NCBI RefSeq assembly: GCF_002283555.1
Contig: NZ_MVOI01000003.1
Span: 1,843,578-1,907,577, forward strand
Reading direction: 5' to 3'
Origin: Rubrivirga sp. SAORIC476
GTDB lineage: Bacteria > Bacteroidota > Rhodothermia > Rhodothermales > Rubricoccaceae
DNA: 64,000 nt
Part shown: piece after piece, positions 1-64,000 of the stretch
Position numbering within the stretch: position 1 is the first letter of the stretch
Layout: every line of letters starts with the position of its first letter
Notes under the pieces: model-generated
What the model saw: the letters and a program-made list of their open reading frames with translations, nothing else
What the model was told of the DNA's origin: nothing
Database searches by the model: none
Position numbers and translations under genes: made by a program

Positions 1-1
1 G

Positions 2-415
2 GGCGTCCAGGCCTCCTCTAGTGGTGCGGTCTCGGTGAACGGCTACCCGGCGTACCGAGTGGAGGGGACGGCTCAGCAGCAGAGCGGTGCCGCGGGCTTC
101 TCAGCGACCTTCATCGAGTACGGCGGTCAGGTCTATCAGATTCTCGGCCTCACGGCCGCGGGCTCCTTCGGCCAGTACGCGAGCGTCTTCCGTTCGACGG
201 CGGGGAGCTTCGACCGGCTCACCGACAGCCGCTACCTCAACCGGCAACCGTCGCGACTGGAAGTGACGACGGTTAACAGCGCGACGACCCTCCAGGCCTT
301 GCTCCAGGGCCGGACGATTCCGGGCGGCGAGACGACGCAGTCCATCGCCATCATGAACCAGCTGGACCTCACGACCCGCATTCCGGCGGGCACGACGGTG
401 AAGCTGCCCGGCTGA
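2..415 (+). CDS. C-terminal fragment of an M48-like zinc metalloprotease
   Basis: The reading frame is open from the left edge and ends in TGA at 413-415, so only about 137 C-terminal residues are present and the true start lies outside the window. The order seen here is a short strand region (NGYPAYRVEG), a hydrophobic sheet with FIEYGGQVYQILG, FRSTAGSFDRLTD, then a terminal module with TLQALLQG, an AIMNQLDL helix and PAGTTVKLPG at the extreme end. This order matches the tail of Bacteroidota/proteobacterial M48 peptidases (BepA/YfgC-like), in which a LysM-like element follows the protease domain. The catalytic HExxH cannot be checked because it would lie upstream. Such proteins act in the periplasm in outer-membrane protein quality control. 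Family assignment rests on the tail only. Confidence 0.62.
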   Translation, partial: GVQASSSGAVSVNGYPAYRVEGTAQQQSGAAGFSATFIEYGGQVYQILGLTAAGSFGQYASVFRSTAGSFDRLTDSRYLNRQPSRLEVTTVNSATTLQALLQGRTIPGGETTQSIAIMNQLDLTTRIPAGTTVKLPG

Positions 416-443
416 CCCCGTCCGCCTCGGAGCCTACTACAGA

Positions 444-475
444 GGGCCTGGATCACTTCGATCCAGGCCCTTCTT
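444..475 (+). terminator. Rho-independent terminator after the M48-like gene
   Basis: A perfect 11-bp stem (GGGCCTGGATC / GATCCAGGCCC) closes a 5-nt loop (ACTTC) and is followed by TTCTT. It lies 28 nt after the stop at 415, between two convergent genes, so it should end the plus-strand transcript and could also serve the minus-strand MaoC gene. Confidence 0.85.
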
Positions 476-478
476 GCG

Positions 479-904
479 TCAGTCCTGCTCGTCGGCGGGA
501 GGGGGGATGACGACAGCCTCACCCCCGAGCGACATCTTGCCGTTGCAGTAGGCGTACATCCGGACCTTGACGTGACCGTGACGCTCGATCTTCTCCGCCA
601 CCTTCACCTCTATGGTTACCTCCTCGCCGACCGGCACCGGGCGCAGGAACTTGGCCGATAGCGAGACGGCGATGGAGCCTGGACCGGGGAAGTCCCGGCC
701 GAGCACCTTCGACGCGATCCCGAGCAGGTAGACCCCGTGGACGACCGGCTTGCCGAACCGGCTCGCCGCACCCGCAGCCTCGTCGATGTGGATCGGGTTG
801 TCGTCTCCGGTAACATCGGCGAACGCGCGGACATCGTCCATCGTGATCTGACGCGACCAGGAGAAGCTGTCGCCGACGGAGAGGGAATCGTAGGTATGGG
901 CCAT
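479..904 (-). CDS. MaoC-family (R)-specific enoyl-CoA hydratase
   Basis: The 141-residue protein is a single hot-dog fold of the MaoC/PhaJ class, which adds water to trans-2-enoyl-CoA to give (R)-3-hydroxyacyl-CoA. The hydratase signature is clear: FADVTGDDNPIHID at about residues 28-41, with Asp34 and His39 in the catalytic positions, followed by the FGKPVVHGVYLLG helix. Its length is that of the small single-domain members. The ATG at 902-904 is preceded by a CU-rich leader (CTCTCCCCTCCCCACTG) and not by a purine-rich ribosome site. The DCC-family gene lies 27 nt upstream on the same strand, so the two may be co-transcribed. The in vivo substrate (fatty acid, polyhydroxyalkanoate or other acyl-CoA) cannot be told from sequence. 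Confidence 0.9.
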   Translation of the reverse strand: MAHTYDSLSVGDSFSWSRQITMDDVRAFADVTGDDNPIHIDEAAGAASRFGKPVVHGVYLLGIASKVLGRDFPGPGSIAVSLSAKFLRPVPVGEEVTIEVKVAEKIERHGHVKVRMYAYCNGKMSLGGEAVVIPPPADEQD

Positions 905-931
905 CAGTGGGGAGGGGAGAGGGTCGTGAGG

Positions 932-1369
932 CTACGACGCAGGGCCGGTGGATGCCAGTTCATCCGCATCCAAGAACCGGTCCCGTTCCCCCGGACGAGG
1001 CATGCGACACGCCTCGCGGGTCCCAAACCACTGGTAGCGGTTCTCCGCGACGCCATCGTAGAGCCAGTCGCGGATGACCCTGGGGATCCAGCGTCCGACA
1101 GCGGCCCATCGCCAGGGCGCGTCCAACCGCGCAGCGATACGCCACGCCGCCTCAGACCGCTCGTACACGTCCGCACCGTTCACCAGGACGACCGAGTCGA
1201 GTCGGTCAGGATCGAGACTGTGGGACTCCAGCAACCGCCTTCCTACGTTGGACTGAAGCGACGCAAACCGGAAGGCTTCTGCTGAGTCGTGGTCGAGGAT
1301 GAACTGGACGGACCGATCGCAAAGGGTGCAGACGCCGTCAAAGAGGAGGATCGGGCCGTCGTCGAGCAT
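932..1369 (-). CDS. DCC-family (DUF393) thiol-disulfide oxidoreductase
   Basis: This 145-residue protein carries the defining DGVCTLCDRSV motif at residues 11-21, with Cys14 and Cys17 forming the CxxC of the thioredoxin-like DCC family (YuxK). Other family marks are FRFASLQSNVGR at about 34-45, a region around DSVVLV, and a DWLYDGVAENRY segment with WFG near the C-terminus. There is no signal peptide, so it is expected in the cytoplasm. I chose the ATG at 1367-1369 because the DCC domain begins at once there; further upstream the frame runs antisense through chrA. The partner or substrate of the CxxC pair is unknown for most family members. It is divergent from chrA, with only 57 nt between the starts. 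Confidence 0.88.
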   Translation of the reverse strand: MLDDGPILLFDGVCTLCDRSVQFILDHDSAEAFRFASLQSNVGRRLLESHSLDPDRLDSVVLVNGADVYERSEAAWRIAARLDAPWRWAAVGRWIPRVIRDWLYDGVAENRYQWFGTREACRMPRPGERDRFLDADELASTGPAS

Positions 1370-1426
1370 GGAAACCGGGGCGATGGGGAGCGGGGTAGGG
1401 GGACCTACGCTCTCGCTCCATTGCAG

Positions 1427-2602
1427 ATGCACGCGCCTCCGTCTTCGTCGCTGGGTGCCCGGTTGGCTGAACTCGCCCGGCTCTTCTTCACACTGGGCGT
1501 CGTGGGCTTCGGTGGCCCTGCCGCACACATCGCGATGATGGAAGACGAGGTGGTCCAGAAGCGGCAGTGGATGTCCCCGCAGTCGTTTCTCGATCTCGTC
1601 GGTGCGACCAATCTGATTCCAGGGCCGAACTCGACAGAGATGACGATGCACGTCGGCTTCTCGCGGGCCGGGTGGCTCGGTCTCTTCGTGGCCGGCGCGT
1701 CCTTCATTCTGCCCGCTTCGGGGATGACGCTCGCGCTGGCGTGGCTCTATGTCCGCAGCGCTGAGATTCCAGATGTGGCGCCCGTGCTCGCTGCCATCCC
1801 GGCCGCCGTGCTGGCTGTGATTCTGGGTGCCCTCTGGCGCCTCGGCAAAAAAGCCATTGCTTCGGTGCCGACGGGGCTGGTAGCGCTCGGTATCACGGCT
1901 CTGCTCATGCTCGGCGTGCGCGAGATCCCGGCCCTCCTCGGGGGAGGACTGGTGGGTGGAGTGGTTCTCTACATGGTGCGTCGACCCACCGCGCCTCCAT
2001 CCTCGTTGGCGTCCGTGAGTGCGGTCCCGCTCCTGGGCGTGCTCTTCCAGGGGGCGGCCGCTGCGGCACCCTCCCTCGGAACCCTCGGGCTCTTTTTCCT
2101 CAAGGTCGGCGCTGTCCTCTATGGAAGTGGCTACGTCCTCGTTGCCTACCTCGAGGCGGACGTGGTGGGCCGGTTCGGGTGGCTCACGCAGACCCAGTTG
2201 CTCGACGCCATCGCGATCGGGCAGCTCACGCCAGGCCCGGTACTCACCACCTCGACAGCCGTTGGCTACCTCGTCCAGGGTGTGCCCGGTGCTGTGGTGG
2301 CGACAGCCGCCATCTTCCTTCCGGCGTTTGTGTTTACGGGTCTCTTGCACCCGCTCGTCCCCAAGCTCCGCGAACACCCGTTCACGGCAGCCCTGCTCGA
2401 TGCCGTCAATGCAGCATCGGTCGCTCTCATGGCCGTCGTCACAGTTCGGCTTGCTCTGGGTGCATTGACCACTCCCGCAGCATGGGGGATCGCGGTGGGT
2501 GCTGTGGTGCTCGTGCTCTGGCGAGGGGTAAACGTGGTGTGGTTGATTCTCGCCGCAGCGATCATCGGCTGGTCACTCCACGCTGTTGGGATTCCGGTCT
2601 GA
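1427..2602 (+). CDS. chrA: ChrA (CHR) family chromate/anion transporter
   Basis: The 391-residue membrane protein has the long-chain ChrA layout of two homologous CHR halves. The first holds FFTLGVVGFGGPAAHIAMM (about residues 20-38) and NLIPGPNSTEM. The second repeats the pattern with FFLKVGAVLYGSGYVLVAY and QLTPGPVLTTSTAVGYLVQG. About ten hydrophobic segments follow one another. Characterised members export chromate using the proton gradient; many homologues have no tested substrate, so another oxyanion is possible. The ATG at 1427 was chosen because it leaves a 57-nt divergent promoter gap to the DCC gene and starts shortly before the first CHR domain. The frame is open further upstream but reads antisense to the DCC gene there. 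Confidence 0.92.
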   Translation: MHAPPSSSLGARLAELARLFFTLGVVGFGGPAAHIAMMEDEVVQKRQWMSPQSFLDLVGATNLIPGPNSTEMTMHVGFSRAGWLGLFVAGASFILPASGMTLALAWLYVRSAEIPDVAPVLAAIPAAVLAVILGALWRLGKKAIASVPTGLVALGITALLMLGVREIPALLGGGLVGGVVLYMVRRPTAPPSSLASVSAVPLLGVLFQGAAAAAPSLGTLGLFFLKVGAVLYGSGYVLVAYLEADVVGRFGWLTQTQLLDAIAIGQLTPGPVLTTSTAVGYLVQGVPGAVVATAAIFLPAFVFTGLLHPLVPKLREHPFTAALLDAVNAASVALMAVVTVRLALGALTTPAAWGIAVGAVVLVLWRGVNVVWLILAAAIIGWSLHAVGIPV

Positions 2603-2618
2603 CGTTTCACGTGAAACC
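2603..2618. promoter_or_regulatory. parS: parS-like ParB binding site
   Basis: The 14-bp palindrome GTTTCACGTGAAAC at 2604-2617 is the core of the broadly conserved chromosomal parS site (TGTTTCACGTGAAACA). The 16-mer here matches at 14 of 16 positions; only the outermost bases differ (C in place of T, and C in place of A). It sits in the gap directly after the chrA stop codon. ParB (Spo0J) loads onto such sites to organise origin segregation. The match is seen in the sequence; binding is inferred. No parA or parB gene lies in this window. Confidence 0.7.
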
Positions 2619-2637
2619 AGAGGGCTGCCCTGGTTTC
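2613..2637 (+). terminator. Hairpin after chrA
   Basis: An 8-bp perfect stem (GAAACCAG / CTGGTTTC) with a 9-nt loop lies 10 nt after the chrA stop. Its left arm overlaps the right half of the parS-like palindrome. There is no strong T run after it, so its strength as an intrinsic terminator is uncertain. Confidence 0.55.
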
Positions 2638-2671
2638 TGACCTAGTCTCCGCTCGTCCTCTCTGACCGCCC

Positions 2672-5272
2672 GTGGTATTCGACCGTCTCCGGTTCATTCC
2701 TCGCTGGATCGTGGCGCACCCGTTGCTGGTGGTCGCGCTCGCGCTCGCGCTGTCGGTGCTGGGGGTCTGGCGAGCGATGGATCTCCGGATCGACTCGAAC
2801 ATCATCACGCTCCTGCCGCCCGAGTACACGAGCGTTCAAGCGATCACCCGGCTGCAGGAGAACGTCGGTGCCGAGACGACGGTGGACGTCGCGATCTACA
2901 GCCCGTCGTTCGAGAAAAACCTCGCGTTCGCAGAAGCTCTGGTGCCCGCTGCGATGGCGATGACGCAGCCGGCAGGAGGGGATCCGTACTTCACGCGCGT
3001 CGACTTCCGCCGCGATGTTCGGTTCGTGTCCGAGAACGCGCTCTACTTCGCCACCTTCGAGGAGCTGGACCGTCTGGAGCGCTTCCTCAGGGAGCAGGCA
3101 CAGCAGGTCCGGTCGGCGACAGATCCACTACGGATGGATCTTTTCGGAGCGGCACAGGACAGCGCGCGTGCGCAACGCCAGCGGGAGGGAGACCAACTCC
3201 GGGCCGACCTCGCGCAACTGGCGCTGACAGAGTACTTCCTCAGCCCTGACTCCACGACGCTCGTCGTCAAGTTCTACCCGACCGGATCTCAGACCGATCT
3301 CGCCTTCGTCGAGCGTCTGTACGCCGACCTCGACAGCACGATCGCGAGACTCGACCCGCAGTCGTACGATCCGAACATGGAGGTGACAGCGGCGGGGCGC
3401 CTGCTCCGTCAGACCATCGAGGTGCGCTCGATCACCAACGATGTGCGCAACTCCTTCGGCGCCGGTGTGCTGTCGGTGATCCTGGCAGTGGTGCTGTACT
3501 TCCTCTACAAGTCGATCCAGGCCAAGACCGGCGGGCGGTTGGTCTGGCGTGTCGTCGGGAGCGAGTTGTTGCGGACGCCGGTCACGGCGCTTCTCCTGAC
3601 GGTTCCATTGCTCATCAGTCTGTCGTGGGCAGGCGGAGTCGCAGGGGTGGCGTTTGGGACGCTCAACTTGATGACCTCGACGCTCGGGCTCGTGCTCTTC
3701 GGGCTCGGGATCGACTATGGGATTCACTTCTACGCACGCTACGCAGAGGAGCGCGGCCTCGGGCGTGGCGTGGGCGCGGCTGTCGAGGAGACGTTCGTGA
3801 GCACCGGCCAGGGCATCGCTGTCTCGGCGCTCACGACCGCCAGCGCGCTCTTCGTGCTGCAGCTGGCCGACTTCCGCGGCTTCAGCGAGTTCGGGTTGAT
3901 CGGTGGCCTCGGCATCCTCTTCGCCGTCGTCTCGATGCTCACCGTCCTGCCCGCGCTCCTGGCCATCGCGGAGCGCACCGGCGCACTCGATCTCCAGCTC
4001 CGCGGAGAGGCGGTCACGGTCGACACCGACCCACGCTTTCCATTCGCGCGAACCATCGTGGTGGTCTGCCTGGCGGTTACGGTCGCGTGCGTGATCGCCA
4101 TCCCGAAGGTCTCGTTCGAGTACAACTTCTCGAATCTGGAGCCCGAGTACGACGAGTACTACCGACGCGCCGAGGCCCTGGAGCCGGTATTCGGTCAGAG
4201 CGAGCGGCGCAACCCTGCGTATCTCCTCCTCGACACTCCACAAGCAGTTCAGGAGGTCACCGAGGCTGTCAAGTCCCTCTCGGAGCAAGACTCGCTCATC
4301 CTCGCTGTCGAGAGCCTGCAGGAGCGCTTCCCAACCGACAGCGCTGGGATCGCTGCCAAGCTGATCCGCCTCGCCGACATTCGCGAGGTGCTCAACGACC
4401 CGTTCCTCCTGGCCGACACGACAGGTCAGATCGACCGCCTCCGGAGGGCGGCCTCGGCGACTGAGCCCATTCCTCTCGATAGCGTCCCGGCATTTCTGAC
4501 TCGGCCGTTCACGACGCGAAGCGGGGAGATCGGCAACTTCGTGATCGTCTTCCCGCGTGGCAACATGGCGGATGGCCGACGCTCGATCCGGTTCGCCGAA
4601 CTGATCGGCCAGGTCTCGACGCCAGAGGGCGGGGAGTACTACGCAGCATCCACCCAGCTCGTCGCAGCCGACATGCTCAGGCTGATGCAGGAGGAGAGCC
4701 CGCTCATGGTCGGTGTCACCTTCCTACTCGTCTTCCTCCTGGTCTACGTCTCGTTCCGCTCGTTGAAGTGGACGTTCGTGGCGGTCATGCCGCTCATGAT
4801 CGGGCTGTCGTGGATGCTGGGGATGATGGAGCTCTTCGGGGTCCAGTTGACGTTCTACAACCTCGTCGTGCTTCCGACCGTGCTCGGGATCGGCAACGAC
4901 GGTGGGGTCCACCTGACGCACCGCTACCGAGAAGAGGGAAGAGGCTCGGTTCGTCGCGTCCTCCGGTCGACTGGCGAGCACGTCACGATGGGCGCGCTCA
5001 CCAACCTCGTCGGGTTCGGCGGACTGCTTCTGTCGTCTCACCCCGGCCTCCGGTCCATCGGAGTCCTGGCGGTCGTCGGCATCGGTGGGACGCTGGCTGC
5101 GACGCTCGTCTTCTACCCGGCTCTGCTCCAGGTTCTCGAAGACAACCACTGGCTCGACCGCACACGCAAGCGCCGTCGGCAGTACGACCTCGGCGACCCC
5201 GAGGCGATCCGGCGTCCTTCGTTCAAGCTCCGCCCGACCTCTGAGCGCGCGCAGCCGACCGACAGGAGCTAA
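2672..5272 (+). CDS. MMPL/RND-family exporter (HpnN/hydrophobe type)
   Basis: This 866-residue inner-membrane protein has the RND layout: one N-terminal helix (about residues 15-35), a large external loop, a five-helix block (about 255-435), another single helix near 450-470, a second loop and a final five-helix block (about 690-835). The paired transmembrane motifs are GLGIDYGIHFYARYAEER near residue 347 and GIGNDGGVHLTHRYREE near residue 738, where the acidic residues should carry protons. Single-subunit MMPL proteins of this kind move lipids, hopanoids or other hydrophobic molecules. The start is a GTG at 2672, and the protein begins with a typical VFDRLRFIPRWIVAHP amphipathic lead. It stands alone, with no periplasmic adaptor or TolC-like gene beside it, so the substrate is open. 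Confidence 0.88.
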   Translation: MVFDRLRFIPRWIVAHPLLVVALALALSVLGVWRAMDLRIDSNIITLLPPEYTSVQAITRLQENVGAETTVDVAIYSPSFEKNLAFAEALVPAAMAMTQPAGGDPYFTRVDFRRDVRFVSENALYFATFEELDRLERFLREQAQQVRSATDPLRMDLFGAAQDSARAQRQREGDQLRADLAQLALTEYFLSPDSTTLVVKFYPTGSQTDLAFVERLYADLDSTIARLDPQSYDPNMEVTAAGRLLRQTIEVRSITNDVRNSFGAGVLSVILAVVLYFLYKSIQAKTGGRLVWRVVGSELLRTPVTALLLTVPLLISLSWAGGVAGVAFGTLNLMTSTLGLVLFGLGIDYGIHFYARYAEERGLGRGVGAAVEETFVSTGQGIAVSALTTASALFVLQLADFRGFSEFGLIGGLGILFAVVSMLTVLPALLAIAERTGALDLQLRGEAVTVDTDPRFPFARTIVVVCLAVTVACVIAIPKVSFEYNFSNLEPEYDEYYRRAEALEPVFGQSERRNPAYLLLDTPQAVQEVTEAVKSLSEQDSLILAVESLQERFPTDSAGIAAKLIRLADIREVLNDPFLLADTTGQIDRLRRAASATEPIPLDSVPAFLTRPFTTRSGEIGNFVIVFPRGNMADGRRSIRFAELIGQVSTPEGGEYYAASTQLVAADMLRLMQEESPLMVGVTFLLVFLLVYVSFRSLKWTFVAVMPLMIGLSWMLGMMELFGVQLTFYNLVVLPTVLGIGNDGGVHLTHRYREEGRGSVRRVLRSTGEHVTMGALTNLVGFGGLLLSSHPGLRSIGVLAVVGIGGTLAATLVFYPALLQVLEDNHWLDRTRKRRRQYDLGDPEAIRRPSFKLRPTSERAQPTDRS

Positions 5273-5361
5273 CGGTGCTCCAAGTAGCCAAAACGTTCGT
5301 CGTCATCGCGTAGCCCAGAGCTTCGCGGCGGGGAGATTCCGGCCGTGGGGAGGGTAAGTTG

Positions 5362-5394
5362 TTGGCGCACAAGAGACTGGGCTTTATATAATCG
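5362..5394 (+). promoter_or_regulatory. Strong promoter-like element facing a short gene-free stretch
   Basis: TTG at 5362-5364 is followed by 22 nt and then TATAATCG at 5387-5394, in one of the few AT-rich patches of the window. This fits the Bacteroidota -33/-7 layout. A transcript would start near 5400 and run toward 5487, where the antiparallel GT4 gene ends. No convincing protein gene follows: the only small frames are a 20-codon one at 5439-5501 (MSNRKSPPPRRR...) and a frame running antisense into the GT4 gene. The rest of 5273-5361 holds nothing recognisable. Confidence 0.5.
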
Positions 5395-5487
5395 TCCGAT
5401 TACGCCCTGGTTAAGCTCCAGATGGGCCTCTTGACCGGATGTCGAACCGGAAATCCCCGCCGCCCCGCCGAAGAAGTACGTCTTCCG

Positions 5488-6672
5488 CTAACCAGAGATG
5501 ACTCCGCGGTAGTAGGTCACCATGCGCTCGAGAACCTCGGACCAGTCGTAGGCCGAGGCAGCGATCCGAGCCTCCGCACCGAGGCGATGTCGGAGCGACG
5601 CGTCCGTCACGAGGCGTCGCGTCGCGTCGAGGAAAGCGGCGCGGTCACGCGGCGGGCAGAGGAGGCCGGTCCGTCCGTCATCAATGAGGCTGGCCGTCCC
5701 AGCTGCATCGGCCGCAACGACGCCGAGGCCAGAGGCCATCGCCTCCAGGGTGACGTTGCCGAACGTCTCGGTCTCGCTCGGGAAGAGAAACACATCAGAC
5801 GACGCATACGCTGTCGTGAGATCGTCTCCCGACAAGTGCCCTGCGAAGACGGCGTCGGGCAGAGCCGCACGAAGACTCTCTTGCTCTGGTCCCTCTCCGA
5901 CGACCAGGGCGCGCACAGGGTGTCCCTCTGCCTGAAGAGACCGGACCGTCTCCGCGAACACATCGAGGCCCTTCTCCTTCACCAGCCGGCTCACGAACGA
6001 CACGATCACTTCTTCCTCTGAGAAGCCCTGCCCCTGTCGCCACACGTCCGACCGCGCCTCGGGGCGGAAGCGGTCCAACTCGATGCCCCGCGGCCAGAGA
6101 CGGATCGTGGACCTGATGCCGTGAGCGATCAAGGCATCACGCATCGCTGGAGTCGGGGCATACACCTCCTCGCATCGGTTGTAGAACCCTCGCAACCGGG
6201 ACCAGAGGAGGCCCTCCGACCACCCGAGGTGGTAAAAGTCCAGGTAGGACGCGAAGTGCGTGTGGTAGGTCGTGACGATCGGTATATCGAGTGTTTCTGC
6301 CCATTTCAACGCCCGGTGACCTAGAATGTCTGGTGTCGCAATGTGGACGACATGGGGAGCGAATCGCTCGACCGCCCGCTGCGCGTCGGCCGGAAAGCGC
6401 GTACTCATCCGGTACTCGGGTCGTCCAGGAAGGGCGACGGAGGGCACAGCCAGGAAGGTGCCCGGCTGATCGAGAGGGTCGTCGATGGTCGGTCCAAGGA
6501 CGAGAACCTCATGCCCCTGACCCGTCAGGTAGCCGACGAGGCGGCCGAGCGTCCTCGACACGCCATCCTCGACATGGTTGTAGTTTCCCGTAAAGAGGGC
6601 GATGCGCAGAGGGGACACGTGATCCGAGGGCCGTGGGGTGTAGGAGATACCCACACTCGCGCTCCCGCGCAC
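5488..6672 (-). CDS. GT4-family glycosyltransferase (MgtA/SqdX-like)
   Basis: The protein has the GT-B fold of glycosyltransferase family 4. In the longest version (394 residues) the N-terminal domain begins at IALFTGNYNHVEDGVSR (residues 24-40), with TTYHTHFASY at about 134-143. The C-terminal donor domain has FVSRLVKEKG (226-235) and the E-x7-E motif ETFGNVTLE (Glu302 and Glu310). This pattern is closest to mannosyl- or sulfoquinovosyl-transferases that decorate glycolipids, so a membrane-lipid acceptor is likely but the sugar is not known. The longest frame starts with GTG at 6670-6672 and overlaps the uvrA stop by one base. A second GTG at 6616-6618 begins just before the fold and is an equally good start. 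Co-transcription with uvrA is likely. Confidence 0.87.
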   Translation of the reverse strand: MRGSASVGISYTPRPSDHVSPLRIALFTGNYNHVEDGVSRTLGRLVGYLTGQGHEVLVLGPTIDDPLDQPGTFLAVPSVALPGRPEYRMSTRFPADAQRAVERFAPHVVHIATPDILGHRALKWAETLDIPIVTTYHTHFASYLDFYHLGWSEGLLWSRLRGFYNRCEEVYAPTPAMRDALIAHGIRSTIRLWPRGIELDRFRPEARSDVWRQGQGFSEEEVIVSFVSRLVKEKGLDVFAETVRSLQAEGHPVRALVVGEGPEQESLRAALPDAVFAGHLSGDDLTTAYASSDVFLFPSETETFGNVTLEAMASGLGVVAADAAGTASLIDDGRTGLLCPPRDRAAFLDATRRLVTDASLRHRLGAEARIAASAYDWSEVLERMVTYYRGVISG

Positions 6673-9620
6673 TAGGCGAGAGCCTCGCGCAGGAACGGTG
6701 CCGTGTGGCTGGCCTCCACCAGCGCGACCTGCTCTGGGGTGCCTTCGGCGACCACGAAGCCGCCCCGGCGGCCTCCCTCCGGGCCGATGTCGATGAGCCA
6801 GTCGGCGGCCTTGATCACGTCGAGGTTGTGCTCGATCAGGACGACGGTATGGCCCGCCTCGACGAGCGCGTTGAAAGCCGCGAGGAGCTTCCGGATGTCA
6901 TCGAAGTGGAGGCCGGTCGTGGGCTCGTCGAACAGATAGAGCGTGTGGCCCTGGTGGGTTTTGCTGAGGTGCGCCGCCAGCTTGACGCGCTGGGCTTCGC
7001 CGCCAGAGAGCGTGTTGGACGGCTGGCCGAGCGTGAGGTACCCGAGGCCGACCTCCTGAAGGGTCTTTAGCTTCTTCTCGACCCGCTTCTGACCCTTGAA
7101 GAAGGCGACCGCCTCGTCGACCGTCAGGTCGAGGATCTCAGCGATGTTCTTCCCCTTGAACCGGATCTCCAGCACGTCCTGCTTGAAGCGAGCGCCGTGG
7201 CACGCCTCGCATTCCAGGTAGAGGTCGGCCAGGAACTGCATCTCGACCTGCACGACGCCTTCGCCCTGGCACGTCTCGCAGCGCCCACCGGGCACGTTGA
7301 ACGAGAACGTCCCCGCACGGTACCCGCGGACCTTCGCCTGGTGCGTGCTGGCGAGCAACTCACGGATCGCGTCGAACGCCTTGATGTAGGTCACCGGGTT
7401 GGAACGCGGGCTCTTTCCGATGGGTGACTGGTCGACCATCTCGACGGTCTCGACGAGTTGCGCACCTGTGATCTCGTCGTGCGCGCCGACCTTGCCCTCG
7501 AAACTGTTGCCCTTGATCCGCTGGAGCGCGGCGTAGAGCGTCGAGTGGACCAGGGTCGACTTGCCGGATCCGGAGACGCCGGTGACGACGGTGATGACGT
7601 CGAGCGGGAAGGACACGTCCAGTCGCTTCAGGTTGTGCTGCCGCGCGCCCTTGACCGTGATCATGCGCTCGGGGTCGATCTCGCGGCGGGACTCAGGGAC
7701 AGGAATCGTTTTGCGACGCGAGAGGTAGGCGCCAGTGAGGCTGTTGGGGTCGTCGAGGGCAGCGTCGAACGATCCCTGAAACATGACCTCGCCGCCGAGC
7801 GCGCCCGAGCCCGGCCCGATGTCGATGATCTGGTCTGCCCGGCGCATCATCTGCTCGTCGTGCTCCACCACGAGGACCGTGTTGCCGATGTCGCGGAGGC
7901 CTTCCAGGATCGTGATCAACCGGTCGTTGTCGCGTGGGTGGAGGCCGATCGTCGGCTCATCCAGCACGTAGAGGCTGCCGACGAGGCTCGATCCGAGGCT
8001 GGTCGCGAGGTTGATCCGCTGGGTCTCGCCCCCGGAGAGCGTCATCGCGAGGCGGTCCAGCGTCAGGTAGTCCAGCCCGACGTCGACCAGCGTCGTGAGG
8101 CGCTTGCGGACCTCCGTCAGCAGGCGTCCGGCGACCTCTTGGTCGTGCTCCGACAACTCGACGGCATCGAAGAAGGCCTTGGCGTCGGCGGTCGTCAGTT
8201 CAGACAGCTCGCCGATGTGGAACCACTCGGTCGCGTCGTCCGCCGAGGCGCCCAGGGCGGGGCCCTTCAGCTTGACATGGAGCGCCTGCGGACGAAGCCG
8301 GAACCCGTCGCACGCCGGGCACCGCGTATAGCCGCGGAAGCGCGCCGCGTAGATGCGATAGTGCATCTTGTACTGCTTCTTCTGGAGGTAGGCAAAGAAG
8401 CCATTCACCCCGGCGTACTCGCCCTTGCCTGCCCACACGAGGTCTTTCTGGGCCTTGGGCAGCAGGGTGTAGGGAACGTCTAGGTCGATCCCCTCCTGGC
8501 CCGCGATGCGGACAAGCGCGCGCTGGTGACTGGACCACTGCTCTGTGCGGAACGGAGCGAGCGCGCCCTGGCGGAGCGACAACTCCGGGTTCGGGATGAC
8601 GAGGTCCGGGTCGACGCCGGGGACGCGTCCGAAGCCCTGGCAGGCCGGGCAGGCGCCGAGGGGGCTGTTGAAGGAGAACAGCTGAGGCGTCGGCTCCTCG
8701 AACGTCATCCCGTCGCGCTCGAAGAGCGCGGAGAACGGGATCACCTCGAACGGGCCTTCCTTCGGGGCCGTGATGACCACCGCCCGCTCCTCGCCTTCGG
8801 CGAACGCCTGCTCGACGGAGTCTGCGATGCGATTGGTGGTGGCGTCCTTGTCGGGGTCCGTAGCCAGCCGGTCGACCAGGACGTACAATCGCGCGACGGG
8901 CGTCCGCACGGCGTCCGAGGCGATCTCGCTCAGGTCGATCACCTCCGCCTGCGCGCCCTTCGCAGCCTGCTTGTCGGTCGGCAAGGCGACGAGGCGGAAG
9001 AAGCCGCGGGCGCGGAGCGCGTCGAGCTCCTGGGTCTTCTTGACTCCCTTGTGCGCCGGGAAGGGGAAGCAGAGGTAGAACCGCGTCTTGGCAGGCAGCG
9101 CCGCCTGCACCGCCTCGGCAGCCGAGCGGGGCGAGTCGCGCGTCACGACCTCGCCCGACACCGGCGAGATCGTGGTCCCGACGCGCGCCATGAGCAGGCG
9201 CAGGTAGTCATAGACCTCCGTCTGCGTGGCGACCGTCGAGCGCGGGTTCTTGGTGCCGGTCTGCTGCTCGATAGCGATCGCGGGCGCGAGGCCCGTGATC
9301 AGGTCCACATCGGGCTTGTCCATCCGGTCGAGGAACTGGCGCGCATAGGCGCTCAGGCTCTCGACGTACCGCCGCTGGCCCTCGGCGTAGATCGTGTCGA
9401 ACACCAGCGACGACTTGCCGGAGCCCGACGGTCCGGTCACGACCACCAACTGCCGCTTCGGAATCGTGACGTCGATGCCTTTCAGGTTGTGCTGCCGCGC
9501 GCCCTTCACCACGAGATCCCGCCCGACGAATCGGTTCTTGGTGTCGGCGGCGACCTTCGTCTTGCGCGAGGTCTTGGTCTTCGGGGCCGTGCTCGTAGGG
9601 GCCTGAGTCGTCTTCGCCAT
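6672..9620 (-). CDS. uvrA: Excinuclease ABC subunit A (UvrA)
   Basis: This 982-residue protein is the damage-recognition ATPase of nucleotide excision repair. It has two ABC modules: Walker A GPSGSGKS at residues 63-70 and GVSGSGKST near 685, with LSGGE signatures near 530 and 876. It also has KNPRSTVATQTEVYDYLRLL near 110. Zinc ligands are present as GACPACQGFG, YTRCPACDGF and the GGRCETCQGEG...LECEACHG module. The first Cys pair of zinc finger 1, found in E. coli UvrA, is absent: the segment before PQLFSFNSP has no CxxC, which is also the case in many Bacteroidota UvrA proteins. The N-terminal 28 residues are a Lys/Thr-rich extension. The ATG at 9620 follows the CU-rich leader CCCCACCTCCTCCCG. 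A possible operator lies about 160 nt upstream. Confidence 0.96.
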   Translation of the reverse strand: MAKTTQAPTSTAPKTKTSRKTKVAADTKNRFVGRDLVVKGARQHNLKGIDVTIPKRQLVVVTGPSGSGKSSLVFDTIYAEGQRRYVESLSAYARQFLDRMDKPDVDLITGLAPAIAIEQQTGTKNPRSTVATQTEVYDYLRLLMARVGTTISPVSGEVVTRDSPRSAAEAVQAALPAKTRFYLCFPFPAHKGVKKTQELDALRARGFFRLVALPTDKQAAKGAQAEVIDLSEIASDAVRTPVARLYVLVDRLATDPDKDATTNRIADSVEQAFAEGEERAVVITAPKEGPFEVIPFSALFERDGMTFEEPTPQLFSFNSPLGACPACQGFGRVPGVDPDLVIPNPELSLRQGALAPFRTEQWSSHQRALVRIAGQEGIDLDVPYTLLPKAQKDLVWAGKGEYAGVNGFFAYLQKKQYKMHYRIYAARFRGYTRCPACDGFRLRPQALHVKLKGPALGASADDATEWFHIGELSELTTADAKAFFDAVELSEHDQEVAGRLLTEVRKRLTTLVDVGLDYLTLDRLAMTLSGGETQRINLATSLGSSLVGSLYVLDEPTIGLHPRDNDRLITILEGLRDIGNTVLVVEHDEQMMRRADQIIDIGPGSGALGGEVMFQGSFDAALDDPNSLTGAYLSRRKTIPVPESRREIDPERMITVKGARQHNLKRLDVSFPLDVITVVTGVSGSGKSTLVHSTLYAALQRIKGNSFEGKVGAHDEITGAQLVETVEMVDQSPIGKSPRSNPVTYIKAFDAIRELLASTHQAKVRGYRAGTFSFNVPGGRCETCQGEGVVQVEMQFLADLYLECEACHGARFKQDVLEIRFKGKNIAEILDLTVDEAVAFFKGQKRVEKKLKTLQEVGLGYLTLGQPSNTLSGGEAQRVKLAAHLSKTHQGHTLYLFDEPTTGLHFDDIRKLLAAFNALVEAGHTVVLIEHNLDVIKAADWLIDIGPEGGRRGGFVVAEGTPEQVALVEASHTAPFLREALA

Positions 9621-9778
9621 CGGGAGGAGGTGGGGTCGGAGCGTCGGTGCAAACGCTGGAGAGGCGCCAACGCTGCCCAGCCACCGAAGATGCCCGCGAC
9701 CTGTGAAACCGTGGTGTCAGCCGTGGGGGATCCCACGGGCGACGTGTCCTGGGTTGTCCCACCGCGGAAGTCAGACAG

Positions 9779-9800
9779 ACTCTCATATGTGTACGAGAGT
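9779..9800. promoter_or_regulatory. Imperfect 22-bp inverted repeat in the uvrA / beta-helix divergent gap
   Basis: The sequence ACTCTC-N10-GAGAGT has perfect 6-bp arms and further partial symmetry inside (CATATG and GTAC), with 8 of 11 positions symmetric overall. It lies 158 bp upstream of uvrA and 107 bp upstream of the beta-helix gene, in an otherwise featureless 287-bp divergent region. It may be an operator, possibly for a LexA- or TetR-type repressor, but it matches no consensus that I can name with confidence. Confidence 0.35.
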
Positions 9801-9907
9801 GGAACGGAAAGGAGGCGAGAAAGGAAGCACCCCTCCATCTCATTGGGTCAGGACACTGGCCTCGACTGATCTCTCTTCATCGTTCGCATTCCCACCACCC
9901 TCTCTCC

Positions 9908-12900
9908 ATGACCTTCTCTACACCTCGCGTGGGCGGCGCACTTCAGCGCGCCACGCTTCTCCTCACTCTGCTTCTTTCCGTTGGCTGGTCGGTGGCGGCA
10001 CAGGCGGCCACGATCACCGTCGACACCAACAACGACGAGCAGAACACCGACGGTGACTGCTCGCTGCGCGAGGCGATCGCCGCTGCAAACACCGACGCGG
10101 TCGTGGACGGTTGCACCGCTGGCGACGGCGCCGACACCATCGTGTTCGGAGGAGGCGTGCTGCTGCCGAACGTGACGCTGAACCAGGACGGCTTCGTCGT
10201 CACGTCGCAGATCTCGATCGACGGCGCCCTGTTGCTCGGGACGATCACACTCGATGGAGACAACCGGTACCGCATCTTCGACGTGAGCACCAGCGGCGAC
10301 CTCACTCTGTCCAACATGACCCTGACGCGCGGCGGTCGCGTTGACCGAGGCGGGGCGGTCCTGGTGCGCGAGGGCGCTCGGTTCTCGGCCTCCGACGTCT
10401 CCTTCGACGACAACTGGGCAGCGGGCGACGCGGCGACCGACGGCGGCGGCGCCATCTACGCGCTCGGCCCGATCGACCGGCTCGAGGACGCGACGTTTTC
10501 GAACAACCGTGCCATCGGCACCTCGGGCTCGGGCGGTGCCATCTTCCTCAACGGCGCCGACGCCATGCTCGTCAATGTGACGTTCACAGCGAACCGCGCC
10601 CAGCGGGCTGGCGGCGGCATCGAGAACCGCGACGGGGCCCTGACGATGGCCGGCGTCGACTTCTCGGCCAACAACGCGGGCATGAACCCGGGCAACGGCG
10701 GGGCGGTCCATCTCTCGGCCGACGGTTCGGCCGACATCACCGGCGGCATGGTCTCGGAGAACGTGGCTCGCGAAGGCGGCGGCTTCTGGAATAGCGGCGA
10801 GACGATGCGTGTCTCGAACACCATGTTCACCGGCAACATCGCCGTGGGCGACGGCTCCGCGGACCGGATTCAGGGTGGGGGTGCCCTCTTCAACGACGGC
10901 GGCCTGCTCATCCTCCAGAACATCACCGCGATCGACAACCACGCGATCGGGACCTCGGGGTCGGGAGGCGCCATTCTCAACGGGAGCGGCGGCGCGACCT
11001 GGGTCATGACGAGCACGGTTTCCGAGAACGTCGCTCGCCGCGCCGGCGGCGGGCTTGAAGACGACGGCGGCACGGTCGTCATCGTCATGTCGACGTTCGA
11101 GGAGAACCGGGTCGTGGCTGCGGCCAACCCCGGCAACGGCGGCGCCGTCCACAGCGGCGGCGGGACCGTCGTGGTGGCCGGCGGACAGTACCACCGGAAC
11201 GTAGCGATCGAAGGCGGCGCCTTCTGGACCAGCGGCGCGCTGGTGATCACCGGCGACGAAGCTGGCATCCCCGACCCGATGGACATGGACATCGTGATTC
11301 CGACGGTCACGCCGGCTGCGATCACGCGCAACGTGGCGCGGGGCAACGACGCAGACCAGGGCGGCGGCGGCCTCTATGCCACGCCGTCGGGCGTGATCCA
11401 GGTGTTCGAGGCCCTCATCGAGAGCAACGTCGCCAACGGTACGTCCGGCTCGGGCGGCGGCATCTTCTCGGCTGGTGACCTGCTCGCCCAGGGCACCTCG
11501 ATCCGCCGCAACCGAGCCAACCGGGCCGGTGGTGGCATCGAAGACGCGGGCGGTACGGTCTCGCTGACCGACGTTCGCCTCGACAAGAACTGGATCCAGG
11601 ACGGCGCGCCCGGGAACGGCGGCGGCCTCCACAGCGGAGGCGGCGACGTGACCATCACGCGTGGCATCATCGCCGACAACATGGCCGTCGAAGGCGGTGG
11701 CCTGTGGACGAACGGGACGCTGACGATCAACGGCGGCGCCGATGGGGACAACGACGACGACGACGACGCAGAGGACGGCGACCGGTCGTTCTTCACGGTC
11801 CTCTCTGGCAACGAGGCCTCAGGTGACGAGGCGGGCATCGGTGGCGGCGGTCTCTACGTGGAGACTGGCGGCATAGCGTCGGTCCGGTACACGCTCATCA
11901 ACGGCAACACGGCCAACGGCACGGCGGGCTCAGGCGGTGGCGTCCTCGTCGCCGACGGTGCCTCGGCGACGCTCGCGTTCTCCGAGGTCACCGGCAACAC
12001 GGCCAACCGCGCCGGCGCGGGCATCGAACTGTTCGACGACGGAAGCACGGATGACGAGACGACCGTCTCGCTCCGCCAGGTGTACGTCGCGAACAACGTC
12101 ATCGACGAGGGCGCACCGGGCAACGGGGGCGGCCTCCACGCTGGCGGTGCCGGAGCGGTGGACGTGTCGATGAGCACGTTCGCCAACAACGGCGCGGTCG
12201 AAGGCGGTGGCCTGTGGATCAACGCCGCGGGCTCGCTGACGATGGGCAACTCGACCGTCACGGGCAACACGTCCGATACGGACGGTGGGGGCATCTACGA
12301 CAACGGAGGGGCCTCCATCGCGCTGTCCAGCGTCACGGTCGCCCTCAACAGCGCCGACAACGATGGCGGCGGCCTGTTCTCGGCGAGCACCGACATGTTC
12401 ACGGTCCAGAACACCATCGTCGCAGACAACTCGGCCGGCGGGATGGGCCCGGACTGCTCCGGAACGTTCGACTCGGACGGGTATAACCTGATCGGGGACG
12501 TAACCGGCTGCACCGTCAACGGTGACGACACCGACACCGACGGGCAGAACCCGATGCTGGCGCCGCTCGCAGCGAACGGTGGCTTCACCCCGACGCACGC
12601 GCTGATGGAGGGAAGCCCCGCCATCGACTCGGGCGACTCGGCGTTCGATGTCGACCAGCGTGGCATGACGCGTTCGATGTCGCCCGACGACCGCGGCGCG
12701 TACGAGACCGAAGGCGGCGGTACCTCGACCTCGACGGGTGAGGAGCCGCAGGCAGGGGCCTTCGCCCTCGGGACCCCGCAGCCGAACCCCTCGGCCGGCC
12801 GTACGCGAGTCACGTTCTCCGTAGCCGAGGCTGCCCCGGTGGAACTGGCGCTCTTCAACGTGCTCGGCCAGCGCGTGCTGACGGCCTTCGAGGGCCCGGT

Positions 12901-13021
12901 GAGCGCGACTGCCCCGCAGACCGTCGACCTCGACGTGAGCGGTCTGGCGTCGGGCGTCTACGTCCTCCGCTTGATGAGCGGTGGCGATGTGGAGACCCGC
13001 CAGGTCACGGTCGTCCGCTAG
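9908..13021 (+). CDS. Secreted CSLREA-domain right-handed beta-helix protein with T9SS sorting domain
   Basis: The 1037-residue protein begins with a signal peptide (basic start, then LLLTLLLSVGWSVAAQA, cut near residue 36). It follows with a CSLREA motif (CSLREAIAAANTD, about 54-66), a long Gly/Asn-rich parallel beta-helix (about 130-830) built from four super-repeats, and a choice-of-anchor segment (NLIGDVTGC...AIDSGDS). A linker near 940 precedes a type A Por sorting domain of about 85 residues (PNPSAGRTRVTFSVAE ... VLRLMSGGDVETRQVTVVR). The C-terminal domain directs export through type IX secretion to the cell surface. The role is probably adhesion or an extracellular matrix; no catalytic site was recognised. 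An Asp-rich run near 618-626 may bind calcium. The ATG follows a CU-rich leader (CACCACCCTCTCTCC). This is the most distinctive gene of the window. Confidence 0.9.
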   Translation: MTFSTPRVGGALQRATLLLTLLLSVGWSVAAQAATITVDTNNDEQNTDGDCSLREAIAAANTDAVVDGCTAGDGADTIVFGGGVLLPNVTLNQDGFVVTSQISIDGALLLGTITLDGDNRYRIFDVSTSGDLTLSNMTLTRGGRVDRGGAVLVREGARFSASDVSFDDNWAAGDAATDGGGAIYALGPIDRLEDATFSNNRAIGTSGSGGAIFLNGADAMLVNVTFTANRAQRAGGGIENRDGALTMAGVDFSANNAGMNPGNGGAVHLSADGSADITGGMVSENVAREGGGFWNSGETMRVSNTMFTGNIAVGDGSADRIQGGGALFNDGGLLILQNITAIDNHAIGTSGSGGAILNGSGGATWVMTSTVSENVARRAGGGLEDDGGTVVIVMSTFEENRVVAAANPGNGGAVHSGGGTVVVAGGQYHRNVAIEGGAFWTSGALVITGDEAGIPDPMDMDIVIPTVTPAAITRNVARGNDADQGGGGLYATPSGVIQVFEALIESNVANGTSGSGGGIFSAGDLLAQGTSIRRNRANRAGGGIEDAGGTVSLTDVRLDKNWIQDGAPGNGGGLHSGGGDVTITRGIIADNMAVEGGGLWTNGTLTINGGADGDNDDDDDAEDGDRSFFTVLSGNEASGDEAGIGGGGLYVETGGIASVRYTLINGNTANGTAGSGGGVLVADGASATLAFSEVTGNTANRAGAGIELFDDGSTDDETTVSLRQVYVANNVIDEGAPGNGGGLHAGGAGAVDVSMSTFANNGAVEGGGLWINAAGSLTMGNSTVTGNTSDTDGGGIYDNGGASIALSSVTVALNSADNDGGGLFSASTDMFTVQNTIVADNSAGGMGPDCSGTFDSDGYNLIGDVTGCTVNGDDTDTDGQNPMLAPLAANGGFTPTHALMEGSPAIDSGDSAFDVDQRGMTRSMSPDDRGAYETEGGGTSTSTGEEPQAGAFALGTPQPNPSAGRTRVTFSVAEAAPVELALFNVLGQRVLTAFEGPVSATAPQTVDLDVSGLASGVYVLRLMSGGDVETRQVTVVR
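10520..12387 (+). repeat. Four protein-level super-repeats of about 144-163 codons
   Basis: Unit starts are at 10520, 10952, 11441 and 11921, giving periods of 432, 489 and 480 bp. Every unit opens with T(S/A)GSGG and then shows, in the same order, RAG(G/A)G(I/L)E, PGNGG(A/G)(V/L)H and EGG(G/A)(F/L)W. The units diverge at DNA level, so this is an old duplication kept in register and not a recent slippage. Confidence 0.9.
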
Positions 13022-13044
13022 ACGCGGCTCGGCCCGGCGACTCG

Positions 13045-13076
13045 GCGCCCCCGCTGGCTACGGCTGGCGGGGGCGC
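13045..13076 (+). terminator. GC-rich terminator hairpin after the beta-helix gene
   Basis: A perfect 10-bp stem (GCGCCCCCGC / GCGGGGGCGC) closes a 12-nt loop 23 nt after the stop codon. The following TCTC is only weakly T-rich. Confidence 0.7.
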
Positions 13077-13159
13077 TCTCGTGGGTGGAGTCTGTGTGAC
13101 TGGAAGGGCTGCCGTGGGGCGTCGGCGCAACGGGCTGGAAGCGCGAGCGTTGGACCCGG

Positions 13160-14266
13160 ATGACGCTCGCTCTCCAGACCCCTCTGTTCACCGATCTCGA
13201 CCCCTGGCCGGGCTTCGGGGTGATACTGGCCGTCGCGCTCGGCGGGGCGCTGCTGGTCCACGCGTCGGTGTACGGTGTGCTCCATCGGATCCGTCGGACG
13301 GCACCGGAGCGGCTGCCCTTGCGTGGGCTGCTGGTGGTCCACACGGAGCGCTCCGCGCGGTGGGTGCTGGTCCTGCTCGCTCTGCGCGCCAGCCTCGGCC
13401 ATTTGCCCGCCGAGGCGGGTGGGGTGGCCGGTCCGCTAGCGACGGCGGTCTCGATCGGGCTGGTGATCGCGGCGGCGCGGCTGGTGATCCGCGCGATGAG
13501 TGCCGTCCGCCAGTCGCTCGGGGAGCGGCTGGACACGAACAAGGCCGACAACCTCTCCGAGCGCCGCATTCTGACCCAGATCGGGCTGTTTCAGCGACTG
13601 CTGAATGTGCTGGTCGTCGTCGTGGCCGTGGCGGTGATCCTGCTCCACTTCGAGTCGGTGCGCCGGGTGGGGACGGGCCTGCTGGCGTCGGCGGGAATCG
13701 CGGGCATCGTGCTCGGCCTGGCAGCGCAGCGGGTGCTCGGCAACCTGTTCGCGGGCATCCAGATCGCCATCACGCAGCCCATCCGCGTGGACGACGTGGT
13801 GGTGGTCGAGGGCGAGTGGGCGCGCGTGGAGGAGATCACGCTGACGTACGTGGTGGTCCGGATCTGGGATCTCCGGCGGCTGGTCCTGCCGATCTCGTAC
13901 TTCATCGAGACACCGTTCCAGAACTGGACGCGGTCGGCGTCGCAGGTGATCGGGACGGTCTACCTGCGGACGGACTACAGCGTGCCGGTGGACGCCGTCC
14001 GAGCGGAGGTGGGGCGGCTGGTGGAGGCGTCCGAGCACTTCGACGGCGAGACGTGGCGGCTCCACGTGACCGACCTCGGCGAGCGCGGCGTCGAGATGCG
14101 GGCGCTGATGACGGCGGCCAACGCGGACCACGCGTGGGAGCTGCGGTGCGAGGTCCGGGAGGGTCTGCTGAAGTGGCTCCGCGAGACGCACCCGGAGGCA
14201 CTGCCGCGCACCCGGGTCGTGTTTCCGGAGGGCGAGGTGGTCGGCCGCGGTACCGAAGCGGACTGA
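13160..14266 (+). CDS. Small-conductance mechanosensitive channel (MscS family)
   Basis: The 368-residue inner-membrane protein has four hydrophobic segments (about residues 16-35, 65-80, 92-112 and 150-170) ahead of the MscS pore helix. The pore region reads LLASAGIAGIVLGLAAQRVLGNLFAGIQIA at about 173-202, rich in Gly/Ala as in pore helix TM3. It continues into the beta domain with DDVVVVEGEWARVEEITLTYVVV and the conserved LPISYFIETPFQNWT. Such channels release solutes when membrane tension rises. The start is ATG at 13160 with no purine-rich ribosome site. It lies 51 nt upstream of the BatA-type gene on the same strand. A second, longer MscS gene occurs at 43559-45457. Confidence 0.92.
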   Translation: MTLALQTPLFTDLDPWPGFGVILAVALGGALLVHASVYGVLHRIRRTAPERLPLRGLLVVHTERSARWVLVLLALRASLGHLPAEAGGVAGPLATAVSIGLVIAAARLVIRAMSAVRQSLGERLDTNKADNLSERRILTQIGLFQRLLNVLVVVVAVAVILLHFESVRRVGTGLLASAGIAGIVLGLAAQRVLGNLFAGIQIAITQPIRVDDVVVVEGEWARVEEITLTYVVVRIWDLRRLVLPISYFIETPFQNWTRSASQVIGTVYLRTDYSVPVDAVRAEVGRLVEASEHFDGETWRLHVTDLGERGVEMRALMTAANADHAWELRCEVREGLLKWLRETHPEALPRTRVVFPEGEVVGRGTEAD

Positions 14267-14303
14267 TCAGGGTCGGGGACGGCGCGCGACTCACGGGTGT
14301 GGC

Positions 14304-14310
14304 TACGTTC
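14304..14310 (+). promoter_or_regulatory. TAnnTT -7-type box next to the BatA-domain gene start
   Basis: TACGTTC lies only 7 nt before the ATG at 14318. If it is a -7 box, the transcript would begin within a few bases of the start codon and be almost leaderless. No clear -33 TTTG is seen. Confidence 0.35.
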
Positions 14311-14317
14311 GTCGGCC

Positions 14318-16390
14318 ATGGGCTTTCTGAATCCGCTCCTCCTGGTCGGCCTCGCGGCGGCGGCGATCCCGATCGTCGTGCACCTGTTCAACTTCCGTCG
14401 GCCGCAGCGGGTCGACTTCTCGACGCTGCGCTTCGTCCGCCAAATCGAGGCGACGGCGATGCGGCGAATGCGCATTCGCCAGTGGCTCCTGCTAGCACTG
14501 CGGACGCTGGCGGTGCTCTTCCTCGTGCTCGCCTTCGCGCGCCCGACGCGGACCGCCGACGCGGGCGTGTTCGAGGAGGGGACGGCGCGGAGCCTCGTGC
14601 TGGTGCTCGACAACAGCCGGTCGATGACGCTCCGGGACGCGCAGGGCGCGCTGATCGACCAGGCGCGCGGCCTCGGTGTCGCCGTCATCGAGGCGACGGG
14701 GGCGGGCGACGAACGAACGCTGCTCCCCGTCGCGCGGCCCGTGGAGGCGCGCATCGTGCCCTACACGACCGCCGGGCCGGTCCTCGATGCCATCGAATCC
14801 ACGCCCGCACTGGCGGGGGCCGAGGCGCTCACGGCGGCGATCGCACGGGCGGGAAGCGTGCTGGAGGGCGCGCAGCACCTGAGGCGCGAAATCGTGATCG
14901 TGAGCGACCTCCAGGCGGCTACGTTCAGTGACTCCGCGAGCGCCACCCTGCCCGAAGGCATCGACCTGACGCTGCTGCCGTTGGGCGCGAGGGCGCAGGT
15001 CAACACGGCGGTGACGGACGTGCGGGTCGTAAGCCGGATCGTCGAGCCGGGGCGGCCGGTGCAGATCGAGGCGACCGTCGTGCGCTACGGGGGGCGGCCC
15101 GGGACGGTTGGCGCGGCGCTTCTCCTGGACGGCCAGCGCGTCGCCGAGACGGCCGTGGACGTGGTTCCGGGAGAGCCGGTCCGCGTGCCATTCACGGTCA
15201 CGCCTCCCGCGCGTGGGTGGCTGGGCGGCGAAGTCCGTATCGAGGCGGACGCCGCGGCCTGGGACGACGCCCGCTTCTTCGCGCTCCGGGTGCCGCCGCC
15301 GCCGCGCGTGCTGCTCGTCCGCGGCGACGGCCAGCGGGCCGATCTCGTGGCGCTCGCGCTCGGCGTCGCTGCCGAGTCGGGGGGCGTGGCGCTCAACGAA
15401 ATCGCCGAGGGCGCCCTGCCCGGCGCGGACCTCGACCAGTATGACGCCGTCGTGCTCGTCGGCCCCGCCTCGGTGGGCGACCCAGGGCGGCTGGCGGCGT
15501 TCGTCGGCGCGGGCGGCGGCGTGCTCGCGTTCCCCGGCGACGACGTAGATGCCCTCAATCCCATGCTGGCAGCCCTCGGCGCCGGTCGGATCGACGGCGC
15601 GGTGGGGGAGAGCGGCGGCGACGTACTCGGCACGACCACCGACCTCGACCTCGACCACCCCCTCTTCGCGGGCGTTTTCGACGCGGCCCGACCGACGCCC
15701 GAAGCAGTCGACCTCCGAAAAGTCGCGCGCTACCGTTCCGGCGGGGCCGACGAGACGACGCTCATCGCCACGCAGACGGGGGCGCCGCTGCTCCAGGAGG
15801 TCCGGCGAGGGGAGGGGAGCGTGCTGCTGTTCGGTGTCGCGCCCGACCTCGGCTGGAGCGACCTGCCCCAGCGGGGGCTCTTCGTCCCCCTGTTGTACCG
15901 CGCTGCGGCCTACCTTGCTGCCGGGTCGTCGATCGCTGACACGGGCGAGTTGACCGCGCGCGAAGGAGGCACGATCCGCGTGGAGGGCGTCGGTCCGGGC
16001 ACCGCCCTTCGCCTCGTCGGCCCCGATGGAGTGACGCTGACCCCGCTCCAGCGGACGGTGCCGGGTGCTGTCGTGCTGGACGTGGGCGACGCGGTCGCGC
16101 GGGCGGGTCTGTACCGCGTGGTGCAGAGCGACCGCACGCTGCGCGTGGTCGCCGTCAACGAAGACGCGCGCGAGTCGGACCCGGCGGCGCTCGCTCCGGC
16201 GGAGGCCGTGAGGAGGCTGGAGGCAGCGACCGGGCGCCCGGTCCGCCTCGTGGAAGGAGCAGCCGGGCTCGCCTCGGACGGCGAGCGGGCGGGGACGCCG
16301 CTCTGGACCTACTTCCTGGCGCTCGCGCTGGCGTGCCTCATCGCCGAGACGCTCGTCACGACGCGGCGGCGCCCCGAGGTCGCAGCCTGA
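14318..16390 (+). CDS. BatA/vWA-domain membrane protein with internal glutamine-amidotransferase-like domain
   Basis: The 690-residue protein opens with a BatA (aerotolerance) domain: MGFLNPLLLVGLAAAAIPIVVHLF, then an RRPQRVDFSTLRF element and a second helix at about 55-72. A vWA domain follows with LVLVLDNSRSM near 91-101, which keeps the MIDAS DxSxS. The middle region (about 320-420) has strands RVLLVRGDG and YDAVVLVGP and a Gly-rich FVGAGGGVLAFPGDD, like class I glutamine-amidotransferase folds found in such proteins. One last helix lies near the end (TYFLALALACLIAETLV). The family is typical of Bacteroidota and Planctomycetota, often beside MoxR ATPases, but none is present here. The function is unproven, probably envelope assembly or stress. 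Confidence 0.85.
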   Translation: MGFLNPLLLVGLAAAAIPIVVHLFNFRRPQRVDFSTLRFVRQIEATAMRRMRIRQWLLLALRTLAVLFLVLAFARPTRTADAGVFEEGTARSLVLVLDNSRSMTLRDAQGALIDQARGLGVAVIEATGAGDERTLLPVARPVEARIVPYTTAGPVLDAIESTPALAGAEALTAAIARAGSVLEGAQHLRREIVIVSDLQAATFSDSASATLPEGIDLTLLPLGARAQVNTAVTDVRVVSRIVEPGRPVQIEATVVRYGGRPGTVGAALLLDGQRVAETAVDVVPGEPVRVPFTVTPPARGWLGGEVRIEADAAAWDDARFFALRVPPPPRVLLVRGDGQRADLVALALGVAAESGGVALNEIAEGALPGADLDQYDAVVLVGPASVGDPGRLAAFVGAGGGVLAFPGDDVDALNPMLAALGAGRIDGAVGESGGDVLGTTTDLDLDHPLFAGVFDAARPTPEAVDLRKVARYRSGGADETTLIATQTGAPLLQEVRRGEGSVLLFGVAPDLGWSDLPQRGLFVPLLYRAAAYLAAGSSIADTGELTAREGGTIRVEGVGPGTALRLVGPDGVTLTPLQRTVPGAVVLDVGDAVARAGLYRVVQSDRTLRVVAVNEDARESDPAALAPAEAVRRLEAATGRPVRLVEGAAGLASDGERAGTPLWTYFLALALACLIAETLVTTRRRPEVAA

Positions 16391-16402
16391 ACCCACGGTG
16401 GC

Positions 16403-16424
16403 GAGGGAGCGCGGAGGCTCCCTC
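16403..16424 (+). terminator. Hairpin after the BatA-domain gene
   Basis: A perfect 8-bp stem (GAGGGAGC / GCTCCCTC) with a 6-nt loop lies 12 nt after the stop at 16390. There is no clear T tract. Confidence 0.6.
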
Positions 16425-16809
16425 ACCAGTCGGCCCGGTCATCCCACCACAGATTGACCGGGACGGATGGTGGGACGGGAGGCCCGCCACCACGTAGGCG
16501 GGGCGGGGCGTGTCGTCCCGGCGCGGAAAGGGTCGGCGGGCTCCCGGTCGCTTCTGGGGAAGGGTGCGCGCGAAGCCCCTGGCGGTGGGCCTGCGGCGAA
16601 ACGGGGGAGCGGTGCCGACGGCCTCAGAATCGGGAGTCCACTTCGAGGACCACCTCCCGTGATTGCACGATTCACAGGACAGGCGAGCCCAGGGGGGAGC
16701 GTCGGGCCGCGAGGACCGATGGCCCGCGAGATCCGGTCTAGCTTTCACGGGCCCTCCGCACCGTTCGCTCCGTCTGTGCGTTCATCCTGTCGACTCCACA
16801 CCTCGCCTT
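16425..16809. other. Gene-free stretch before hflX
   Basis: About 385 bp hold no reading frame with recognisable protein features. Frames on both strands are Pro/Arg-rich and look like high-GC noise. The only likely signal is the promoter box near 16739. Confidence 0.6.
16739..16746 (+). promoter_or_regulatory. Likely hflX promoter box TAGCTTTC
   Basis: TAGCTTTC fits the Bacteroidota -7 consensus TAnnTTTG at all but the last base. It lies 63 nt before the preferred hflX start, which leaves room for an untranslated leader. No -33 TTTG is visible. Confidence 0.45.
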
Positions 16810-18213
16810 TTGACGCAACCGACTTCCCGCTCCCGTGAGACTGCCGTCCTCGTCGGCGTGCAGACGCCCGCTACGACTCCGGCCGAACTCCGCGATGGCC
16901 TCGACGAGCTCGAACTCCTGACCGATACCGCTGGCGCGGACACCATCGCTCGGCTGACTCAGAACCTGCCGCGCGTCCATGGGGCCACGTTCATCGGCAA
17001 GGGCAAGGTCGACGAACTCCGCCAGCTCGTCGAGAAGCACAAGGCCGACCTCGTCGTGTTCGACGACGACCTATCGCCGGTGCAGGTCCGCAACCTGGAG
17101 AAGGCGCTCAAGTCGGAGGACAACAACGTCAAGCTGGTCGATCGCTCCGGGCTCATCCTGGACATCTTCGCCAGCCGGGCGCGCTCGGCGCAGGCCAAGA
17201 CGCAGGTCGAACTGGCGCAGCTCCAGTACCTCCGCTCGCGACTGACGCGGGCGTGGACGCACCTGGAGCGCCAGAAGGGCGGCATCGGGATGCGCGGGCC
17301 GGGTGAGACGCAGATCGAGACCGACCGTCGCCTCATCGGCAACCGCATCGCGGTGCTGAAGGACCAGCTGGAGAAGATCGACCGCCAGCGGACCACCCAG
17401 CGCAAGGGACGCCTCGACCAGACGCGCGTCGCGCTCGTCGGCTACACCAACGCGGGCAAGAGCACGCTCATGAACGCCCTGGCCGACGCTGGGGTCTTCG
17501 CTGAGGACCGCCTCTTCGCCACCCTCGACGCGACGACGCGCCAGATCCTCCTCGATACCAACAAGCCGGTGCTTCTGGCCGACACGGTCGGCTTCATCCG
17601 CAAGCTTCCCCACGCCCTCGTGGAAAGCTTCAAGAGCACCCTCGACGAGGTGCGGGAGGCGGACGTCCTGCTGCACGTGGTCGACGTCACGCACCCCAAC
17701 GCCGAGGACCACATCCGCGTGGTCAACGAGACGCTGGCCGAGTTGGAGGCGCAGGACAAGCCGACGCTGATGGTGTTCAACAAGGTGGACGCCCTGGAGG
17801 ACGCGGGGCTGCTCGATCAGCTCCAGTCGGCCTTCGGCAACGCCGTCTTCGTGTCGGCCCGGCGTGGCATCGGGCTGGACGAGCTCCGCACCCGCACGCT
17901 CGCGCTCGTCGAAGCCGACTACGTGGACCGGGTGGCGCTGCTGCCGGTCTCGAAGCCCAAGGCACGCTCGCACGTCCACAGCGTCGCCGAGGTGCTGGAG
18001 GAGACCTTCGGCTTCGCCGAGGACGCCTACGATGCCACCGCCCCGCCCGTGGCCGTCGTCCGGCTGCACTTCCGGGCGTCGACCAAGAATGCGCCGGACC
18101 TCGACCGGATGCTCGCGGGCTACGGCAGCCTGCGCTGGACCACTCCCTCCGACACCACGGCAGGCGACGGCGCCGCTGACCCCGCCACGCTGTCCGACGA
18201 GCCCGACGCCTGA
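16810..18213 (+). CDS. hflX: GTPase HflX
   Basis: HflX is a ribosome-splitting GTPase that rescues stalled or heat-damaged ribosomes. The protein has the N-terminal HflX domain (VHGATFIGKGKVDELRQLV, VVFDDDLSPVQVRNLEK), the coiled-coil helix and the conserved GGIGMRGPGETQIETDRR. The GTPase domain has G1 GYTNAGKST, G3 DTVGFIRKLP and G4 NKVD. The family usually runs 400-450 residues, and a TTG at 16810-16812 gives 467. Upstream there is no ATG or GTG that fits the family, so the TTG start is preferred but uncertain. The C-terminal 35 residues after LRWT are an acidic low-complexity tail. A 7-bp hairpin overlaps the stop codon. Confidence 0.93.
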   Translation: MTQPTSRSRETAVLVGVQTPATTPAELRDGLDELELLTDTAGADTIARLTQNLPRVHGATFIGKGKVDELRQLVEKHKADLVVFDDDLSPVQVRNLEKALKSEDNNVKLVDRSGLILDIFASRARSAQAKTQVELAQLQYLRSRLTRAWTHLERQKGGIGMRGPGETQIETDRRLIGNRIAVLKDQLEKIDRQRTTQRKGRLDQTRVALVGYTNAGKSTLMNALADAGVFAEDRLFATLDATTRQILLDTNKPVLLADTVGFIRKLPHALVESFKSTLDEVREADVLLHVVDVTHPNAEDHIRVVNETLAELEAQDKPTLMVFNKVDALEDAGLLDQLQSAFGNAVFVSARRGIGLDELRTRTLALVEADYVDRVALLPVSKPKARSHVHSVAEVLEETFGFAEDAYDATAPPVAVVRLHFRASTKNAPDLDRMLAGYGSLRWTTPSDTTAGDGAADPATLSDEPDA

Positions 18214-18234
18214 CCTCGCGAGGTGCTGTCAGGC
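18208..18234 (+). terminator. Weak hairpin over the hflX stop codon
   Basis: GCCTGAC and GTCAGGC form a 7-bp stem with a 13-nt loop. The left arm includes the TGA stop. No T run follows, so termination here is only a possibility. Confidence 0.35.
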
Positions 18235-18353
18235 GGCCGCACCGTTCGGGATCTACCTGAATGGCTCCCTGAGGGGGGCGAGTGGTCGCGTACCGACGGT
18301 GGCTCGCGGGGTGTGGTACGCCTCTTGCCCGTCTATTGGACACCGGGGCATGC

Positions 18354-18360
18354 TAGCTTG
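18354..18360 (+). promoter_or_regulatory. TAGCTTG -7-type box for the CBS gene
   Basis: TAGCTTG lies 31 nt upstream of the ATG at 18392. The same heptamer precedes the DJ-1-like gene at 35991. A TTG occurs 26 nt further upstream, a wider gap than usual. Confidence 0.45.
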
Positions 18361-18391
18361 CCGCCCCGGTCGTCCCCCCTCCACCGGTTCC

Positions 18392-19045
18392 ATGACCGTT
18401 GCTTCCCTCCTCAGCCCGCTCGACCCGCTCGCCACGACGGACACCGTCGGCGAAGCGCTCGTCGAGCTCGCGACCGCCCATCTCGCGCACCTGCCGGTGC
18501 TCGACCCGACCGACCGACTCGACTCGGTGGTGACCGAGGCGGCTCTCCGCGCCTACCCGGACCCTGAGGCACCGATCGGCGCGCTCGTCGCGGGCGAGCC
18601 CGTCGCCATCCGGCCGGATACCCACGTCTTCGACGCGGCCCACCTGCTCCGCCAGCACGGCCTGAGCATGCTCCCGGTGGTGGACGAGGAGGGCGTCTAC
18701 GAAGGTCTCGTCGTCCGCCAGGACGTATTCGCGCAACTCGCCCACATGCTGGCCACCGAGGAGCCGGGCGCGATCGTGGTGCTGGACGCCGCACGGGACA
18801 ACTTCTCGCTCGGTCAGGTGGCCCAGATCATCGAACAGAACGGCGTCCGCATCCTGTCCGTGTCGACGGAGGACGACCCCGGCGCGGGGCGTGTCCAGGT
18901 GACGCTCAAGCTGAACGTGTCCGACACGGCGCGCGTCCGCCACGTGATGGCCCACCACGATTACCGCGTCACGGCCGTCTTCGATGAGGCCGAGGACGAT
19001 CTGGAAGAGCGCGCTGCCGCCTTCCTCCGCTACCTGAACGTGTAA
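18392..19045 (+). CDS. CBS-domain protein with C-terminal ACT-like region
   Basis: The 217-residue cytoplasmic protein has a tandem CBS pair over about residues 1-125 (TDTVGEALVELATAHLAHLPVLD, then DTHVFDAAHLLRQHGLSMLPVVDEEG). CBS pairs bind adenosine nucleotides and act as sensors. The rest has the beta-alpha-beta-beta pattern of an ACT-like domain (GAIVVLDAARDNFSLGQVAQIIEQNGVRILSVS, then VTLKLN). CBS-ACT proteins of this size are common in Bacteroidota. No enzyme domain is fused, so a regulatory role is inferred. The ATG at 18392 follows CCCCCCTCCACCGGTTCC, a pyrimidine-rich leader. It shares a strand with the unknown gene 46 nt downstream. Confidence 0.85.
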   Translation: MTVASLLSPLDPLATTDTVGEALVELATAHLAHLPVLDPTDRLDSVVTEAALRAYPDPEAPIGALVAGEPVAIRPDTHVFDAAHLLRQHGLSMLPVVDEEGVYEGLVVRQDVFAQLAHMLATEEPGAIVVLDAARDNFSLGQVAQIIEQNGVRILSVSTEDDPGAGRVQVTLKLNVSDTARVRHVMAHHDYRVTAVFDEAEDDLEERAAAFLRYLNV

Positions 19046-19091
19046 CCGTCGGAGCACGGGTCCATCGGGCCTGTGCCCGGCCCCGCCTCCG

Positions 19092-19571
19092 ATGAGAGAT
19101 CACTCGCACCCCGCTGTCGCCTTTCACGCCGTCGCCCTGGTGGCCGCGGCGCGGTCGGCGTTGCAGATGGCCCGCCAGATCGGCGACCGTCGGGCCGGGC
19201 GCGACGCCTCCGCGCAGGAGCCGGAGGGGACGGTCCGCACCGATCTGGACGCGCTCCGTGCCGACCTCGGTGCGCTGGTGGTCCGCCTGCGGCTGCGCGT
19301 GGTGGTGCGCTCGCCCGAGAGCGAGGCGGCCGCGCTGGCGCAGGCCTTCGAGGACCGCACGCTGCTGGACGACCTCGGGCGGACGTTGAGCGTGATCCAC
19401 CAGAAGTTGCTCAGCCTGTACCCGGGCGTCGACGAGGAGGTGGTGGAGACGACCCGGCGGCTCGCCTCCGAGGCCCGTCAGCGAGCGGTCTCCGACACGT
19501 ACGCGCGGGCGCTGGCTGACTTCGTGGCGCGTGCGAGTGACCTGCGCGACGCGCTCGCCGAGGCGGCCTGA
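19092..19571 (+). CDS. Hypothetical alpha-helical protein
   Basis: I do not recognise this 159-residue protein. It begins with a His-containing segment (MRDHSHPAVAFHAVALV) and continues as long amphipathic helices rich in Ala, Arg, Leu and Glu, for example RTDLDALRADLGALVVRLRLR and VIHQKLLSLYPGVDEE. There is no signal peptide, no clear membrane span and no Cys. Codon usage matches the neighbours, which supports it being a real gene. It lies between the CBS gene (46 nt upstream) and gyrB (171 nt downstream), all on the plus strand. It could be a helical binding protein or a gene limited to this lineage. Confidence 0.6.
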   Translation: MRDHSHPAVAFHAVALVAAARSALQMARQIGDRRAGRDASAQEPEGTVRTDLDALRADLGALVVRLRLRVVVRSPESEAAALAQAFEDRTLLDDLGRTLSVIHQKLLSLYPGVDEEVVETTRRLASEARQRAVSDTYARALADFVARASDLRDALAEAA

Positions 19572-19678
19572 CCCGACGGTGTGAACAGGGTGCGAGTGGG
19601 TCAATATCCACGGAGACGAGGCGTTGAGTGGGGCCGGTCGTGAGTCGAGAAATCACGGCTGCGAGGCCCGTCCGGCCG

Positions 19679-19686
19679 TATTTTCG
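19679..19686 (+). promoter_or_regulatory. Likely gyrB promoter box TATTTTCG
   Basis: TATTTTCG resembles TAnnTTTG and lies 56 nt upstream of the gyrB ATG in a locally AT-rich stretch. A TAGATCT further downstream (19704-19710) is an alternative box. Confidence 0.4.
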
Positions 19687-19730
19687 GCTGATTGACGCTG
19701 CGATAGATCTGGCCCTCGGCCACTCCCTGA

Positions 19731-21777
<2,047 letters not shown>

Positions 21778-21779
<2 letters not shown>

Positions 21780-21859
21780 AGGGATCTGGGATGGAGAGGG
21801 ACGGAGGGGTGGGCCGAGTGCTCCGTCCCCGTCCCGCATCCCGCGCCTCGTATCCCTCT
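21778..21859 (+). terminator. Nested hairpin filling the gyrB-GT2 spacer
   Basis: Three nested helices span the whole spacer: AGAGGGAT (21778-21785) with ATCCCTCT (21852-21859), GGGATG (21788-21793) with CATCCC (21837-21842), and GGGACGGAG (21798-21806) with CTCCGTCCC (21821-21829). The inner stem works as a terminator for gyrB. The outer arm pairs with the CU-rich leader just before the next ATG. Confidence 0.65.
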
Positions 21860-21863
21860 CGCC

Positions 21864-22841
21864 ATGCGCCCCGACCTGTCCATCGTCGTTCCGGCCTACA
21901 ACGAGGCCGAGAGCCTGCCCGAGCTGGCCGACCAGATCCGGGCGGCGCTCGACGGCGCGGGCCTCTCCTTCGAGGTCTGGCTCGTTGACGACGGCTCGGA
22001 CGACGGGTCGTGGGCGACGATTCAGGACCTCCACAGCGCCGACCGGCGCTTCGCGGGCGTCCGCTTCCGGCGCAACTACGGCAAGAGCGCCGCGCTGGCA
22101 GCGGGCTTCCGTCGGGCCAACGGCCGCTGCGTCGCCACCCTCGACGCCGACCTCCAGGACGACCCGGCCGAGCTTCCCGAGATGGTCGCCCGCCTCGACG
22201 CCGGGGCGGACCTCGTGAGCGGGTGGAAGCGGAAGCGGCACGATCCCTGGGAGAAGCGCATCCCGTCCAAGTTCTTCAACAAGGTCACGCGCTGGCTGTC
22301 GGGGATCCCGCTGCACGACTTCAACTCAGGCATCAAGGCGTACCGACGCGAGGTGATCGAGAGCGTCCGTGTGTACGGTGAGCTGCACCGCTACATCCCA
22401 CTGCTGGCGAAGTGGGAGGGGTTCACGGCCATCGAAGAGCAGGTCGTCAACCACCGCGAGCGCATCCACGGGACGACGAAGTTCGGCCTGGAGCGCTACC
22501 TGCGCGGCTTCCTCGACCTGATCACGGTCGTCTTCCTGACGCGGTTCGCGCGCCGGCCGATGGTGTTTTTCGGGGGACTGGGCACGTTGGGCTTTCTGCT
22601 CGGCTTCCTCGTGCTGGTGTACCTGACCGTCGAGAAGCTGGTCTTCGGCGCGGGCATCGGCGGGCGCCCGCTGCTCCTGCTGGGCGTCATGCTGATCCTG
22701 CTGGGAGCCCAGTCCTTCCTCGCCGGACTGCTCGGCGAGATGATCGTGCGGCCCGAGATGGAGCGGGCGGACCGCTACGACGTGACGGGCGAGATCCTCC
22801 CGGCCGAGGCGGCCCCGGAGCCCGCCGGGGTGCGGGCGTAG
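21864..22841 (+). CDS. GT2-family polyprenyl-phosphate glycosyltransferase
   Basis: The 325-residue protein has the GT-A fold of family 2. It starts with LSIVVPAYNEAESLPELAD, has VWLVDDGSDDGSW and the metal-binding DADLQDDP near residue 95, followed by VSGWKRKRHD and FNSGIKAYRREV. The last 90 residues hold two membrane helices (about 233-258 and 268-290), as in DPM1/GtrB/ArnC-like enzymes that load a sugar onto undecaprenyl phosphate. It is therefore expected at the inner face of the cytoplasmic membrane, making a lipid-linked sugar for envelope glycan or lipid modification. The sugar cannot be named. The next glycosyltransferase starts 3 nt after the stop, so the two form an operon. Confidence 0.92.
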   Translation: MRPDLSIVVPAYNEAESLPELADQIRAALDGAGLSFEVWLVDDGSDDGSWATIQDLHSADRRFAGVRFRRNYGKSAALAAGFRRANGRCVATLDADLQDDPAELPEMVARLDAGADLVSGWKRKRHDPWEKRIPSKFFNKVTRWLSGIPLHDFNSGIKAYRREVIESVRVYGELHRYIPLLAKWEGFTAIEEQVVNHRERIHGTTKFGLERYLRGFLDLITVVFLTRFARRPMVFFGGLGTLGFLLGFLVLVYLTVEKLVFGAGIGGRPLLLLGVMLILLGAQSFLAGLLGEMIVRPEMERADRYDVTGEILPAEAAPEPAGVRA

Positions 22842-22844
22842 CGC

Positions 22845-23969
22845 GTGGCGCGGATCGCTCTGATCGGTCCGGCGTGGCCGTACCGCGGCGGCATCGCCCA
22901 CTTCCAGGCGTCGGTGGCACGGGCGCTGGCCGCGCGCGGGCACGAGGTCTCGGCGGTCACCTTCTCGCGTCAGTACCCGGAGGCGCTCTTTCCCGGCACA
23001 ACGCAGTACGAGGACGGTCCGCCGTCTCCGGATCTCCCGGTGGCGCCCCGGCTGATCGACTCCATCGACCCGCGCTCATGGTTTCGCGCCGCTCGACACG
23101 TCGCCGACGCGGGCGCCGAGGTGGCGGTGCTCCAGGTCTGGATGCCATTTATGGGCCCTGCGTTCGGTGTCATCGCGCGCCGACTCTGGAAACGGGGCAT
23201 CCGGGTCGTGGCCGTCGTCCACAACGCGATCCCGCACGAGCGGCGTCCGGGCGACCGCGCGCTGAGCCGCTACGGGCTCTCGGCCTGTGACGGGCTGATC
23301 GTGCTGAGCGACCAGGTACGCGAGGACCTGGCGACGCTCGGCATCACCGCGCCCATCCGCCAGCGGGCACACCCGGCCTACGACACGTTCGGGGACCCGA
23401 CGCCGAAGGCCGACGCCCGCGCCCGCCTCGGGCTGCCAGCAGACGTCCCCGTCTTCCTGTTCTTCGGCTTCATCCGCCGCTACAAGGGGTTGCACGTGCT
23501 GCTCGATGCCTGGGCCGGTGTCCGCCGCCGCGTGCCCGAGGCGGTGCTGGTGGTCGCGGGCGAGTTCTACGCCGACGAAGCCACGCTCCGCGCGCAGATC
23601 GACGCGCTGGAGGGCGTGCGCCTCGATGCGGATTACATCCCCGACGACCAGGTTGGGCTGTACGTCTCCGCGGCGGACGCGGTCGTGCAGCCGTACGTGA
23701 CGGCCACACAGAGTGGGGTCGCCCAGATCGCGTTTCACTTCGAGCGGCCGGTTATCACGACCGACGTCGGCGGGCTGGCCGAGATCGTGCCCGACGGCGA
23801 GGCCGGGCTCGTCGTTCCTCCGGAGGACCCCGCCGCGCTGGCCGCCGCGCTGGTCCGGTTCGTCGACGAGGGGCTGGGGGAGAAGTTGAAGGAGGGCGTC
23901 CGCCGGGCCCGTCAGTCGACCTCGTGGACGGCTCTCGCCGAGGCCGTCGAGGACCTCGCCAGACTCTAG
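22845..23969 (+). CDS. GT4-family glycosyltransferase
   Basis: The 374-residue GT-B protein starts with GTG at 22845, three bases after the upstream GT2 stop. The N-terminal domain shows LIGPAWPYRGGIAHFQ (residues 5-20), and the C-terminal domain shows FLFFGFIRRYKGLHVLLDAW and VVAGEFY. In place of the common E-x7-E pair it has TQSGVAQIAFHFERPVI, a form seen in a distinct GT4 branch in which acidic residues are replaced by Gln. TTDVGGLAEIVPDG then follows as in normal GT4 enzymes. There is no signal or membrane helix. The likely role is a second sugar-transfer step in the same envelope glycan pathway as the GT2 enzyme. Its stop codon overlaps the stop of the convergent STAS gene. Confidence 0.88.
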   Translation: MARIALIGPAWPYRGGIAHFQASVARALAARGHEVSAVTFSRQYPEALFPGTTQYEDGPPSPDLPVAPRLIDSIDPRSWFRAARHVADAGAEVAVLQVWMPFMGPAFGVIARRLWKRGIRVVAVVHNAIPHERRPGDRALSRYGLSACDGLIVLSDQVREDLATLGITAPIRQRAHPAYDTFGDPTPKADARARLGLPADVPVFLFFGFIRRYKGLHVLLDAWAGVRRRVPEAVLVVAGEFYADEATLRAQIDALEGVRLDADYIPDDQVGLYVSAADAVVQPYVTATQSGVAQIAFHFERPVITTDVGGLAEIVPDGEAGLVVPPEDPAALAAALVRFVDEGLGEKLKEGVRRARQSTSWTALAEAVEDLARL

Positions 23970-24334
23970 GCCGGTCCGTGGAGCCAGGCGATGGCCTCCG
24001 ACTCCTCGAGGAACGTCCTGGCCTGAATCCCAGCCACCGAGGACGAGGCCTCGAAGAACTGCGCCTTCTCGAACTGCGCGTTGTAGTCGTCCAGCAGCGC
24101 GATGCGACCACTGTACGCCTCGGGGTGCTCCAGGACCACCTGCACGACCCGGTAGACGTCGGGGAAGGACAGCCGGCTCCGAACCCCTCGGATGTCGACG
24201 AGAAGGTTTTTCCCGGCTGCACCGGCATCCCGTGCGATGTCCAGCACGAGGGCCTGTGTGGAGGCGAGATCGAACTGGCCTTCGACGGTCACACGCGCCA
24301 ACTCGCCGAGGGGAAGGAGGGTGTACGACGTCAT
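23966..24334 (-). CDS. STAS-domain-like small protein
   Basis: This protein of about 122 residues has the alternating strand-helix pattern of STAS domains: YTLLPLGELARVTVEGQFD, then a helix, NLLVDIRGV near residue 55, another helix VYRVVQVVLEHP, and GRIALLDDYN. STAS domains are phosphorylation-gated or nucleotide-binding switches of the SpoIIAA type. The usual phospho-Ser after the central strand (D-x-S) is not evident here, which reads DIRGVRSRLS, so a non-phosphorylated STAS-like protein is possible. ATG 24334 is preferred over one 24 nt upstream. The gene is convergent with the GT4 gene; the two stop codons share bases at 23966-23969. Confidence 0.6.
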   Translation of the reverse strand: MTSYTLLPLGELARVTVEGQFDLASTQALVLDIARDAGAAGKNLLVDIRGVRSRLSFPDVYRVVQVVLEHPEAYSGRIALLDDYNAQFEKAQFFEASSSVAGIQARTFLEESEAIAWLHGPA

Positions 24335-24435
24335 CAGCGGGCCAGGGAAGCCCATCAAGGTAGAGACCTTTCACCGAAGCCGATTCCTCGCCCCGCAGCG
24401 GGCGGCGTAATCTGGCCGACTCCTCGCATTCGACC

Positions 24436-25254
24436 GTGGACTACGACCCCGTCAAAGACCGGCTGGGCGCCTTCTTCTGGAAGACGCCGACCCGCACGAA
24501 GGCCTTCTACCGGCTCCTCGACACCGTCTTCCTGCGTTCGTGGTACGTCCGGCGGGCCCTTCGCCAGCGGATCGCGGCGATGGGCGACCGCCCCGTCCGC
24601 GTGCTGGACGCGGGGACGGGCTTCGGGCAGTACGCTTACTGGCTGCTGGACACGTTCCCGAACGTCACCGTCACCGCCGTCGACATCAAGGACGACTACC
24701 TGGAGCGGGCGCAGGCGTTCATGGCGCAGACGCCGTACGCGGGGCGCGTCGCGTTCGAGAAGGCCGACCTGACCCTGCCGCTGGAGTATGCCGACGCGTT
24801 CGACCTCGCACTCTCGGTGGACGTGATGGAGCACATCGAGGACGATCGGGCGGTGTTTCGGAACGTGCTGGCGGCGCTCAAGCCGGGCGGCGTGTTCATC
24901 GTCAACACGCCGAGCGACCAGGGAGGGAGCGGCGTAACGGCGGAGGGAGAGGAGAGCTTCATCGGCGAGCACGTCCGTGATGGGTACCCGCTCGCGGAAC
25001 TGACCGAGAAGCTGGAGACGGCGGGGCTGACGGTGGTCGAGACGGCCTACGCGTACGGCCCGGCGGGCTCGGCGGCGTGGCGGCTGCTGGTGAAGTGGCC
25101 CATCCAGGCCCTCAACGCGAGCTGGCTGACGGCGCCGCTGGTGGGCGCGTGGTACGCGGTGGGCGGGCCGGTCGGGCTGGCCCTCAACGCGGTCGACCTC
25201 CGCGCCGACAATGAGACCGGGACGGGGCTCGTCGTCGTGTCCGTGCGCCCGTAG
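24436..25254 (+). CDS. Class I SAM-dependent methyltransferase
   Basis: The 272-residue protein has the SAM-binding motif I VLDAGTGFGQYAYWLL at about residues 55-70, VTAVDIKDDYLERA as motif II, and LALSVDVMEHIEDD as motif IV. It ends with a less conserved substrate region that contains a hydrophobic stretch (SAAWRLLVKWPIQAL). The start is a GTG at 24436. A TAATCT box lies 22 nt upstream. It follows the glycosyltransferase operon on the same strand after the convergent STAS gene, so methylation of a sugar or lipid is plausible, but this is inferred from location only. The fold is certain; the acceptor is unknown. Confidence 0.85.
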   Translation: MDYDPVKDRLGAFFWKTPTRTKAFYRLLDTVFLRSWYVRRALRQRIAAMGDRPVRVLDAGTGFGQYAYWLLDTFPNVTVTAVDIKDDYLERAQAFMAQTPYAGRVAFEKADLTLPLEYADAFDLALSVDVMEHIEDDRAVFRNVLAALKPGGVFIVNTPSDQGGSGVTAEGEESFIGEHVRDGYPLAELTEKLETAGLTVVETAYAYGPAGSAAWRLLVKWPIQALNASWLTAPLVGAWYAVGGPVGLALNAVDLRADNETGTGLVVVSVRP

Positions 25255-25401
25255 TTCTTGGAGTAGGCCCCGAACTCGCCCGGAAGGCGACTGTCAGGTC
25301 CCGAGACCGGTCGAGTACCTCCCGGCGGTCATGGAACCGAGAATGGAGGTCGCCAAGCCGGCCGGAAGACCGATCTTGGCCATTCGTCTCCCGGTTCGCT
25401 C

Positions 25402-26586
25402 GTGTCCGCCAGCCTGTTCGTCGCCGCCGTCCTGTGTGGACTCGTCGCCCTGAGTGAGTGGCTGGTGCGGAAGACTCCCGCGCGACACATCGGGTCAGCG
25501 CTGCTGGTGATCCTGCTGACGGCGGTGGTCGCCAACCTGGGACTGATCCCGACCGGCTCGACGGCCGAGGCGCCGGTGCCGGTCTACGACGGCATCTTTT
25601 CGATCCTGGCGCCGCTGAGCATCTTCTGGCTGCTGCTGGGGGTGGACCTGCGGGCGGTGCTGCGGGCCGGTCCGGCCGTCGTCGGGATGTTTCTGATCGG
25701 GACGGCGGCGACGGCCGTGGGCGTGCTCGTGGGGATGTGGGTGGTGAAGGGGCCGGAGACCATCGGCCCGTCGTTCAACGCGCTCGGGGGGATGTTCGCG
25801 GGGACCTACACGGGCGGGAGCCTCAACTTCAACGCCGTCGCCATCGGGTACCGCGTCATGGAGGACGGGCCGCTGTTCGCGGGGGCCGTGGCCGTCGACA
25901 ACATCGTGACGACGGTCTGGATCATGGCGACACTGGCGCTCCCGCGCCTGCTGATACCATTCTGGCCCACGCGCACCGCCGCTGCCGATGCGCCGGCTGC
26001 GGCGGAGGGGCCGTTGCTGGGCATCGAGGACGACACGGAGACGCTCCATCCACTCGACCTCGGGCTGATTCTGGGCCTGGGACTGGGCGCGCTGTGGGTC
26101 TCCGAGTGGGCGGCCGGCGCACTCGCCGCGGCGGGCATGGCCGTTCCGGGGATCCTGATCCTGACGGTGGTGGCGCTCGTGATCGCCCAGTTCCCCATCG
26201 CGGCCCGGCTCAAGGGCGCGCGGCTGCTGGGGATGGTGGGCGTCTACCTGTTCCTGGCGGTCGTCGGCGCGTTCTGCGACGTGGTGGCGCTGCGGGGGTT
26301 GGGCAGCCTGGGAATGACGCTGCTGGCGTTCACATCCATCGCGGTCGCCGTCCACGGCCTCGTGGTGTTCGGGGTCGCGCGGGTGTTCAGGGTGGACCTC
26401 GCCATCGCGGCGGTCACGTCGCAGGCCAACGTCGGCGGGGGGACGTCGGCGCTGGCGCTGGCGCGGAGCCTGGGCCGCGACGACCTCGTGCTGCCCGCCG
26501 TGCTGGTAGGCTCGCTGGGGACGGCGCTGGGGACGTTCGTCGGCTTCTGGGTGGCGGGGGTGGCGCTGCCCCTGCTGCTCGGGTAG
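25402..26586 (+). CDS. DUF819 family integral membrane protein
   Basis: The 394-residue protein has ten or more hydrophobic segments and the conserved centre of the DUF819 family. In that centre, ALGGMFAGTYTGGSLNFNAVA (about residues 126-146) is followed by AGAVAVDNIVTTVWIM. The second half ends with VTSQANVGGGTSALALARS, which repeats the idea of the first motif and suggests an inverted-repeat transporter fold. DUF819 proteins (YjcL-like) are thought to be transporters related to the gluconate/anion class; no substrate is established. The start is GTG at 25402, with hydrophobic residues straight after it. It stands alone, with a hairpin just after its stop. Confidence 0.88.
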   Translation: MSASLFVAAVLCGLVALSEWLVRKTPARHIGSALLVILLTAVVANLGLIPTGSTAEAPVPVYDGIFSILAPLSIFWLLLGVDLRAVLRAGPAVVGMFLIGTAATAVGVLVGMWVVKGPETIGPSFNALGGMFAGTYTGGSLNFNAVAIGYRVMEDGPLFAGAVAVDNIVTTVWIMATLALPRLLIPFWPTRTAAADAPAAAEGPLLGIEDDTETLHPLDLGLILGLGLGALWVSEWAAGALAAAGMAVPGILILTVVALVIAQFPIAARLKGARLLGMVGVYLFLAVVGAFCDVVALRGLGSLGMTLLAFTSIAVAVHGLVVFGVARVFRVDLAIAAVTSQANVGGGTSALALARSLGRDDLVLPAVLVGSLGTALGTFVGFWVAGVALPLLLG

Positions 26587-26588
26587 GC

Positions 26589-26608
26589 CCGCCTCGGGGC
26601 CGAGGCGG
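26589..26608 (+). terminator. Palindrome after the DUF819 gene
   Basis: CCGCCTCGG and CCGAGGCGG form a near-continuous palindrome 3 nt after the stop. The loop is tight, so in RNA the stem would lose a base pair or two. It lies between convergent genes and could serve both. Confidence 0.55.
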
Positions 26609-26670
26609 ACAAGGGCGCCTTTCCGGCCGCTCTGGACATGCGCTCCGCAGCCTCGCCGCGCCGACTCCGG

Positions 26671-27249
26671 TCAGTGGAGGTACAGTCGACCGTTGGAGAC
26701 GAACGTGGCGATGTCTCGGTGGAGGCCCCGAAGGTGAAGGAGACGACCAGAGTCCGGCAGCCGAACCTCGGCCTCGGTGATCTCGATAGATCCCCGGCCT
26801 CCTTGACCGTTGCCGACGAGCACGACGGTCCCGGTGGCGCGGATCACGAGCGGCCGGTACGCGATCCACTCGGCGGCTCCGTACCCGTCCGTCTCCTCGT
26901 CCACGTAGTGGGCATAGGTGTCTTGCTCCACGTCCAAGCTGTCGAATGCGAACGTCAGCTCGGCGGTGCTGTCGTCGATGACGTCGACTCCGAGCTCTCG
27001 CAGCCCGTCGGGCCGAAAGCCGATGTCTCGGCCGGCGTATCCGGCCCACCCTGTCGAGTCATACGCCGCCAGGGCCTGCGCGGAGGATGGCCAGTCCCCG
27101 GTGTCTGCATGATGGCGTAGCGCTGCGAACGCCAGCGTCGTCACAGGCCAGGAGGCGGCGCTCTCCGCAGCCAGGCGGTCGTCGCTCGTGCATCCCGCTG
27201 CGGCCAGGGCGAGTGCCAGGCAGGCGACAGAACGGTGAGTCGAGGCCAT
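26671..27249 (-). CDS. Hypothetical lipoprotein
   Basis: I do not recognise a named family. The 192-residue protein starts with a lipoprotein signal (basic THR, hydrophobic ACLALALAAAG, Cys20), so it should be lipid-anchored in the envelope. The mature part has a helical region with YDSTGWAGYAGRDIGFRPDGLRE and then mainly strands, with YVDEETDGYGAAEWIAYRP and EITEAEVRLPDSGRLLHLRG. ATG 27249 was chosen because the lipobox directly follows; the frame extends further upstream without signal features. The gene is convergent with DUF819. No enzyme motif is visible. Confidence 0.65.
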   Translation of the reverse strand: MASTHRSVACLALALAAAGCTSDDRLAAESAASWPVTTLAFAALRHHADTGDWPSSAQALAAYDSTGWAGYAGRDIGFRPDGLRELGVDVIDDSTAELTFAFDSLDVEQDTYAHYVDEETDGYGAAEWIAYRPLVIRATGTVVLVGNGQGGRGSIEITEAEVRLPDSGRLLHLRGLHRDIATFVSNGRLYLH

Positions 27250-27322
27250 CGAACCTGTCCGGGGCAGAGGGGGGAAAGTCAGAGACACCACCTCGACGGA
27301 TGCGTTGCCCGGCCGTGTGGCC

Positions 27323-27637
27323 TCACCCATACCCTCGCAGCGTCTCCCACCGGAAGAGGCCCGAACTGTGACCGTCGCCCCAGGTAATCTGGAGCGCGTA
27401 GTGGCCCGCCGGGCGCAGCTCCTCGATCTCGTACGTCATCAGCGAGGGCAGTTCGAACACGATCGGGTCGACTGGCTCGGCCATTCCCGCGTGCCCGCCC
27501 CGGCACTCGGCGCACGGGCAGGCGCGGCGGAGGCCTTCGTAGGAGTACGTCGACACGTGCTCATCGGCCCAGCCGACGGTGAGCGTCTGGTCCTCGGCGG
27601 AGGCTTCGAGGCGGACGGGCTGAAATGCAGGGTTCAT
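27323..27637 (-). CDS. DUF971 domain protein
   Basis: The 104-residue protein is one complete DUF971 (gamma-BBH N-terminal-like) domain. It begins FQPVRLEASAEDQTLTVGWAD, has the Cys cluster CPCAECRGGH (about residues 40-49), and ends with YALQITWGDGHSSGLFRWETL, the strongest family mark. The Cys/His set probably binds zinc or iron. DUF971 proteins occur alone or near iron-sulfur cluster carriers; no such partner is adjacent here. The ATG at 27637 is preceded within one base by the stem of a strong hairpin made of GGGTTC repeats, which may affect its translation. Confidence 0.92.
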   Translation of the reverse strand: MNPAFQPVRLEASAEDQTLTVGWADEHVSTYSYEGLRRACPCAECRGGHAGMAEPVDPIVFELPSLMTYEIEELRPAGHYALQITWGDGHSSGLFRWETLRGYG

Positions 27638-27693
27638 GGTTCAAGGTCAGGGTTCGCAGGGTGTGGGTCCTTGCGAACCCTGAACCCCGAACC
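27638..27693 (-). terminator. Nested hairpin of tandem GGGTTC repeats between SDR and DUF971 genes
   Basis: CAGGGTTCGCA (27648-27658) pairs perfectly over 11 bp with TGCGAACCCTG (27672-27682), and GGTTC (27638-27642) can pair with GAACC (27689-27693) outside it. Read on the minus strand, GGGTTC occurs three times at 7-nt spacing. It follows the SDR stop and ends one base from the DUF971 ATG, so it may be a terminator or a translation-blocking structure. Confidence 0.6.
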
Positions 27694-27695
27694 CG

Positions 27696-28529
27696 CTACA
27701 GAAACAGGTCCGGCATGAACTCCGTCGCGCCGGGCGTGACGGCGTAGCCCGAGAGGTCGGTGACGCCCGCCTCGGCGAGGACCTCGTCGTCGAGGAAGAA
27801 GTTGCCCGTGCGAGAGGAGGGCATGGTCAGGACCGCGTGCGCAGCGTCGGCCATGATGTCGGGCGTGCGGCTCATGTCGATCATGGCCTGCCCGCCGAGG
27901 GCGTAGCGGACGGCAGCGGTCGCGATGGTGGTGCGCGGCCAGAGCGCGTTGGCGGCGATGCCGTCCTCTTTCAACTCCTCGCCCCAGCCGAGGACGCACA
28001 TCGACATGCCGTACTTCGAGATCGTGTAGGCGACGTGCGGGCCGAACCACTTCGGGTCCATGTTGAGCGGCGGGCTGAGGACCAGGATGTGGGGATCGCG
28101 GTCGGCCTTCGCGCTCGCCTGGAGGTGGGGCAGGGCGGCCTGCGTCACGCAGAACGTGGCGCGCGTGTTGACGCTCTGCATGAGGTCGAACCGCTTCATC
28201 GGGGTCGCCTCGGTGCCCGCGAGGAAGATGGCGCTCGCGTTGTTGACCACGATGTCGATGCCGCCGAACCGCTCGGCGGTCTCCGCGATGGCCTCAGCGA
28301 CGCGGTCCTCGTCGCGGGCGTCGACCTGAAGGGCCAGCGCCTGGCCGCCCGCCTCCTCGATCTCGGAGGCGACCGTGTGGATGGTGCCGGGCAGCTTGGG
28401 GTGCGGCTCGGCCGTCTTGGACGCGATGGCGATGTTGGCGCCATCACGCGCGGCTCGGAGCGCGATGGCCCGGCCGATGCCGCGGCTGCCGCCGGTGAGG
28501 AAGATCGTCTTGCCAGCGAGGGAGGCCAT
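27696..28529 (-). CDS. SDR-family NAD(P)-dependent oxidoreductase (HSDL2-like)
   Basis: The 277-residue protein is a classical short-chain dehydrogenase: cofactor motif TGGSRGIGRAIAL at about residues 11-23, NNASAIF for the NNAG-type motif, and YTISKYGMS with the catalytic Tyr and Lys. The Ser position of the triad lies in VLSPPLN, as in hydroxysteroid dehydrogenase-like protein 2 relatives, which also share the PKLPGTIHTVASEIE segment. The likely activity is reduction or oxidation of a hydroxyacyl or similar substrate; the exact substrate is unknown. ATG 28529 directly starts the Rossmann fold and is preceded by a CU-rich leader (CTCCCTCCCTCTCCGCACC). The frame continues upstream without protein-like content. 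Confidence 0.92.
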   Translation of the reverse strand: MASLAGKTIFLTGGSRGIGRAIALRAARDGANIAIASKTAEPHPKLPGTIHTVASEIEEAGGQALALQVDARDEDRVAEAIAETAERFGGIDIVVNNASAIFLAGTEATPMKRFDLMQSVNTRATFCVTQAALPHLQASAKADRDPHILVLSPPLNMDPKWFGPHVAYTISKYGMSMCVLGWGEELKEDGIAANALWPRTTIATAAVRYALGGQAMIDMSRTPDIMADAAHAVLTMPSSRTGNFFLDDEVLAEAGVTDLSGYAVTPGATEFMPDLFL

Positions 28530-28677
28530 CGAGGTGCGGAGAGGGAGGGAGGGACGTAGGCCGCTCCGACGCGCGACATCGGGTGTGGGGTCCGCCCGAC
28601 CCAGAGAGAGGTGGGGCGTCTGCACCAGGGACGTGCGCTTCGAGAGCCGCAGCTTTGGGAGCCCCCTCTCCGTGCTC

Positions 28678-29352
28678 ATGCGCCTGCTTCTCCTCGTGAC
28701 CGCAGCCAGTCTGACAGCCTGCTCCGGTCTCCCGCCGGAGACCCTCCCGGCGCTCAAGGGCGGCGAGGTCGTGACGGGCGTCACGCTCGCGTTCGACATG
28801 CAGAACCGTCCCAACCCTGACGTGGGCGCCTGGGTCGGGGTGGGGCTCGGACACGGAGTGGACGCCTCCATCGGGGTGGACCTGCCCGCCATGCTCGTGA
28901 TCGGTGGGCCGGCCGCGGCGGGCTTTCCGCTGCTCGGGATCCCGCCGGGCCTGTCCGTTCGGAAGACATTCGAGAACGGGCTCGGCGTCGGGGTCGGCTC
29001 CGGGTCGCGGTTCCTGTTCGCCGCAGGCCGCGATTCGTCGCACGCCATCACGCACCTGTCGACAGCCGGGGTGTTCGTGACGACCGCCTCCCGGGAGGAC
29101 CGGATGGTGCAGGGCCGGGCGACGCTCCACGTGGGCTACGCTCAGGTCCGGCGGCCCAACACCGCGGCGACGGAGCGCGGGCTGGCCGTCCACGTCGCAG
29201 GGCAGGCCGGGCCGTCGGTGGCGCTGGGGGACACCGCGCGGGTCCTCGTCCCGATCCGCGTCCAGGGTGGGGCGTTCGTGTGGCCGCGACGGTCGGTCGT
29301 CCAGGGGCCCACCTTCGGGCTCGGCGCCCAGATGCACGAGGGCTGGAAGTGA
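28678..29352 (+). CDS. Hypothetical lipoprotein
   Basis: The 224-residue protein has a lipoprotein signal peptide ending LTAC (Cys15). The mature part alternates Gly-rich strands (DVGAWVGVGLGHGVDASIGVD, GLGVGVGSGSRF), a pattern of outer-membrane or beta-sandwich proteins, but I recognise no family. A CAGCTTTG element about 20 nt upstream of the ATG resembles the TAnnTTTG box seen elsewhere. It is divergent from the SDR gene and convergent with the aminotransferase gene, whose stop lies 4 nt away. It probably sits on the inner leaflet of the outer membrane. Confidence 0.68.
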   Translation: MRLLLLVTAASLTACSGLPPETLPALKGGEVVTGVTLAFDMQNRPNPDVGAWVGVGLGHGVDASIGVDLPAMLVIGGPAAAGFPLLGIPPGLSVRKTFENGLGVGVGSGSRFLFAAGRDSSHAITHLSTAGVFVTTASREDRMVQGRATLHVGYAQVRRPNTAATERGLAVHVAGQAGPSVALGDTARVLVPIRVQGGAFVWPRRSVVQGPTFGLGAQMHEGWK

Positions 29353-29356
29353 GGCC

Positions 29357-30523
29357 CTAGGGCGCGGCGTCAGCGAGGGCTGCCAAGAGCGCGTCCGCGT
29401 CGTCAGCGTCGTTGTATACGTGCGGTGACACCCGTAGGACGCCGCCACGGACGGATACCGACACGTGGTGCGCCGTCAGCGCTTCGCGGATCGCCTCCAT
29501 CGAGGCACCTTTCGGTGGGCGGAGCCCGAACAGGTGCCCGGCCCGCTCGTCCGCCTCGGCGGCGCCGTAGCCGAGGTCGCGCGCTCCGTCGACGATGCGG
29601 GTGGCCAGCGCCCGGCAGGTCGCCTGGATCCGGTCGGCGCCCCAGGCGTGGATCTGCTCGATGCCCGCCGCCAGCATCGGCAGCAGGATCGGGTTGGAGC
29701 GCTCGCCGACATCGAAGCGGACGGCGCCGGCGGCGTAGGCGTCCTCGTAGTCCGTGAGCCCGTCGAAGCGGTCGCTGCCCGCGCGGGCGATCCAGTTCTC
29801 TTCGAGCGGACGCCCGTCGCGGAAGCGCTCGCCGAGCCACAGCGCGCCCATCCCGTACGGACCCAGCAACCACTTGTAGCCCGCCATCGCCAGCGCGTCC
29901 GGTCGCGCCTCGGCGACCGAGATCGGCAGTGCGCCCACCGACTGGGTGCCGTCCACGACGAACGCGGCGCCGGTCTCGCGGCACCGCGCGCCGACGGCGG
30001 CGAGGTCGAACACGGTCCCGTCGGCCCAGTGGACGTTGGGGATGGCGACAAGGGCGGTCTCGGGGCCGATGGCGTCGAGCAGGCGCGCGTTCCAGTCGGC
30101 CGTGCGCCCCGGCGTGCCCAGCGGTCCGGGCGCCTGGACCGTGACGATGGTGGCCCCGTTCTCATCCGCGAGCCGCCGCCACGGGTAAATGTGGCTCGGG
30201 AACTGCTCAGCGACCACCACCACCGTCTGGCCCGTCTCGACCGGCAGGTTCGCCGCGACCGTCGCCATGGCGTACGACACGGCCGGGATGAGGGCGACGT
30301 GCGCGGCACCGTCGGGGTCCCCGATCAACCTCGCCACCAGTTGCCGGACGCGGTCGGCCGTCGAGAAGAACGTCGCCGGCGCGATGTCGGTCGGCAGGCG
30401 CTTGGCGCGGACGCCTGCGATACCTGCCTCCTCGACCGTCTTCGGCATCGGCGTCATGTACGCCGCATTCAGATAGTGAACGCCGCTGGGGAGCGAGAAG
30501 AGGTCCGTCTGGGGGGCGAGCAC
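29357..30523 (-). CDS. Class V aminotransferase-fold PLP enzyme
   Basis: This fold type I PLP enzyme of about 388 residues resembles the CsdA/isopenicillin-epimerase branch. Visible marks are VHYLNAAYMTPMPKTVEEAG at the N-terminus, IPNVHWADGTVFDL, the cofactor-binding VVDGTQSVGALPI and the Schiff-base lysine in AMAGYKWLLGPYG. The C-terminal small domain ends with VRGGVLRVSPHVYND, which supplies the substrate Arg. It could act as a desulfurase, an epimerase or an aminotransferase; no iron-sulfur assembly gene is near. I chose GTG 30523 because CCTCCCTCTCCCCTGCCCT precedes it, as for other genes here; a GTG at 30577 would add 18 residues. Confidence 0.85.
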   Translation of the reverse strand: MLAPQTDLFSLPSGVHYLNAAYMTPMPKTVEEAGIAGVRAKRLPTDIAPATFFSTADRVRQLVARLIGDPDGAAHVALIPAVSYAMATVAANLPVETGQTVVVVAEQFPSHIYPWRRLADENGATIVTVQAPGPLGTPGRTADWNARLLDAIGPETALVAIPNVHWADGTVFDLAAVGARCRETGAAFVVDGTQSVGALPISVAEARPDALAMAGYKWLLGPYGMGALWLGERFRDGRPLEENWIARAGSDRFDGLTDYEDAYAAGAVRFDVGERSNPILLPMLAAGIEQIHAWGADRIQATCRALATRIVDGARDLGYGAAEADERAGHLFGLRPPKGASMEAIREALTAHHVSVSVRGGVLRVSPHVYNDADDADALLAALADAAP

Positions 30524-30631
30524 AGGGCAGGGGAGAGGGAGGAGGGGCGTGGATCCGGAGAGCCCGGCGTGCCGCACGCTACCTCCTCCCGGACGACGCT
30601 CGCAAGCCGGCCGAGGTGGGAAGTCTGGGAC

Positions 30632-31258
30632 CTACTCCGGCCCCTCGAACTCATCGCGGTAGTCGGCCCGGGCGGCCTCGATGACCTCCTCGGCATGGGC
30701 GCGGCCGTAGGTGCGCGCGATTGAGGCCGTCGAGTCGCTGCCGCCGGGGACCAGCTTGTAGGTCGAGAAGTAGTGCGTGAGGCGCTCGACGAGCTTCTCG
30801 GGCAGCTCGCTCATCTCGGTCACCTTGCCCCAGAAGAGGTCGTTGCGGAGCACGGCCACGATCTTGTCGTCCGCCTCGCCGTGGTCGATCATCTGGAGGC
30901 CGCCGACGACGCGGGCGTCGAGCGTGATGTCGGCGCGCTCAATCTGGCGCTCGGAGACGACGCAGATGTCCAGCGGGTCGTGGTCGCCGCGCGTGGCTTC
31001 GGGGCCGGAGAGCGCCGCGACGCGCTCGGCGCAGTAGGTCCGCGGGATGAAGCCGTAGAGCGTCGGCGGGAAGGCCGAACTGCGCTGGGGTCGGTCGACG
31101 CGGGTGTAGCCGGTGACCTTGTCGAGCTCGTACTTGACCGAGTCGAACGGTGTGATCTCGACGTAGGCCGTCACGATGCGCGGGGCATCCGGCCCGGCGT
31201 CGAGGCCGTGCCACGGGTGAGGGCGCCAGCGGAAGAACGGGGCGGGGAAGGGGGGCAT
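30632..31258 (-). CDS. ppa: Soluble inorganic pyrophosphatase (family I)
   Basis: The 208-residue cytoplasmic enzyme hydrolyses pyrophosphate to phosphate, which drives biosynthesis forward. It has the family order [28 protein letters not shown], the metal-binding [13 protein letters not shown] near residue 100 (the family form is DxDPxD) and [19 protein letters not shown]. Near the end, FSTYKLV matches the usual F.xYK element. The length is slightly above E. coli Ppa. ATG 31258 gives a start just before the Trp-rich N-terminal segment ([10 protein letters not shown]). A longer frame exists but would add Arg/Pro-rich sequence. Confidence 0.94.
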
Positions 31259-31450
31259 CGGGCGGGCGGAGGGGGCTGCCAAGACGCCGCCGGGCCAGTC
31301 CCGGTTGCCGATCCGGGATCGCCCCATTTCGCACGAAGAGCCTGGAAAAGCCGGGCCTGCTTCAAACCCTCTATGCGCGGTCCGGTATCACACGTCTCCT
31401 TTCTTCCGGTCGTCCCTGGCTTCGCGACCTCCTCTCTCTCCCTCTCTTCC

Positions 31451-32290
31451 ATGCCCAACGTCAAGACCTCCACCGCGACGCCGACCGCCGAGCTGTTCTA
31501 CCAGGACCTCAACCCCGAGGGCTCGGCCGGGACGGTCGTCCTGATCCACGGGTGGCCGCTGAGCCACCGCATGTTCGAGCCGCAGCTCTGGCCCCTCACG
31601 GAGGCGGGCTACCGCGTGATCGCCTACGACCGGCGTGGCTTCGGGTCGTCGGCCTTCCCCGCCTCCGGCTACGACTACGACACGTTCGCGGCCGACCTCA
31701 ACGACCTGCTCACCGAGCTCGACCTGACCGACGTGAACCTCGTCGGCTTCTCGATGGGCGGCGGTGAGCTGGGCCGCTACGTCGGCACGTACGGCACCGA
31801 CCGGGTCAAGAAGCTCGTGTTCATGAGCTCTGTCTTCCCGTACATGCTCAAGACCGACGACAACCCGAACGGCGTCCCGAAGAGCACCTTCGACGACATG
31901 AAGGCAGGCCTGAAAGAGGACCGCCCGGCCTTCCTGCAATCGTTCGGGAAGGACTTCGTCAACTACGACACGCTCTCCGACACGATCTCAGAGCAGGTGC
32001 TCCACTACCACTGGTCCATCGCCGCGATGGCGCAGCCCAAGGCGACCGTCGACTGCGTGGACGCCTTCGGCCTGACCGACTTCCGCGCCGATGCCGCGCG
32101 GATCGACGTGCCGACGCTGTTCATCCACGGCGACGACGACCAGATCGTCCCGTTCGAGACGTCGGCCAAGACCGGCAGCGAGCTGGTAGAAGGCAGCACG
32201 GTGCATACCGTCGAGGGCGGTCCGCACGGTCTGAACCACACGCACAAGGACGAGGTGAACCGCGTCCTGCTGGACTTCCTGGCGTCGTAG
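31451..32290 (+). CDS. Alpha/beta hydrolase (non-heme haloperoxidase-like)
   Basis: The 279-residue protein has the alpha/beta hydrolase core: oxyanion loop VLIHGWPLSHRMFEPQ, YDRRGFGSSAFPASGYDYDT, the nucleophile elbow GFSMGGGELGRYVG (Ser near residue 104), acid FIHGDDDQIVPF and the catalytic His in EGGPHGLNHTH. These are the marks of the bacterial chloroperoxidase/perhydrolase group, though most members are really esterases. No signal peptide is seen. The ATG at 31451 follows a striking run of pyrimidines (CTCTCTCCCTCTCTTCC). A 13-bp hairpin follows its stop. Confidence 0.92.
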   Translation: MPNVKTSTATPTAELFYQDLNPEGSAGTVVLIHGWPLSHRMFEPQLWPLTEAGYRVIAYDRRGFGSSAFPASGYDYDTFAADLNDLLTELDLTDVNLVGFSMGGGELGRYVGTYGTDRVKKLVFMSSVFPYMLKTDDNPNGVPKSTFDDMKAGLKEDRPAFLQSFGKDFVNYDTLSDTISEQVLHYHWSIAAMAQPKATVDCVDAFGLTDFRADAARIDVPTLFIHGDDDQIVPFETSAKTGSELVEGSTVHTVEGGPHGLNHTHKDEVNRVLLDFLAS

Positions 32291-32314
32291 GCCCGGCGCT
32301 CCTCCCGGACGATT

Positions 32315-32350
32315 CCGCCCGCCTCGGCTACGCCGCCGAGGTGGGCGGTT
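32315..32350 (+). terminator. Rho-independent terminator after the alpha/beta hydrolase
   Basis: A 13-bp stem, CCGCCCGCCTCGG (32315-32327) with CCGAGGTGGGCGG (32336-32348), contains one G-T pair, has an 8-nt loop and is followed by TTCTGTG. Confidence 0.75.
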
Positions 32351-32411
32351 CTGTGTCGGAGCAACGCTGCTGCCGGTTGCGTGTCTCTCGGGCACGACAC
32401 CTCCTGGCTCC

Positions 32412-32537
32412 ATGGTCCTCGCCCTGCTCTCGCTCTTCTTGGTCTTCTTCGTGGTCGCCGCTGCGACGGTCCTCGGGCAGCACCGGCTGCGCCCGACCCG
32501 CCGCCGTCGGCTGGCGGGGATAGGGCGTCACAGGTAG
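32412..32537 (+). CDS. Possible 41-residue single-span membrane protein
   Basis: An ATG frame of 42 codons encodes a 20-residue hydrophobic helix (VLALLSLFLVFFVVAAATVL) followed by a strongly basic tail (Arg/His in more than half of the last 19 positions). The positive-inside rule would put the tail in the cytoplasm. It follows CGACACCTCCTGGCTCC, another pyrimidine-rich leader, and ends 10 bp inside the convergent DUF421 gene. Small membrane proteins of this kind are easily missed. No homologue is known to me, so it could also be chance. Confidence 0.4.
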   Translation: MVLALLSLFLVFFVVAAATVLGQHRLRPTRRRRLAGIGRHR

Positions 32538-33115
32538 CGGGCAGCGTTGTCGCGGTCGACGGTCTCCACACGGTCCGCGTCGCGGACGTCGGTGAGCAGG
32601 CAGGCCTCCAGCGCCTCGCCGTCCGGCGGGCCGTGCAGAACGGAGATGTCGCCGGTGGTCTCGAACACCACCGCCCGGACCTCGGAGGCGCGGAGGACAT
32701 TCGCTTCGCGGAGCTTGGCCCACACGTCGGCCTCGGTGACCCTGGCGCGGCGGAGGTTGTCACGCACCATGCCGTCCTTCGTCATCAGCAACAGCGGCTC
32801 GTTGTCGACGGCGTTCGAGACGGCCCGGCTCCGCTGTCGGAGCACGGCGAGCCCGATCTGGAGCGTAAAGATGACCGTCAGCGCCACGACGGCGCGGAGC
32901 AGCGAGGGCCCGTCGAACAGGACGCTGCCCGCTACGATGGAGCCGATCGCGACCGTCATCGCGAAGTCGAAGCCTGACAGCTTCGAGAACGTCCGCAGCC
33001 CGGCGAGGCGGGTGTAGACGATCAGCGCCACGTAGATGCCGACCGCCGTCAGCACCACGTCCCCGACGGTGCCCCAGGTCGTGAACAGCCAGTCGGCCGG
33101 GTCGAAGTCGCCCAT
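32528..33115 (-). CDS. DUF421 membrane protein, copy 1
   Basis: The 195-residue protein has three hydrophobic segments in the first 90 residues, including RTFSKLSGFDFAMTVAIGS, the hallmark of DUF421 (YetF-like) proteins. A cytoplasmic alpha/beta domain follows with EPLLLMTKDGMVRDNLRRARVTEADVWAKLR and VRAVVFETTGDISVLHG. The family's function is not settled; YetF-type proteins have been linked to membrane and stress physiology. The ATG at 33115 lies one base after the stop of copy 2, so both are in one operon. The two copies share VWAKLREANVL and ETTGDISVLHG word for word, so they arose by tandem duplication. Confidence 0.9.
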   Translation of the reverse strand: MGDFDPADWLFTTWGTVGDVVLTAVGIYVALIVYTRLAGLRTFSKLSGFDFAMTVAIGSIVAGSVLFDGPSLLRAVVALTVIFTLQIGLAVLRQRSRAVSNAVDNEPLLLMTKDGMVRDNLRRARVTEADVWAKLREANVLRASEVRAVVFETTGDISVLHGPPDGEALEACLLTDVRDADRVETVDRDNAARYL

Positions 33116-33116
33116 C

Positions 33117-33680
33117 TCAGACGGTGTAATCGTCCTCGCCGAGTTCGACGCGGTCCGATTCCCGGACGCCGCGCAGCAGACACGGGTGGAGCGCGGTCCC
33201 CGCCGCGTCCCCGTGGAGCACGGAGATGTCACCGGTCGTCTCCAGCACGACCGCCCGCACCTCCGAGGGGTCCAGCACGTTCGCCTCGCGGAGCTTGGCC
33301 CACACGTCGTTCTCGGTAACGCGCGTCTTCCGGAGGTTGTCGGTCAGCATCCGATTCCCGGCCATCAGCACGACCGGTTCGTTGTCGAACACGTGCTCGG
33401 CCCACGAGGTGTGCTTCCGAAGCCACGACACCACCACCTGGATCGCGAACAGGCTCACCAGCGCGACCGCCGCTCGCGGCAGGGAAGGGGACTCGGAGAG
33501 CACCGCCGTCGCCAGGATGGAGCCTGTGGCGATCGTCATCGCGAAGTCGACGCTCGTCATCTTCGAGAAGCTGCGCAACCCGACCAGCCGGACGAGCCCG
33601 ATCAGGATGGCGAAGACCGCGACGGCGGACAGGGCTACAGCGAGAAGAGCGGTGGGGTCGGCGGTGAACCAGTCGGACAT
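33117..33680 (-). CDS. DUF421 membrane protein, copy 2
   Basis: The 187-residue protein has the same layout as its downstream paralogue: three N-terminal helices with RSFSKMTSVDFAMTIATGS, then EPVVLMAGNRMLTDNLRKTRVTENDVWAKLR and VRAVVLETTGDISVLHG. It is the first gene of the pair. The ATG at 33678-33680 is preceded by CTCCCTCCCCACGAC. The two proteins may form heteromers; this is inferred only from pairing. The frame runs far upstream as an antisense shadow of the acyltransferase and was cut at this ATG because the domain starts here. Confidence 0.9.
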   Translation of the reverse strand: MSDWFTADPTALLAVALSAVAVFAILIGLVRLVGLRSFSKMTSVDFAMTIATGSILATAVLSESPSLPRAAVALVSLFAIQVVVSWLRKHTSWAEHVFDNEPVVLMAGNRMLTDNLRKTRVTENDVWAKLREANVLDPSEVRAVVLETTGDISVLHGDAAGTALHPCLLRGVRESDRVELGEDDYTV

Positions 33681-33847
33681 GTCGTGGGGAGGGAGACGCG
33701 GCTCAGGAGAGACGGCCTGAGAGTCGCAGACATACGCGGGACGCCGGGCAGAGTGCCGTTGCCGCACGCTTTGGCATCGGAACGAACGCCAGACGAAGGC
33801 TCGGGGACTCGGCTTCGGCGGCGAGACCCCTCCCTGTGTCTGCCCGC

Positions 33848-33854
33848 TAGATTC
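33848..33854 (+). promoter_or_regulatory. TAGATTC box next to the acyltransferase start
   Basis: TAGATTC lies 6 nt before the ATG at 33861. If it acts as a -7 box, the messenger would be leaderless or nearly so, as predicted also for the BatA gene. Confidence 0.35.
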
Positions 33855-33860
33855 CGACAG

Positions 33861-35951
33861 ATGAGCAACGAGACCGCGGAGTCGCATCGCCCTGCCCTCG
33901 CTTTCCAGCCCCTCCGGACGCCTGGCGAGCGGCCCCCCTTTCGAGCTGACATCGAGGGGGTGCGCGGCATCGCCGTCCTCCTCGTCGTGCTCTACCACGC
34001 TGGAGTGCCTGGCTTCTCTGGAGGCTACGTGGGCGTCGACGTGTTCTTCGCTCTCTCGGGCTACCTCATCACCGGAATTCTGGTCGCCGAGGTCGAGCGG
34101 ACCGGTCGGCTCGACCTCGCTCGGTTCTACGCTCGCCGTGCCCGGCGCCTTCTCCCCGCGGCCGCGGTCCTGCTCCTCGCCACGACGGTATTCGCGTCCG
34201 TCTTCTACTCGCCGCTCGAGCAGCAGGGCATCGCGCGGACGGCGCTCGCGACAGCGGCTTATGTCTCGAACATGCACTTCGCGGCGGGCGCGACCGACTA
34301 CCTGGCGGCCGATGCAGAGACGAACCCTCTGCTGCACACCTGGTCGCTCGCAGTCGAGGAGCAGTTTTACCTCGGCTGGCCCCTCCTCGTCCTGGTCGGT
34401 CTGGTCGGGGTCCCGTGGCTCCGCAGGGGGCGGCTCGCGCTGAGCCGTCGGCGCCTCGCCTGGACCATGGGCGCCGTCGCCGTCGCGACGTTCGCGCTCA
34501 CGGTCGTCCTCATGGGGACGTATCGGACCCACTGGGCCTTCTTCGCCTCGCCCCCGCGGGCGTGGGAGTTCGCCGTGGGAGGGCTCGGGGCGCTGCTTCC
34601 CCGCGTCCGGGTTCTCGCGGTGCACGGGGCCGAGTCGGAGATCGGGACTCGCGTGCTCGGGTGGGTGGGGCTCGTCGCCATCGTCGGCGCCAGCACGCTG
34701 TACACGGCGCGGACGTCGTTTCCCGGCTGGGCCGCGCTGGCCCCGGTCGTCGGGACGGTCCTGGCGCTCCGGGCAGGGGTCGGGCAGCCGACCACGGCGC
34801 TGAGCCGCTTCCTGGAGTGGCGCCCCCTCCGGGAGGCCGGGCGGCTCTCGTACTCCTGGTACCTCTGGCACTGGCCCGTGCTGGTCTTCGCCGACGGGCT
34901 GTGGGTGGAGGGTGTAGGAGGCCACCTCTCGCTTCCGGTCCGGCTCGGGCTCCTGGCGTTCTCGCTCGTGCTGGCGGAGGGGTCGTACCGCTTTGTGGAG
35001 AACCCCGTCCGGCACCACCGCTGGCTCGCTGGGCGTCCAGCACGAGGGGGGATGCTCCTCGTCGCGCTCACCGCGGGTGGCGTCGCACTCGCCTTCGGGT
35101 GGAGAGCGGAGGCCATCCGCGCTGCGCGGTCGCCAGATCAGGCCCTCTACTCTCGGGCCGTCGACGACATCGACCTCGGGACCTACTGCATCACCGACGT
35201 CCGGGGGACGGGCCTGACGAACTGCGCCCTCGGTGACACGACCTCGTCCAGGGTGGCCGTGCTGTACGGAGACAGTCACGCTTTCCAGTGGCTGGCTGCG
35301 GCCGACCGCGTGGCCGCAGCACACGGATGGCGGCTCGAGACCGTGATGAAGTCCAGTTGCCCCGCCATCGATGCGACGAGGTGGAACGCCAAGCTGGGGC
35401 GCGACTTCGTCGAGTGCGATGCCTGGCGCTCGAACGCGATGGACCGGATCGACGCGCTGAGCCCGGAGATGGTCATCGTCAGCTCCGCGTGGACCTCGTT
35501 CGACGGCATCCCTCCCGCCGAGTGGGCTTCCGGGACCGCACGCACGTTCTCTCGGCTCTCCAGGGCCAGTGGCTCCGTGCTGGTCGTCCGGGACACGCCA
35601 CATCCCGGGTTCGACGTCCCCTCCTGTCTCGCTCGCAGGAAGAAGCGGCCAGGCCTGGACTGCTCGTTCGCCCTCGACGGCGGTCAGGGCCAGGCGGTGT
35701 ACCAGGCCCAGGTGGACGCCGCGTCGGCCTTCGAGAACGTCTCGACCGTGGACCTGACGCGTGTCCTCTGCCCGACGGGGACGTGCGCAGCCCTCCGAGG
35801 CGACACGCTGGTCGCCTGGCGCGACGACAACCACATGACGGCGACGTTTGCACGGTCCCTGGCGCCCTCGCTCTCCAGGGCCGTGGACGAGGCGCGTGCC
35901 CACGAGCGTTCGGCCGTTCACCCCGGCGTGCCCGTCCGGACGGGCCGATAG
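33861..35951 (+). CDS. OafA/YrhL-type acyltransferase with C-terminal SGNH domain
   Basis: The 696-residue protein has an acyltransferase-3 membrane domain of about ten helices that starts with FRADIEGVRGIAVLLVVLYH (catalytic His near residue 46) and GGYVGVDVFFALSGYLIT. It continues with LLHTWSLAVEEQFYLGWPLL and FRFVENP-type RFVENPVRHH. A periplasmic SGNH domain follows from about residue 450: AVLYGDSHAFQW holds the Ser nucleophile, and DDNHMT supplies Asp and His near 650. These enzymes O-acetylate surface polysaccharide or peptidoglycan, taking the acyl group across the membrane. It has no adjacent glycan operon; the acceptor is unknown. Confidence 0.93.
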   Translation: MSNETAESHRPALAFQPLRTPGERPPFRADIEGVRGIAVLLVVLYHAGVPGFSGGYVGVDVFFALSGYLITGILVAEVERTGRLDLARFYARRARRLLPAAAVLLLATTVFASVFYSPLEQQGIARTALATAAYVSNMHFAAGATDYLAADAETNPLLHTWSLAVEEQFYLGWPLLVLVGLVGVPWLRRGRLALSRRRLAWTMGAVAVATFALTVVLMGTYRTHWAFFASPPRAWEFAVGGLGALLPRVRVLAVHGAESEIGTRVLGWVGLVAIVGASTLYTARTSFPGWAALAPVVGTVLALRAGVGQPTTALSRFLEWRPLREAGRLSYSWYLWHWPVLVFADGLWVEGVGGHLSLPVRLGLLAFSLVLAEGSYRFVENPVRHHRWLAGRPARGGMLLVALTAGGVALAFGWRAEAIRAARSPDQALYSRAVDDIDLGTYCITDVRGTGLTNCALGDTTSSRVAVLYGDSHAFQWLAAADRVAAAHGWRLETVMKSSCPAIDATRWNAKLGRDFVECDAWRSNAMDRIDALSPEMVIVSSAWTSFDGIPPAEWASGTARTFSRLSRASGSVLVVRDTPHPGFDVPSCLARRKKRPGLDCSFALDGGQGQAVYQAQVDAASAFENVSTVDLTRVLCPTGTCAALRGDTLVAWRDDNHMTATFARSLAPSLSRAVDEARAHERSAVHPGVPVRTGR

Positions 35952-35990
35952 GCGACTTGCTCCTCCCCGAGTCAGCGGCTGGAGTCGCTC

Positions 35991-35997
35991 TAGCTTG
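35991..35997 (+). promoter_or_regulatory. TAGCTTG -7-type box for the DJ-1-like gene
   Basis: TAGCTTG lies 20 nt upstream of the ATG at 36018 and equals the box before the CBS gene at 18354. Confidence 0.42.
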
Positions 35998-36017
35998 AGG
36001 TCCTCACGTACGCCCTC

Positions 36018-36791
36018 ATGCGCGCCCCTCGGATCCGCTTCGCACTCGTTCTCGGCCTCATCGCGTCCGTGGGGTGTGCCTCGGACCCGCACCCCGCCGC
36101 GGACCTCGCTGCCGCCGTCGAGTCGCGGATCGCCGAGGTCGAGGCCGCAGGCGGGACGGTCCGCCTCGCGGCGTTCGTGGTCACCGACGGCGTGTTCAAC
36201 TCGGAGCTGATGGCCCCCTACGACGTGCTCCACCACACCGTCTTTCGCGATTCGCTGGACTACGTCGAGCCGGTTGTGGTGTCACCCGACGGCGGCCCGG
36301 TGACCACGTTCGAGGGGCTCCGTGTGGACGCTCACTACAGCTTCGCGACGGCCCCACGGGCCGACATCCTCGTCATCCCCAGCACCGACGGCAGCCTCGA
36401 CCGCGACCTGGACGACGACGCCTACATGAGCTACGTGCCCCATGCTGCCGAGGCCGCCGAATGGGTCCTGACGGTCTGCGACGGTGCCTTCCCGCTCGCG
36501 GCGACGGGCCTCCTCGACGGCCGCGTGGCGACCACCTTTCCCGCCGACCGCGCCGCCATGGCCGAGCGCTTCCCCGAGGTGGACGTCCGCGATGACGTGC
36601 GGCTGGTGGTGGACGGTACCTACATCACGTCGGTCGGGGGCGGGATGAGCTACGAGCCCGCGTTCTGGCTCGTGGAACACCTCTGGGGGGCCGAGAGAGT
36701 GGAGGGCAATGCGGAGGGCCTGGTTTGGCCGTGGGACCTCGCGACTCTGCCTCATCTCGTGGTGGACCGGGACCCGGGAGCAGACCGATGA
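36018..36791 (+). CDS. DJ-1/PfpI-family lipoprotein
   Basis: The 257-residue protein starts with a lipoprotein signal ending SVGC (Cys20). The mature domain has the DJ-1/PfpI fold: VRLAAFVVTDGVFNSELMAPYDVLHH, DILVIPSTDG, the nucleophile elbow WVLTVCDGAFPLAATGLLDGR (Cys near residue 154), TTFPAD and VVDGTYITSVGGGMSYEPAFWLVE. The order matches the GATase1-like transcriptional-regulator and amidase branch, but there is no DNA-binding domain. Being membrane-anchored outside the cytoplasm is unusual for this family. The substrate is unknown; glyoxalase, protease or hydratase activity would all be possible. The ATG lies in a short leader after a TAGCTTG box. Confidence 0.88.
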   Translation: MRAPRIRFALVLGLIASVGCASDPHPAADLAAAVESRIAEVEAAGGTVRLAAFVVTDGVFNSELMAPYDVLHHTVFRDSLDYVEPVVVSPDGGPVTTFEGLRVDAHYSFATAPRADILVIPSTDGSLDRDLDDDAYMSYVPHAAEAAEWVLTVCDGAFPLAATGLLDGRVATTFPADRAAMAERFPEVDVRDDVRLVVDGTYITSVGGGMSYEPAFWLVEHLWGAERVEGNAEGLVWPWDLATLPHLVVDRDPGADR

Positions 36792-36874
36792 CCGGCAGAC
36801 GCTAAAGCTGGCCTCCAACACGCCGATCTCTCGCGGAGACCCTTCGGGCGAGGACGAGATTGATATTAAAAATT

Positions 36875-36908
36875 TTTGATCTCATCTAATCATGCCTCAT
36901 TATATTCG
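36875..36908 (+). promoter_or_regulatory. Near-consensus -33/-7 promoter in an AT-rich island
   Basis: TTTG at 36875-36878, a 22-nt gap and TATATTCG at 36901-36908 follow the Bacteroidota TTTG ... TAnnTTTG pattern with one -7 mismatch. The surrounding 36860-36910 is by far the most AT-rich stretch of the window (runs such as ATTAAAAATTTTT). The predicted start near 36915 lies 20 nt before the ATG of the proline-rich small gene. Confidence 0.6.
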
Positions 36909-36934
36909 GATCCCTGGTCTGTCGCCCACTCGCT

Positions 36935-37072
36935 ATGACGCCTCCCCGCATCACGCCTGCCCCCTGGCCCGTCGCGCCACCGCCGTCGTTCGCCAGCTGG
37001 GCGCCGCCGCCTGCCCCGAAGCCGAAGTCTTCTGAGAAGGGGACGATGCTCCCCAAGGCCGGCCGCGCCTGA
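36935..37072 (+). CDS. Possible 45-residue proline-rich small protein
   Basis: A complete ATG frame of 46 codons follows the best promoter-like sequence of the window. The peptide is proline-rich (14 of 45 residues) with three Trp-Pro or Ser-Trp elements (PAPWPVAPPPSF, SWAPPPAP), then a basic PKPKSSEKG linker and a C-terminal LPKAGRA. It has no signal peptide or membrane helix and no Cys. A frame on the other strand (36886-37092, MSLTERSQARPALG...) overlaps it, but no promoter fits that strand. I do not recognise the peptide; it could be a secreted or modified peptide, an SH3-type ligand or noise. Confidence 0.42.
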   Translation: MTPPRITPAPWPVAPPPSFASWAPPPAPKPKSSEKGTMLPKAGRA

Positions 37073-37082
37073 GATCGCTCGG

Positions 37083-37511
37083 TCAAGGACAAGCCTCGGC
37101 CGATCGCGCGTACACCGACGTGCCGAGGTCGTCCTCCAGCCTCAGTGCCTCGCCGTCCCGTGCTGCCCGGTAGGTTCTGCCATCGAAGAGGACCGTGTCT
37201 CCGCTGACCTCGACGGAGGTCACGAGGGCCGGGCGGTCGTGGAGGTAGGTCCGCATCTCCGCGCCTTCCACGGTGGCCGCCTCGTCGAGCGCGCCGTCTC
37301 CGGAGCAGAAGACCCAGTCCCCGCCGAGGTCCTCCAGACTCAGCAGGGGAGGGGCGGCCGCGAGATCCTCTGGTGGGGCGACCTCGGGTGAGGGCTGGTC
37401 CGTCTCGGGCGTGACGAGGGGGGAGGGGGCGCTGGGATCGGCCGTCGCGGGCTCATCGGGGGCATCGGCGCAGGCGCCGAGGAGGAGGGCGAGGAGCAGA
37501 AGGTGTCGCAT
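37083..37511 (-). CDS. Hypothetical lipoprotein
   Basis: The 142-residue protein has a lipoprotein signal MRHLLLLALLLGAC (Cys14) and then a Pro/Ala/Glu-rich spacer up to about residue 60. A small C-terminal domain follows that begins LSLEDLGGDWVFCSGDGALDE and contains VTSVEVSGDTVLFDGRTYRA. The folded part looks like a small beta-barrel or lipocalin-like unit with two Cys (near 69 and the penultimate residue), but no family is recognised. It lies 2 nt downstream of the esterase gene on the same strand and is most likely co-transcribed with it. ATG 37511 starts right at the signal peptide. Confidence 0.68.
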   Translation of the reverse strand: MRHLLLLALLLGACADAPDEPATADPSAPSPLVTPETDQPSPEVAPPEDLAAAPPLLSLEDLGGDWVFCSGDGALDEAATVEGAEMRTYLHDRPALVTSVEVSGDTVLFDGRTYRAARDGEALRLEDDLGTSVYARSAEACP

Positions 37512-37513
37512 GA

Positions 37514-38227
37514 TCAGTCGTCGAGGTGGTGGCTCAGGAGCCACGTGTAGAGGTCATCGGAGGCATAGGCTTCCGACCACGAGTCGTGCCCGGCGTCCGG
37601 GTAGACGGTGAAGCGTACGTCGCCGCCCGCGTTCCGGAGTGTGCGCACCATGCCGACCGACATCTCGATCGGGACGACGGGGTCCATGGCGCCGTGGAAC
37701 GCCCACACGGGCACGTCGCGGGCGGCCTCGATCCCGAGTGGAAGCCCACCGCCGCAGATCGGGACCGCCGCCGCGAACCGCTCCGGCATGCGCATGATGG
37801 CCTCCCACGTCCCGAACCCGCCCATCGACAGGCCCGTCAGGTAGACGCGGCTCTCGTCGATGCGGTACTGCGCGATGGCCGCGTCCAGCGCCGCCGCCAC
37901 GCGCCCGACCGTCCACCGGCTGCCCGTCGGGACCTGGGGAGCTACGATCACGAAGGGGAGGTCACGGCCCGCCGCCCGCTCCTTCAGCGGTCCGTGGACG
38001 CCCACCACGGCGAGGCTGTCGCCCCGTTCGCCCGCGCCGTGGAGAAACAGAAGCAGCGGCCAGTCGCGGTCCGGGGCCGCGTCGTAGCCCTCGGGCAACG
38101 AGACGATGGCGTCGCCCGAGGCGGTGTCCGTCCAGCCCCCATCGTAGGCGAGGCGCGTCTGAGCGGAGGCGGAGGCGGCGAGCATGACGGTCAGGAGGAC
38201 GAAGCCGAAACGGCGGGACGAGGACAT
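37514..38227 (-). CDS. Secreted alpha/beta hydrolase (PHB-depolymerase/LpqC-type esterase)
   Basis: The 237-residue protein has a signal peptide (FGFVLLTVMLAASASA, cut near residue 22). It then has the hydrolase core LLLFLHGAGERGDSL, FVIVAPQVPTGSRW, the nucleophile elbow VYLTGLSMGGFGTWEAI (Ser near 134), acid AFHGAMDPVVP and His in YPDAGHDSWSEAY. This is the prolyl-oligopeptidase-like/PHB-depolymerase group, often annotated as phospholipase or carboxylesterase, acting in the periplasm or outside. It heads a two-gene operon with the lipoprotein gene 2 nt downstream and is divergent from the MerR gene, which might control it. The natural ester is unknown. Confidence 0.9.
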   Translation of the reverse strand: MSSSRRFGFVLLTVMLAASASAQTRLAYDGGWTDTASGDAIVSLPEGYDAAPDRDWPLLLFLHGAGERGDSLAVVGVHGPLKERAAGRDLPFVIVAPQVPTGSRWTVGRVAAALDAAIAQYRIDESRVYLTGLSMGGFGTWEAIMRMPERFAAAVPICGGGLPLGIEAARDVPVWAFHGAMDPVVPIEMSVGMVRTLRNAGGDVRFTVYPDAGHDSWSEAYASDDLYTWLLSHHLDD

Positions 38228-38328
38228 CGGCGGGATCAGTGTGCGGAGAGACGGTGAAGCTACGCGACGGCGCTTGCTCCTCCCCCCGCGTCAGGTCCGT
38301 ACGCTTCGCCATCCCGCCTCCTGGTCCG

Positions 38329-39102
38329 ATGACTCACCGTTCCCTCCCTTCCGGCGACGCCCTCGGGCTCCGCGTCGGTGAGCTGGCCGCGCGGGCCGGT
38401 GTCAGCGTTCGCGCGCTGCACCACTACGAGGCGGCCGGCCTGCTCCATCCCCGCCGGACCGGCGCCGGCCACCGGCGCTATGGCCCGGCCGACGCCGAGC
38501 GGCTGTTCCACGTCACCGCGCTCCGCGCGCTCGGCCTCGGGCTGGACGCGATCCGCGAGGTGCTCGACGCGCCCGACGCCGACCCGGTCGCGCTCGTGGC
38601 TCGCCAGCGGGAGGCGCTGGCCGCCGAGGCTCGCCGCCTCGACGCGCTCGCGGACCGCCTCGGCGACCTCGGGCGCCTTCTCCAGCAGCGCGCCACCGCT
38701 GGAGCGCCCATCCCTCCCGACACCTTCCTCACTCTCACCACCGCCATGTCTGCCTTCGACCGCCACTACACGCCCGGGCAACTCCAGCAGCTCGCCGACC
38801 GCCGTGAGTCCTTCGGCGAGGACGCCATCCGCGCCGTCGAGGCCGAGTGGCCGCGCCTCTTCGAGGCCGTCGGCCGGGAGATGGACGCGGGCACCAACCC
38901 GGCCGCCCCTACCGCCCGCGCCCTCATCGACCGGTGGGACGAGCTGGTGGCGATGTTCACTGGCGGCGACCCCGGCATCCGCCAGTCGCTCGGGACCGCC
39001 GTCGAGGCCGACCGCGAAGGCGCCTCAGCGATGATGGGCCTCGACCCGGATCGGATGCGCGACCTGTTCGCCTTCGCTCAGCGCGTCCGCGACGCACGAT
39101 GA
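38329..39102 (+). CDS. MerR-family regulator with TipAS-type antibiotic-binding domain
   Basis: The 257-residue protein has an N-terminal MerR winged helix (LRVGELAARAGVSVRALHHYEAAGLL, then RTGAGHRRYGPADAERL) and a coiled-coil dimerisation helix rich in Arg/Leu at about 85-125. The C-terminal domain (MSAFDRHYTPGQLQQLADRR ... LIDRWDELVAMFTGGDPGIRQSLG) matches the TipAS family, which captures thiopeptide or other hydrophobic ligands and switches on efflux genes. No Cys metal site is present. The divergent esterase gene begins about 100 bp away and is the obvious candidate target. A TACGCTTC box lies at 38300-38307. Confidence 0.9.
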   Translation: MTHRSLPSGDALGLRVGELAARAGVSVRALHHYEAAGLLHPRRTGAGHRRYGPADAERLFHVTALRALGLGLDAIREVLDAPDADPVALVARQREALAAEARRLDALADRLGDLGRLLQQRATAGAPIPPDTFLTLTTAMSAFDRHYTPGQLQQLADRRESFGEDAIRAVEAEWPRLFEAVGREMDAGTNPAAPTARALIDRWDELVAMFTGGDPGIRQSLGTAVEADREGASAMMGLDPDRMRDLFAFAQRVRDAR

Positions 39103-39144
39103 GGTGCGGGAGGCACGCGGGATCGGGCGACGTCCCTCGCCCCG

Positions 39145-39636
39145 CTACGCCTCGTCGCCGTAGTCCTCGCGGTGCAGGTCGCGCGCTTGCGCGATCCAGT
39201 CCTCGCGCTCGATCCGCCCCTGGAACACCTGGATGGCGTCGTTGACGCGTTCCACATCGTCGGAAGTGAAGTTCGCGATCTGACGGAAGGTGGTCACGCC
39301 GATGCCCGCCAACTGGCGCTCGATCTTCGGCCCGATGCCAGAGATGCGCTTGAGGTCGTCGATCGGCTTCTCGGCCGGGGCGCCGAACAGGCCCGTCGCG
39401 GCACCCGAGGCTGAGGCGGCGGCGACCGGTGCAGCCGCGCTGGCGCTCGCGGCGCGGCAGTCCGCGAGGTCAGCTTCGAGGGCCTGGATGCGCGTGCGCG
39501 CCGTCGCGAGGGCGCGGTCGTCCGTGACGACGGTCTCCGTCTCGCGACGGCGGCTCCAGAGGAGCCAGCCGAGCAGGAGGCCGAGCAGGAACGCGGCCAG
39601 CAGGCAGAGGAAGATCTGGGAGATGAGGTAGCCCAT
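39145..39636 (-). CDS. Membrane-anchored helix-hairpin-helix protein
   Basis: The 163-residue protein has one N-terminal membrane helix (IFLCLLAAFLLGLLLGWLLW, residues 8-27) followed by a charged helix and an Ala/Ser-rich linker. It ends in a compact helix-hairpin-helix domain: PIDDLKRISGIGPKIERQLAGIG (about 91-113), TFRQIANFTSDDVERVN and WIAQARDLH. This domain is the one fused to NADH dehydrogenase subunit E and to ribosomal L21-like proteins in other bacteria. Its ligand is unclear (DNA or protein). It lies 14 nt downstream of the BON-OmpA gene on the same strand, so the two look like an operon. The ATG follows the leader AGACCCACCTCACCCC. Confidence 0.85.
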   Translation of the reverse strand: MGYLISQIFLCLLAAFLLGLLLGWLLWSRRRETETVVTDDRALATARTRIQALEADLADCRAASASAAAPVAAASASGAATGLFGAPAEKPIDDLKRISGIGPKIERQLAGIGVTTFRQIANFTSDDVERVNDAIQVFQGRIEREDWIAQARDLHREDYGDEA

Positions 39637-39650
39637 GGGGTGAGGTGGGT

Positions 39651-40748
39651 CTAGAGACGGCGGAGAGCGAAGACGACGCGCCGGTTGCGCGCGCGCCCGT
39701 CGGCAGTGTCGTTGGAGGCGATCGGCTGGCCCTCGCCGAAGCCGGTCGCGGTGAGGGCGTCGTCGGCGACGCCCTGCGCGAGGAGGTAGGCCTCGACCGC
39801 CTCGGCGCGTTCCTGGCTGAGTGCCTGGTTGGCAGCCTCCCCACCCTGCGCGTCCGTGTGGCCCTGCACGTCGGCGCCCACCGTCGGGAAGCGCGTCAGG
39901 ACGGCGGCGACGCGGTCGAGGATCTCGCGCGACTGCGGCGTGAGGTCATTGGTGCCGCTGGCGAACTCGATCTGGCCGATGGAGAGCGCCTCCCGGAAGG
40001 CCTCCTCGGCCGCCACCACGTCGGCGTCGGTCGAGCCGGAGACTTCGAGCTGGTCGCCGATGGCGGGGTCCTCCACGATGAGGTCGCTGCGGAGCGTGTA
40101 GGGCGCGGCCACGGCCGCCCGCGCGGCGGTCTCGACCTCGGCTTTGTCCGCCTCGGTCGGCACCGCGCCGCTGAGGACGACGACGCCCCCGGCTCCGCCG
40201 TCGCCCGGCTCGATGGAGAGCGCCGGGCGGTTGACGCCCCGGATGCGTCCGAGGAGGGCCAGCAGCGACGCCTCCCAGTCGGCGCGAGCGCCTGCATCGA
40301 GGGTCAGCTCATCCCGGACCTCGCGGCCCGGGAAGGCCTCCCGCACCCGCGCCAGCAGCGACGTCCGCACGGCCCCGTTGGGCACGACGCCGCGCAGGAC
40401 CAGCGCGCCGGCCGCCTGCGACAGCGTGAACGGCGAGACGCCCGCGCCCGAGACCACCTCGGCTGCCGCACCTCCCGTCACGTTCAGGTCGTTGTGGACG
40501 CGCCGGACGCCCGGAACGTGCCAGGCGGTCCATGCCGCCTCGGCCGCGGCCTCGGTCGTCGGCACCGACCCGCGCAGGACCACGTCGCGGCCCGACACCT
40601 CGGCGGTGGCGCCCGGCACCCCGGCGAAGGCCGCCTCGACGCGCCGGGTCATCTCTGCTTCGATGTCGGAGGCATGGAGCGAGACGCAGAGGAACGTCAG
40701 GACGAGGAGCCCGATCAGGCCGAGAAGCCAGGTGACGGTCTGGGACAT
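39651..40748 (-). CDS. OmpA-family protein with BON domains
   Basis: The 365-residue protein has an N-terminal hydrophobic helix (TVTWLLGLIGLLVLTFLCV) that is a signal anchor. BON-like modules follow, at least two and probably three, that bind membranes: RRVEAAFAGVPGATAEVSGRDVVLRG with VHNDLNVTGG, and LALLGRIRGVNRPAL with VVVLSGAVP. The C-terminal OmpA domain begins IEFASGTNDLTPQSREILDRVA and has VQGHTDAQGG and ATGFGEGQPIASNDTADGRARNRRV, with the Asp and Arg needed to bind diaminopimelate. It should tie the envelope layers to peptidoglycan. A good promoter on the minus strand lies just upstream at 40768-40801. Confidence 0.92.
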   Translation of the reverse strand: MSQTVTWLLGLIGLLVLTFLCVSLHASDIEAEMTRRVEAAFAGVPGATAEVSGRDVVLRGSVPTTEAAAEAAWTAWHVPGVRRVHNDLNVTGGAAAEVVSGAGVSPFTLSQAAGALVLRGVVPNGAVRTSLLARVREAFPGREVRDELTLDAGARADWEASLLALLGRIRGVNRPALSIEPGDGGAGGVVVLSGAVPTEADKAEVETAARAAVAAPYTLRSDLIVEDPAIGDQLEVSGSTDADVVAAEEAFREALSIGQIEFASGTNDLTPQSREILDRVAAVLTRFPTVGADVQGHTDAQGGEAANQALSQERAEAVEAYLLAQGVADDALTATGFGEGQPIASNDTADGRARNRRVVFALRRL

Positions 40749-40767
40749 GGCGACGCCGAGGGTGAGG

Positions 40768-40801
40768 GGACAATATGGACCCCAAACCATTTGACTCCAA
40801 A
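40768..40801 (-). promoter_or_regulatory. Promoter and direct-repeat operator before the BON-OmpA gene
   Basis: On the minus strand TTTG (40801-40798), a 22-nt gap and TATTGTCC (40775-40768) fit the same -33/-7 spacing as the other two AT-rich promoters. The plus strand shows CCAAACCA twice (40782-40789 and 40797-40804), 15 bp apart, across this promoter, which may be an operator. The gap is shared with the divergent lipid kinase. Confidence 0.5.
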
Positions 40802-40878
40802 CCAGTTGGCGCCAGACTCCTGCGGCGAGAGGCATCCGCGAGGAGGATCGGGCGTACACACCGCCCTTCCCCTTTCTC

Positions 40879-41796
40879 ATGCGCGTCCTCTACAACGCCT
40901 CGGCCGGCAGTGCCTCCGAGGCCGACCTCGAGTCGCTCCGCACGCTGCCCGGCGTCGACTTCGTCGACTGTGCCGATCCGGCCGCTCTCATGGATGCGGC
41001 GACCGAGGCCTCGCACGCGGGGATCGACCTGGTGGTGGCCGCGGGTGGCGACGGCACCGTCCACCTCGCGGCGAACGGGCTGATGCGCGCCGGAGAGACG
41101 GCCGCGACGCGCCCTGCGCTCGGTCTGCTTCCGCTCGGTACCGGCAACGACCTCGCGCGAACGCTCGGGGTGCCCATCGGGCTCCATCCCTTCGACGCGA
41201 TCGATGCGCTCCGCCACGCCGACCGCCGCCTGATCGACGTCATCCGGATCTCGCATGATGGGGACGACGACGAGACCGAGTTCGCCATTAACGTGTGCGC
41301 GGGCGGCTTCTCGGGGACCGTCGACGAGGTCATGACGTCGGAGCTGAAGGCCACCTGGGGGCCGCTGGCCTACCTCGTGGGCGCGGCCAGGGCCCTGCCC
41401 AACCTGGCCGACTTCGACACGCGGATCTCCTGGGACGACGGCCCGGACGAGCGGGTCTCGGCCTACAACGTCGTCGTGGCCAACGCTCGGACGGCGGGCG
41501 GTGGCAAGCCGGTCGCGCCACGCGCCAACCCGGAAGACGGCCTCCTGGACGTGGTCGTCGTCCGCGCCGATGCCGACCTCGTGCGCCTCGCCGCCCGCGT
41601 CCTCGCCGGCGACTACCTCGACGACCCCGACATCGTCTACAATCAGGTGTCGCGGCTCCGTGTGGCCTCGCAGCCAGGGATGTGGTTCAACGTCGACGGC
41701 GAGTTGAGGACGAATGTGCCCATCACCTTCGAGGCCGTGCCGGGTGCGCTGCGCGTGTGCGTCGGGACCGACTACACGCCTGACCCTCGGCTTTGA
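40879..41796 (+). CDS. Diacylglycerol/sphingosine kinase-like lipid kinase (YegS/DagK family)
   Basis: The 305-residue protein has the DAGKc catalytic fold: N-terminal MRVLYNASAGSASEADLE, the ATP-binding VVAAGGDGTVHLAANG (about residues 54-69) and LGLLPLGTGNDLARTLGV (81-98). The C-terminal beta-sandwich (CAGGFSGTVDEVM, AYNVVVANARTAGGGKPVAPRANPEDGLLDVVVVR, then FNVDGEL) is as in YegS and DgkB. Such enzymes phosphorylate diacylglycerol or related lipids at the membrane face, returning them to phospholipid synthesis. ATG 40879 starts directly at the fold after the CU-rich leader CGCCCTTCCCCTTTCTC. It stands alone and is divergent from the OmpA gene. Confidence 0.93.
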   Translation: MRVLYNASAGSASEADLESLRTLPGVDFVDCADPAALMDAATEASHAGIDLVVAAGGDGTVHLAANGLMRAGETAATRPALGLLPLGTGNDLARTLGVPIGLHPFDAIDALRHADRRLIDVIRISHDGDDDETEFAINVCAGGFSGTVDEVMTSELKATWGPLAYLVGAARALPNLADFDTRISWDDGPDERVSAYNVVVANARTAGGGKPVAPRANPEDGLLDVVVVRADADLVRLAARVLAGDYLDDPDIVYNQVSRLRVASQPGMWFNVDGELRTNVPITFEAVPGALRVCVGTDYTPDPRL

Positions 41797-41933
41797 CGTG
41801 CTCGTCGACGTTCACCGGGAGGCGCTGAATCCGGTCGTTTTCAGGCGTTCGGAGGAGCGAATCGACCACGTAGGCGACTGTTTCCTAGAGGGTATACCTG
41901 GGGCCGGATGCGTGGCGGAGGACTTGCGGGTCG

Positions 41934-41941
41934 TAGGTTTC
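41934..41941 (+). promoter_or_regulatory. TAGGTTTC -7-type box
   Basis: TAGGTTTC lies 20 nt before the ATG at 41962, the best positional match among the single boxes. GACTTG occurs just upstream (41921-41926) but is too close to be a -33 element. Confidence 0.42.
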
Positions 41942-41961
41942 CCCCTCTGACCATCGCTGTC

Positions 41962-42486
41962 ATGACTCCGTCCGATGCCCGTGCCCAGGCTCTCGCCGAG
42001 TCTCGTTTCTTCGGCCACCTGTCCGCATTCGCCGTCGTCACGGCGGTGCTGCTGGGGGTGAATCTGGTGATGGGCGGGGCGATGTGGGCCGCGTGGGTGG
42101 GGGTCGCGTGGGCGCTGATCGTGGCGAGTCACGCAGCGGCCGTCTTCCGCCACGTCCTGGGAGGGGACTGGATCGAGCGCCGCGCCGCCCTGCTCCAAGT
42201 CGCGCCCAACCACGATGCGCTCCGCCATCTGGAGCTACGCCTCCGTGCCCTCGAAACGGCAGGGCCTGTCTCCAGCCGCCCTGCTCCGGCCCCCGAGGTC
42301 CTCGATCCGTTCGACCTCGGCTCCGCGAACGCCGTCGGGCGCCCGGTCGCGCCGGAGTGGATCGGCGCGGCGCCCGAGGTGGATGTCCCCGACGATCCGT
42401 TCGCCATGTCGCGCGAGCCCATCGACACGCCGCGTCTCGACGGCCCGGCACCGCGCTCGCGGGCCCGCTCCAAGCCGACCGCCTGA
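41962..42486 (+). CDS. 2TM-domain protein
   Basis: The 174-residue protein starts with a 2TM domain: two close helices (about residues 20-38 and 43-60: HLSAFAVVTAVLLGVNLVMG and WVGVAWALIVASHAAAVF) with the flanking RRAALLQ. This domain is common in Bacteroidota and often fused to histidine kinases. The rest (from about 95) is a Pro/Asp-rich disordered tail that ends in a basic RSRARSKPTA. No enzyme domain is present. It is convergent with the RNA methyltransferase gene, 12 nt away. Confidence 0.78.
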   Translation: MTPSDARAQALAESRFFGHLSAFAVVTAVLLGVNLVMGGAMWAAWVGVAWALIVASHAAAVFRHVLGGDWIERRAALLQVAPNHDALRHLELRLRALETAGPVSSRPAPAPEVLDPFDLGSANAVGRPVAPEWIGAAPEVDVPDDPFAMSREPIDTPRLDGPAPRSRARSKPTA

Positions 42487-42498
42487 CGCGGCCGGTCG

Positions 42499-43470
42499 CT
42501 AGCTCTTGTCGACAGTGCTGGACCGCTTGGCCAGCTTTGCGATGTAGAAGCCTTCCAGGAGGGTGTTCGGCAGCACGCGACGGGTCGTGGCCAGGGTCGA
42601 GTCGAACGGGCGGTCGTTCCAGGCGTCGAGGCCGGGGACGGTCTGGTCGGCGACGGGGCCGCGCGTCGGCAGGCCGGCATCGACCACCTCGATGGCGTCG
42701 CCGAAGGTGCGGAGCACCTTGGCCACGACGCCCTCGTTCTCCTCGGGCGCGAAGGTGCACGTCGAGTAGACGAGCGTGCCGCCGGGCTTGAGGGCCTGGA
42801 TGCCCGCCCAGAGGAGCTTGACCTGCTTGGAGCGCATCTCGCGGATCTTGCGGGGGCTCCAGTAGGCCGTCGTCTCGGGATCGTGCGTCCGGAAGCGCCC
42901 CTCGGTAGAGCACGGCGCGTCGACGAGGACGCGGTCGAAGGACTCGGGCTCGCGGCGCCAGTAGACGGCCCCGTTGCCCATCCACGGCAGCACGTTGGTC
43001 GCGCCCTGCGCGTAGACGTTGGCCTTGAGCTTGTAGAAGCGCGGACGCACCTTCTCGACGGCCGTGACCTCGCCCTGCCGCCCGACGAGCGCGGAGAGCT
43101 GGCCCGTCTTCGAGCCCGGCGCGGCGCAGAGGTCCAGCACGCGGTCGCCGGTGCGGGGCGCGAGCGCGATCGGCGCCAGCTGGCTGGACACGTTCTGGAT
43201 GTAGATGTGGCCGTCGGCGTAGGGCCGGGAGGCGAGCAGCACCGGGCGGCTGTCGGCCGGGACGGCGTAGGCGCCGGGGACGCCCTCGACAGCCTGGACG
43301 GGAACGCCCTCGTCCATCAGGACAGAGATCGTCTCCTCCTCGTCCCGGAGCATGGTGTTCACGCGGAAGCCCGTCGCGATGGGCGCCTCGAAGGAGGCGA
43401 GGACGGCGTCCAGACGGTCCGCCGGGACGATCTGCTGAAGCCGAGCGACGAACGGATCGGGAAGCGGCAC
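42499..43470 (-). CDS. RsmB/NOP-family RNA (cytosine-C5) methyltransferase
   Basis: The 323-residue protein has the SAM domain of m5C RNA methyltransferases: LDLCAAPGSKTGQLSALVG (about residues 112-130), VTAVEKVRPRF, FDRVLVDAPCSTEGRF with the proton-shuttle Cys, and LVYSTCTFAPEENEGVV with the catalytic Cys of TCT. A short N-terminal PUA-like part precedes it (RVNTMLRDEEETISVLMDEG). The length fits the shorter RsmF/NSUN-like forms without the NusB-like domain. The target is probably rRNA or tRNA. The start is a GTG at 43468-43470. The upstream 88 bp to the MscS gene hold no gene. Confidence 0.93.
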   Translation of the reverse strand: MPLPDPFVARLQQIVPADRLDAVLASFEAPIATGFRVNTMLRDEEETISVLMDEGVPVQAVEGVPGAYAVPADSRPVLLASRPYADGHIYIQNVSSQLAPIALAPRTGDRVLDLCAAPGSKTGQLSALVGRQGEVTAVEKVRPRFYKLKANVYAQGATNVLPWMGNGAVYWRREPESFDRVLVDAPCSTEGRFRTHDPETTAYWSPRKIREMRSKQVKLLWAGIQALKPGGTLVYSTCTFAPEENEGVVAKVLRTFGDAIEVVDAGLPTRGPVADQTVPGLDAWNDRPFDSTLATTRRVLPNTLLEGFYIAKLAKRSSTVDKS

Positions 43471-43558
43471 GGGGTAAGAAGCGGTTGGAGACAGCGGAAG
43501 ACACTACAATCGCCGAATCGAACCCCTGGGACCGGGAAAACGAGAAGGAGAAGCGTCG

Positions 43559-45457
43559 TCAGCTCTCCGCCGCCTCGTCCCCCTTCGCCTTTCCGCGAAG
43601 GAAGCGTGGCAGGGCCACGTCCGGCAGGTCGGCCGGGTCCACCTCGGGAGCGGCGTCGGCCCCGTCGGTGGCCGAGGTGGGCGTCGTCGCGGCCCGGCGG
43701 CCCTCGTCGTCGCGGAGCGCGGCAGCGTCCGGGACGGTGGACGGGCCCTCGCGGTAGGCGCCGTAGGTGGGGCTCAGGATCTCGATCTCCGCCTCGGCGA
43801 ACTGGTCCTGGATGTTCTGGTGCATGTCGCTGTAGAGGCGCGCCATGCGGGTCACCTCGCGGGTGTACGCGTTGAGCTGGTACGCCACCGAGAAGTCGCC
43901 GAGGCCGGTCTGGAGCACGAACGGCGGCGGCTCGGTCTCGATGCCCGCCGTGTCGCGGGCGGCCTGCGTCAGCAGCTGGTGGACCTGCGGCCAGGGCACG
44001 TCGTAGCCGATGGTCACCTCGGTGTGCAGGATCACGCCGCTCCCCTCGCGCGCCATCCGCGAGTAGTTGACGATGTGGTTCGAGAGCACGTTCGCGTTCG
44101 GCACCGAGATGTCCTCGTTCTTCGTCGTCCGGACGCGCGTCACCAGGAAGCTCTTCTCCACCACGTCCCCGAACACCTCGCCCATGCGAACGCGGTCGCC
44201 GATGCGGAAGGCGCGCGTGTACGTCAGCACCACGCCCGCCACCATGTTGGAGATGGCCGTCGAGGAGCCGAGCGACAGGAGGAGACCGAAGAAGACCGTC
44301 AGCCCCTGGAAGCCGCGGTTGTCGGCGATGGGCGTGTAGGGATAGATCAGCATCAGTCCCATCACCACGAGGAGGAACTTGACGATCTTGCGCGTCGGGT
44401 CGGCGAGGTCGGCGTGGAAGCCCGCCAGTTCGGCCTCACCGCGCGCGACGCGCTGGAAGAGGTAGTCCGAGATCTGCATGATCCACCGGACCACGACGAT
44501 GATCACGAGGATCGCGATCACGTTGTCGACAGAACTCAGCAGGACGGCGCCGAGCTGGCGCAGCGGTGTGAGCGCGGCGTCGAGCAGGTTGTGGCTCCAG
44601 CTCTGCGTCCACGGGAACTGCCCGAAAGCGAACGTCAGGAAGGTGTAGACGAACACGAGCGAGATCGCGAGTCGGGCGAGCCCCACCAGAGCCCGACCGA
44701 ACCGCGACACCTGATCCTTGCCCACCACCTCCAGCGTCCCGATCTGGATGCCGCGCAGGTACAGCCGCCGGAGCGCGACCGTGCGCGTGTCGAGCCAGGC
44801 GAACGCTCGTCCCAGGAGCCGCAGCGCCACGACGAGCACGACGAGCGCCAGCAGCGAGTACGCGAGGCCCCAGAGGACCCCCCGCAGGGTCGCCTGCTCG
44901 CGGTATTCGAGCACCGCCTCGACGATCTGTGCGCGGTAGCGGGTCGCGGCCAGGGACCGGCGCAGCCCGAGGGCCGCCGCATCGTCGTCGGTGACCGTCA
45001 TCACGATCACATCGCCCACCTGGATGGTCGTGAGCGTGCGGCCGTCGACGACGCGGAGCGTGGTGGGGTCGATCTCGCGGCTCTGGGCCAACTCCCCGAG
45101 GCGGGCTGAGAGCCGCTCCGCCCGCTGATTGAGGGAGAGGTCGCCCAGGCCGCCCCAGATGCGAAAAAGGACCCGGCCGACCAGCGTCACGTCGATGCCT
45201 TCGGCCAGCGCGTTCGAGACGGTCTCCGTCGAGTCGGAGAGCGACGCGACGGCGAGGGAGTCCAGCTCGGCGGCGGCCGAGTCCGACAGCGTCTCGACGG
45301 CGAGCGGCTCCGGGCGGCCCGCCGCAGTGGAATCGGCGAGCGGGGGCGAGTCGGTAGCCGAGGTGGAGTCGGCGACCTGTGCGAGGGAATCCGTCGGCTG
45401 GGCGACGGCGCCGACGCCGAGCGAAGCGAGGAGAGCGAGGCGGAGGAGGAGCGGCAC
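43559..45457 (-). CDS. Large MscS-family mechanosensitive channel with signal peptide
   Basis: The 632-residue protein starts with a signal peptide (LLLRLALLASLGVGAVA) and a Ser/Asp/Thr-rich spacer with repeated DS(T/A) words to about residue 85. A periplasmic part follows (LTTIQVGDVIVMTV, about 120-135) and then several helices (180-350). The MscS core has GFQGLTVFFGLLLSLGSSTAISNMVAG in the pore helix, RIGDRVRMGEVFGDVVEKSFL and DISVPNANVLSNHIVNYS. The end is a charged, disordered tail. The shape is like the YbdG/Ynai class but with an added exported domain. It is not near other channel genes; the start is GTG at 45455-45457. Confidence 0.9.
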   Translation of the reverse strand: MPLLLRLALLASLGVGAVAQPTDSLAQVADSTSATDSPPLADSTAAGRPEPLAVETLSDSAAAELDSLAVASLSDSTETVSNALAEGIDVTLVGRVLFRIWGGLGDLSLNQRAERLSARLGELAQSREIDPTTLRVVDGRTLTTIQVGDVIVMTVTDDDAAALGLRRSLAATRYRAQIVEAVLEYREQATLRGVLWGLAYSLLALVVLVVALRLLGRAFAWLDTRTVALRRLYLRGIQIGTLEVVGKDQVSRFGRALVGLARLAISLVFVYTFLTFAFGQFPWTQSWSHNLLDAALTPLRQLGAVLLSSVDNVIAILVIIVVVRWIMQISDYLFQRVARGEAELAGFHADLADPTRKIVKFLLVVMGLMLIYPYTPIADNRGFQGLTVFFGLLLSLGSSTAISNMVAGVVLTYTRAFRIGDRVRMGEVFGDVVEKSFLVTRVRTTKNEDISVPNANVLSNHIVNYSRMAREGSGVILHTEVTIGYDVPWPQVHQLLTQAARDTAGIETEPPPFVLQTGLGDFSVAYQLNAYTREVTRMARLYSDMHQNIQDQFAEAEIEILSPTYGAYREGPSTVPDAAALRDDEGRRAATTPTSATDGADAAPEVDPADLPDVALPRFLRGKAKGDEAAES

Positions 45458-45499
45458 GGAAGCGGCGTAGGGGCACCTCCACGATACCGCCGAGCGCTC

Positions 45500-45925
45500 T
45501 CAGCCTGCGGCGCACCACACGAGCCCCACCGGCACGCGTCCGTCGAGCGGGGCTCCGGCCCCAGCGAGGGCGTCCGCGTCGGGTAGCCCGTCTCCGACCC
45601 ATGTGCTCTCGACGCCGTCACAGGCGAGCGCGAGCATGACCCTTTGCACGGCGGTCAGGCACCGCTCGTGGAGGTGGACGCGCTGGCCGGGTTCTCCGGT
45701 TGCGCGCACCGTCACCAACAACCACGTGCCGTCTTGTGCGTCGTCGGGGCGAAGCGACTCCAGAAGTGGAGCCACCGTGGCCGGGAGCGTCAGAAAGGCG
45801 CAGGGAGAGGTCGCGTAGGCGCCCGACACGGTCCCTGCCGACTGGATGGCGCTGGCGACGACATCCTCTCGGGCCATCAGACGTGGCGACGAGGCGAAGG
45901 GAGACTGGACGCTCAGGGCGAGCAT
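45500..45925 (-). CDS. Small nitroreductase-like protein (truncated fold)
   Basis: This 141-residue protein resembles a shortened nitroreductase. It begins with a segment like the FMN-binding start (SPRLMAREDVVASAIQSAGT), has LLVTVRATGEPGQRVHLHE, then TAVQRVMLALACDGVESTWVGDG. The last block corresponds to the helix and Gly/Trp turn before the terminal strand (VPVGLVWCAAG) of this family. A standard nitroreductase runs about 180-220 residues and has a longer N-terminal Arg-rich FMN site, so a core helix appears to be missing. It may be a degenerate or lineage-specific variant. ATG 45925 is chosen because the homology starts there; the upstream gene-free gap is 347 bp. Confidence 0.5.
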   Translation of the reverse strand: MLALSVQSPFASSPRLMAREDVVASAIQSAGTVSGAYATSPCAFLTLPATVAPLLESLRPDDAQDGTWLLVTVRATGEPGQRVHLHERCLTAVQRVMLALACDGVESTWVGDGLPDADALAGAGAPLDGRVPVGLVWCAAG

Positions 45926-46272
45926 AGACGGCACTGGGGAGTGAGGATGTGTCCCCAAAGCATGTGCCATGCCCCTGGAACAGTCCGTGAGAGCCATGCT
46001 GGAGCCCAGGGGGCGCCACGTTCACGGTTTCGGTGCCTGGATTGTCACGGGATCAGGGTCGTCGGTCCCCCTGTGAACGCTCTCGGTCATCGGCCGAGGC
46101 GCTGTGAGGCGGGGCCGCCCCGCCCCGTCGCCGGGCCGATTCGTAACCCGCCCTCCTCGGGGCGCGGGCAGAAGCTTCCGTCCGCCTTCACACGGAGCGC
46201 GCTTGCGCGCCTTGCCCGCCGTCTCGCCCGCGCGGTATGTTGGACGCCCTGCCGTCGGCCCTGCGCCGCGCC
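45926..46272. other. Gene-free stretch before tRNA-Val
   Basis: No convincing coding sequence, repeat or RNA structure was found in these 347 bp. They should contain the promoter of the tRNA (candidate GGTATGTTGGACG around 46234-46246, including TATGTTG) and of the nitroreductase-like gene. Confidence 0.55.
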
Positions 46273-46346
46273 GGGCTCTTAGCTCAGTTGGTTAGAGCGC
46301 GTCGTTGACATCGACGAGGTCACTGGTTCGAATCCAGTAGAGCCCA
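46273..46346 (+). tRNA. tRNA-Val (anticodon GAC)
   Basis: The 74-nt cloverleaf is complete. The 7-bp acceptor stem is GGGCTCT with AGAGCCC, followed by discriminator A. The D arm contains AGCTCAGTTGGTTAGAGC. The anticodon arm is CGTCG-TTGACAT-CGACG, with GAC reading GUC/GUU. The T arm has GGTTCGAATCC. The 3' CCA is not encoded, as in many Bacteroidota tRNAs, and must be added by the CCA enzyme. Valine is a natural choice because GAC fits only that amino acid. It stands alone and ends before a strong terminator. Confidence 0.97.
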
Positions 46347-46354
46347 CACGAATC

Positions 46355-46389
46355 GCCCGCGTCCTGTCTTTGGACGCGGGCTTCTTTGT
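46355..46389 (+). terminator. Rho-independent terminator after tRNA-Val
   Basis: A perfect 10-bp stem (GCCCGCGTCC / GGACGCGGGC) with a 7-nt loop is followed by TTCTTTGT. It is the most typical intrinsic terminator in the window. Confidence 0.93.
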
Positions 46390-46443
46390 GCTTCAGCGGC
46401 GAGCCGACCCCCCAGCCCGACTACAAGGCGAACCGGGGTGCGA

Positions 46444-47763
46444 CTACTCCACTCGGCGTCCGAGGGTCTGCGGCTGCCCCTGGATCTGGATGCCGACCGT
46501 CCGGCCTTCGGCGTCGGTGACAAACTCCCAGGTGAGGTCCTGGCAGCAGAAGTAGAACACCGTCTCGGAGCCCGCGACGAGTGGCTCGCTGCCGCCTGCG
46601 CTCTCCGGCTCCAGGTGAAGCTGGCCGCTCTCCAGCGTGATGTGGAGGCGGCCGAAGCCGGACTCGTACACCCCGACGTGCCGCGCCAGCACCGCCTCGG
46701 GCACGTCGGCGAGGGGGCGGGGGAGGGGGAACGCGAAGGGGACCCCGTTCCAGAGGTCCATCATCGCTCCCAGGATGGGCGTCCGGTAGACGCCATGGCT
46801 CGTGGCCTCGATGGCGTAGGTAGTCCCCGGCAGGGTGCCGTGAAGTCGCTCGCGCCAGAGCCCCGTCTTGACCGCGTCCCCTTCGCCCCAGTGGCCGACA
46901 AGGGGGCGTGGCGCCTCGCGCACGAATCGACCGAACACGTACTGGCTGTCGGTCCCGTCAGGCAACTCGACCACGGCCGACCGGACGAGCGAGTCGGGCA
47001 CGATCCGCCCGCTCCAGAAGGCGTCTTCGAAGGCGAGCAGGTCGTCGACCGAGGCGTGGACGGCGTCACCGTCACCTCCGGCCCACGCGATCCAGTCGGC
47101 CGCCCCGGACGGCCCGACGAACGCACGCGTCATCCCGGCCGGCTCGAAGACGCGCTCGCGGAGAACCTCTCCATACATCTGCCCGGTCACTGCTTCGAGG
47201 ACCCAGGCGAGCGTGATGTAGTTCGCATTGTCGTAGGCGAACGCCGTTCCTGGCTCGTGGGCGGTCCCTGGCCGGTGCTCGGCGATGAGTGCCTGCGCGA
47301 TCTCCGATGGTACAGGGCGCGACGTGTCGGCGTGGGCGACGAGGGTCGTCAGGAAGTGAAGGCCGGACGTCTGGTCGAGGAGCATCCGGACCGTGACCTC
47401 GGGGTAGGGCCACGGGTCGAGAACCTGCTCGACCGGGTCGTCGAGGCCGAGTCGCCGCTCGGCGACGAGGGAAAGGACAGCCGCTGCCGTCATTTGCTTC
47501 GAGACCGAGGCGACGTAGAGCGGCCGGTTTGTCGTGACGGGCGCGCCGTCGTGCATGCCCGCAGCGAATCGGTACAGGACGGTCCCATCGGCGCCAGAAA
47601 TCGCGAGCGCGCCGTCGAACAGACCACCGGCGTGGAGAGCGGCCAGCGCCGAGTCGAGGCGGGCGACCCGGTCGGCGGGCTGGGCGGTCACGGCGACGCT
47701 GAGGACCGCGAGGAGGAAGGCAAGACAGCGCACGATCGGGCAGGGCGGAGTGTATCGGGACAC
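46444..47763 (-). CDS. Serine hydrolase, beta-lactamase class C-like
   Basis: The 439-residue protein has a signal peptide (IVRCLAFLLAVLSVAVTAQ, near residues 10-28) and a class C/DD-peptidase core. The SxxK motif is in YVASVSKQMTAAAVL (near residue 88) and the YxN motif in FAYDNANYITLAWVLE (near 180); the final KTG-like box is replaced by a less clear HWGEGD segment. A C-terminal lipocalin-like domain (from about 350, VGVYESGFGRLHITLESGQ) is common in these esterases and D-aminopeptidases. A peptidoglycan or ester substrate in the periplasm is likely. The longest start is a GTG at 47763, but another GTG nearer the hydrophobic core is possible. It lies 29 nt downstream of the DUF1579-like gene. 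Confidence 0.9.
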   Translation of the reverse strand: MSRYTPPCPIVRCLAFLLAVLSVAVTAQPADRVARLDSALAALHAGGLFDGALAISGADGTVLYRFAAGMHDGAPVTTNRPLYVASVSKQMTAAAVLSLVAERRLGLDDPVEQVLDPWPYPEVTVRMLLDQTSGLHFLTTLVAHADTSRPVPSEIAQALIAEHRPGTAHEPGTAFAYDNANYITLAWVLEAVTGQMYGEVLRERVFEPAGMTRAFVGPSGAADWIAWAGGDGDAVHASVDDLLAFEDAFWSGRIVPDSLVRSAVVELPDGTDSQYVFGRFVREAPRPLVGHWGEGDAVKTGLWRERLHGTLPGTTYAIEATSHGVYRTPILGAMMDLWNGVPFAFPLPRPLADVPEAVLARHVGVYESGFGRLHITLESGQLHLEPESAGGSEPLVAGSETVFYFCCQDLTWEFVTDAEGRTVGIQIQGQPQTLGRRVE

Positions 47764-47792
47764 GCGCAGCCATCCGGAGTTGCTCCGGACCG

Positions 47793-48872
47793 TCAGCGTC
47801 GCGTGACGTCGATGGTCCAGGTCGTCGTGAAGGTCTCGCCCCGGTCGGTGCTGGACTCGGCCAACCAGAGGTAGCGATCGGGCTCGATGTCGTAGAAGAC
47901 GAAGCGCGAGATCGTGCCGCCGAGATGGGTGTCAAACGGATGGAGCACCATCCGGTCGCCCTCCCAGACGCCGCCGAAGTCGAGCAGCGTGTTGGCGCGG
48001 TTGGTGAGGTAGAGCGACTCCCAGCGACGCTCGGCGCGGTTGTAGAGGCGGAGGATGGTGGTGGCCGCGTCGGGCAGAGTCGGGTCGAGGTCGAACCAGG
48101 AATGCTCCAGAAGGCCGTGCCCTCCGAGGGCGATGCTGGCCGTCGTCGTGGTTGGGAAGGCGACCTGCTGGCCGGTCGGGAGCGTGATCTGGTGCTGGGC
48201 GTCCCAGACGCCGAGCAGGAAGTCGAACTGGCGGGCTTCGGCCGGCAGCCCCTCGGCGGGGACGCCGTCGTCAGCGCGCACGGCCAGGAGAGGGGCGGCC
48301 GCGCGACGCGTGTACGACCGGCGCTCGTGCGGAGCCCACGTCGCGCCGTCGTCGGTGGAGGTCTCGACGGTCACCGTGAGCCCGTCGTCGGCCATCGCAT
48401 AGCGGACGCGCTCGTGGGTGAGGAGCGTTCCGCCACCCCGCCGGACGGCCGTGCGGAGCGCGAGCCCTCCCGCCTCGGCGACTCCGTCGTAGACCTCGAT
48501 GTGCTCCGTCTCGGAGCGCCCCTCGCCGAGGGCCCAGCGGTCTGGGCCGGGGCTGAACACGAGGAACGACAGCGCGTGGTCGGTGCGGCCGGGCACGGCG
48601 TCCTCCACGATGCGCCGTTCCATGAGCGCGTAGCCTCGGTTCATGTAGGTGATCTCGGCCTGGCCCGTCGCTGTGTGCGTGGTCGTGTCGGTGGGGAAGG
48701 TGGTGACGGCCACCTCCCAGGTGCCGAGGAGCGGGCGGGCCGCGTCGAGGCGGCCGTCGGCCCGGGGGCTACGATCGGTCAGGGCGTGCCCCTGGTCATG
48801 CAGGCGGCCGTCGGTCTGGGCGAGAGCGGGGAGGGCGACGAGCGCCGCGGCGAGCACAAGAAACCGGCGCAT
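47793..48872 (-). CDS. Secreted protein with two DUF1579-like lipocalin domains
   Basis: The 359-residue protein has a signal peptide (RRFLVLAAALVALPALAQ, cut near residue 18). Two similar halves follow, each with a conserved small-barrel start: LLGTWEVAVTTFPTDTTTHT near 49 and FDFLLGVWDAQHQITLPTG near 216, both followed by a repeat of the GYALMERRI / GHGLLEHSW type. This is the DUF1579/THAP4-like nitrobindin-type barrel. Ligands of family members are unclear (heme or small hydrophobic). ATG 48872 directly starts the signal peptide. It precedes the serine hydrolase by 29 nt on the same strand, so the two form an operon. Confidence 0.72.
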   Translation of the reverse strand: MRRFLVLAAALVALPALAQTDGRLHDQGHALTDRSPRADGRLDAARPLLGTWEVAVTTFPTDTTTHTATGQAEITYMNRGYALMERRIVEDAVPGRTDHALSFLVFSPGPDRWALGEGRSETEHIEVYDGVAEAGGLALRTAVRRGGGTLLTHERVRYAMADDGLTVTVETSTDDGATWAPHERRSYTRRAAAPLLAVRADDGVPAEGLPAEARQFDFLLGVWDAQHQITLPTGQQVAFPTTTTASIALGGHGLLEHSWFDLDPTLPDAATTILRLYNRAERRWESLYLTNRANTLLDFGGVWEGDRMVLHPFDTHLGGTISRFVFYDIEPDRYLWLAESSTDRGETFTTTWTIDVTRR

Positions 48873-48997
48873 AGGCGAAGAGGCTGGGTGTCGGAGGGTA
48901 GGGTGCAAGCCGTTGACGAACAAGGCATCGCGCTGTCCGTCTTCGTCCCGAGGCGCAGGGCCCATGACCCGCCGCGAGCGGGTTTGGCGGAGGACGC

Positions 48998-49004
48998 TAC
49001 GTTG
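48998..49004 (+). promoter_or_regulatory. TACGTTG -7-type box for the sulfotransferase operon
   Basis: TACGTTG lies 22 nt before the GTG start at 49027 and is followed by the CU-rich leader CCGTCCCCTCCTTTCCC. A GTTTGG at 48981-48986 is too close to be a standard -33 element. Confidence 0.42.
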
Positions 49005-49026
49005 CGCCGTCCCCTCCTTTCCCTTC

Positions 49027-49737
49027 GTGTCCGATCGTCCTCTCTACGATGTCCCTCCCGGCGGCTCGCTGGGACTGCTCGCCGCGGGCTGGCGAGGCGT
49101 CCGCGCGTGGCGAGAGGTCCGTGGTCCGCTGGGCGCCTCTCTTCCGGATGCGGCGACCGGCCCCGACCTCTCGGGCGTCTCCCTGGTGGTGGTCACGGGC
49201 CTGCCGAGGTCGGGCACCTCGATGCTGATGCAGATGCTCGCCGCGGCGGGCGTGCCGCCCTACACGGACGGGGCCCGCGAGGCCGACGCGTCCAACCCGG
49301 AGGGCTACCTCGAAGCCGAGCCCGTCATGCGCCTGGCCTATGAGTCGGGGTGGCTGCCCGAGGCCGACGGGCACGCGCTGAAGGTCGTCGCCCCGCTGCT
49401 GCCGCACCTGCCGCCGGGGCCGACGTACCGTGCTGTGCTCATCGAGCGGGACCTGCGGGAGGTGCTTCAGTCGCAAGAGGCGATGCTCAAACGAAACGGC
49501 GCGACGGCTGCCTCCGGCGCGTCGTTGCGGACGGCCTACGCGCGGTACCTCGACGCCGCGCGCGGGTGGCTGGACCGGCACGCCTCGACGCTCGTGCTCC
49601 AGCACCGCGACGTGATCGCTGCGCCCCTCCGGGCGGCCGACCAGCTCCACGCCCACCTCGGGCTCGATGGCGACCCGGCCGTGACCGCAGCCGTGATCGA
49701 CCCGTCGCTCCATCGCCAGCGTGTCTCCGATGGCTGA
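49027..49737 (+). CDS. Sulfotransferase-family protein
   Basis: The 236-residue protein has the PAPS-binding P-loop VVVTGLPRSGTSMLMQML (about residues 55-72), with AAGVPPYTDG after it, and a second cofactor element in VLIERDLREVLQSQE and RAADQLHAHLGL. These fit a short soluble sulfotransferase of the bacterial type that transfers sulfate to a sugar, lipid or peptide OH. Many enzymes of this fold have about 250-300 residues, so it is compact. The start GTG at 49027 is preceded by a CU-rich leader. It overlaps the next gene by 8 bp (ATGGCTGA), so the two products are likely made together. Confidence 0.85.
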   Translation: MSDRPLYDVPPGGSLGLLAAGWRGVRAWREVRGPLGASLPDAATGPDLSGVSLVVVTGLPRSGTSMLMQMLAAAGVPPYTDGAREADASNPEGYLEAEPVMRLAYESGWLPEADGHALKVVAPLLPHLPPGPTYRAVLIERDLREVLQSQEAMLKRNGATAASGASLRTAYARYLDAARGWLDRHASTLVLQHRDVIAAPLRAADQLHAHLGLDGDPAVTAAVIDPSLHRQRVSDG

Positions 49738-51712
49738 GCGTCTCGCCAAACGCGTTCTCCTGATCGGCTGGGACGCTGCCGACTGGAAGGTGATGTCGCC
49801 ACTGCTCGACGCGGGCAAGATGCCCGCGCTGGCATCGCTCGTCGACCGCGGGGTGATGGGCAACCTCGCGACCCTGGAGCCGCCCTTCTCCCCGATACTC
49901 TGGACCAGCATCGCGACCGGCCACACGGCCGACCGCCACGGGATCCACCACTTCGTCCAGCCCGACGAGAGCGGCACCGGCATCCGTCCCGTGCTGGGGA
50001 CCTCGCGGACGACGAAGGCGCTCTGGAACATCCTCCACCAGGAGGGGATGCGGTCGAACGTCGTCGGCTGGTGGCCGAGCCACCCGGCCGAGCCGATCCG
50101 CGGGGCCATGGTCTCGAACTTCTTCCAGACCGCGGCTTCACCGCCCGGCACCGTCCACCCGCCCGAGATCGAAGACACGCTGCTCGACCTCCGCATCGAC
50201 CTCCGGGAGCTGACGGGCAACCACCTCGTGCCGTTCATCCCGGACCTGGCCGAGATCGACCAGGAGGCCGACAAGCGCCCGCTGGCCGTCGCGCGCGCGA
50301 TCGCGGACGCGGCCAGCATCCACGCGGCGGTGACCTACCTGATGGAGACGACCGAGTGGGACCTGACGGCGGTCTACTACGACGCCATCGACCACCTCGG
50401 GCACGGCTTCATGGGCTACCACCCGCCCCAGATGGAAGGCGTCTCCGATCACGACTTCCGTCGGTACCGGCACGTCGTCGAGGCGGGGTATCGCTTCCAT
50501 GACATGATGCTGGGGCAGCTCCTCGCGCAGGTGGACGCCGACACGGCGGTGATCCTGCTCTCGGACCACGGGTTCCACTCCGACCACCTCCGGCCGCGCG
50601 TCGTGCCCCGCCATGTGCCCGCAGGCGCGGCCCTGGAGCATCGCCCGTTCGGGGCACTCGTCATGGCCGGGCCGGGCATCCGCCGCGACGAGCGGATCTA
50701 CGGCGCCGGCCTGCTCAACGTCGCCCCGACCGTCCTGACGCTGCTGGGCCTCCCGGTCGGCGCCGACATGGCGGGCGCGCCCCTCGTGCAAGCCTTCGAG
50801 GAGCCCCCGGCGTTCGAGACGATCCCGTCGTGGGAGGCGGTCGATGGCGACGACGGTCGCCACCCGGACGGTGCCCGCGCCGATCCCTGGTCCGAGCACG
50901 AGGCCGTGCAGCAACTCGTCGGGCTGGGGTACCTCGACCCGGACCAGAGCGACGCCGAGGCGGCGGCGGCGGCGGTCCGCGACGCCGCGTTCAACCTGGC
51001 GCGGGTGTACGACTCGACGGGGCGCGTGGCGGAGGCGATCCCGCTCTACGAGTCGGTCGTCGAGGCCGAGTCGCCGCACCGGGACTACTACGCGTTGGCG
51101 CTGGCGCGGGCCTACGCGGCGGACGGGCGAGTCGAAGACGCCCGCCGGGTGGTCGAAGCCTCGGTGGCGGAGGGGAGCCGCTTTCCCACCGCGGTCGCCC
51201 TGCTCCAGAGCGATCTGGCGGCGGCTGGCGGCGACCCCGACGGCGCGCTCGCCCTGCTGCAGGATCTCCCCGCATCCAGCGGCGCCTCCCCGGAGGTCCA
51301 CCTGCGGCGGGCCGATCTCCTGCTCCGCCTCGGGGACACGGAGCGGGCGGCGGAGGCCTACGAGGCGGTGCTCGCGCTCGACCCCGACAACGCCCGTGCC
51401 TACAACGGCCGCGCCGTGGTCGCCATCCAGCGGAAGGACTACGCGGCCGCCCACGACGCCGCGCTGGCAGCCGTCGCCCGGCTCTACCACTTCCCGCTGG
51501 CGCACTTCCACCTCGGCGTCGCCCTGCTCCGGCTCGGGTGGGCGGATCGGGCCGAGGACGCGTTCGCGGTCTGCCTGCGTCAGCAGCCGGGGTTCGCGCT
51601 CGCGCACCGGTGGCTCGCACGGATCTACAAGGACTACCTCCGCCAGCCGCACGATGCGAAGCGCCACTGGGAGGCGTACAGGCGGTTGTCCGCGGCGACG
51701 GGAGAGAAATAG
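49730..51712 (+). CDS. Cytoplasmic AlkP-superfamily phosphodiesterase fused to TPR repeats
   Basis: The 660-residue protein begins with an AlkP/nucleotide-pyrophosphatase domain. LLIGWDAADWKVMSPLL holds the first metal Asp, PILWTSIATGHTADRHGIHHF gives the Thr/Ser nucleophile region, YYDAIDHLGHGF holds Asp and His, and LLSDHGFHSDHL holds another Asp/His pair; the domain ends near residue 360. From about 420 there are TPR repeats (AFNLARVYDSTGRVAEAIPLYE, VHLRRADLLLRLGDTERAAEAYEAVLALDPDN, and LAHFHLGVALLRLGWADRAEDAF). No signal peptide is seen, so it should stay in the cytoplasm. It overlaps the sulfotransferase gene by 8 bp; ATG 49730 is preferred to GTG 49721. The substrate is unknown. Confidence 0.88.
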   Translation: MAERLAKRVLLIGWDAADWKVMSPLLDAGKMPALASLVDRGVMGNLATLEPPFSPILWTSIATGHTADRHGIHHFVQPDESGTGIRPVLGTSRTTKALWNILHQEGMRSNVVGWWPSHPAEPIRGAMVSNFFQTAASPPGTVHPPEIEDTLLDLRIDLRELTGNHLVPFIPDLAEIDQEADKRPLAVARAIADAASIHAAVTYLMETTEWDLTAVYYDAIDHLGHGFMGYHPPQMEGVSDHDFRRYRHVVEAGYRFHDMMLGQLLAQVDADTAVILLSDHGFHSDHLRPRVVPRHVPAGAALEHRPFGALVMAGPGIRRDERIYGAGLLNVAPTVLTLLGLPVGADMAGAPLVQAFEEPPAFETIPSWEAVDGDDGRHPDGARADPWSEHEAVQQLVGLGYLDPDQSDAEAAAAAVRDAAFNLARVYDSTGRVAEAIPLYESVVEAESPHRDYYALALARAYAADGRVEDARRVVEASVAEGSRFPTAVALLQSDLAAAGGDPDGALALLQDLPASSGASPEVHLRRADLLLRLGDTERAAEAYEAVLALDPDNARAYNGRAVVAIQRKDYAAAHDAALAAVARLYHFPLAHFHLGVALLRLGWADRAEDAFAVCLRQQPGFALAHRWLARIYKDYLRQPHDAKRHWEAYRRLSAATGEK

Positions 51713-51836
51713 CGAGGGGGTGACCCTCACAGGAACGGTTTGGCGAAGGCATGCACGATGAGCAACGCCTCGTCACCAGATGGATGCTCGAGATCCGTGC
51801 GATTCGTCTCCTCTGATTTCCAACCTCCTTCCCGCC

Positions 51837-52718
51837 ATGCTCCCGACTGCTACGCTCAACAATTCGCTCTGGTACGTCACCGCCGCTGCTGCTGCGGCGG
51901 CGCTCGGAGCCTCCGACGCCGCCGCCCAGGTCGTCTACGTCGATGTCTCCCCGGACGTCACCCTCTCCGATGCCGCCTTCGAGATCGACATCGACGGCGA
52001 CGGCGACCCGGAGTTCGCGCTCGCGGAGTCGACCCACGACCGCAATCAGATCATCCTGCTGACCGACCCGGAGTCCGGGGACTACGTGAATGGGTTGCTC
52101 GGCAACGGGTTCGTCTACCGTGGCAACTCGTACGCCTACGCGCTCCCGGTGGCTGCGGGCGAGGAGGTCTCTGCGTCCAACGCGGACCTGGTGGACCTCG
52201 GCGACTTCGCGCTGCCCATCCAGGCCTCGTTCACGTTCGAGGGCTCCGACCCGAACGACTGGCTGAGCGCCGGGGAGTCCTACGTCGGCGTCCGGTTCCG
52301 CCTCGACAACGGGGACCAGCACTACGGGTGGGTCCGCGTCGAGGCCGAGGCGGAGGGGCAGGTGCGCGTGCTCGACTACGCCTTCAACGCGACGCCAGGC
52401 GCCGCCATCATCGCCAACGCGGCCGTGGCGGTCGAGCCCGACGGGCTGGCGGAGGGCTACGGGTTCTCGCCGGTCGCCCCGAACCCGGTCACCGGCGTCT
52501 CCCGCTTCCGCCTCTCGGTCGGCCGGACGGAGACGGTGGTGGTCGAGGTGATCGATGCGCTCGGGCGCCGCGTGCGGACGCTCCACGACGGACCGCTCGC
52601 GGGCGGGGCCGAGGCCACGTTCGAGATCGCGCAGAGCGACCTCACGGCGGGCGTCTACTTCGTCCGGGTGACGGGCGAGTCCTTCACCACGTCGCGCTCC
52701 GTCACGGTCGTCCGCTAG
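51837..52718 (+). CDS. Secreted protein with T9SS type A sorting domain
   Basis: The 293-residue protein starts with a signal peptide (hydrophobic VTAAAAAAALGASDAAAQ, cut near residue 31). The mature domain of about 175 residues begins VVYVDVSPDVTLSDAAFEID and has a GDGDPEF calcium-like motif, with strands GNGFVYRGNSYAYALPV and QHYGWVRVEAEAEGQVRV. This fold is seen in several Bacteroidota cell-surface proteins of unknown role. The C-terminal Por domain runs SPVAPNPVTGVSRFRLSVG to FTTSRSVTVVR, almost the same ending as the giant beta-helix protein. It should be exported by the type IX system. The ATG follows CAACCTCCTTCCCGCC. It precedes the next secreted gene by 52 nt. Confidence 0.87.
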   Translation: MLPTATLNNSLWYVTAAAAAAALGASDAAAQVVYVDVSPDVTLSDAAFEIDIDGDGDPEFALAESTHDRNQIILLTDPESGDYVNGLLGNGFVYRGNSYAYALPVAAGEEVSASNADLVDLGDFALPIQASFTFEGSDPNDWLSAGESYVGVRFRLDNGDQHYGWVRVEAEAEGQVRVLDYAFNATPGAAIIANAAVAVEPDGLAEGYGFSPVAPNPVTGVSRFRLSVGRTETVVVEVIDALGRRVRTLHDGPLAGGAEATFEIAQSDLTAGVYFVRVTGESFTTSRSVTVVR

Positions 52719-52770
52719 CGAGCCGGCGCCCTCCCGACACGCCCCTGGCCACTCCATTCCGATCCTCCCG

Positions 52771-54153
52771 ATGAAAACCCTTCTTCTCCTGCTGCTCGCC
52801 CTCGTCGGCAGTCCGGCGGCCTTCGCGGGCGCCTCGTCCTTCGAGCCGGTCTCGTCGTCTTCCGAGGCGATGGACACCTTCACGATCCTCGTCGCTCCCA
52901 GTGGGTCGGCGGCCTATGCCTATGCCCAGACCCAGGACAACGGCTCCACCATCTTCGCCCAGTCGGCCCTCTGGCGTGCGGTCCGGGACGCGGCCGCGCT
53001 CGTCAACGAAGGCGGCGAGCGGACCGTTCTGGTCCTGGTCGCGGAGGGCGACTACCCCGGCCAGTTCGCGGCGGGCATCCAGCGCGTGCCGAAGCTCGAA
53101 AACGCGGCCGGGACGCTGAAGGTCTTCGGCGGCATGAACGACGACTTCTCGGCGCGCGACCCGTTCTCCCGGCCCTCCCGTGTCCCGACGGCCATGGGCC
53201 GCGACGGCGCCATCTTCCAGATCGCGGGCAACTCGGTCATCCGGGAGGTGGTGGTCAGCGGCCTCGTGCTCGACGCGTCGCCCTCAAACAACTACGACGT
53301 GATGTCGGGGAGCCTGCAGAAAGGGTCATCCAACAGCAACCCGGTCATCGGGTGGGCGCAGATGGAGGCCGAGCGGGTCGTGATCGCGGACAACGTCATC
53401 GCCAACGGGGCGATGGCCGGCTTCCAGATCGGCTCCACGCCGCCGGTGGCGGGCACGGGCGAGGTGGTCATCCAGAACAACGTCTTCCTCAACAACCTCC
53501 TCGCGCTCCGGACGCAGACGTTCGGTCGGCGCGCGGGCTTCCCGTACGCCCGGCTGCTCGTCCGCAACAACACGTTCGCGCTCAACTTCCCCTTCAACCC
53601 GGACCCGACCTCGTCGAACGTGTCGGCCGTCGAGTGGCACAACGACAACAGCTTCGACGAGCTGGTCTTCGAGAACAACATCTTCGCGTTCAACCCCGGC
53701 GGCGCGTTCCAGTCGGACTGGGCGCCGGACCGGCTCCCGGCGCTCACGATCCGCGACAACCTGTTCTACTTCAACGGCCCCCTGTTCGGCGAGAGCGGCG
53801 CGGGCGCGGTCATCGTCGCCGGGAAGTTCGGGACCAACCCGCAGTACATCCTGCTCGACATCGACGGCGTGCGCGACAACCTGGACGCGGAGGTGTCGGG
53901 CAACACGTTCATCGACCCGCAGCTCCGGCTGGCGCTGGTCGCGGACCAGCCCGTCGACCGGAGCTTCATCAAGGCGCAGGTCGATGAGTTGGAGGACCCG
54001 CGCGAGCTGTTCGGGTTCGGGTCGGGGCCGGTCGAGGTGTCCACGTTCGCGCCCGAGATGCTGTACGACGAGCGCGTGGTGCCGGTCACCGGTCGCCCGG
54101 CGGCCCGGCCGTACGGGATCCAGCGGAACGACGTGTGGGGCATGGACGACTAG
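52771..54153 (+). CDS. Secreted beta-helix (pectate-lyase-like) protein
   Basis: The 460-residue protein has a signal peptide (KTLLLLLLALVGSPAAFAG, cut near residue 20). A right-handed parallel beta-helix follows, with Asn-ladder strands such as VVIQNNVFLNNLLALRTQ, RLLVRNNTFALNFPF, ELVFENNIFAFNPGG and ALTIRDNLFYFNGP (about residues 230-350). No polysaccharide-lyase active site is clear, and there is no T9SS tail: the protein ends KNDVWGMDD-like (QRNDVWGMDD). It is therefore likely periplasmic or on another export route, unlike the gene just upstream. It could degrade or bind glycans. ATG 52771 starts straight at the signal. Confidence 0.82.
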   Translation: MKTLLLLLLALVGSPAAFAGASSFEPVSSSSEAMDTFTILVAPSGSAAYAYAQTQDNGSTIFAQSALWRAVRDAAALVNEGGERTVLVLVAEGDYPGQFAAGIQRVPKLENAAGTLKVFGGMNDDFSARDPFSRPSRVPTAMGRDGAIFQIAGNSVIREVVVSGLVLDASPSNNYDVMSGSLQKGSSNSNPVIGWAQMEAERVVIADNVIANGAMAGFQIGSTPPVAGTGEVVIQNNVFLNNLLALRTQTFGRRAGFPYARLLVRNNTFALNFPFNPDPTSSNVSAVEWHNDNSFDELVFENNIFAFNPGGAFQSDWAPDRLPALTIRDNLFYFNGPLFGESGAGAVIVAGKFGTNPQYILLDIDGVRDNLDAEVSGNTFIDPQLRLALVADQPVDRSFIKAQVDELEDPRELFGFGSGPVEVSTFAPEMLYDERVVPVTGRPAARPYGIQRNDVWGMDD

Positions 54154-54175
54154 GGTCCAGAGCCGGAGACCGTCC

Positions 54176-54208
54176 CGAGGGTCAGACGACGCGGTCGTCT
54201 GGCCCTCG
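54176..54208. terminator. Bidirectional hairpin between beta-helix and AarF genes
   Basis: A 15-bp stem, CGAGGG-T-CAGACGAC with GTCGTCTG-G-CCCTCG, has one T-G pair and a 3-nt loop. It lies between convergent genes and could stop both transcripts. No T run follows. Confidence 0.7.
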
Positions 54209-54258
54209 GCCACGTTCGGTCGCCTCGGGAGTCGCCCTTCGTTGCCGAGGTGGAGGCG

Positions 54259-56046
54259 CTAGCGACGCCCGGACCGCAGCGTGCCGAGCCCGAACAGCGT
54301 CGCCACGACCGTCAGCGCGAGCGCGATGCCCGCGTCGCCACCCGCATACGCGGCGTAGGCGATGCCGCCGGAGCCCACCGCGCCGACCGCGTAGGCCAGC
54401 CCGCGGACCGAGCGCGCCAGCCGCTCCGTCGCCGCCACCGACGCCGGGTCGCGGACCGCGATCTCGCCCGCCTCGGCCTTCGTGAGGACGCGATCGATCT
54501 GCGTCGGCAGGCCGAGCAGGACACGCCCGGCGGACTGGACCTCGGCCCAGATCGCCGCGCCGATGGCGGGCGCCGCCTCGCGCGTCAGCGGCTCGATGTG
54601 AGGCTGGAGCACCTTGAGCGGGTTCACGTCGGGCGCGAGCGCGCCACACAGGCCGATCAGCAGCAGCGCCGTCCGCTCCAGCAAGATCCAGTCGCGCGGG
54701 ACGCGGAACGCGGAGGCGAGGTCGGTCACCGACACGCCGAGGTCGGCCATCTGGTCGAACGTCTCGGCATGCTGCGCCATCGCGAACTCCAGCGTCAGGT
54801 CGCCCAGGCGGAAGGCCATCGGGTCGAGGTTCTTCAGCACCCGCTCGTGGACGCCCTCCACCAGCGCGCGGACGGCGGCGTCGGCCTGCATCGACCCTCC
54901 GGCGTCGGCGGTGAAGCCCATCGTGTCGAGGGCGGTCGTGACGCGGGCCGGGTTGCGCGCCAGGACGCCCGCGATCATCTCGGCCAGGCCGGTCCGCATC
55001 TCGGGCAGCAGGCGGGCGACGGCGCCGAAGTCGAGGAAGACCAACTCGAACCCGCCCGGCGCCGCGAGGTCCGGCCGGACCAGTAGGTTCCCGGGGTGGG
55101 GGTCGGCGTGGTAGAGGCCGTCGCGGAAGATCATGCCGCCGTACGCCTCCAGGATGCGCTCGGCGAGCGCCAGCCGGTCGACGCCTGCCGCGTCGAGCGC
55201 CGCCAGGTCGCCCGCCTTGATGCCGTCCACGAACTCGGTCGTCAACACGCGCCGCGACGATCGGTTGGGCACGACGGCGGGCACGGACACGCCGGCCCCG
55301 AGCATCGGCGCGATCTCGGTGCCCGAGGCGGCCTCTCGTTCGAAGTCCAACTCGCTCAGGATCACCGCCTCGATCTCGCGGAACTGCTCGCGCAGGCCGC
55401 GAATGCCGAACCACCGCCCGACCACGCGCAAGATGGTCTCGATGGCCCGCAGGTCGAGCTTCGCGATGGCGTCGATGTCGGCGTGCTGCACCTTGACCGC
55501 CACGTCGCGCAGGACCGACTGCCCGTCCCCACCGACGCCCGTCGCGAGGCGGGCGCGGTGGACCTGCGCCAGCGACGCGCTCGCCACCGGCATCGGCTGG
55601 AAGTCGACGAACAGCGCCTCGACGGGGGCGCCCAACTCCGCCTCGATGCGGGCACGGGCCATCTCGGGCGGACTCGCCGGAACGCGGTCCTGGAGGCCTT
55701 CCAGCTCGGCGCGGAAGGGCTCCGGGAGGAGGTTCGTCAGCACGCTCGCCAGCTGGCCCGCCTTGATGAACAGGCCCCGCAGACTCAGGATCGAGTCGCG
55801 GACGCGTCGCCCGTTGCGGGCATGGAGGGACGGTGCCCTGCGCGCCGCCCAGCGCTCGCCGCGGACGCGGGTCATCGCGTCGAACCACAGGTAGCTGACG
55901 GCCACGCGGAGCGCGGCCAGGTACGCCCGCCACACACGGAACCGCCGCCGCGCCGGGGCCGCGACCTCAATGTCTGGCGCGGCCCGCGTCACCCCCGAGG
56001 CGGGCACGGTCGGCGGGTCGACGAGCAGGGGCGGGGCGGGGCTCAC
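54259..56046 (-). CDS. ABC1/AarF/UbiB atypical kinase
   Basis: The 595-residue protein has the whole ADCK/UbiB signature. The KxGQ motif is in LRGLFIKAGQLASVLTNLLP (about residues 90-109). The A-rich loop is in MPVASASLAQVHRARL. The lysine is in VAVKVQHADIDAIAKLDL. YHADPHPGNLLV has the catalytic Asp, and FVFLDFGAV-type VFLDFGAVARL is the metal DFG. The N-terminal 70 residues are Pro/Ala-rich, and the C-terminus has two hydrophobic segments (GLAYAVGAVGSGGIAYAAYAG and IALALTVVATLFG). It probably supports quinone biosynthesis at the inner membrane. I chose the GTG at 56044-56046 as start; no nearby ATG fits, so this remains uncertain. Confidence 0.9.
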   Translation of the reverse strand: MSPAPPLLVDPPTVPASGVTRAAPDIEVAAPARRRFRVWRAYLAALRVAVSYLWFDAMTRVRGERWAARRAPSLHARNGRRVRDSILSLRGLFIKAGQLASVLTNLLPEPFRAELEGLQDRVPASPPEMARARIEAELGAPVEALFVDFQPMPVASASLAQVHRARLATGVGGDGQSVLRDVAVKVQHADIDAIAKLDLRAIETILRVVGRWFGIRGLREQFREIEAVILSELDFEREAASGTEIAPMLGAGVSVPAVVPNRSSRRVLTTEFVDGIKAGDLAALDAAGVDRLALAERILEAYGGMIFRDGLYHADPHPGNLLVRPDLAAPGGFELVFLDFGAVARLLPEMRTGLAEMIAGVLARNPARVTTALDTMGFTADAGGSMQADAAVRALVEGVHERVLKNLDPMAFRLGDLTLEFAMAQHAETFDQMADLGVSVTDLASAFRVPRDWILLERTALLLIGLCGALAPDVNPLKVLQPHIEPLTREAAPAIGAAIWAEVQSAGRVLLGLPTQIDRVLTKAEAGEIAVRDPASVAATERLARSVRGLAYAVGAVGSGGIAYAAYAGGDAGIALALTVVATLFGLGTLRSGRR

Positions 56047-56307
56047 AAGCGGCGGTACGAGGGACGGCCGGCTTTGTGTCCGCCGCCCTGAATCTGCACC
56101 TGCCCGTACCGAACAGGGCCTCGGACGCAGACGGCAGAACGGCCTCGTCTCCCTTCCCGGATGCCATCCACAGCCGCGCCCGGCTGACGACGAGGATGCG
56201 GCGCTGGCGCCCGGCGGCACCGTGGGGAACGGGCGTCGTGTGCGACTTCCGGTTGCCGCAACTCGGGCCGAGAGGGCCGTAGCGTGGCCCCCTCACATCG
56301 CGTCGCC

Positions 56308-56673
56308 ATGCCGATCCTGCTTCTCCGTCTCGAAGGCGCCGCTGCGCTGGTCGTCGCCACGTGGGTCTACGCGCTCGCCGGCGCATCGTGGGGGTGGTTC
56401 GCCGCGCTCCTGCTCGTGCCCGACGTGTCGATGGTCGGCTACCTGCGCGGGCCGCGCATCGGGGCGGCGGCATACAATGTGGCCCACACCTATGCTGCGC
56501 CCGCGATGCTGGCGGTGGCCTCGGTCGGCCTCGGGTGGACGCCCGGCGTCCCTGTCGCCCTGATCTGGACCGCGCACATCGGTCTTGACCGCCTGCTCGG
56601 CTACGGCCTCAAGCAGCCCGACGGCTTCCACCAGACCCACCTCGGCCCCATCGGGCCTGCTCGCCATGGCTGA
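56308..56673 (+). CDS. DUF4260 small membrane protein
   Basis: The 121-residue protein has about four hydrophobic segments and the marks of DUF4260 (a small Bacteroidota/proteobacterial family): LLRLEGAAALVVATWVYALAG, LLVPDVSMVGYLRGPRIGAAAYN, and WTAHIGLDRLLGYGLKQPDGF with TDGFHxTHLG-like DGFHQTHLG at the end. The function is unknown. ATG 56308 starts at the first helix; a box TAGCGTG lies 21 nt upstream. The last codons overlap the ATG of the dehalogenase gene (ATGGCTGA, 8 bp), so they are likely translated together. Confidence 0.86.
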   Translation: MPILLLRLEGAAALVVATWVYALAGASWGWFAALLLVPDVSMVGYLRGPRIGAAAYNVAHTYAAPAMLAVASVGLGWTPGVPVALIWTAHIGLDRLLGYGLKQPDGFHQTHLGPIGPARHG

Positions 56674-57583
56674 CCTCCCTCCCCACGTCGTTCGCACGCC
56701 CGAGGCGCGGTTCGCCAATCTGCCCGAGTGGCCGTTCGCGCCGCAGTACCTCACCGTCGACACGCCCGGCGTGGGCCCGCTGCGGGTCCACGTGGTGGAT
56801 GAAGGGCCGCGCGAGGCGGACGAGACGGTGCTGATGCTGCACGGCGAGCCGTCGTGGAGCTACCTCTATCGGCGCATGATCCCGCCGATCGTCGCCGCCG
56901 GGCACCGCGCGGTCGCGTTCGACTTTCCCGGCTTCGGCCGCAGCGACAAGCCGACCGAGGCGGGCGCCTACACCTACGAGTTGCACCGGACGGTCCTGCT
57001 CGACGTGATCCGACAGCTCGATCTGCAGAACGTGACGCTGGTGGTCCAGGACTGGGGAGGGCTGATGGGTCTCCCGGTCGCCACGCTCGACGTGCCGGAC
57101 CGCATCGCGCGGCTCGTGGTGATGAACACCTTCCTGCCGACGGGCACCGAGACCCCCACGTTCGGTTTCCGAGCGTGGCGCGCGAGCGTCCGCCTGCTCG
57201 GGCGGCGCCTGCCCATCGGGCGGCTGATGACGATGGCGCTCCCAGATCGGCAGAAACCGTTCGTGCCGGCGTACACGGCTCCCTTTCCGTCCGTCCGGTA
57301 CAAGGCGGGGGCCGCGAGGTGGCCGCTGATGGTGCCGATGGATCCGACCGACCCCGTCGCCGAGATCATGGTTCGGGCGCGGGAGGCGCTGGCGATCTGG
57401 GACAGGCCGTGCCTCCTCGTCTGGTCCAAAGCCGACCCCATCCTCGGAGGCGCGCATCGCTTCTTCGAGCGCCTCGTCCCGACCGCCGAGCCGCCGACCT
57501 TCGTTTGCGGCGGGCACTTCCTGCAAGATGCCTCCGGTGCTGAGATCGCCGAGCACGTCGTCGCCTTCGTAGAGCGGACGTAG
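56666..57583 (+). CDS. Haloalkane dehalogenase-like alpha/beta hydrolase
   Basis: The 305-residue protein is in the haloalkane dehalogenase group of alpha/beta hydrolases. It has MLHGEPSWSYLYRRMIPP (about residues 54-71), FDFPGFGRSDKP, VTLVVQDWGGLMGLPVA with the nucleophile Asp near 129 and the Trp needed for halide binding, and WSKADPILG for the acid. The terminal FVCGGHFLQDA gives the catalytic His. This is close to DhlA/DmbA-type enzymes, which release halide from alkyl halides; a fully different natural substrate is possible. It overlaps the upstream DUF4260 gene by 8 bp. No signal peptide is seen. Confidence 0.88.
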   Translation: MADLPPHVVRTPEARFANLPEWPFAPQYLTVDTPGVGPLRVHVVDEGPREADETVLMLHGEPSWSYLYRRMIPPIVAAGHRAVAFDFPGFGRSDKPTEAGAYTYELHRTVLLDVIRQLDLQNVTLVVQDWGGLMGLPVATLDVPDRIARLVVMNTFLPTGTETPTFGFRAWRASVRLLGRRLPIGRLMTMALPDRQKPFVPAYTAPFPSVRYKAGAARWPLMVPMDPTDPVAEIMVRAREALAIWDRPCLLVWSKADPILGGAHRFFERLVPTAEPPTFVCGGHFLQDASGAEIAEHVVAFVERT

Positions 57584-57651
57584 CTGCCGCGAAAGCAGGC
57601 GGAACAGGAGCGCGCGGTGGACGGTCCGCAGGCTTCCGCTCCGCCCGCGCC

Positions 57652-58800
57652 ATGTCCCGCACCCTTCTTCTCGCCGCTCCCCTGCTCGCCCTCGGCGCCT
57701 GCGCCCAGCCGACCGGCTCCGCCTCGGGCGTATCGGCGGTGATGGAAACCGTCGGCACCGAGGCGGGGACGGTGGGCGTGGTCGAAGTCCAGGGCGGACT
57801 CGACCACCCGTGGGGCATCGCGTTCCTGCCGGACGGTCGCGCGCTGGTGACCGAGCGGGCCGGCCGTCTCCGGCTGGTCGACGGCTCAGGCGAGGCGCCG
57901 GTCGTGGAGGGCACGCCCGAGGTCTTCGCCAACGGCCAGGGCGGTCTGCTGGACGTGGCCCTCGCCCCGGACTTCGACGAGACCGGCTTCGTCTACCTGA
58001 CCTACGCCAAGCCCGGCCCGAACGACATGGGCGCCACAGCCGTTGGGCGGGGACGCTTCGAGGACGGCGCGATCGTCGGCTTCGAGGAGCTGTGGGCCCA
58101 GACGCCGTTTCAGGCCGGCGGCCGCCACTTCGGCTCGCGCATCGCGTTCACGCCCGACGGCTTCCTGCTGATCTCGACAGGCGACCGCGGCCAGAAGGAG
58201 CCCGCGCAGGAGCTCCGCAACACCATCGGCGTGATCGTCCGCCTGACGATGGACGGCGCCGTCCCCGACGACAACCCGTTCGTGGGCGACCCGGACGCGC
58301 GGCCGGAGATCTGGGCCTACGGCATCCGCAACGGGCAGAGCCTGGGCATCCACCCCGAGACCGGCGCCGTCTGGGAGGCCGAGTTCGGCCCGAAGGGCGG
58401 GGACGAGCTCAACCTCATCACACCGGGCACCAACTACGGCTGGCCCGTCGTCAGCTGGGGCATGAACTACGACAACACGCCCATCCCCGACCCGCCGACG
58501 CGCCCCGAGTTCACCGACGCCGTCCGCCAGTGGACGCCCGTGATTTCGCCCTCCGGCATGCTGTTCTACACGGCCGACGCCTTCCCCGAGTGGACGGGCA
58601 GCCTGATGCTGGGCAGCCTCGGGCGGCAGGGCATCGTCCGCCTGACGCTGGACGGGGACACGGTCAGTGGCGAGGAGACGATCGAACTCGGCGAGCGCAT
58701 CCGTGACGTGGAGCAGGGCCCGGATGGCTTCGTCTACGTGCTGACGGACAACGCCGACGGGGCCGTGTGGCGTCTGGAGCCCACCCGGGGAGGCGAGTAG
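57652..58800 (+). CDS. PQQ-dependent glucose/sorbosone (aldose) dehydrogenase family lipoprotein
   Basis: The 382-residue protein has a lipoprotein signal (RTLLLAAPLLALGAC, Cys17) and a six-bladed beta-propeller of the GSDH/YliI type: GGLDHPWGIAFLPDGRALVT (about 46-65), GGLLDVALAPDFDETGFVYL, HFGSRIAFTPDGFLLISTGDRG with the catalytic His, and WAYGIRNGQSLGI. AEFGPKGGDELNLITPGTNYGWP is also present. These enzymes oxidise aldoses with PQQ and calcium and pass electrons to the envelope chain. No PQQ synthesis genes are near. The ATG at 57652 starts directly at the signal. The TonB receptor gene follows in the same direction, 95 nt away. Confidence 0.92.
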   Translation: MSRTLLLAAPLLALGACAQPTGSASGVSAVMETVGTEAGTVGVVEVQGGLDHPWGIAFLPDGRALVTERAGRLRLVDGSGEAPVVEGTPEVFANGQGGLLDVALAPDFDETGFVYLTYAKPGPNDMGATAVGRGRFEDGAIVGFEELWAQTPFQAGGRHFGSRIAFTPDGFLLISTGDRGQKEPAQELRNTIGVIVRLTMDGAVPDDNPFVGDPDARPEIWAYGIRNGQSLGIHPETGAVWEAEFGPKGGDELNLITPGTNYGWPVVSWGMNYDNTPIPDPPTRPEFTDAVRQWTPVISPSGMLFYTADAFPEWTGSLMLGSLGRQGIVRLTLDGDTVSGEETIELGERIRDVEQGPDGFVYVLTDNADGAVWRLEPTRGGE

Positions 58801-58895
58801 CCCACGGGAGGAGGCCCGTGGCGACGCCACCCCGTTCGCGACGACCGTCACTCTCTGCCACCGGCCACTCTTTCCTGGCCCCCCGCCCAGTCCCC

Positions 58896-60947
58896 ATGCG
58901 CTACCGCTTCGGTCCTGCCGTCGGCCTGTTCGTTCTGCTGTCGGCCTCCATCGCGGCCCAGCCGGACACCACCGCCACGCGCGACCTCGGGGTCGTCGAG
59001 GTGACCGCGTCGCCCTTCACGCTCGTCCCGAGTCGGGCGCCGCTGGCGCTGGCCGTCCGCGAGCGCACCGAGGCGGAGCGGGCCACCGACCCAGCCACGG
59101 CGCTCGACGCGCTCGGTCGCGGTCTGCCAGGGCTCTGGATCTCGGACCGCGGCAACCCGTCCACAGGCGAGCGGGTGCTGGTGCGCGGCCTCGGCTGGCG
59201 GGCCGCGTTCGGCGTCCGCGGCACACACGTGATCCTGGACGGCGTTCCGCTGACGCTGGCCGACGGGCAGGGACAGCTCAACGTGATCGAGCCCGGGCTG
59301 GTCTCGCGCGTCGAGGTCCTGCGCGGCCCGGCGTCGACGTTCTGGGGGAGCGGCTCGGCGGGCGTTCTAGCCCTGTCGACGGTTGATGACATGGATCCTC
59401 GTGTCCGCGTTCGTGGAGTGGGGGGGGCGTACGGGCTGGCCAAGGCGGAGGCGTCGGCGCGCCCAGACCTCGGCGACGGGCGGCGACTGTCGGTGTGGGG
59501 CTCGGCGGTCACGCAACGCGGCTTCCGTCGGCACGCGGCGCTGGAGGCGTTCCGCGGCGGGCTCACCGGCTCGGCGGACCTCGGCAGCGGGCAGACGCTC
59601 GGCGTGGTCGGCCTCGGGGCCGTCGTGCCGCGGGCCGAGTCGCCAGGCGGCATCACCGCGGCGGCCGCAGATGAGGACCCGCGGCAGGTCCGCGAGGCCT
59701 CGATCATGCAGGACGCTGGGAAGAGTCTCGCTCAGGGCCACCTGGCCATCACCTACGGCCGTCCGCTCGGAGATGCGCGCCTCCGGGTCACCGCCACCGG
59801 CGCCGGGCGGACCCTCGACAACCCCATCATCCCGCGCTACATCACCCTGGGCCGTGTGTCGGGCGGCCTGCGCGCGGTCATGGAAGGGGGTGGACGCCTG
59901 ACGTGGGGCGTCGGCGCGGAGGTCGAGGGCCAGCGCGACGACCGCCTCGAACGGGCCAACGATGAGGGCCGACCGGGCACCGAGGTGCTCACCGATCAGG
60001 TGGAGACAGTTCGCTCGGGCGCCCTCTTCGGGCGCGTGGCCCTCCCGCTGAGCGACGCGCTCACGGCCACCGCGGCCCTCCGCGCCGACGCCCTCCGCTA
60101 CGCCGCCGACCCGGCCGACGTGGAGCCCGAGGCTCGAACGCTCGGCGCTGTCAGCCCGTCTCTCGGCCTCGCGTACCGGGTCACCACTCGGCGAGGCGGG
60201 GCGACCGCCTACGCGAACGTCGCCGGGGCCCTCGACGCGCCGACGACGACGGAACTGGGCAACCGCGCCGACGGCAGTCCCGGCTTCAACCCCTCGCTCC
60301 AGCCGGAGCGGACCTGGGGCGCGGAGGTCGGCGCACGCGGCTCCTGGGCGATGGGCGGCGGTGCGGTCGGCCTGGATGCGGCGGCGTTCGTGGCGCTCGC
60401 CCGCGACCTGCTCTTGCCCTCTGAGGTCGGCGACGTGACGGTGTACGCGAACGCAGGTGAGGCGCGACACGTCGGCGTGGAACTGGCGGCGAGCGCCGAG
60501 GGCGTCCGCCTCGGGCCGGGGGGCGTGAGTGGTGCCGCGGCGCTGACGCTGGCGCGCGGGACGTTTCTGGACGGCCCCGACGGCTCCGAGACGCCTGCCG
60601 GCAACCGCGTCCCCGGCTTCCCTCCACGGCTGGCGACGTGGACGGCGACATGGGCGGCGTCGGGCCGTGTGCCGCTCGTGGTTGGGGTCGACGGAGAGGC
60701 GGCGGCGGCCTACGCGGCCGACAGCGCGGGCGAGTCGGTCACCGACCCGTACGTCGTCCTCACCCTGCGTCTGGCCCTGGCCAGGCTGCCGGTCGGCCCC
60801 GCGCGGGTGACGCCGTTCGTGACCCTTCGGAACGTCGGCGACAGCGCCTATGCCGGAGCCGTCGTCGTCAACGCGTTCGGCGGACGGTTCGTCGAGCCCG
60901 CGCCCGGCCGCCACGTGATCGCGGGCGTGTCGGTGGCGCTGCCGTAG
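58896..60947 (+). CDS. TonB-dependent outer-membrane receptor
   Basis: The 683-residue protein has a signal peptide (RFGPAVGLFVLLSASIAAQ, cut near residue 22) and a TonB box region (DLGVVEVTASPF). The plug domain has GLPGLWISDRGNPSTGERVLVRGLGW and VEVLRGPASTFWGSGSAGVL (about residues 70-165). A beta-barrel with TonB-receptor strands follows (NPSLQPERTWGAEVGARGSW near 470, FVTLRNVGDSAYAGAV near the end). It should take up a metal chelate, vitamin or other ligand across the outer membrane. The last residues are GVSVALP, so the usual terminal aromatic residue (Phe/Trp) is missing, which is unusual for barrel assembly. ATG 58896 is the first at the signal. Confidence 0.9.
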   Translation: MRYRFGPAVGLFVLLSASIAAQPDTTATRDLGVVEVTASPFTLVPSRAPLALAVRERTEAERATDPATALDALGRGLPGLWISDRGNPSTGERVLVRGLGWRAAFGVRGTHVILDGVPLTLADGQGQLNVIEPGLVSRVEVLRGPASTFWGSGSAGVLALSTVDDMDPRVRVRGVGGAYGLAKAEASARPDLGDGRRLSVWGSAVTQRGFRRHAALEAFRGGLTGSADLGSGQTLGVVGLGAVVPRAESPGGITAAAADEDPRQVREASIMQDAGKSLAQGHLAITYGRPLGDARLRVTATGAGRTLDNPIIPRYITLGRVSGGLRAVMEGGGRLTWGVGAEVEGQRDDRLERANDEGRPGTEVLTDQVETVRSGALFGRVALPLSDALTATAALRADALRYAADPADVEPEARTLGAVSPSLGLAYRVTTRRGGATAYANVAGALDAPTTTELGNRADGSPGFNPSLQPERTWGAEVGARGSWAMGGGAVGLDAAAFVALARDLLLPSEVGDVTVYANAGEARHVGVELAASAEGVRLGPGGVSGAAALTLARGTFLDGPDGSETPAGNRVPGFPPRLATWTATWAASGRVPLVVGVDGEAAAAYAADSAGESVTDPYVVLTLRLALARLPVGPARVTPFVTLRNVGDSAYAGAVVVNAFGGRFVEPAPGRHVIAGVSVALP

Positions 60948-60971
60948 GCCCGACGAGAAGGCCTTGTAGTC

Positions 60972-62132
60972 TCACTCGCCCCGTACCCGCCGGAACGCCG
61001 CGCCCGCGCCGAGCGCGACGACCACGGCCAGCACGGCCAGCACGCCGAATGACACCCGCAGCCCAGCCGCCTCGGCGATGAACCCGATCACCGGCGGTCC
61101 CGCGAGGAAGCCCAGGTAGCCCGCGCTCGCCACCGCCGCGATGCCGACGCCTGGTGGCAACGGCGCCTTCGACGCCGCCCGGAACAGGGCCGGCACGACC
61201 GCCGCGAATCCGAGGCCGACCAGCCCGAAGCCAGCCACCGCCACCCACACGGTCGGTGCGATGACGCAGACCGCCAGCCCGACCGCCGCCAGCGCCGCCC
61301 CGAGGCGCACCAACCGTGCGTCGCCGAGGCGCTCCGTCAACGCGTCGGCGCCGAATCGGGCGCCCGCCATGCAGGCCGAGAACGCCGCGAACCCGAGCGC
61401 TGCCACTGCGGGCGACGCTGCCAGCACCTCGCGCAGGTAGACGGCTCCCCAGTCGGCCATGGCGCCCTCGGCGATCAGGCCACACACAGCGAGCGCCGCC
61501 AGCCCCGCCACCGGCCCCGTCGGCCACGCGATCACCGGGCCGTCCTCCGCCCCCGCCACCGCGTCCGACGTCGCCCCGAGGCCGACCCCCTGCGCCAGCG
61601 CGCCGCCTGCGAACACCACTCCGCACACGCCGAAGTGGAGCGCCAGCGACACGCTCCCCGCCGCCGCGCCCGCGCCCAGCCCGGCGCCGACCATCCCGCC
61701 CAGGCTGAACAACCCGTGGCATGCGCCGAGGATGGTCACGCCGTCCGCTTCCTCGACCTCGGCCGCCCACGCGTTCATCGCCACGTCCAGCAGCCCGCTC
61801 GTCAGCCCTACGCCGACGAGCACGGCCGCCAGCGATCCGAACCCGACGGCCAGTCCCGGACCGATCACCGCCAGCGCGAAGACGGACAGCGCCGCCAGGG
61901 TCACCCGGTGCGCCCCCAGCCGCGCCACCAGCGGGCCCGCGGCCGACGCCGACACCACGAGCCCGGCGGCCAGTCCGAGAAGTGCGAGCCCCAGCGCGCC
62001 CTCGCCGAGCCCCGTCCGCTCCTGGATCTCGGGGATGCGTGACGCCCACGTCCCATACAGTACCCCGTTGGCGGCGAACGGCAGCGCGGCGGACCGCAGG
62101 CGTGGCGTCTGGAGAAAGGGGGGAAGGGTCAT
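60972..62132 (-). CDS. Major facilitator superfamily transporter (YbjJ-like)
   Basis: The 386-residue protein has about twelve membrane helices. Family marks are LPFAANGVLYGTWASRIPEIQER at the N-terminus, ARLGAHRVTLAALS (between helices 2 and 3), MNAWAAEVEEADGVTILGACHGLFSLGG in the centre and ADALTERLGDARLVRLG after helix 8. This pattern matches the YbjJ-type sugar/drug transporter branch of MFS, in which the substrate is not known. It ends 24 nt from the stop of the convergent TonB-receptor gene. The ATG overlaps the stop codon of the upstream gene by 4 bp (ATGA). Confidence 0.9.
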   Translation of the reverse strand: MTLPPFLQTPRLRSAALPFAANGVLYGTWASRIPEIQERTGLGEGALGLALLGLAAGLVVSASAAGPLVARLGAHRVTLAALSVFALAVIGPGLAVGFGSLAAVLVGVGLTSGLLDVAMNAWAAEVEEADGVTILGACHGLFSLGGMVGAGLGAGAAAGSVSLALHFGVCGVVFAGGALAQGVGLGATSDAVAGAEDGPVIAWPTGPVAGLAALAVCGLIAEGAMADWGAVYLREVLAASPAVAALGFAAFSACMAGARFGADALTERLGDARLVRLGAALAAVGLAVCVIAPTVWVAVAGFGLVGLGFAAVVPALFRAASKAPLPPGVGIAAVASAGYLGFLAGPPVIGFIAEAAGLRVSFGVLAVLAVVVALGAGAAFRRVRGE

Positions 62133-62575
62133 CCCGGCGCGGCGATGAATGCCTGCCGACGCGCTCGCAAATCCGCCCAGACTGCGTCGGGCACGAGCGC
62201 GCGGACCGCCGTTTCCACAGCCGCCGGGTCGCCCGCCTCGGCGACGGCGTCGCGGGGGACGGATACGGATCGTCCCTCGGCTGTCACACGGAGGGTCCAG
62301 CCGCTGCCCCCGATGTGCCTCGGGCGGCGAGGCGTCCAGTCGGCTTCGAACAGACCGGCCTCACGGAGTGCTGTGACGAGCGTCTCTCGGTCGAACGCCG
62401 TCGGTGTGAGGGGCACCGTCCAGGTGGGCGTGTCGGCGCCCGCATAGCCCGGCCTCAGCGCGACCTCCGCCCCGTCGGCATCGAGGCGGATGCGGACGGC
62501 GTAGTGATGCGGCGGCGGCATCGACCCCGCCGACCAGCGGTAGTCGAGCGAGAGGTCGGCCGGAGCAGCGGGCAC
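62129..62575 (-). CDS. Hypothetical soluble protein
   Basis: I do not recognise a family. The 148-residue protein is mostly beta-strand: ADLSLDYRWSAGSMPPPHHYAVRIRLDADG, GADTPTWTVPLT, and SGWTLRVTAEGRSVSVPRD. Helices follow near 75-90 and at the end (WADLRARRQAFIA). There is no signal or membrane span. The gene starts with GTG at 62573-62575 and ends with TGA overlapping the MFS ATG by 4 bp, so the two are translationally coupled. A role in the transport function is only suggested by location. Its codon usage is like the neighbours. Confidence 0.62.
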   Translation of the reverse strand: MPAAPADLSLDYRWSAGSMPPPHHYAVRIRLDADGAEVALRPGYAGADTPTWTVPLTPTAFDRETLVTALREAGLFEADWTPRRPRHIGGSGWTLRVTAEGRSVSVPRDAVAEAGDPAAVETAVRALVPDAVWADLRARRQAFIAAPG

Positions 62576-62671
62576 AAGGGAGGGCGGACGGGGAGCCCGA
62601 AGCTAGCGGCGACGCTGACCCGGCGGCGCCTGGCTCTTAGAGCCACGACAGGGCACCGGAATCCAGTTCCT

Positions 62672-64000
<1,329 letters not shown>

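Follow-up and report, generated by a model that had tools for sequence, protein, structure and literature searches.

The window analysed here is a stretch of 64,000 nucleotides (64 kb) of Rubrivirga sp. SAORIC476 (genome G000). On its plus strand, positions 36935..37072 (stop codon included) hold a 45-codon frame, MTPPRITPAPWPVAPPPSFASWAPPPAPKPKSSEKGTMLPKAGRA, which very probably is a small protein gene. The upstream neighbour on the same strand, 143 nt away, is a gene of the DJ-1/PfpI family (36018..36791; PF01965, E 7e-18), which has an ortholog at the corresponding place in genome G003. Downstream, on the minus strand, lie a convergent gene encoding a putative lipoprotein (37083..37544) and a gene encoding an alpha/beta-hydrolase (37514..38227; PF00326/PF02230), followed on the plus strand by the gene of a MerR regulator with a TipAS-like domain (38239-39102) that is kept beside the hydrolase in five genomes. 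The lipoprotein gene is found at this place only in the species of the window, and the corresponding syntenic regions in the relatives contain no match. With the GTG start that was called mechanically, it overlaps the hydrolase gene at the latter's 3' end, and an internal ATG near 37511 is the likelier start. Further upstream on the plus strand, a long frame (33036-35951) encodes acyltransferase-3 and SGNH domains (PF01757, PF19040), and the opening 270 codons or so probably lie outside the gene.

The encoded small protein, which begins MTPPRITPAPWPVAPPPSF..., contains 14 prolines among its 45 residues, as was described in the first-pass annotation of this DNA; such richness in proline is uncommon, being seen in 2 of the 76 ATG-initiated ORFs of this size class (35-60 aa) in the window. 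Taken alone the frame proves nothing, because the local DNA, with 72% G+C, is full of such frames (70 ORFs of at least 40 aa in 8 kb) and the codon usage of the frame itself is neutral (log-odds -2.2). Two parts can be distinguished by alignment. The conserved core, P[VI]T[PA]xRWPV[AST]P[TPA]P[SD]F[AV]xWTPPPAP (36944..37018, plus strand), includes the invariant residues Trp11, Phe19 and Trp22, and is followed by a variable charged tail (37019..37069), basic in this copy and acidic in two homologues. No match to the family was found in Pfam, NCBIfam or PHROGs, nor in the PDB by sequence or by fold. The AlphaFold model has neither helix nor strand, with pLDDT of 82-86 over residues 1-30 and a pTM of 0.22.

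A translated search of 60 relatives with the single sequence as query gave matches in G001 (E 5.5e-5) and G003 (E 6.6e-5), and the copy of G002 was reached through a DNA match. Using a profile together with tBLASTn, we found five copies in all four Rubrivirga genomes examined (G000, G001, G002 and G003), that is, four beyond the one in the window, two of them in tandem in G003; one of the five sequences is cut by a contig end. The profile E-values of these copies (5e-23 to 2.5e-14) are flattering, since the same five sequences were used to build the profile, and the evidence free of this circularity is that of the single-sequence search, the coding test and synteny. Named records among the matches are Rubrivirga sp. 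SW42617_bin_3 and an uncultured bacterium. The DNA-level homology search yielded short matches only. One of these, of 28 bp in G003 (L004), was dismissed as a chance match with the motif in no forward frame, and no copy of the motif was found in G001:C508.

Outside the genus no copy was found in the five other genomes of the family Rubricoccaceae or in a sample of 394 others from the phylum, for which scoring in the first pass was limited to 17 candidates per genome. Weak profile matches beyond the genus (G014, G027, G058, G024) proved to be unrelated frames. The viral-contig and plasmid collections gave none, and the genome contig collection gave only the loci of the genus. Among the genomes searched, the predicted small protein family is restricted to Rubrivirga.

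Nine core positions are invariant across the five copies (T, W, P, V, P, P, F, W, P). Moreover, an ATG lies 10-18 codons ahead of the first tryptophan in all four untruncated copies, and the stop codon lies 34-37 codons past it in all five. The tails differ in charge: three copies have a basic tail, while the G001 and G003a copies are strongly acidic (pI 4.1). The two tandem small genes of G003 (L007:1187-1626) have a common core and oppositely charged tails, with pI values of 12.0 and 4.1.

Coding capacity was assessed over 25 codons in the five sequences (window segment 36944..37018), by comparing pairwise BLOSUM scores with those of column-shuffled alignments. The plus frame reached z = 5.0, a score that none of 1000 shuffles attained, and the other sense frames scored negative. 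Differences by codon position in this alignment were 59/55/93, and over the core mean dN was 0.26 and mean dS 0.66, giving a dN/dS of about 0.4. These computations show that a core of roughly 25 residues is under selection at the amino-acid level. The proposal of the first-pass annotation that an unannotated small gene lies here is thus borne out both by the tBLASTn conservation in three other Rubrivirga genomes and by the coding score and dN/dS.

The frame on the opposite strand (36886-37092) had been named as an alternative, of which the plus frame would be a mere mirror. Wobble positions are common to both frames, and the minus frame, too, lies above chance with z 2.5, but resampling of synonymous codons separates the two. 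Were the minus strand the coding one, the plus frame would be expected to score 745 +/- 43, but it scores 954 (reached in 0 of 2000 resamplings); with coding on the plus strand, the expectation for the minus frame is 643 +/- 21 and the observed value 685 (P 0.03). The plus score is therefore out of reach of minus-strand coding and the minus score is nearly explained by plus-strand coding, which identifies the plus frame as the coding one. In addition, the start and stop of the minus frame are inconsistent in the relatives, with lengths of 68, 308, 432 and 360 aa, and we regard this alternative as very improbable. Equally improbable is a chance ORF within a conserved non-coding element, a terminator or a structured RNA. 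Such ORFs are abundant in GC-rich DNA, but here the substitutions are biased to third positions of the plus frame, the folding of the transcript is not unusual (z +1.3), and neither an Rfam match nor a terminator-like site was found. A search for an intrinsic terminator likewise found none, and the fold considered for it is unremarkable.

The surroundings of the other copies resemble those in the window. In G003 the order is a MutM-like gene (minus), DJ-1 (plus), an amidohydrolase gene (plus), small genes b and a (both plus), the alpha/beta-hydrolase gene (minus) and the MerR gene (plus). In G001 the small gene is followed by the hydrolase and MerR genes, so that the hydrolase adjoins the small gene in both genomes and serves as a syntenic marker. 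In G002 the small gene lies between MutM and another gene, which we take to be DUF423-like. MutM adjoins the hydrolase in G007, of another genus, with no small gene between them. These gene orders give the impression of a single ancestral neighbourhood of which parts have remained, and the simplest account of the family is therefore inheritance at one and the same place, the tandem pair being found in G003. As a separate observation, the MutM/Fpg-like gene has no match at E <= 1e-20 in the whole G000 genome, although it belongs to the neighbourhood in G002, G003 and G007 and is present in G001 and G004.

Immediately upstream of the small gene there is an AT-rich island (36846-36913, or 36855..36910 when drawn more narrowly), single-copy in the genome. 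It had been described as the most AT-rich stretch of the window, and it is in fact the only place in the 64 kb with 30-mers of at least 63% AT; its peak of 83% exceeds the 77% that is the maximum over 800 kb sampled from this contig. Within it, inspection of the plus strand confirmed the sequence TTTG (36875..36878), 22 nt, and TATATTCG (36901..36908) noted in the first-pass annotation, with the ATG at 36935 lying 34 nt after the beginning of TATATTCG and 27 nt past its end.

That annotation had called this arrangement a near-consensus promoter, of which the -7 box is supported and the -33 element is not. Our genome-wide promoter statistics refer to 800 kb of a G000 contig (G000:C3:1000001-1800000; L099-L118, L079-L098). 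In this sample TAnnTTnG occurs upstream of 318 genes 29 times in sense, 13 times in antisense and 8 times reversed, a sense enrichment, and the maximum for the stricter TAnnTT[CTG]G falls at 20-40 nt ahead of gene starts, a distance matched by the box of the small gene. Six TAnnTT[CTG]G sites are present in the window, four of them 30-64 nt before a called start, the small gene included. Nevertheless, the -7 box is support and not proof, because the AT-rich island raises the chance odds of such a box. As to the proposed -33 element, the -7 boxes of the 800 kb show no preference for T/TTG at a distance of about 20-35 nt on their upstream side. TTTG-N17-23-TANNTTYG occurs once in the window against 0.02 expected, but the strict pair occurs four times genome-wide, exactly as often as the reversed control, and hence the pair alone is not evidence. 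For three of the homologous genes the 5' sequence is available; the island is not conserved there and no such -7 box was found within 150 nt upstream, and therefore the promoter is not a trait of the family but particular to the species of the window.

In Flavobacterium the -7 box is placed at -12 to -5 (PMC9723704), which would put the transcription start near 36913 and give a 22-nt leader. No other gene on this strand needs a promoter here, as had been pointed out, since the next plus-strand gene begins at about 38239, past two minus-strand genes. On balance we consider it rather probable that the TATATTCG box drives the small gene. The competing view, to which we give a smaller though appreciable chance, accepts the gene and takes the island for a local insertion or an accident of composition, with expression by read-through from the upstream DJ-1 gene. 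In its favour are the absence of the island in front of the homologues and the lack of genome-wide enrichment of the strict -33/-7 pair, and in G003 DJ-1, the amidohydrolase and the two small genes do follow one another on one strand and could be read together. Against it, the box belongs to the -7 type that is enriched in this genome and lies at the preferred distance, none of the AT-rich islands of the 800-kb sample lies in a convergent gap, and DJ-1 is 143 nt away.

A secreted or modified peptide was among the possibilities raised in the first-pass annotation; a processed peptide, such as a signal or a bacteriocin, is a reading of the same kind. The small size, the aromatic and proline composition and the basic tail of three copies would agree with this, but judged by eye the peptide has no hydrophobic N-terminal stretch and no double-glycine leader, it lacks cysteine, no transporter or modification gene is adjacent, and two copies are strongly acidic. 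We therefore find this suggestion unsupported and its probability low.

With moderate confidence, we propose as the best explanation of the whole a genus-restricted microprotein gene with its own likely -7-box promoter and a possibly docking product. In the species of the window, a single-gene transcript is likely to start about 22 nt before the ATG, driven by the TATATTCG box in the island, and to be translated without a Shine-Dalgarno sequence. The product may be a polyproline chain that stays in the cytoplasm and is for the most part unfolded. Its two tryptophans and one phenylalanine, set amid prolines, could fit into a groove on a partner protein, and the charged tail, which evolves freely, might tune that contact. 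This docking mechanism, deduced from composition, is put forward tentatively. More speculative still is the idea that pairs of the G003 type, with a common aromatic/proline core and tails of opposite charge, are interacting partners or competitors for one target, some species keeping the basic copy only and others perhaps the acidic one only.

Among known systems, leader (attenuator) peptides are likewise encoded by a short ORF soon past a likely promoter. Here, however, the gene that follows downstream is convergent, on the opposite strand, in G000, G001 and G002 as well as after copy a of G003. This leaves nothing to attenuate and contradicts a role as leader or attenuator. Proline-rich antimicrobial peptides are also short and proline-rich, with tryptophan or arginine, and they carry PRP repeats. 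The Rubrivirga peptide is without such repeats, its family includes acidic copies (G001 and G003a) and so is not cationic throughout as those peptides are, and no export signal was seen. Compared with the Bacteroidota sigma-A promoter (TTTG at -33, TAnnTTTG at -7), TATATTCG has one mismatch to TAnnTTTG, a C instead of T at its position 7, whereas the TTG preference at -33 is not seen in the high-GC genome G000. The results also speak for the use of a TAnnTTnG -7 box in a Rhodothermota-type genome of 72% G+C.

The closest likeness is to the genus-specific smORF families of a small-protein catalogue, where genus-specific families make up more than half of those that have at least three members (PMC11364881). 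Such genus-specific families likewise encode proteins of less than 100 aa, were found by conservation, carry a coding signature and are confined to one genus. The Rubrivirga microprotein family is one more genus-specific small protein family, its newness being judged from Pfam, NCBIfam and PHROGs. It adds a family with a sharply defined core motif that is absent from the libraries searched, and illustrates that even a 45-codon frame in DNA of such high G+C content can be supported through the comparison of four genomes.
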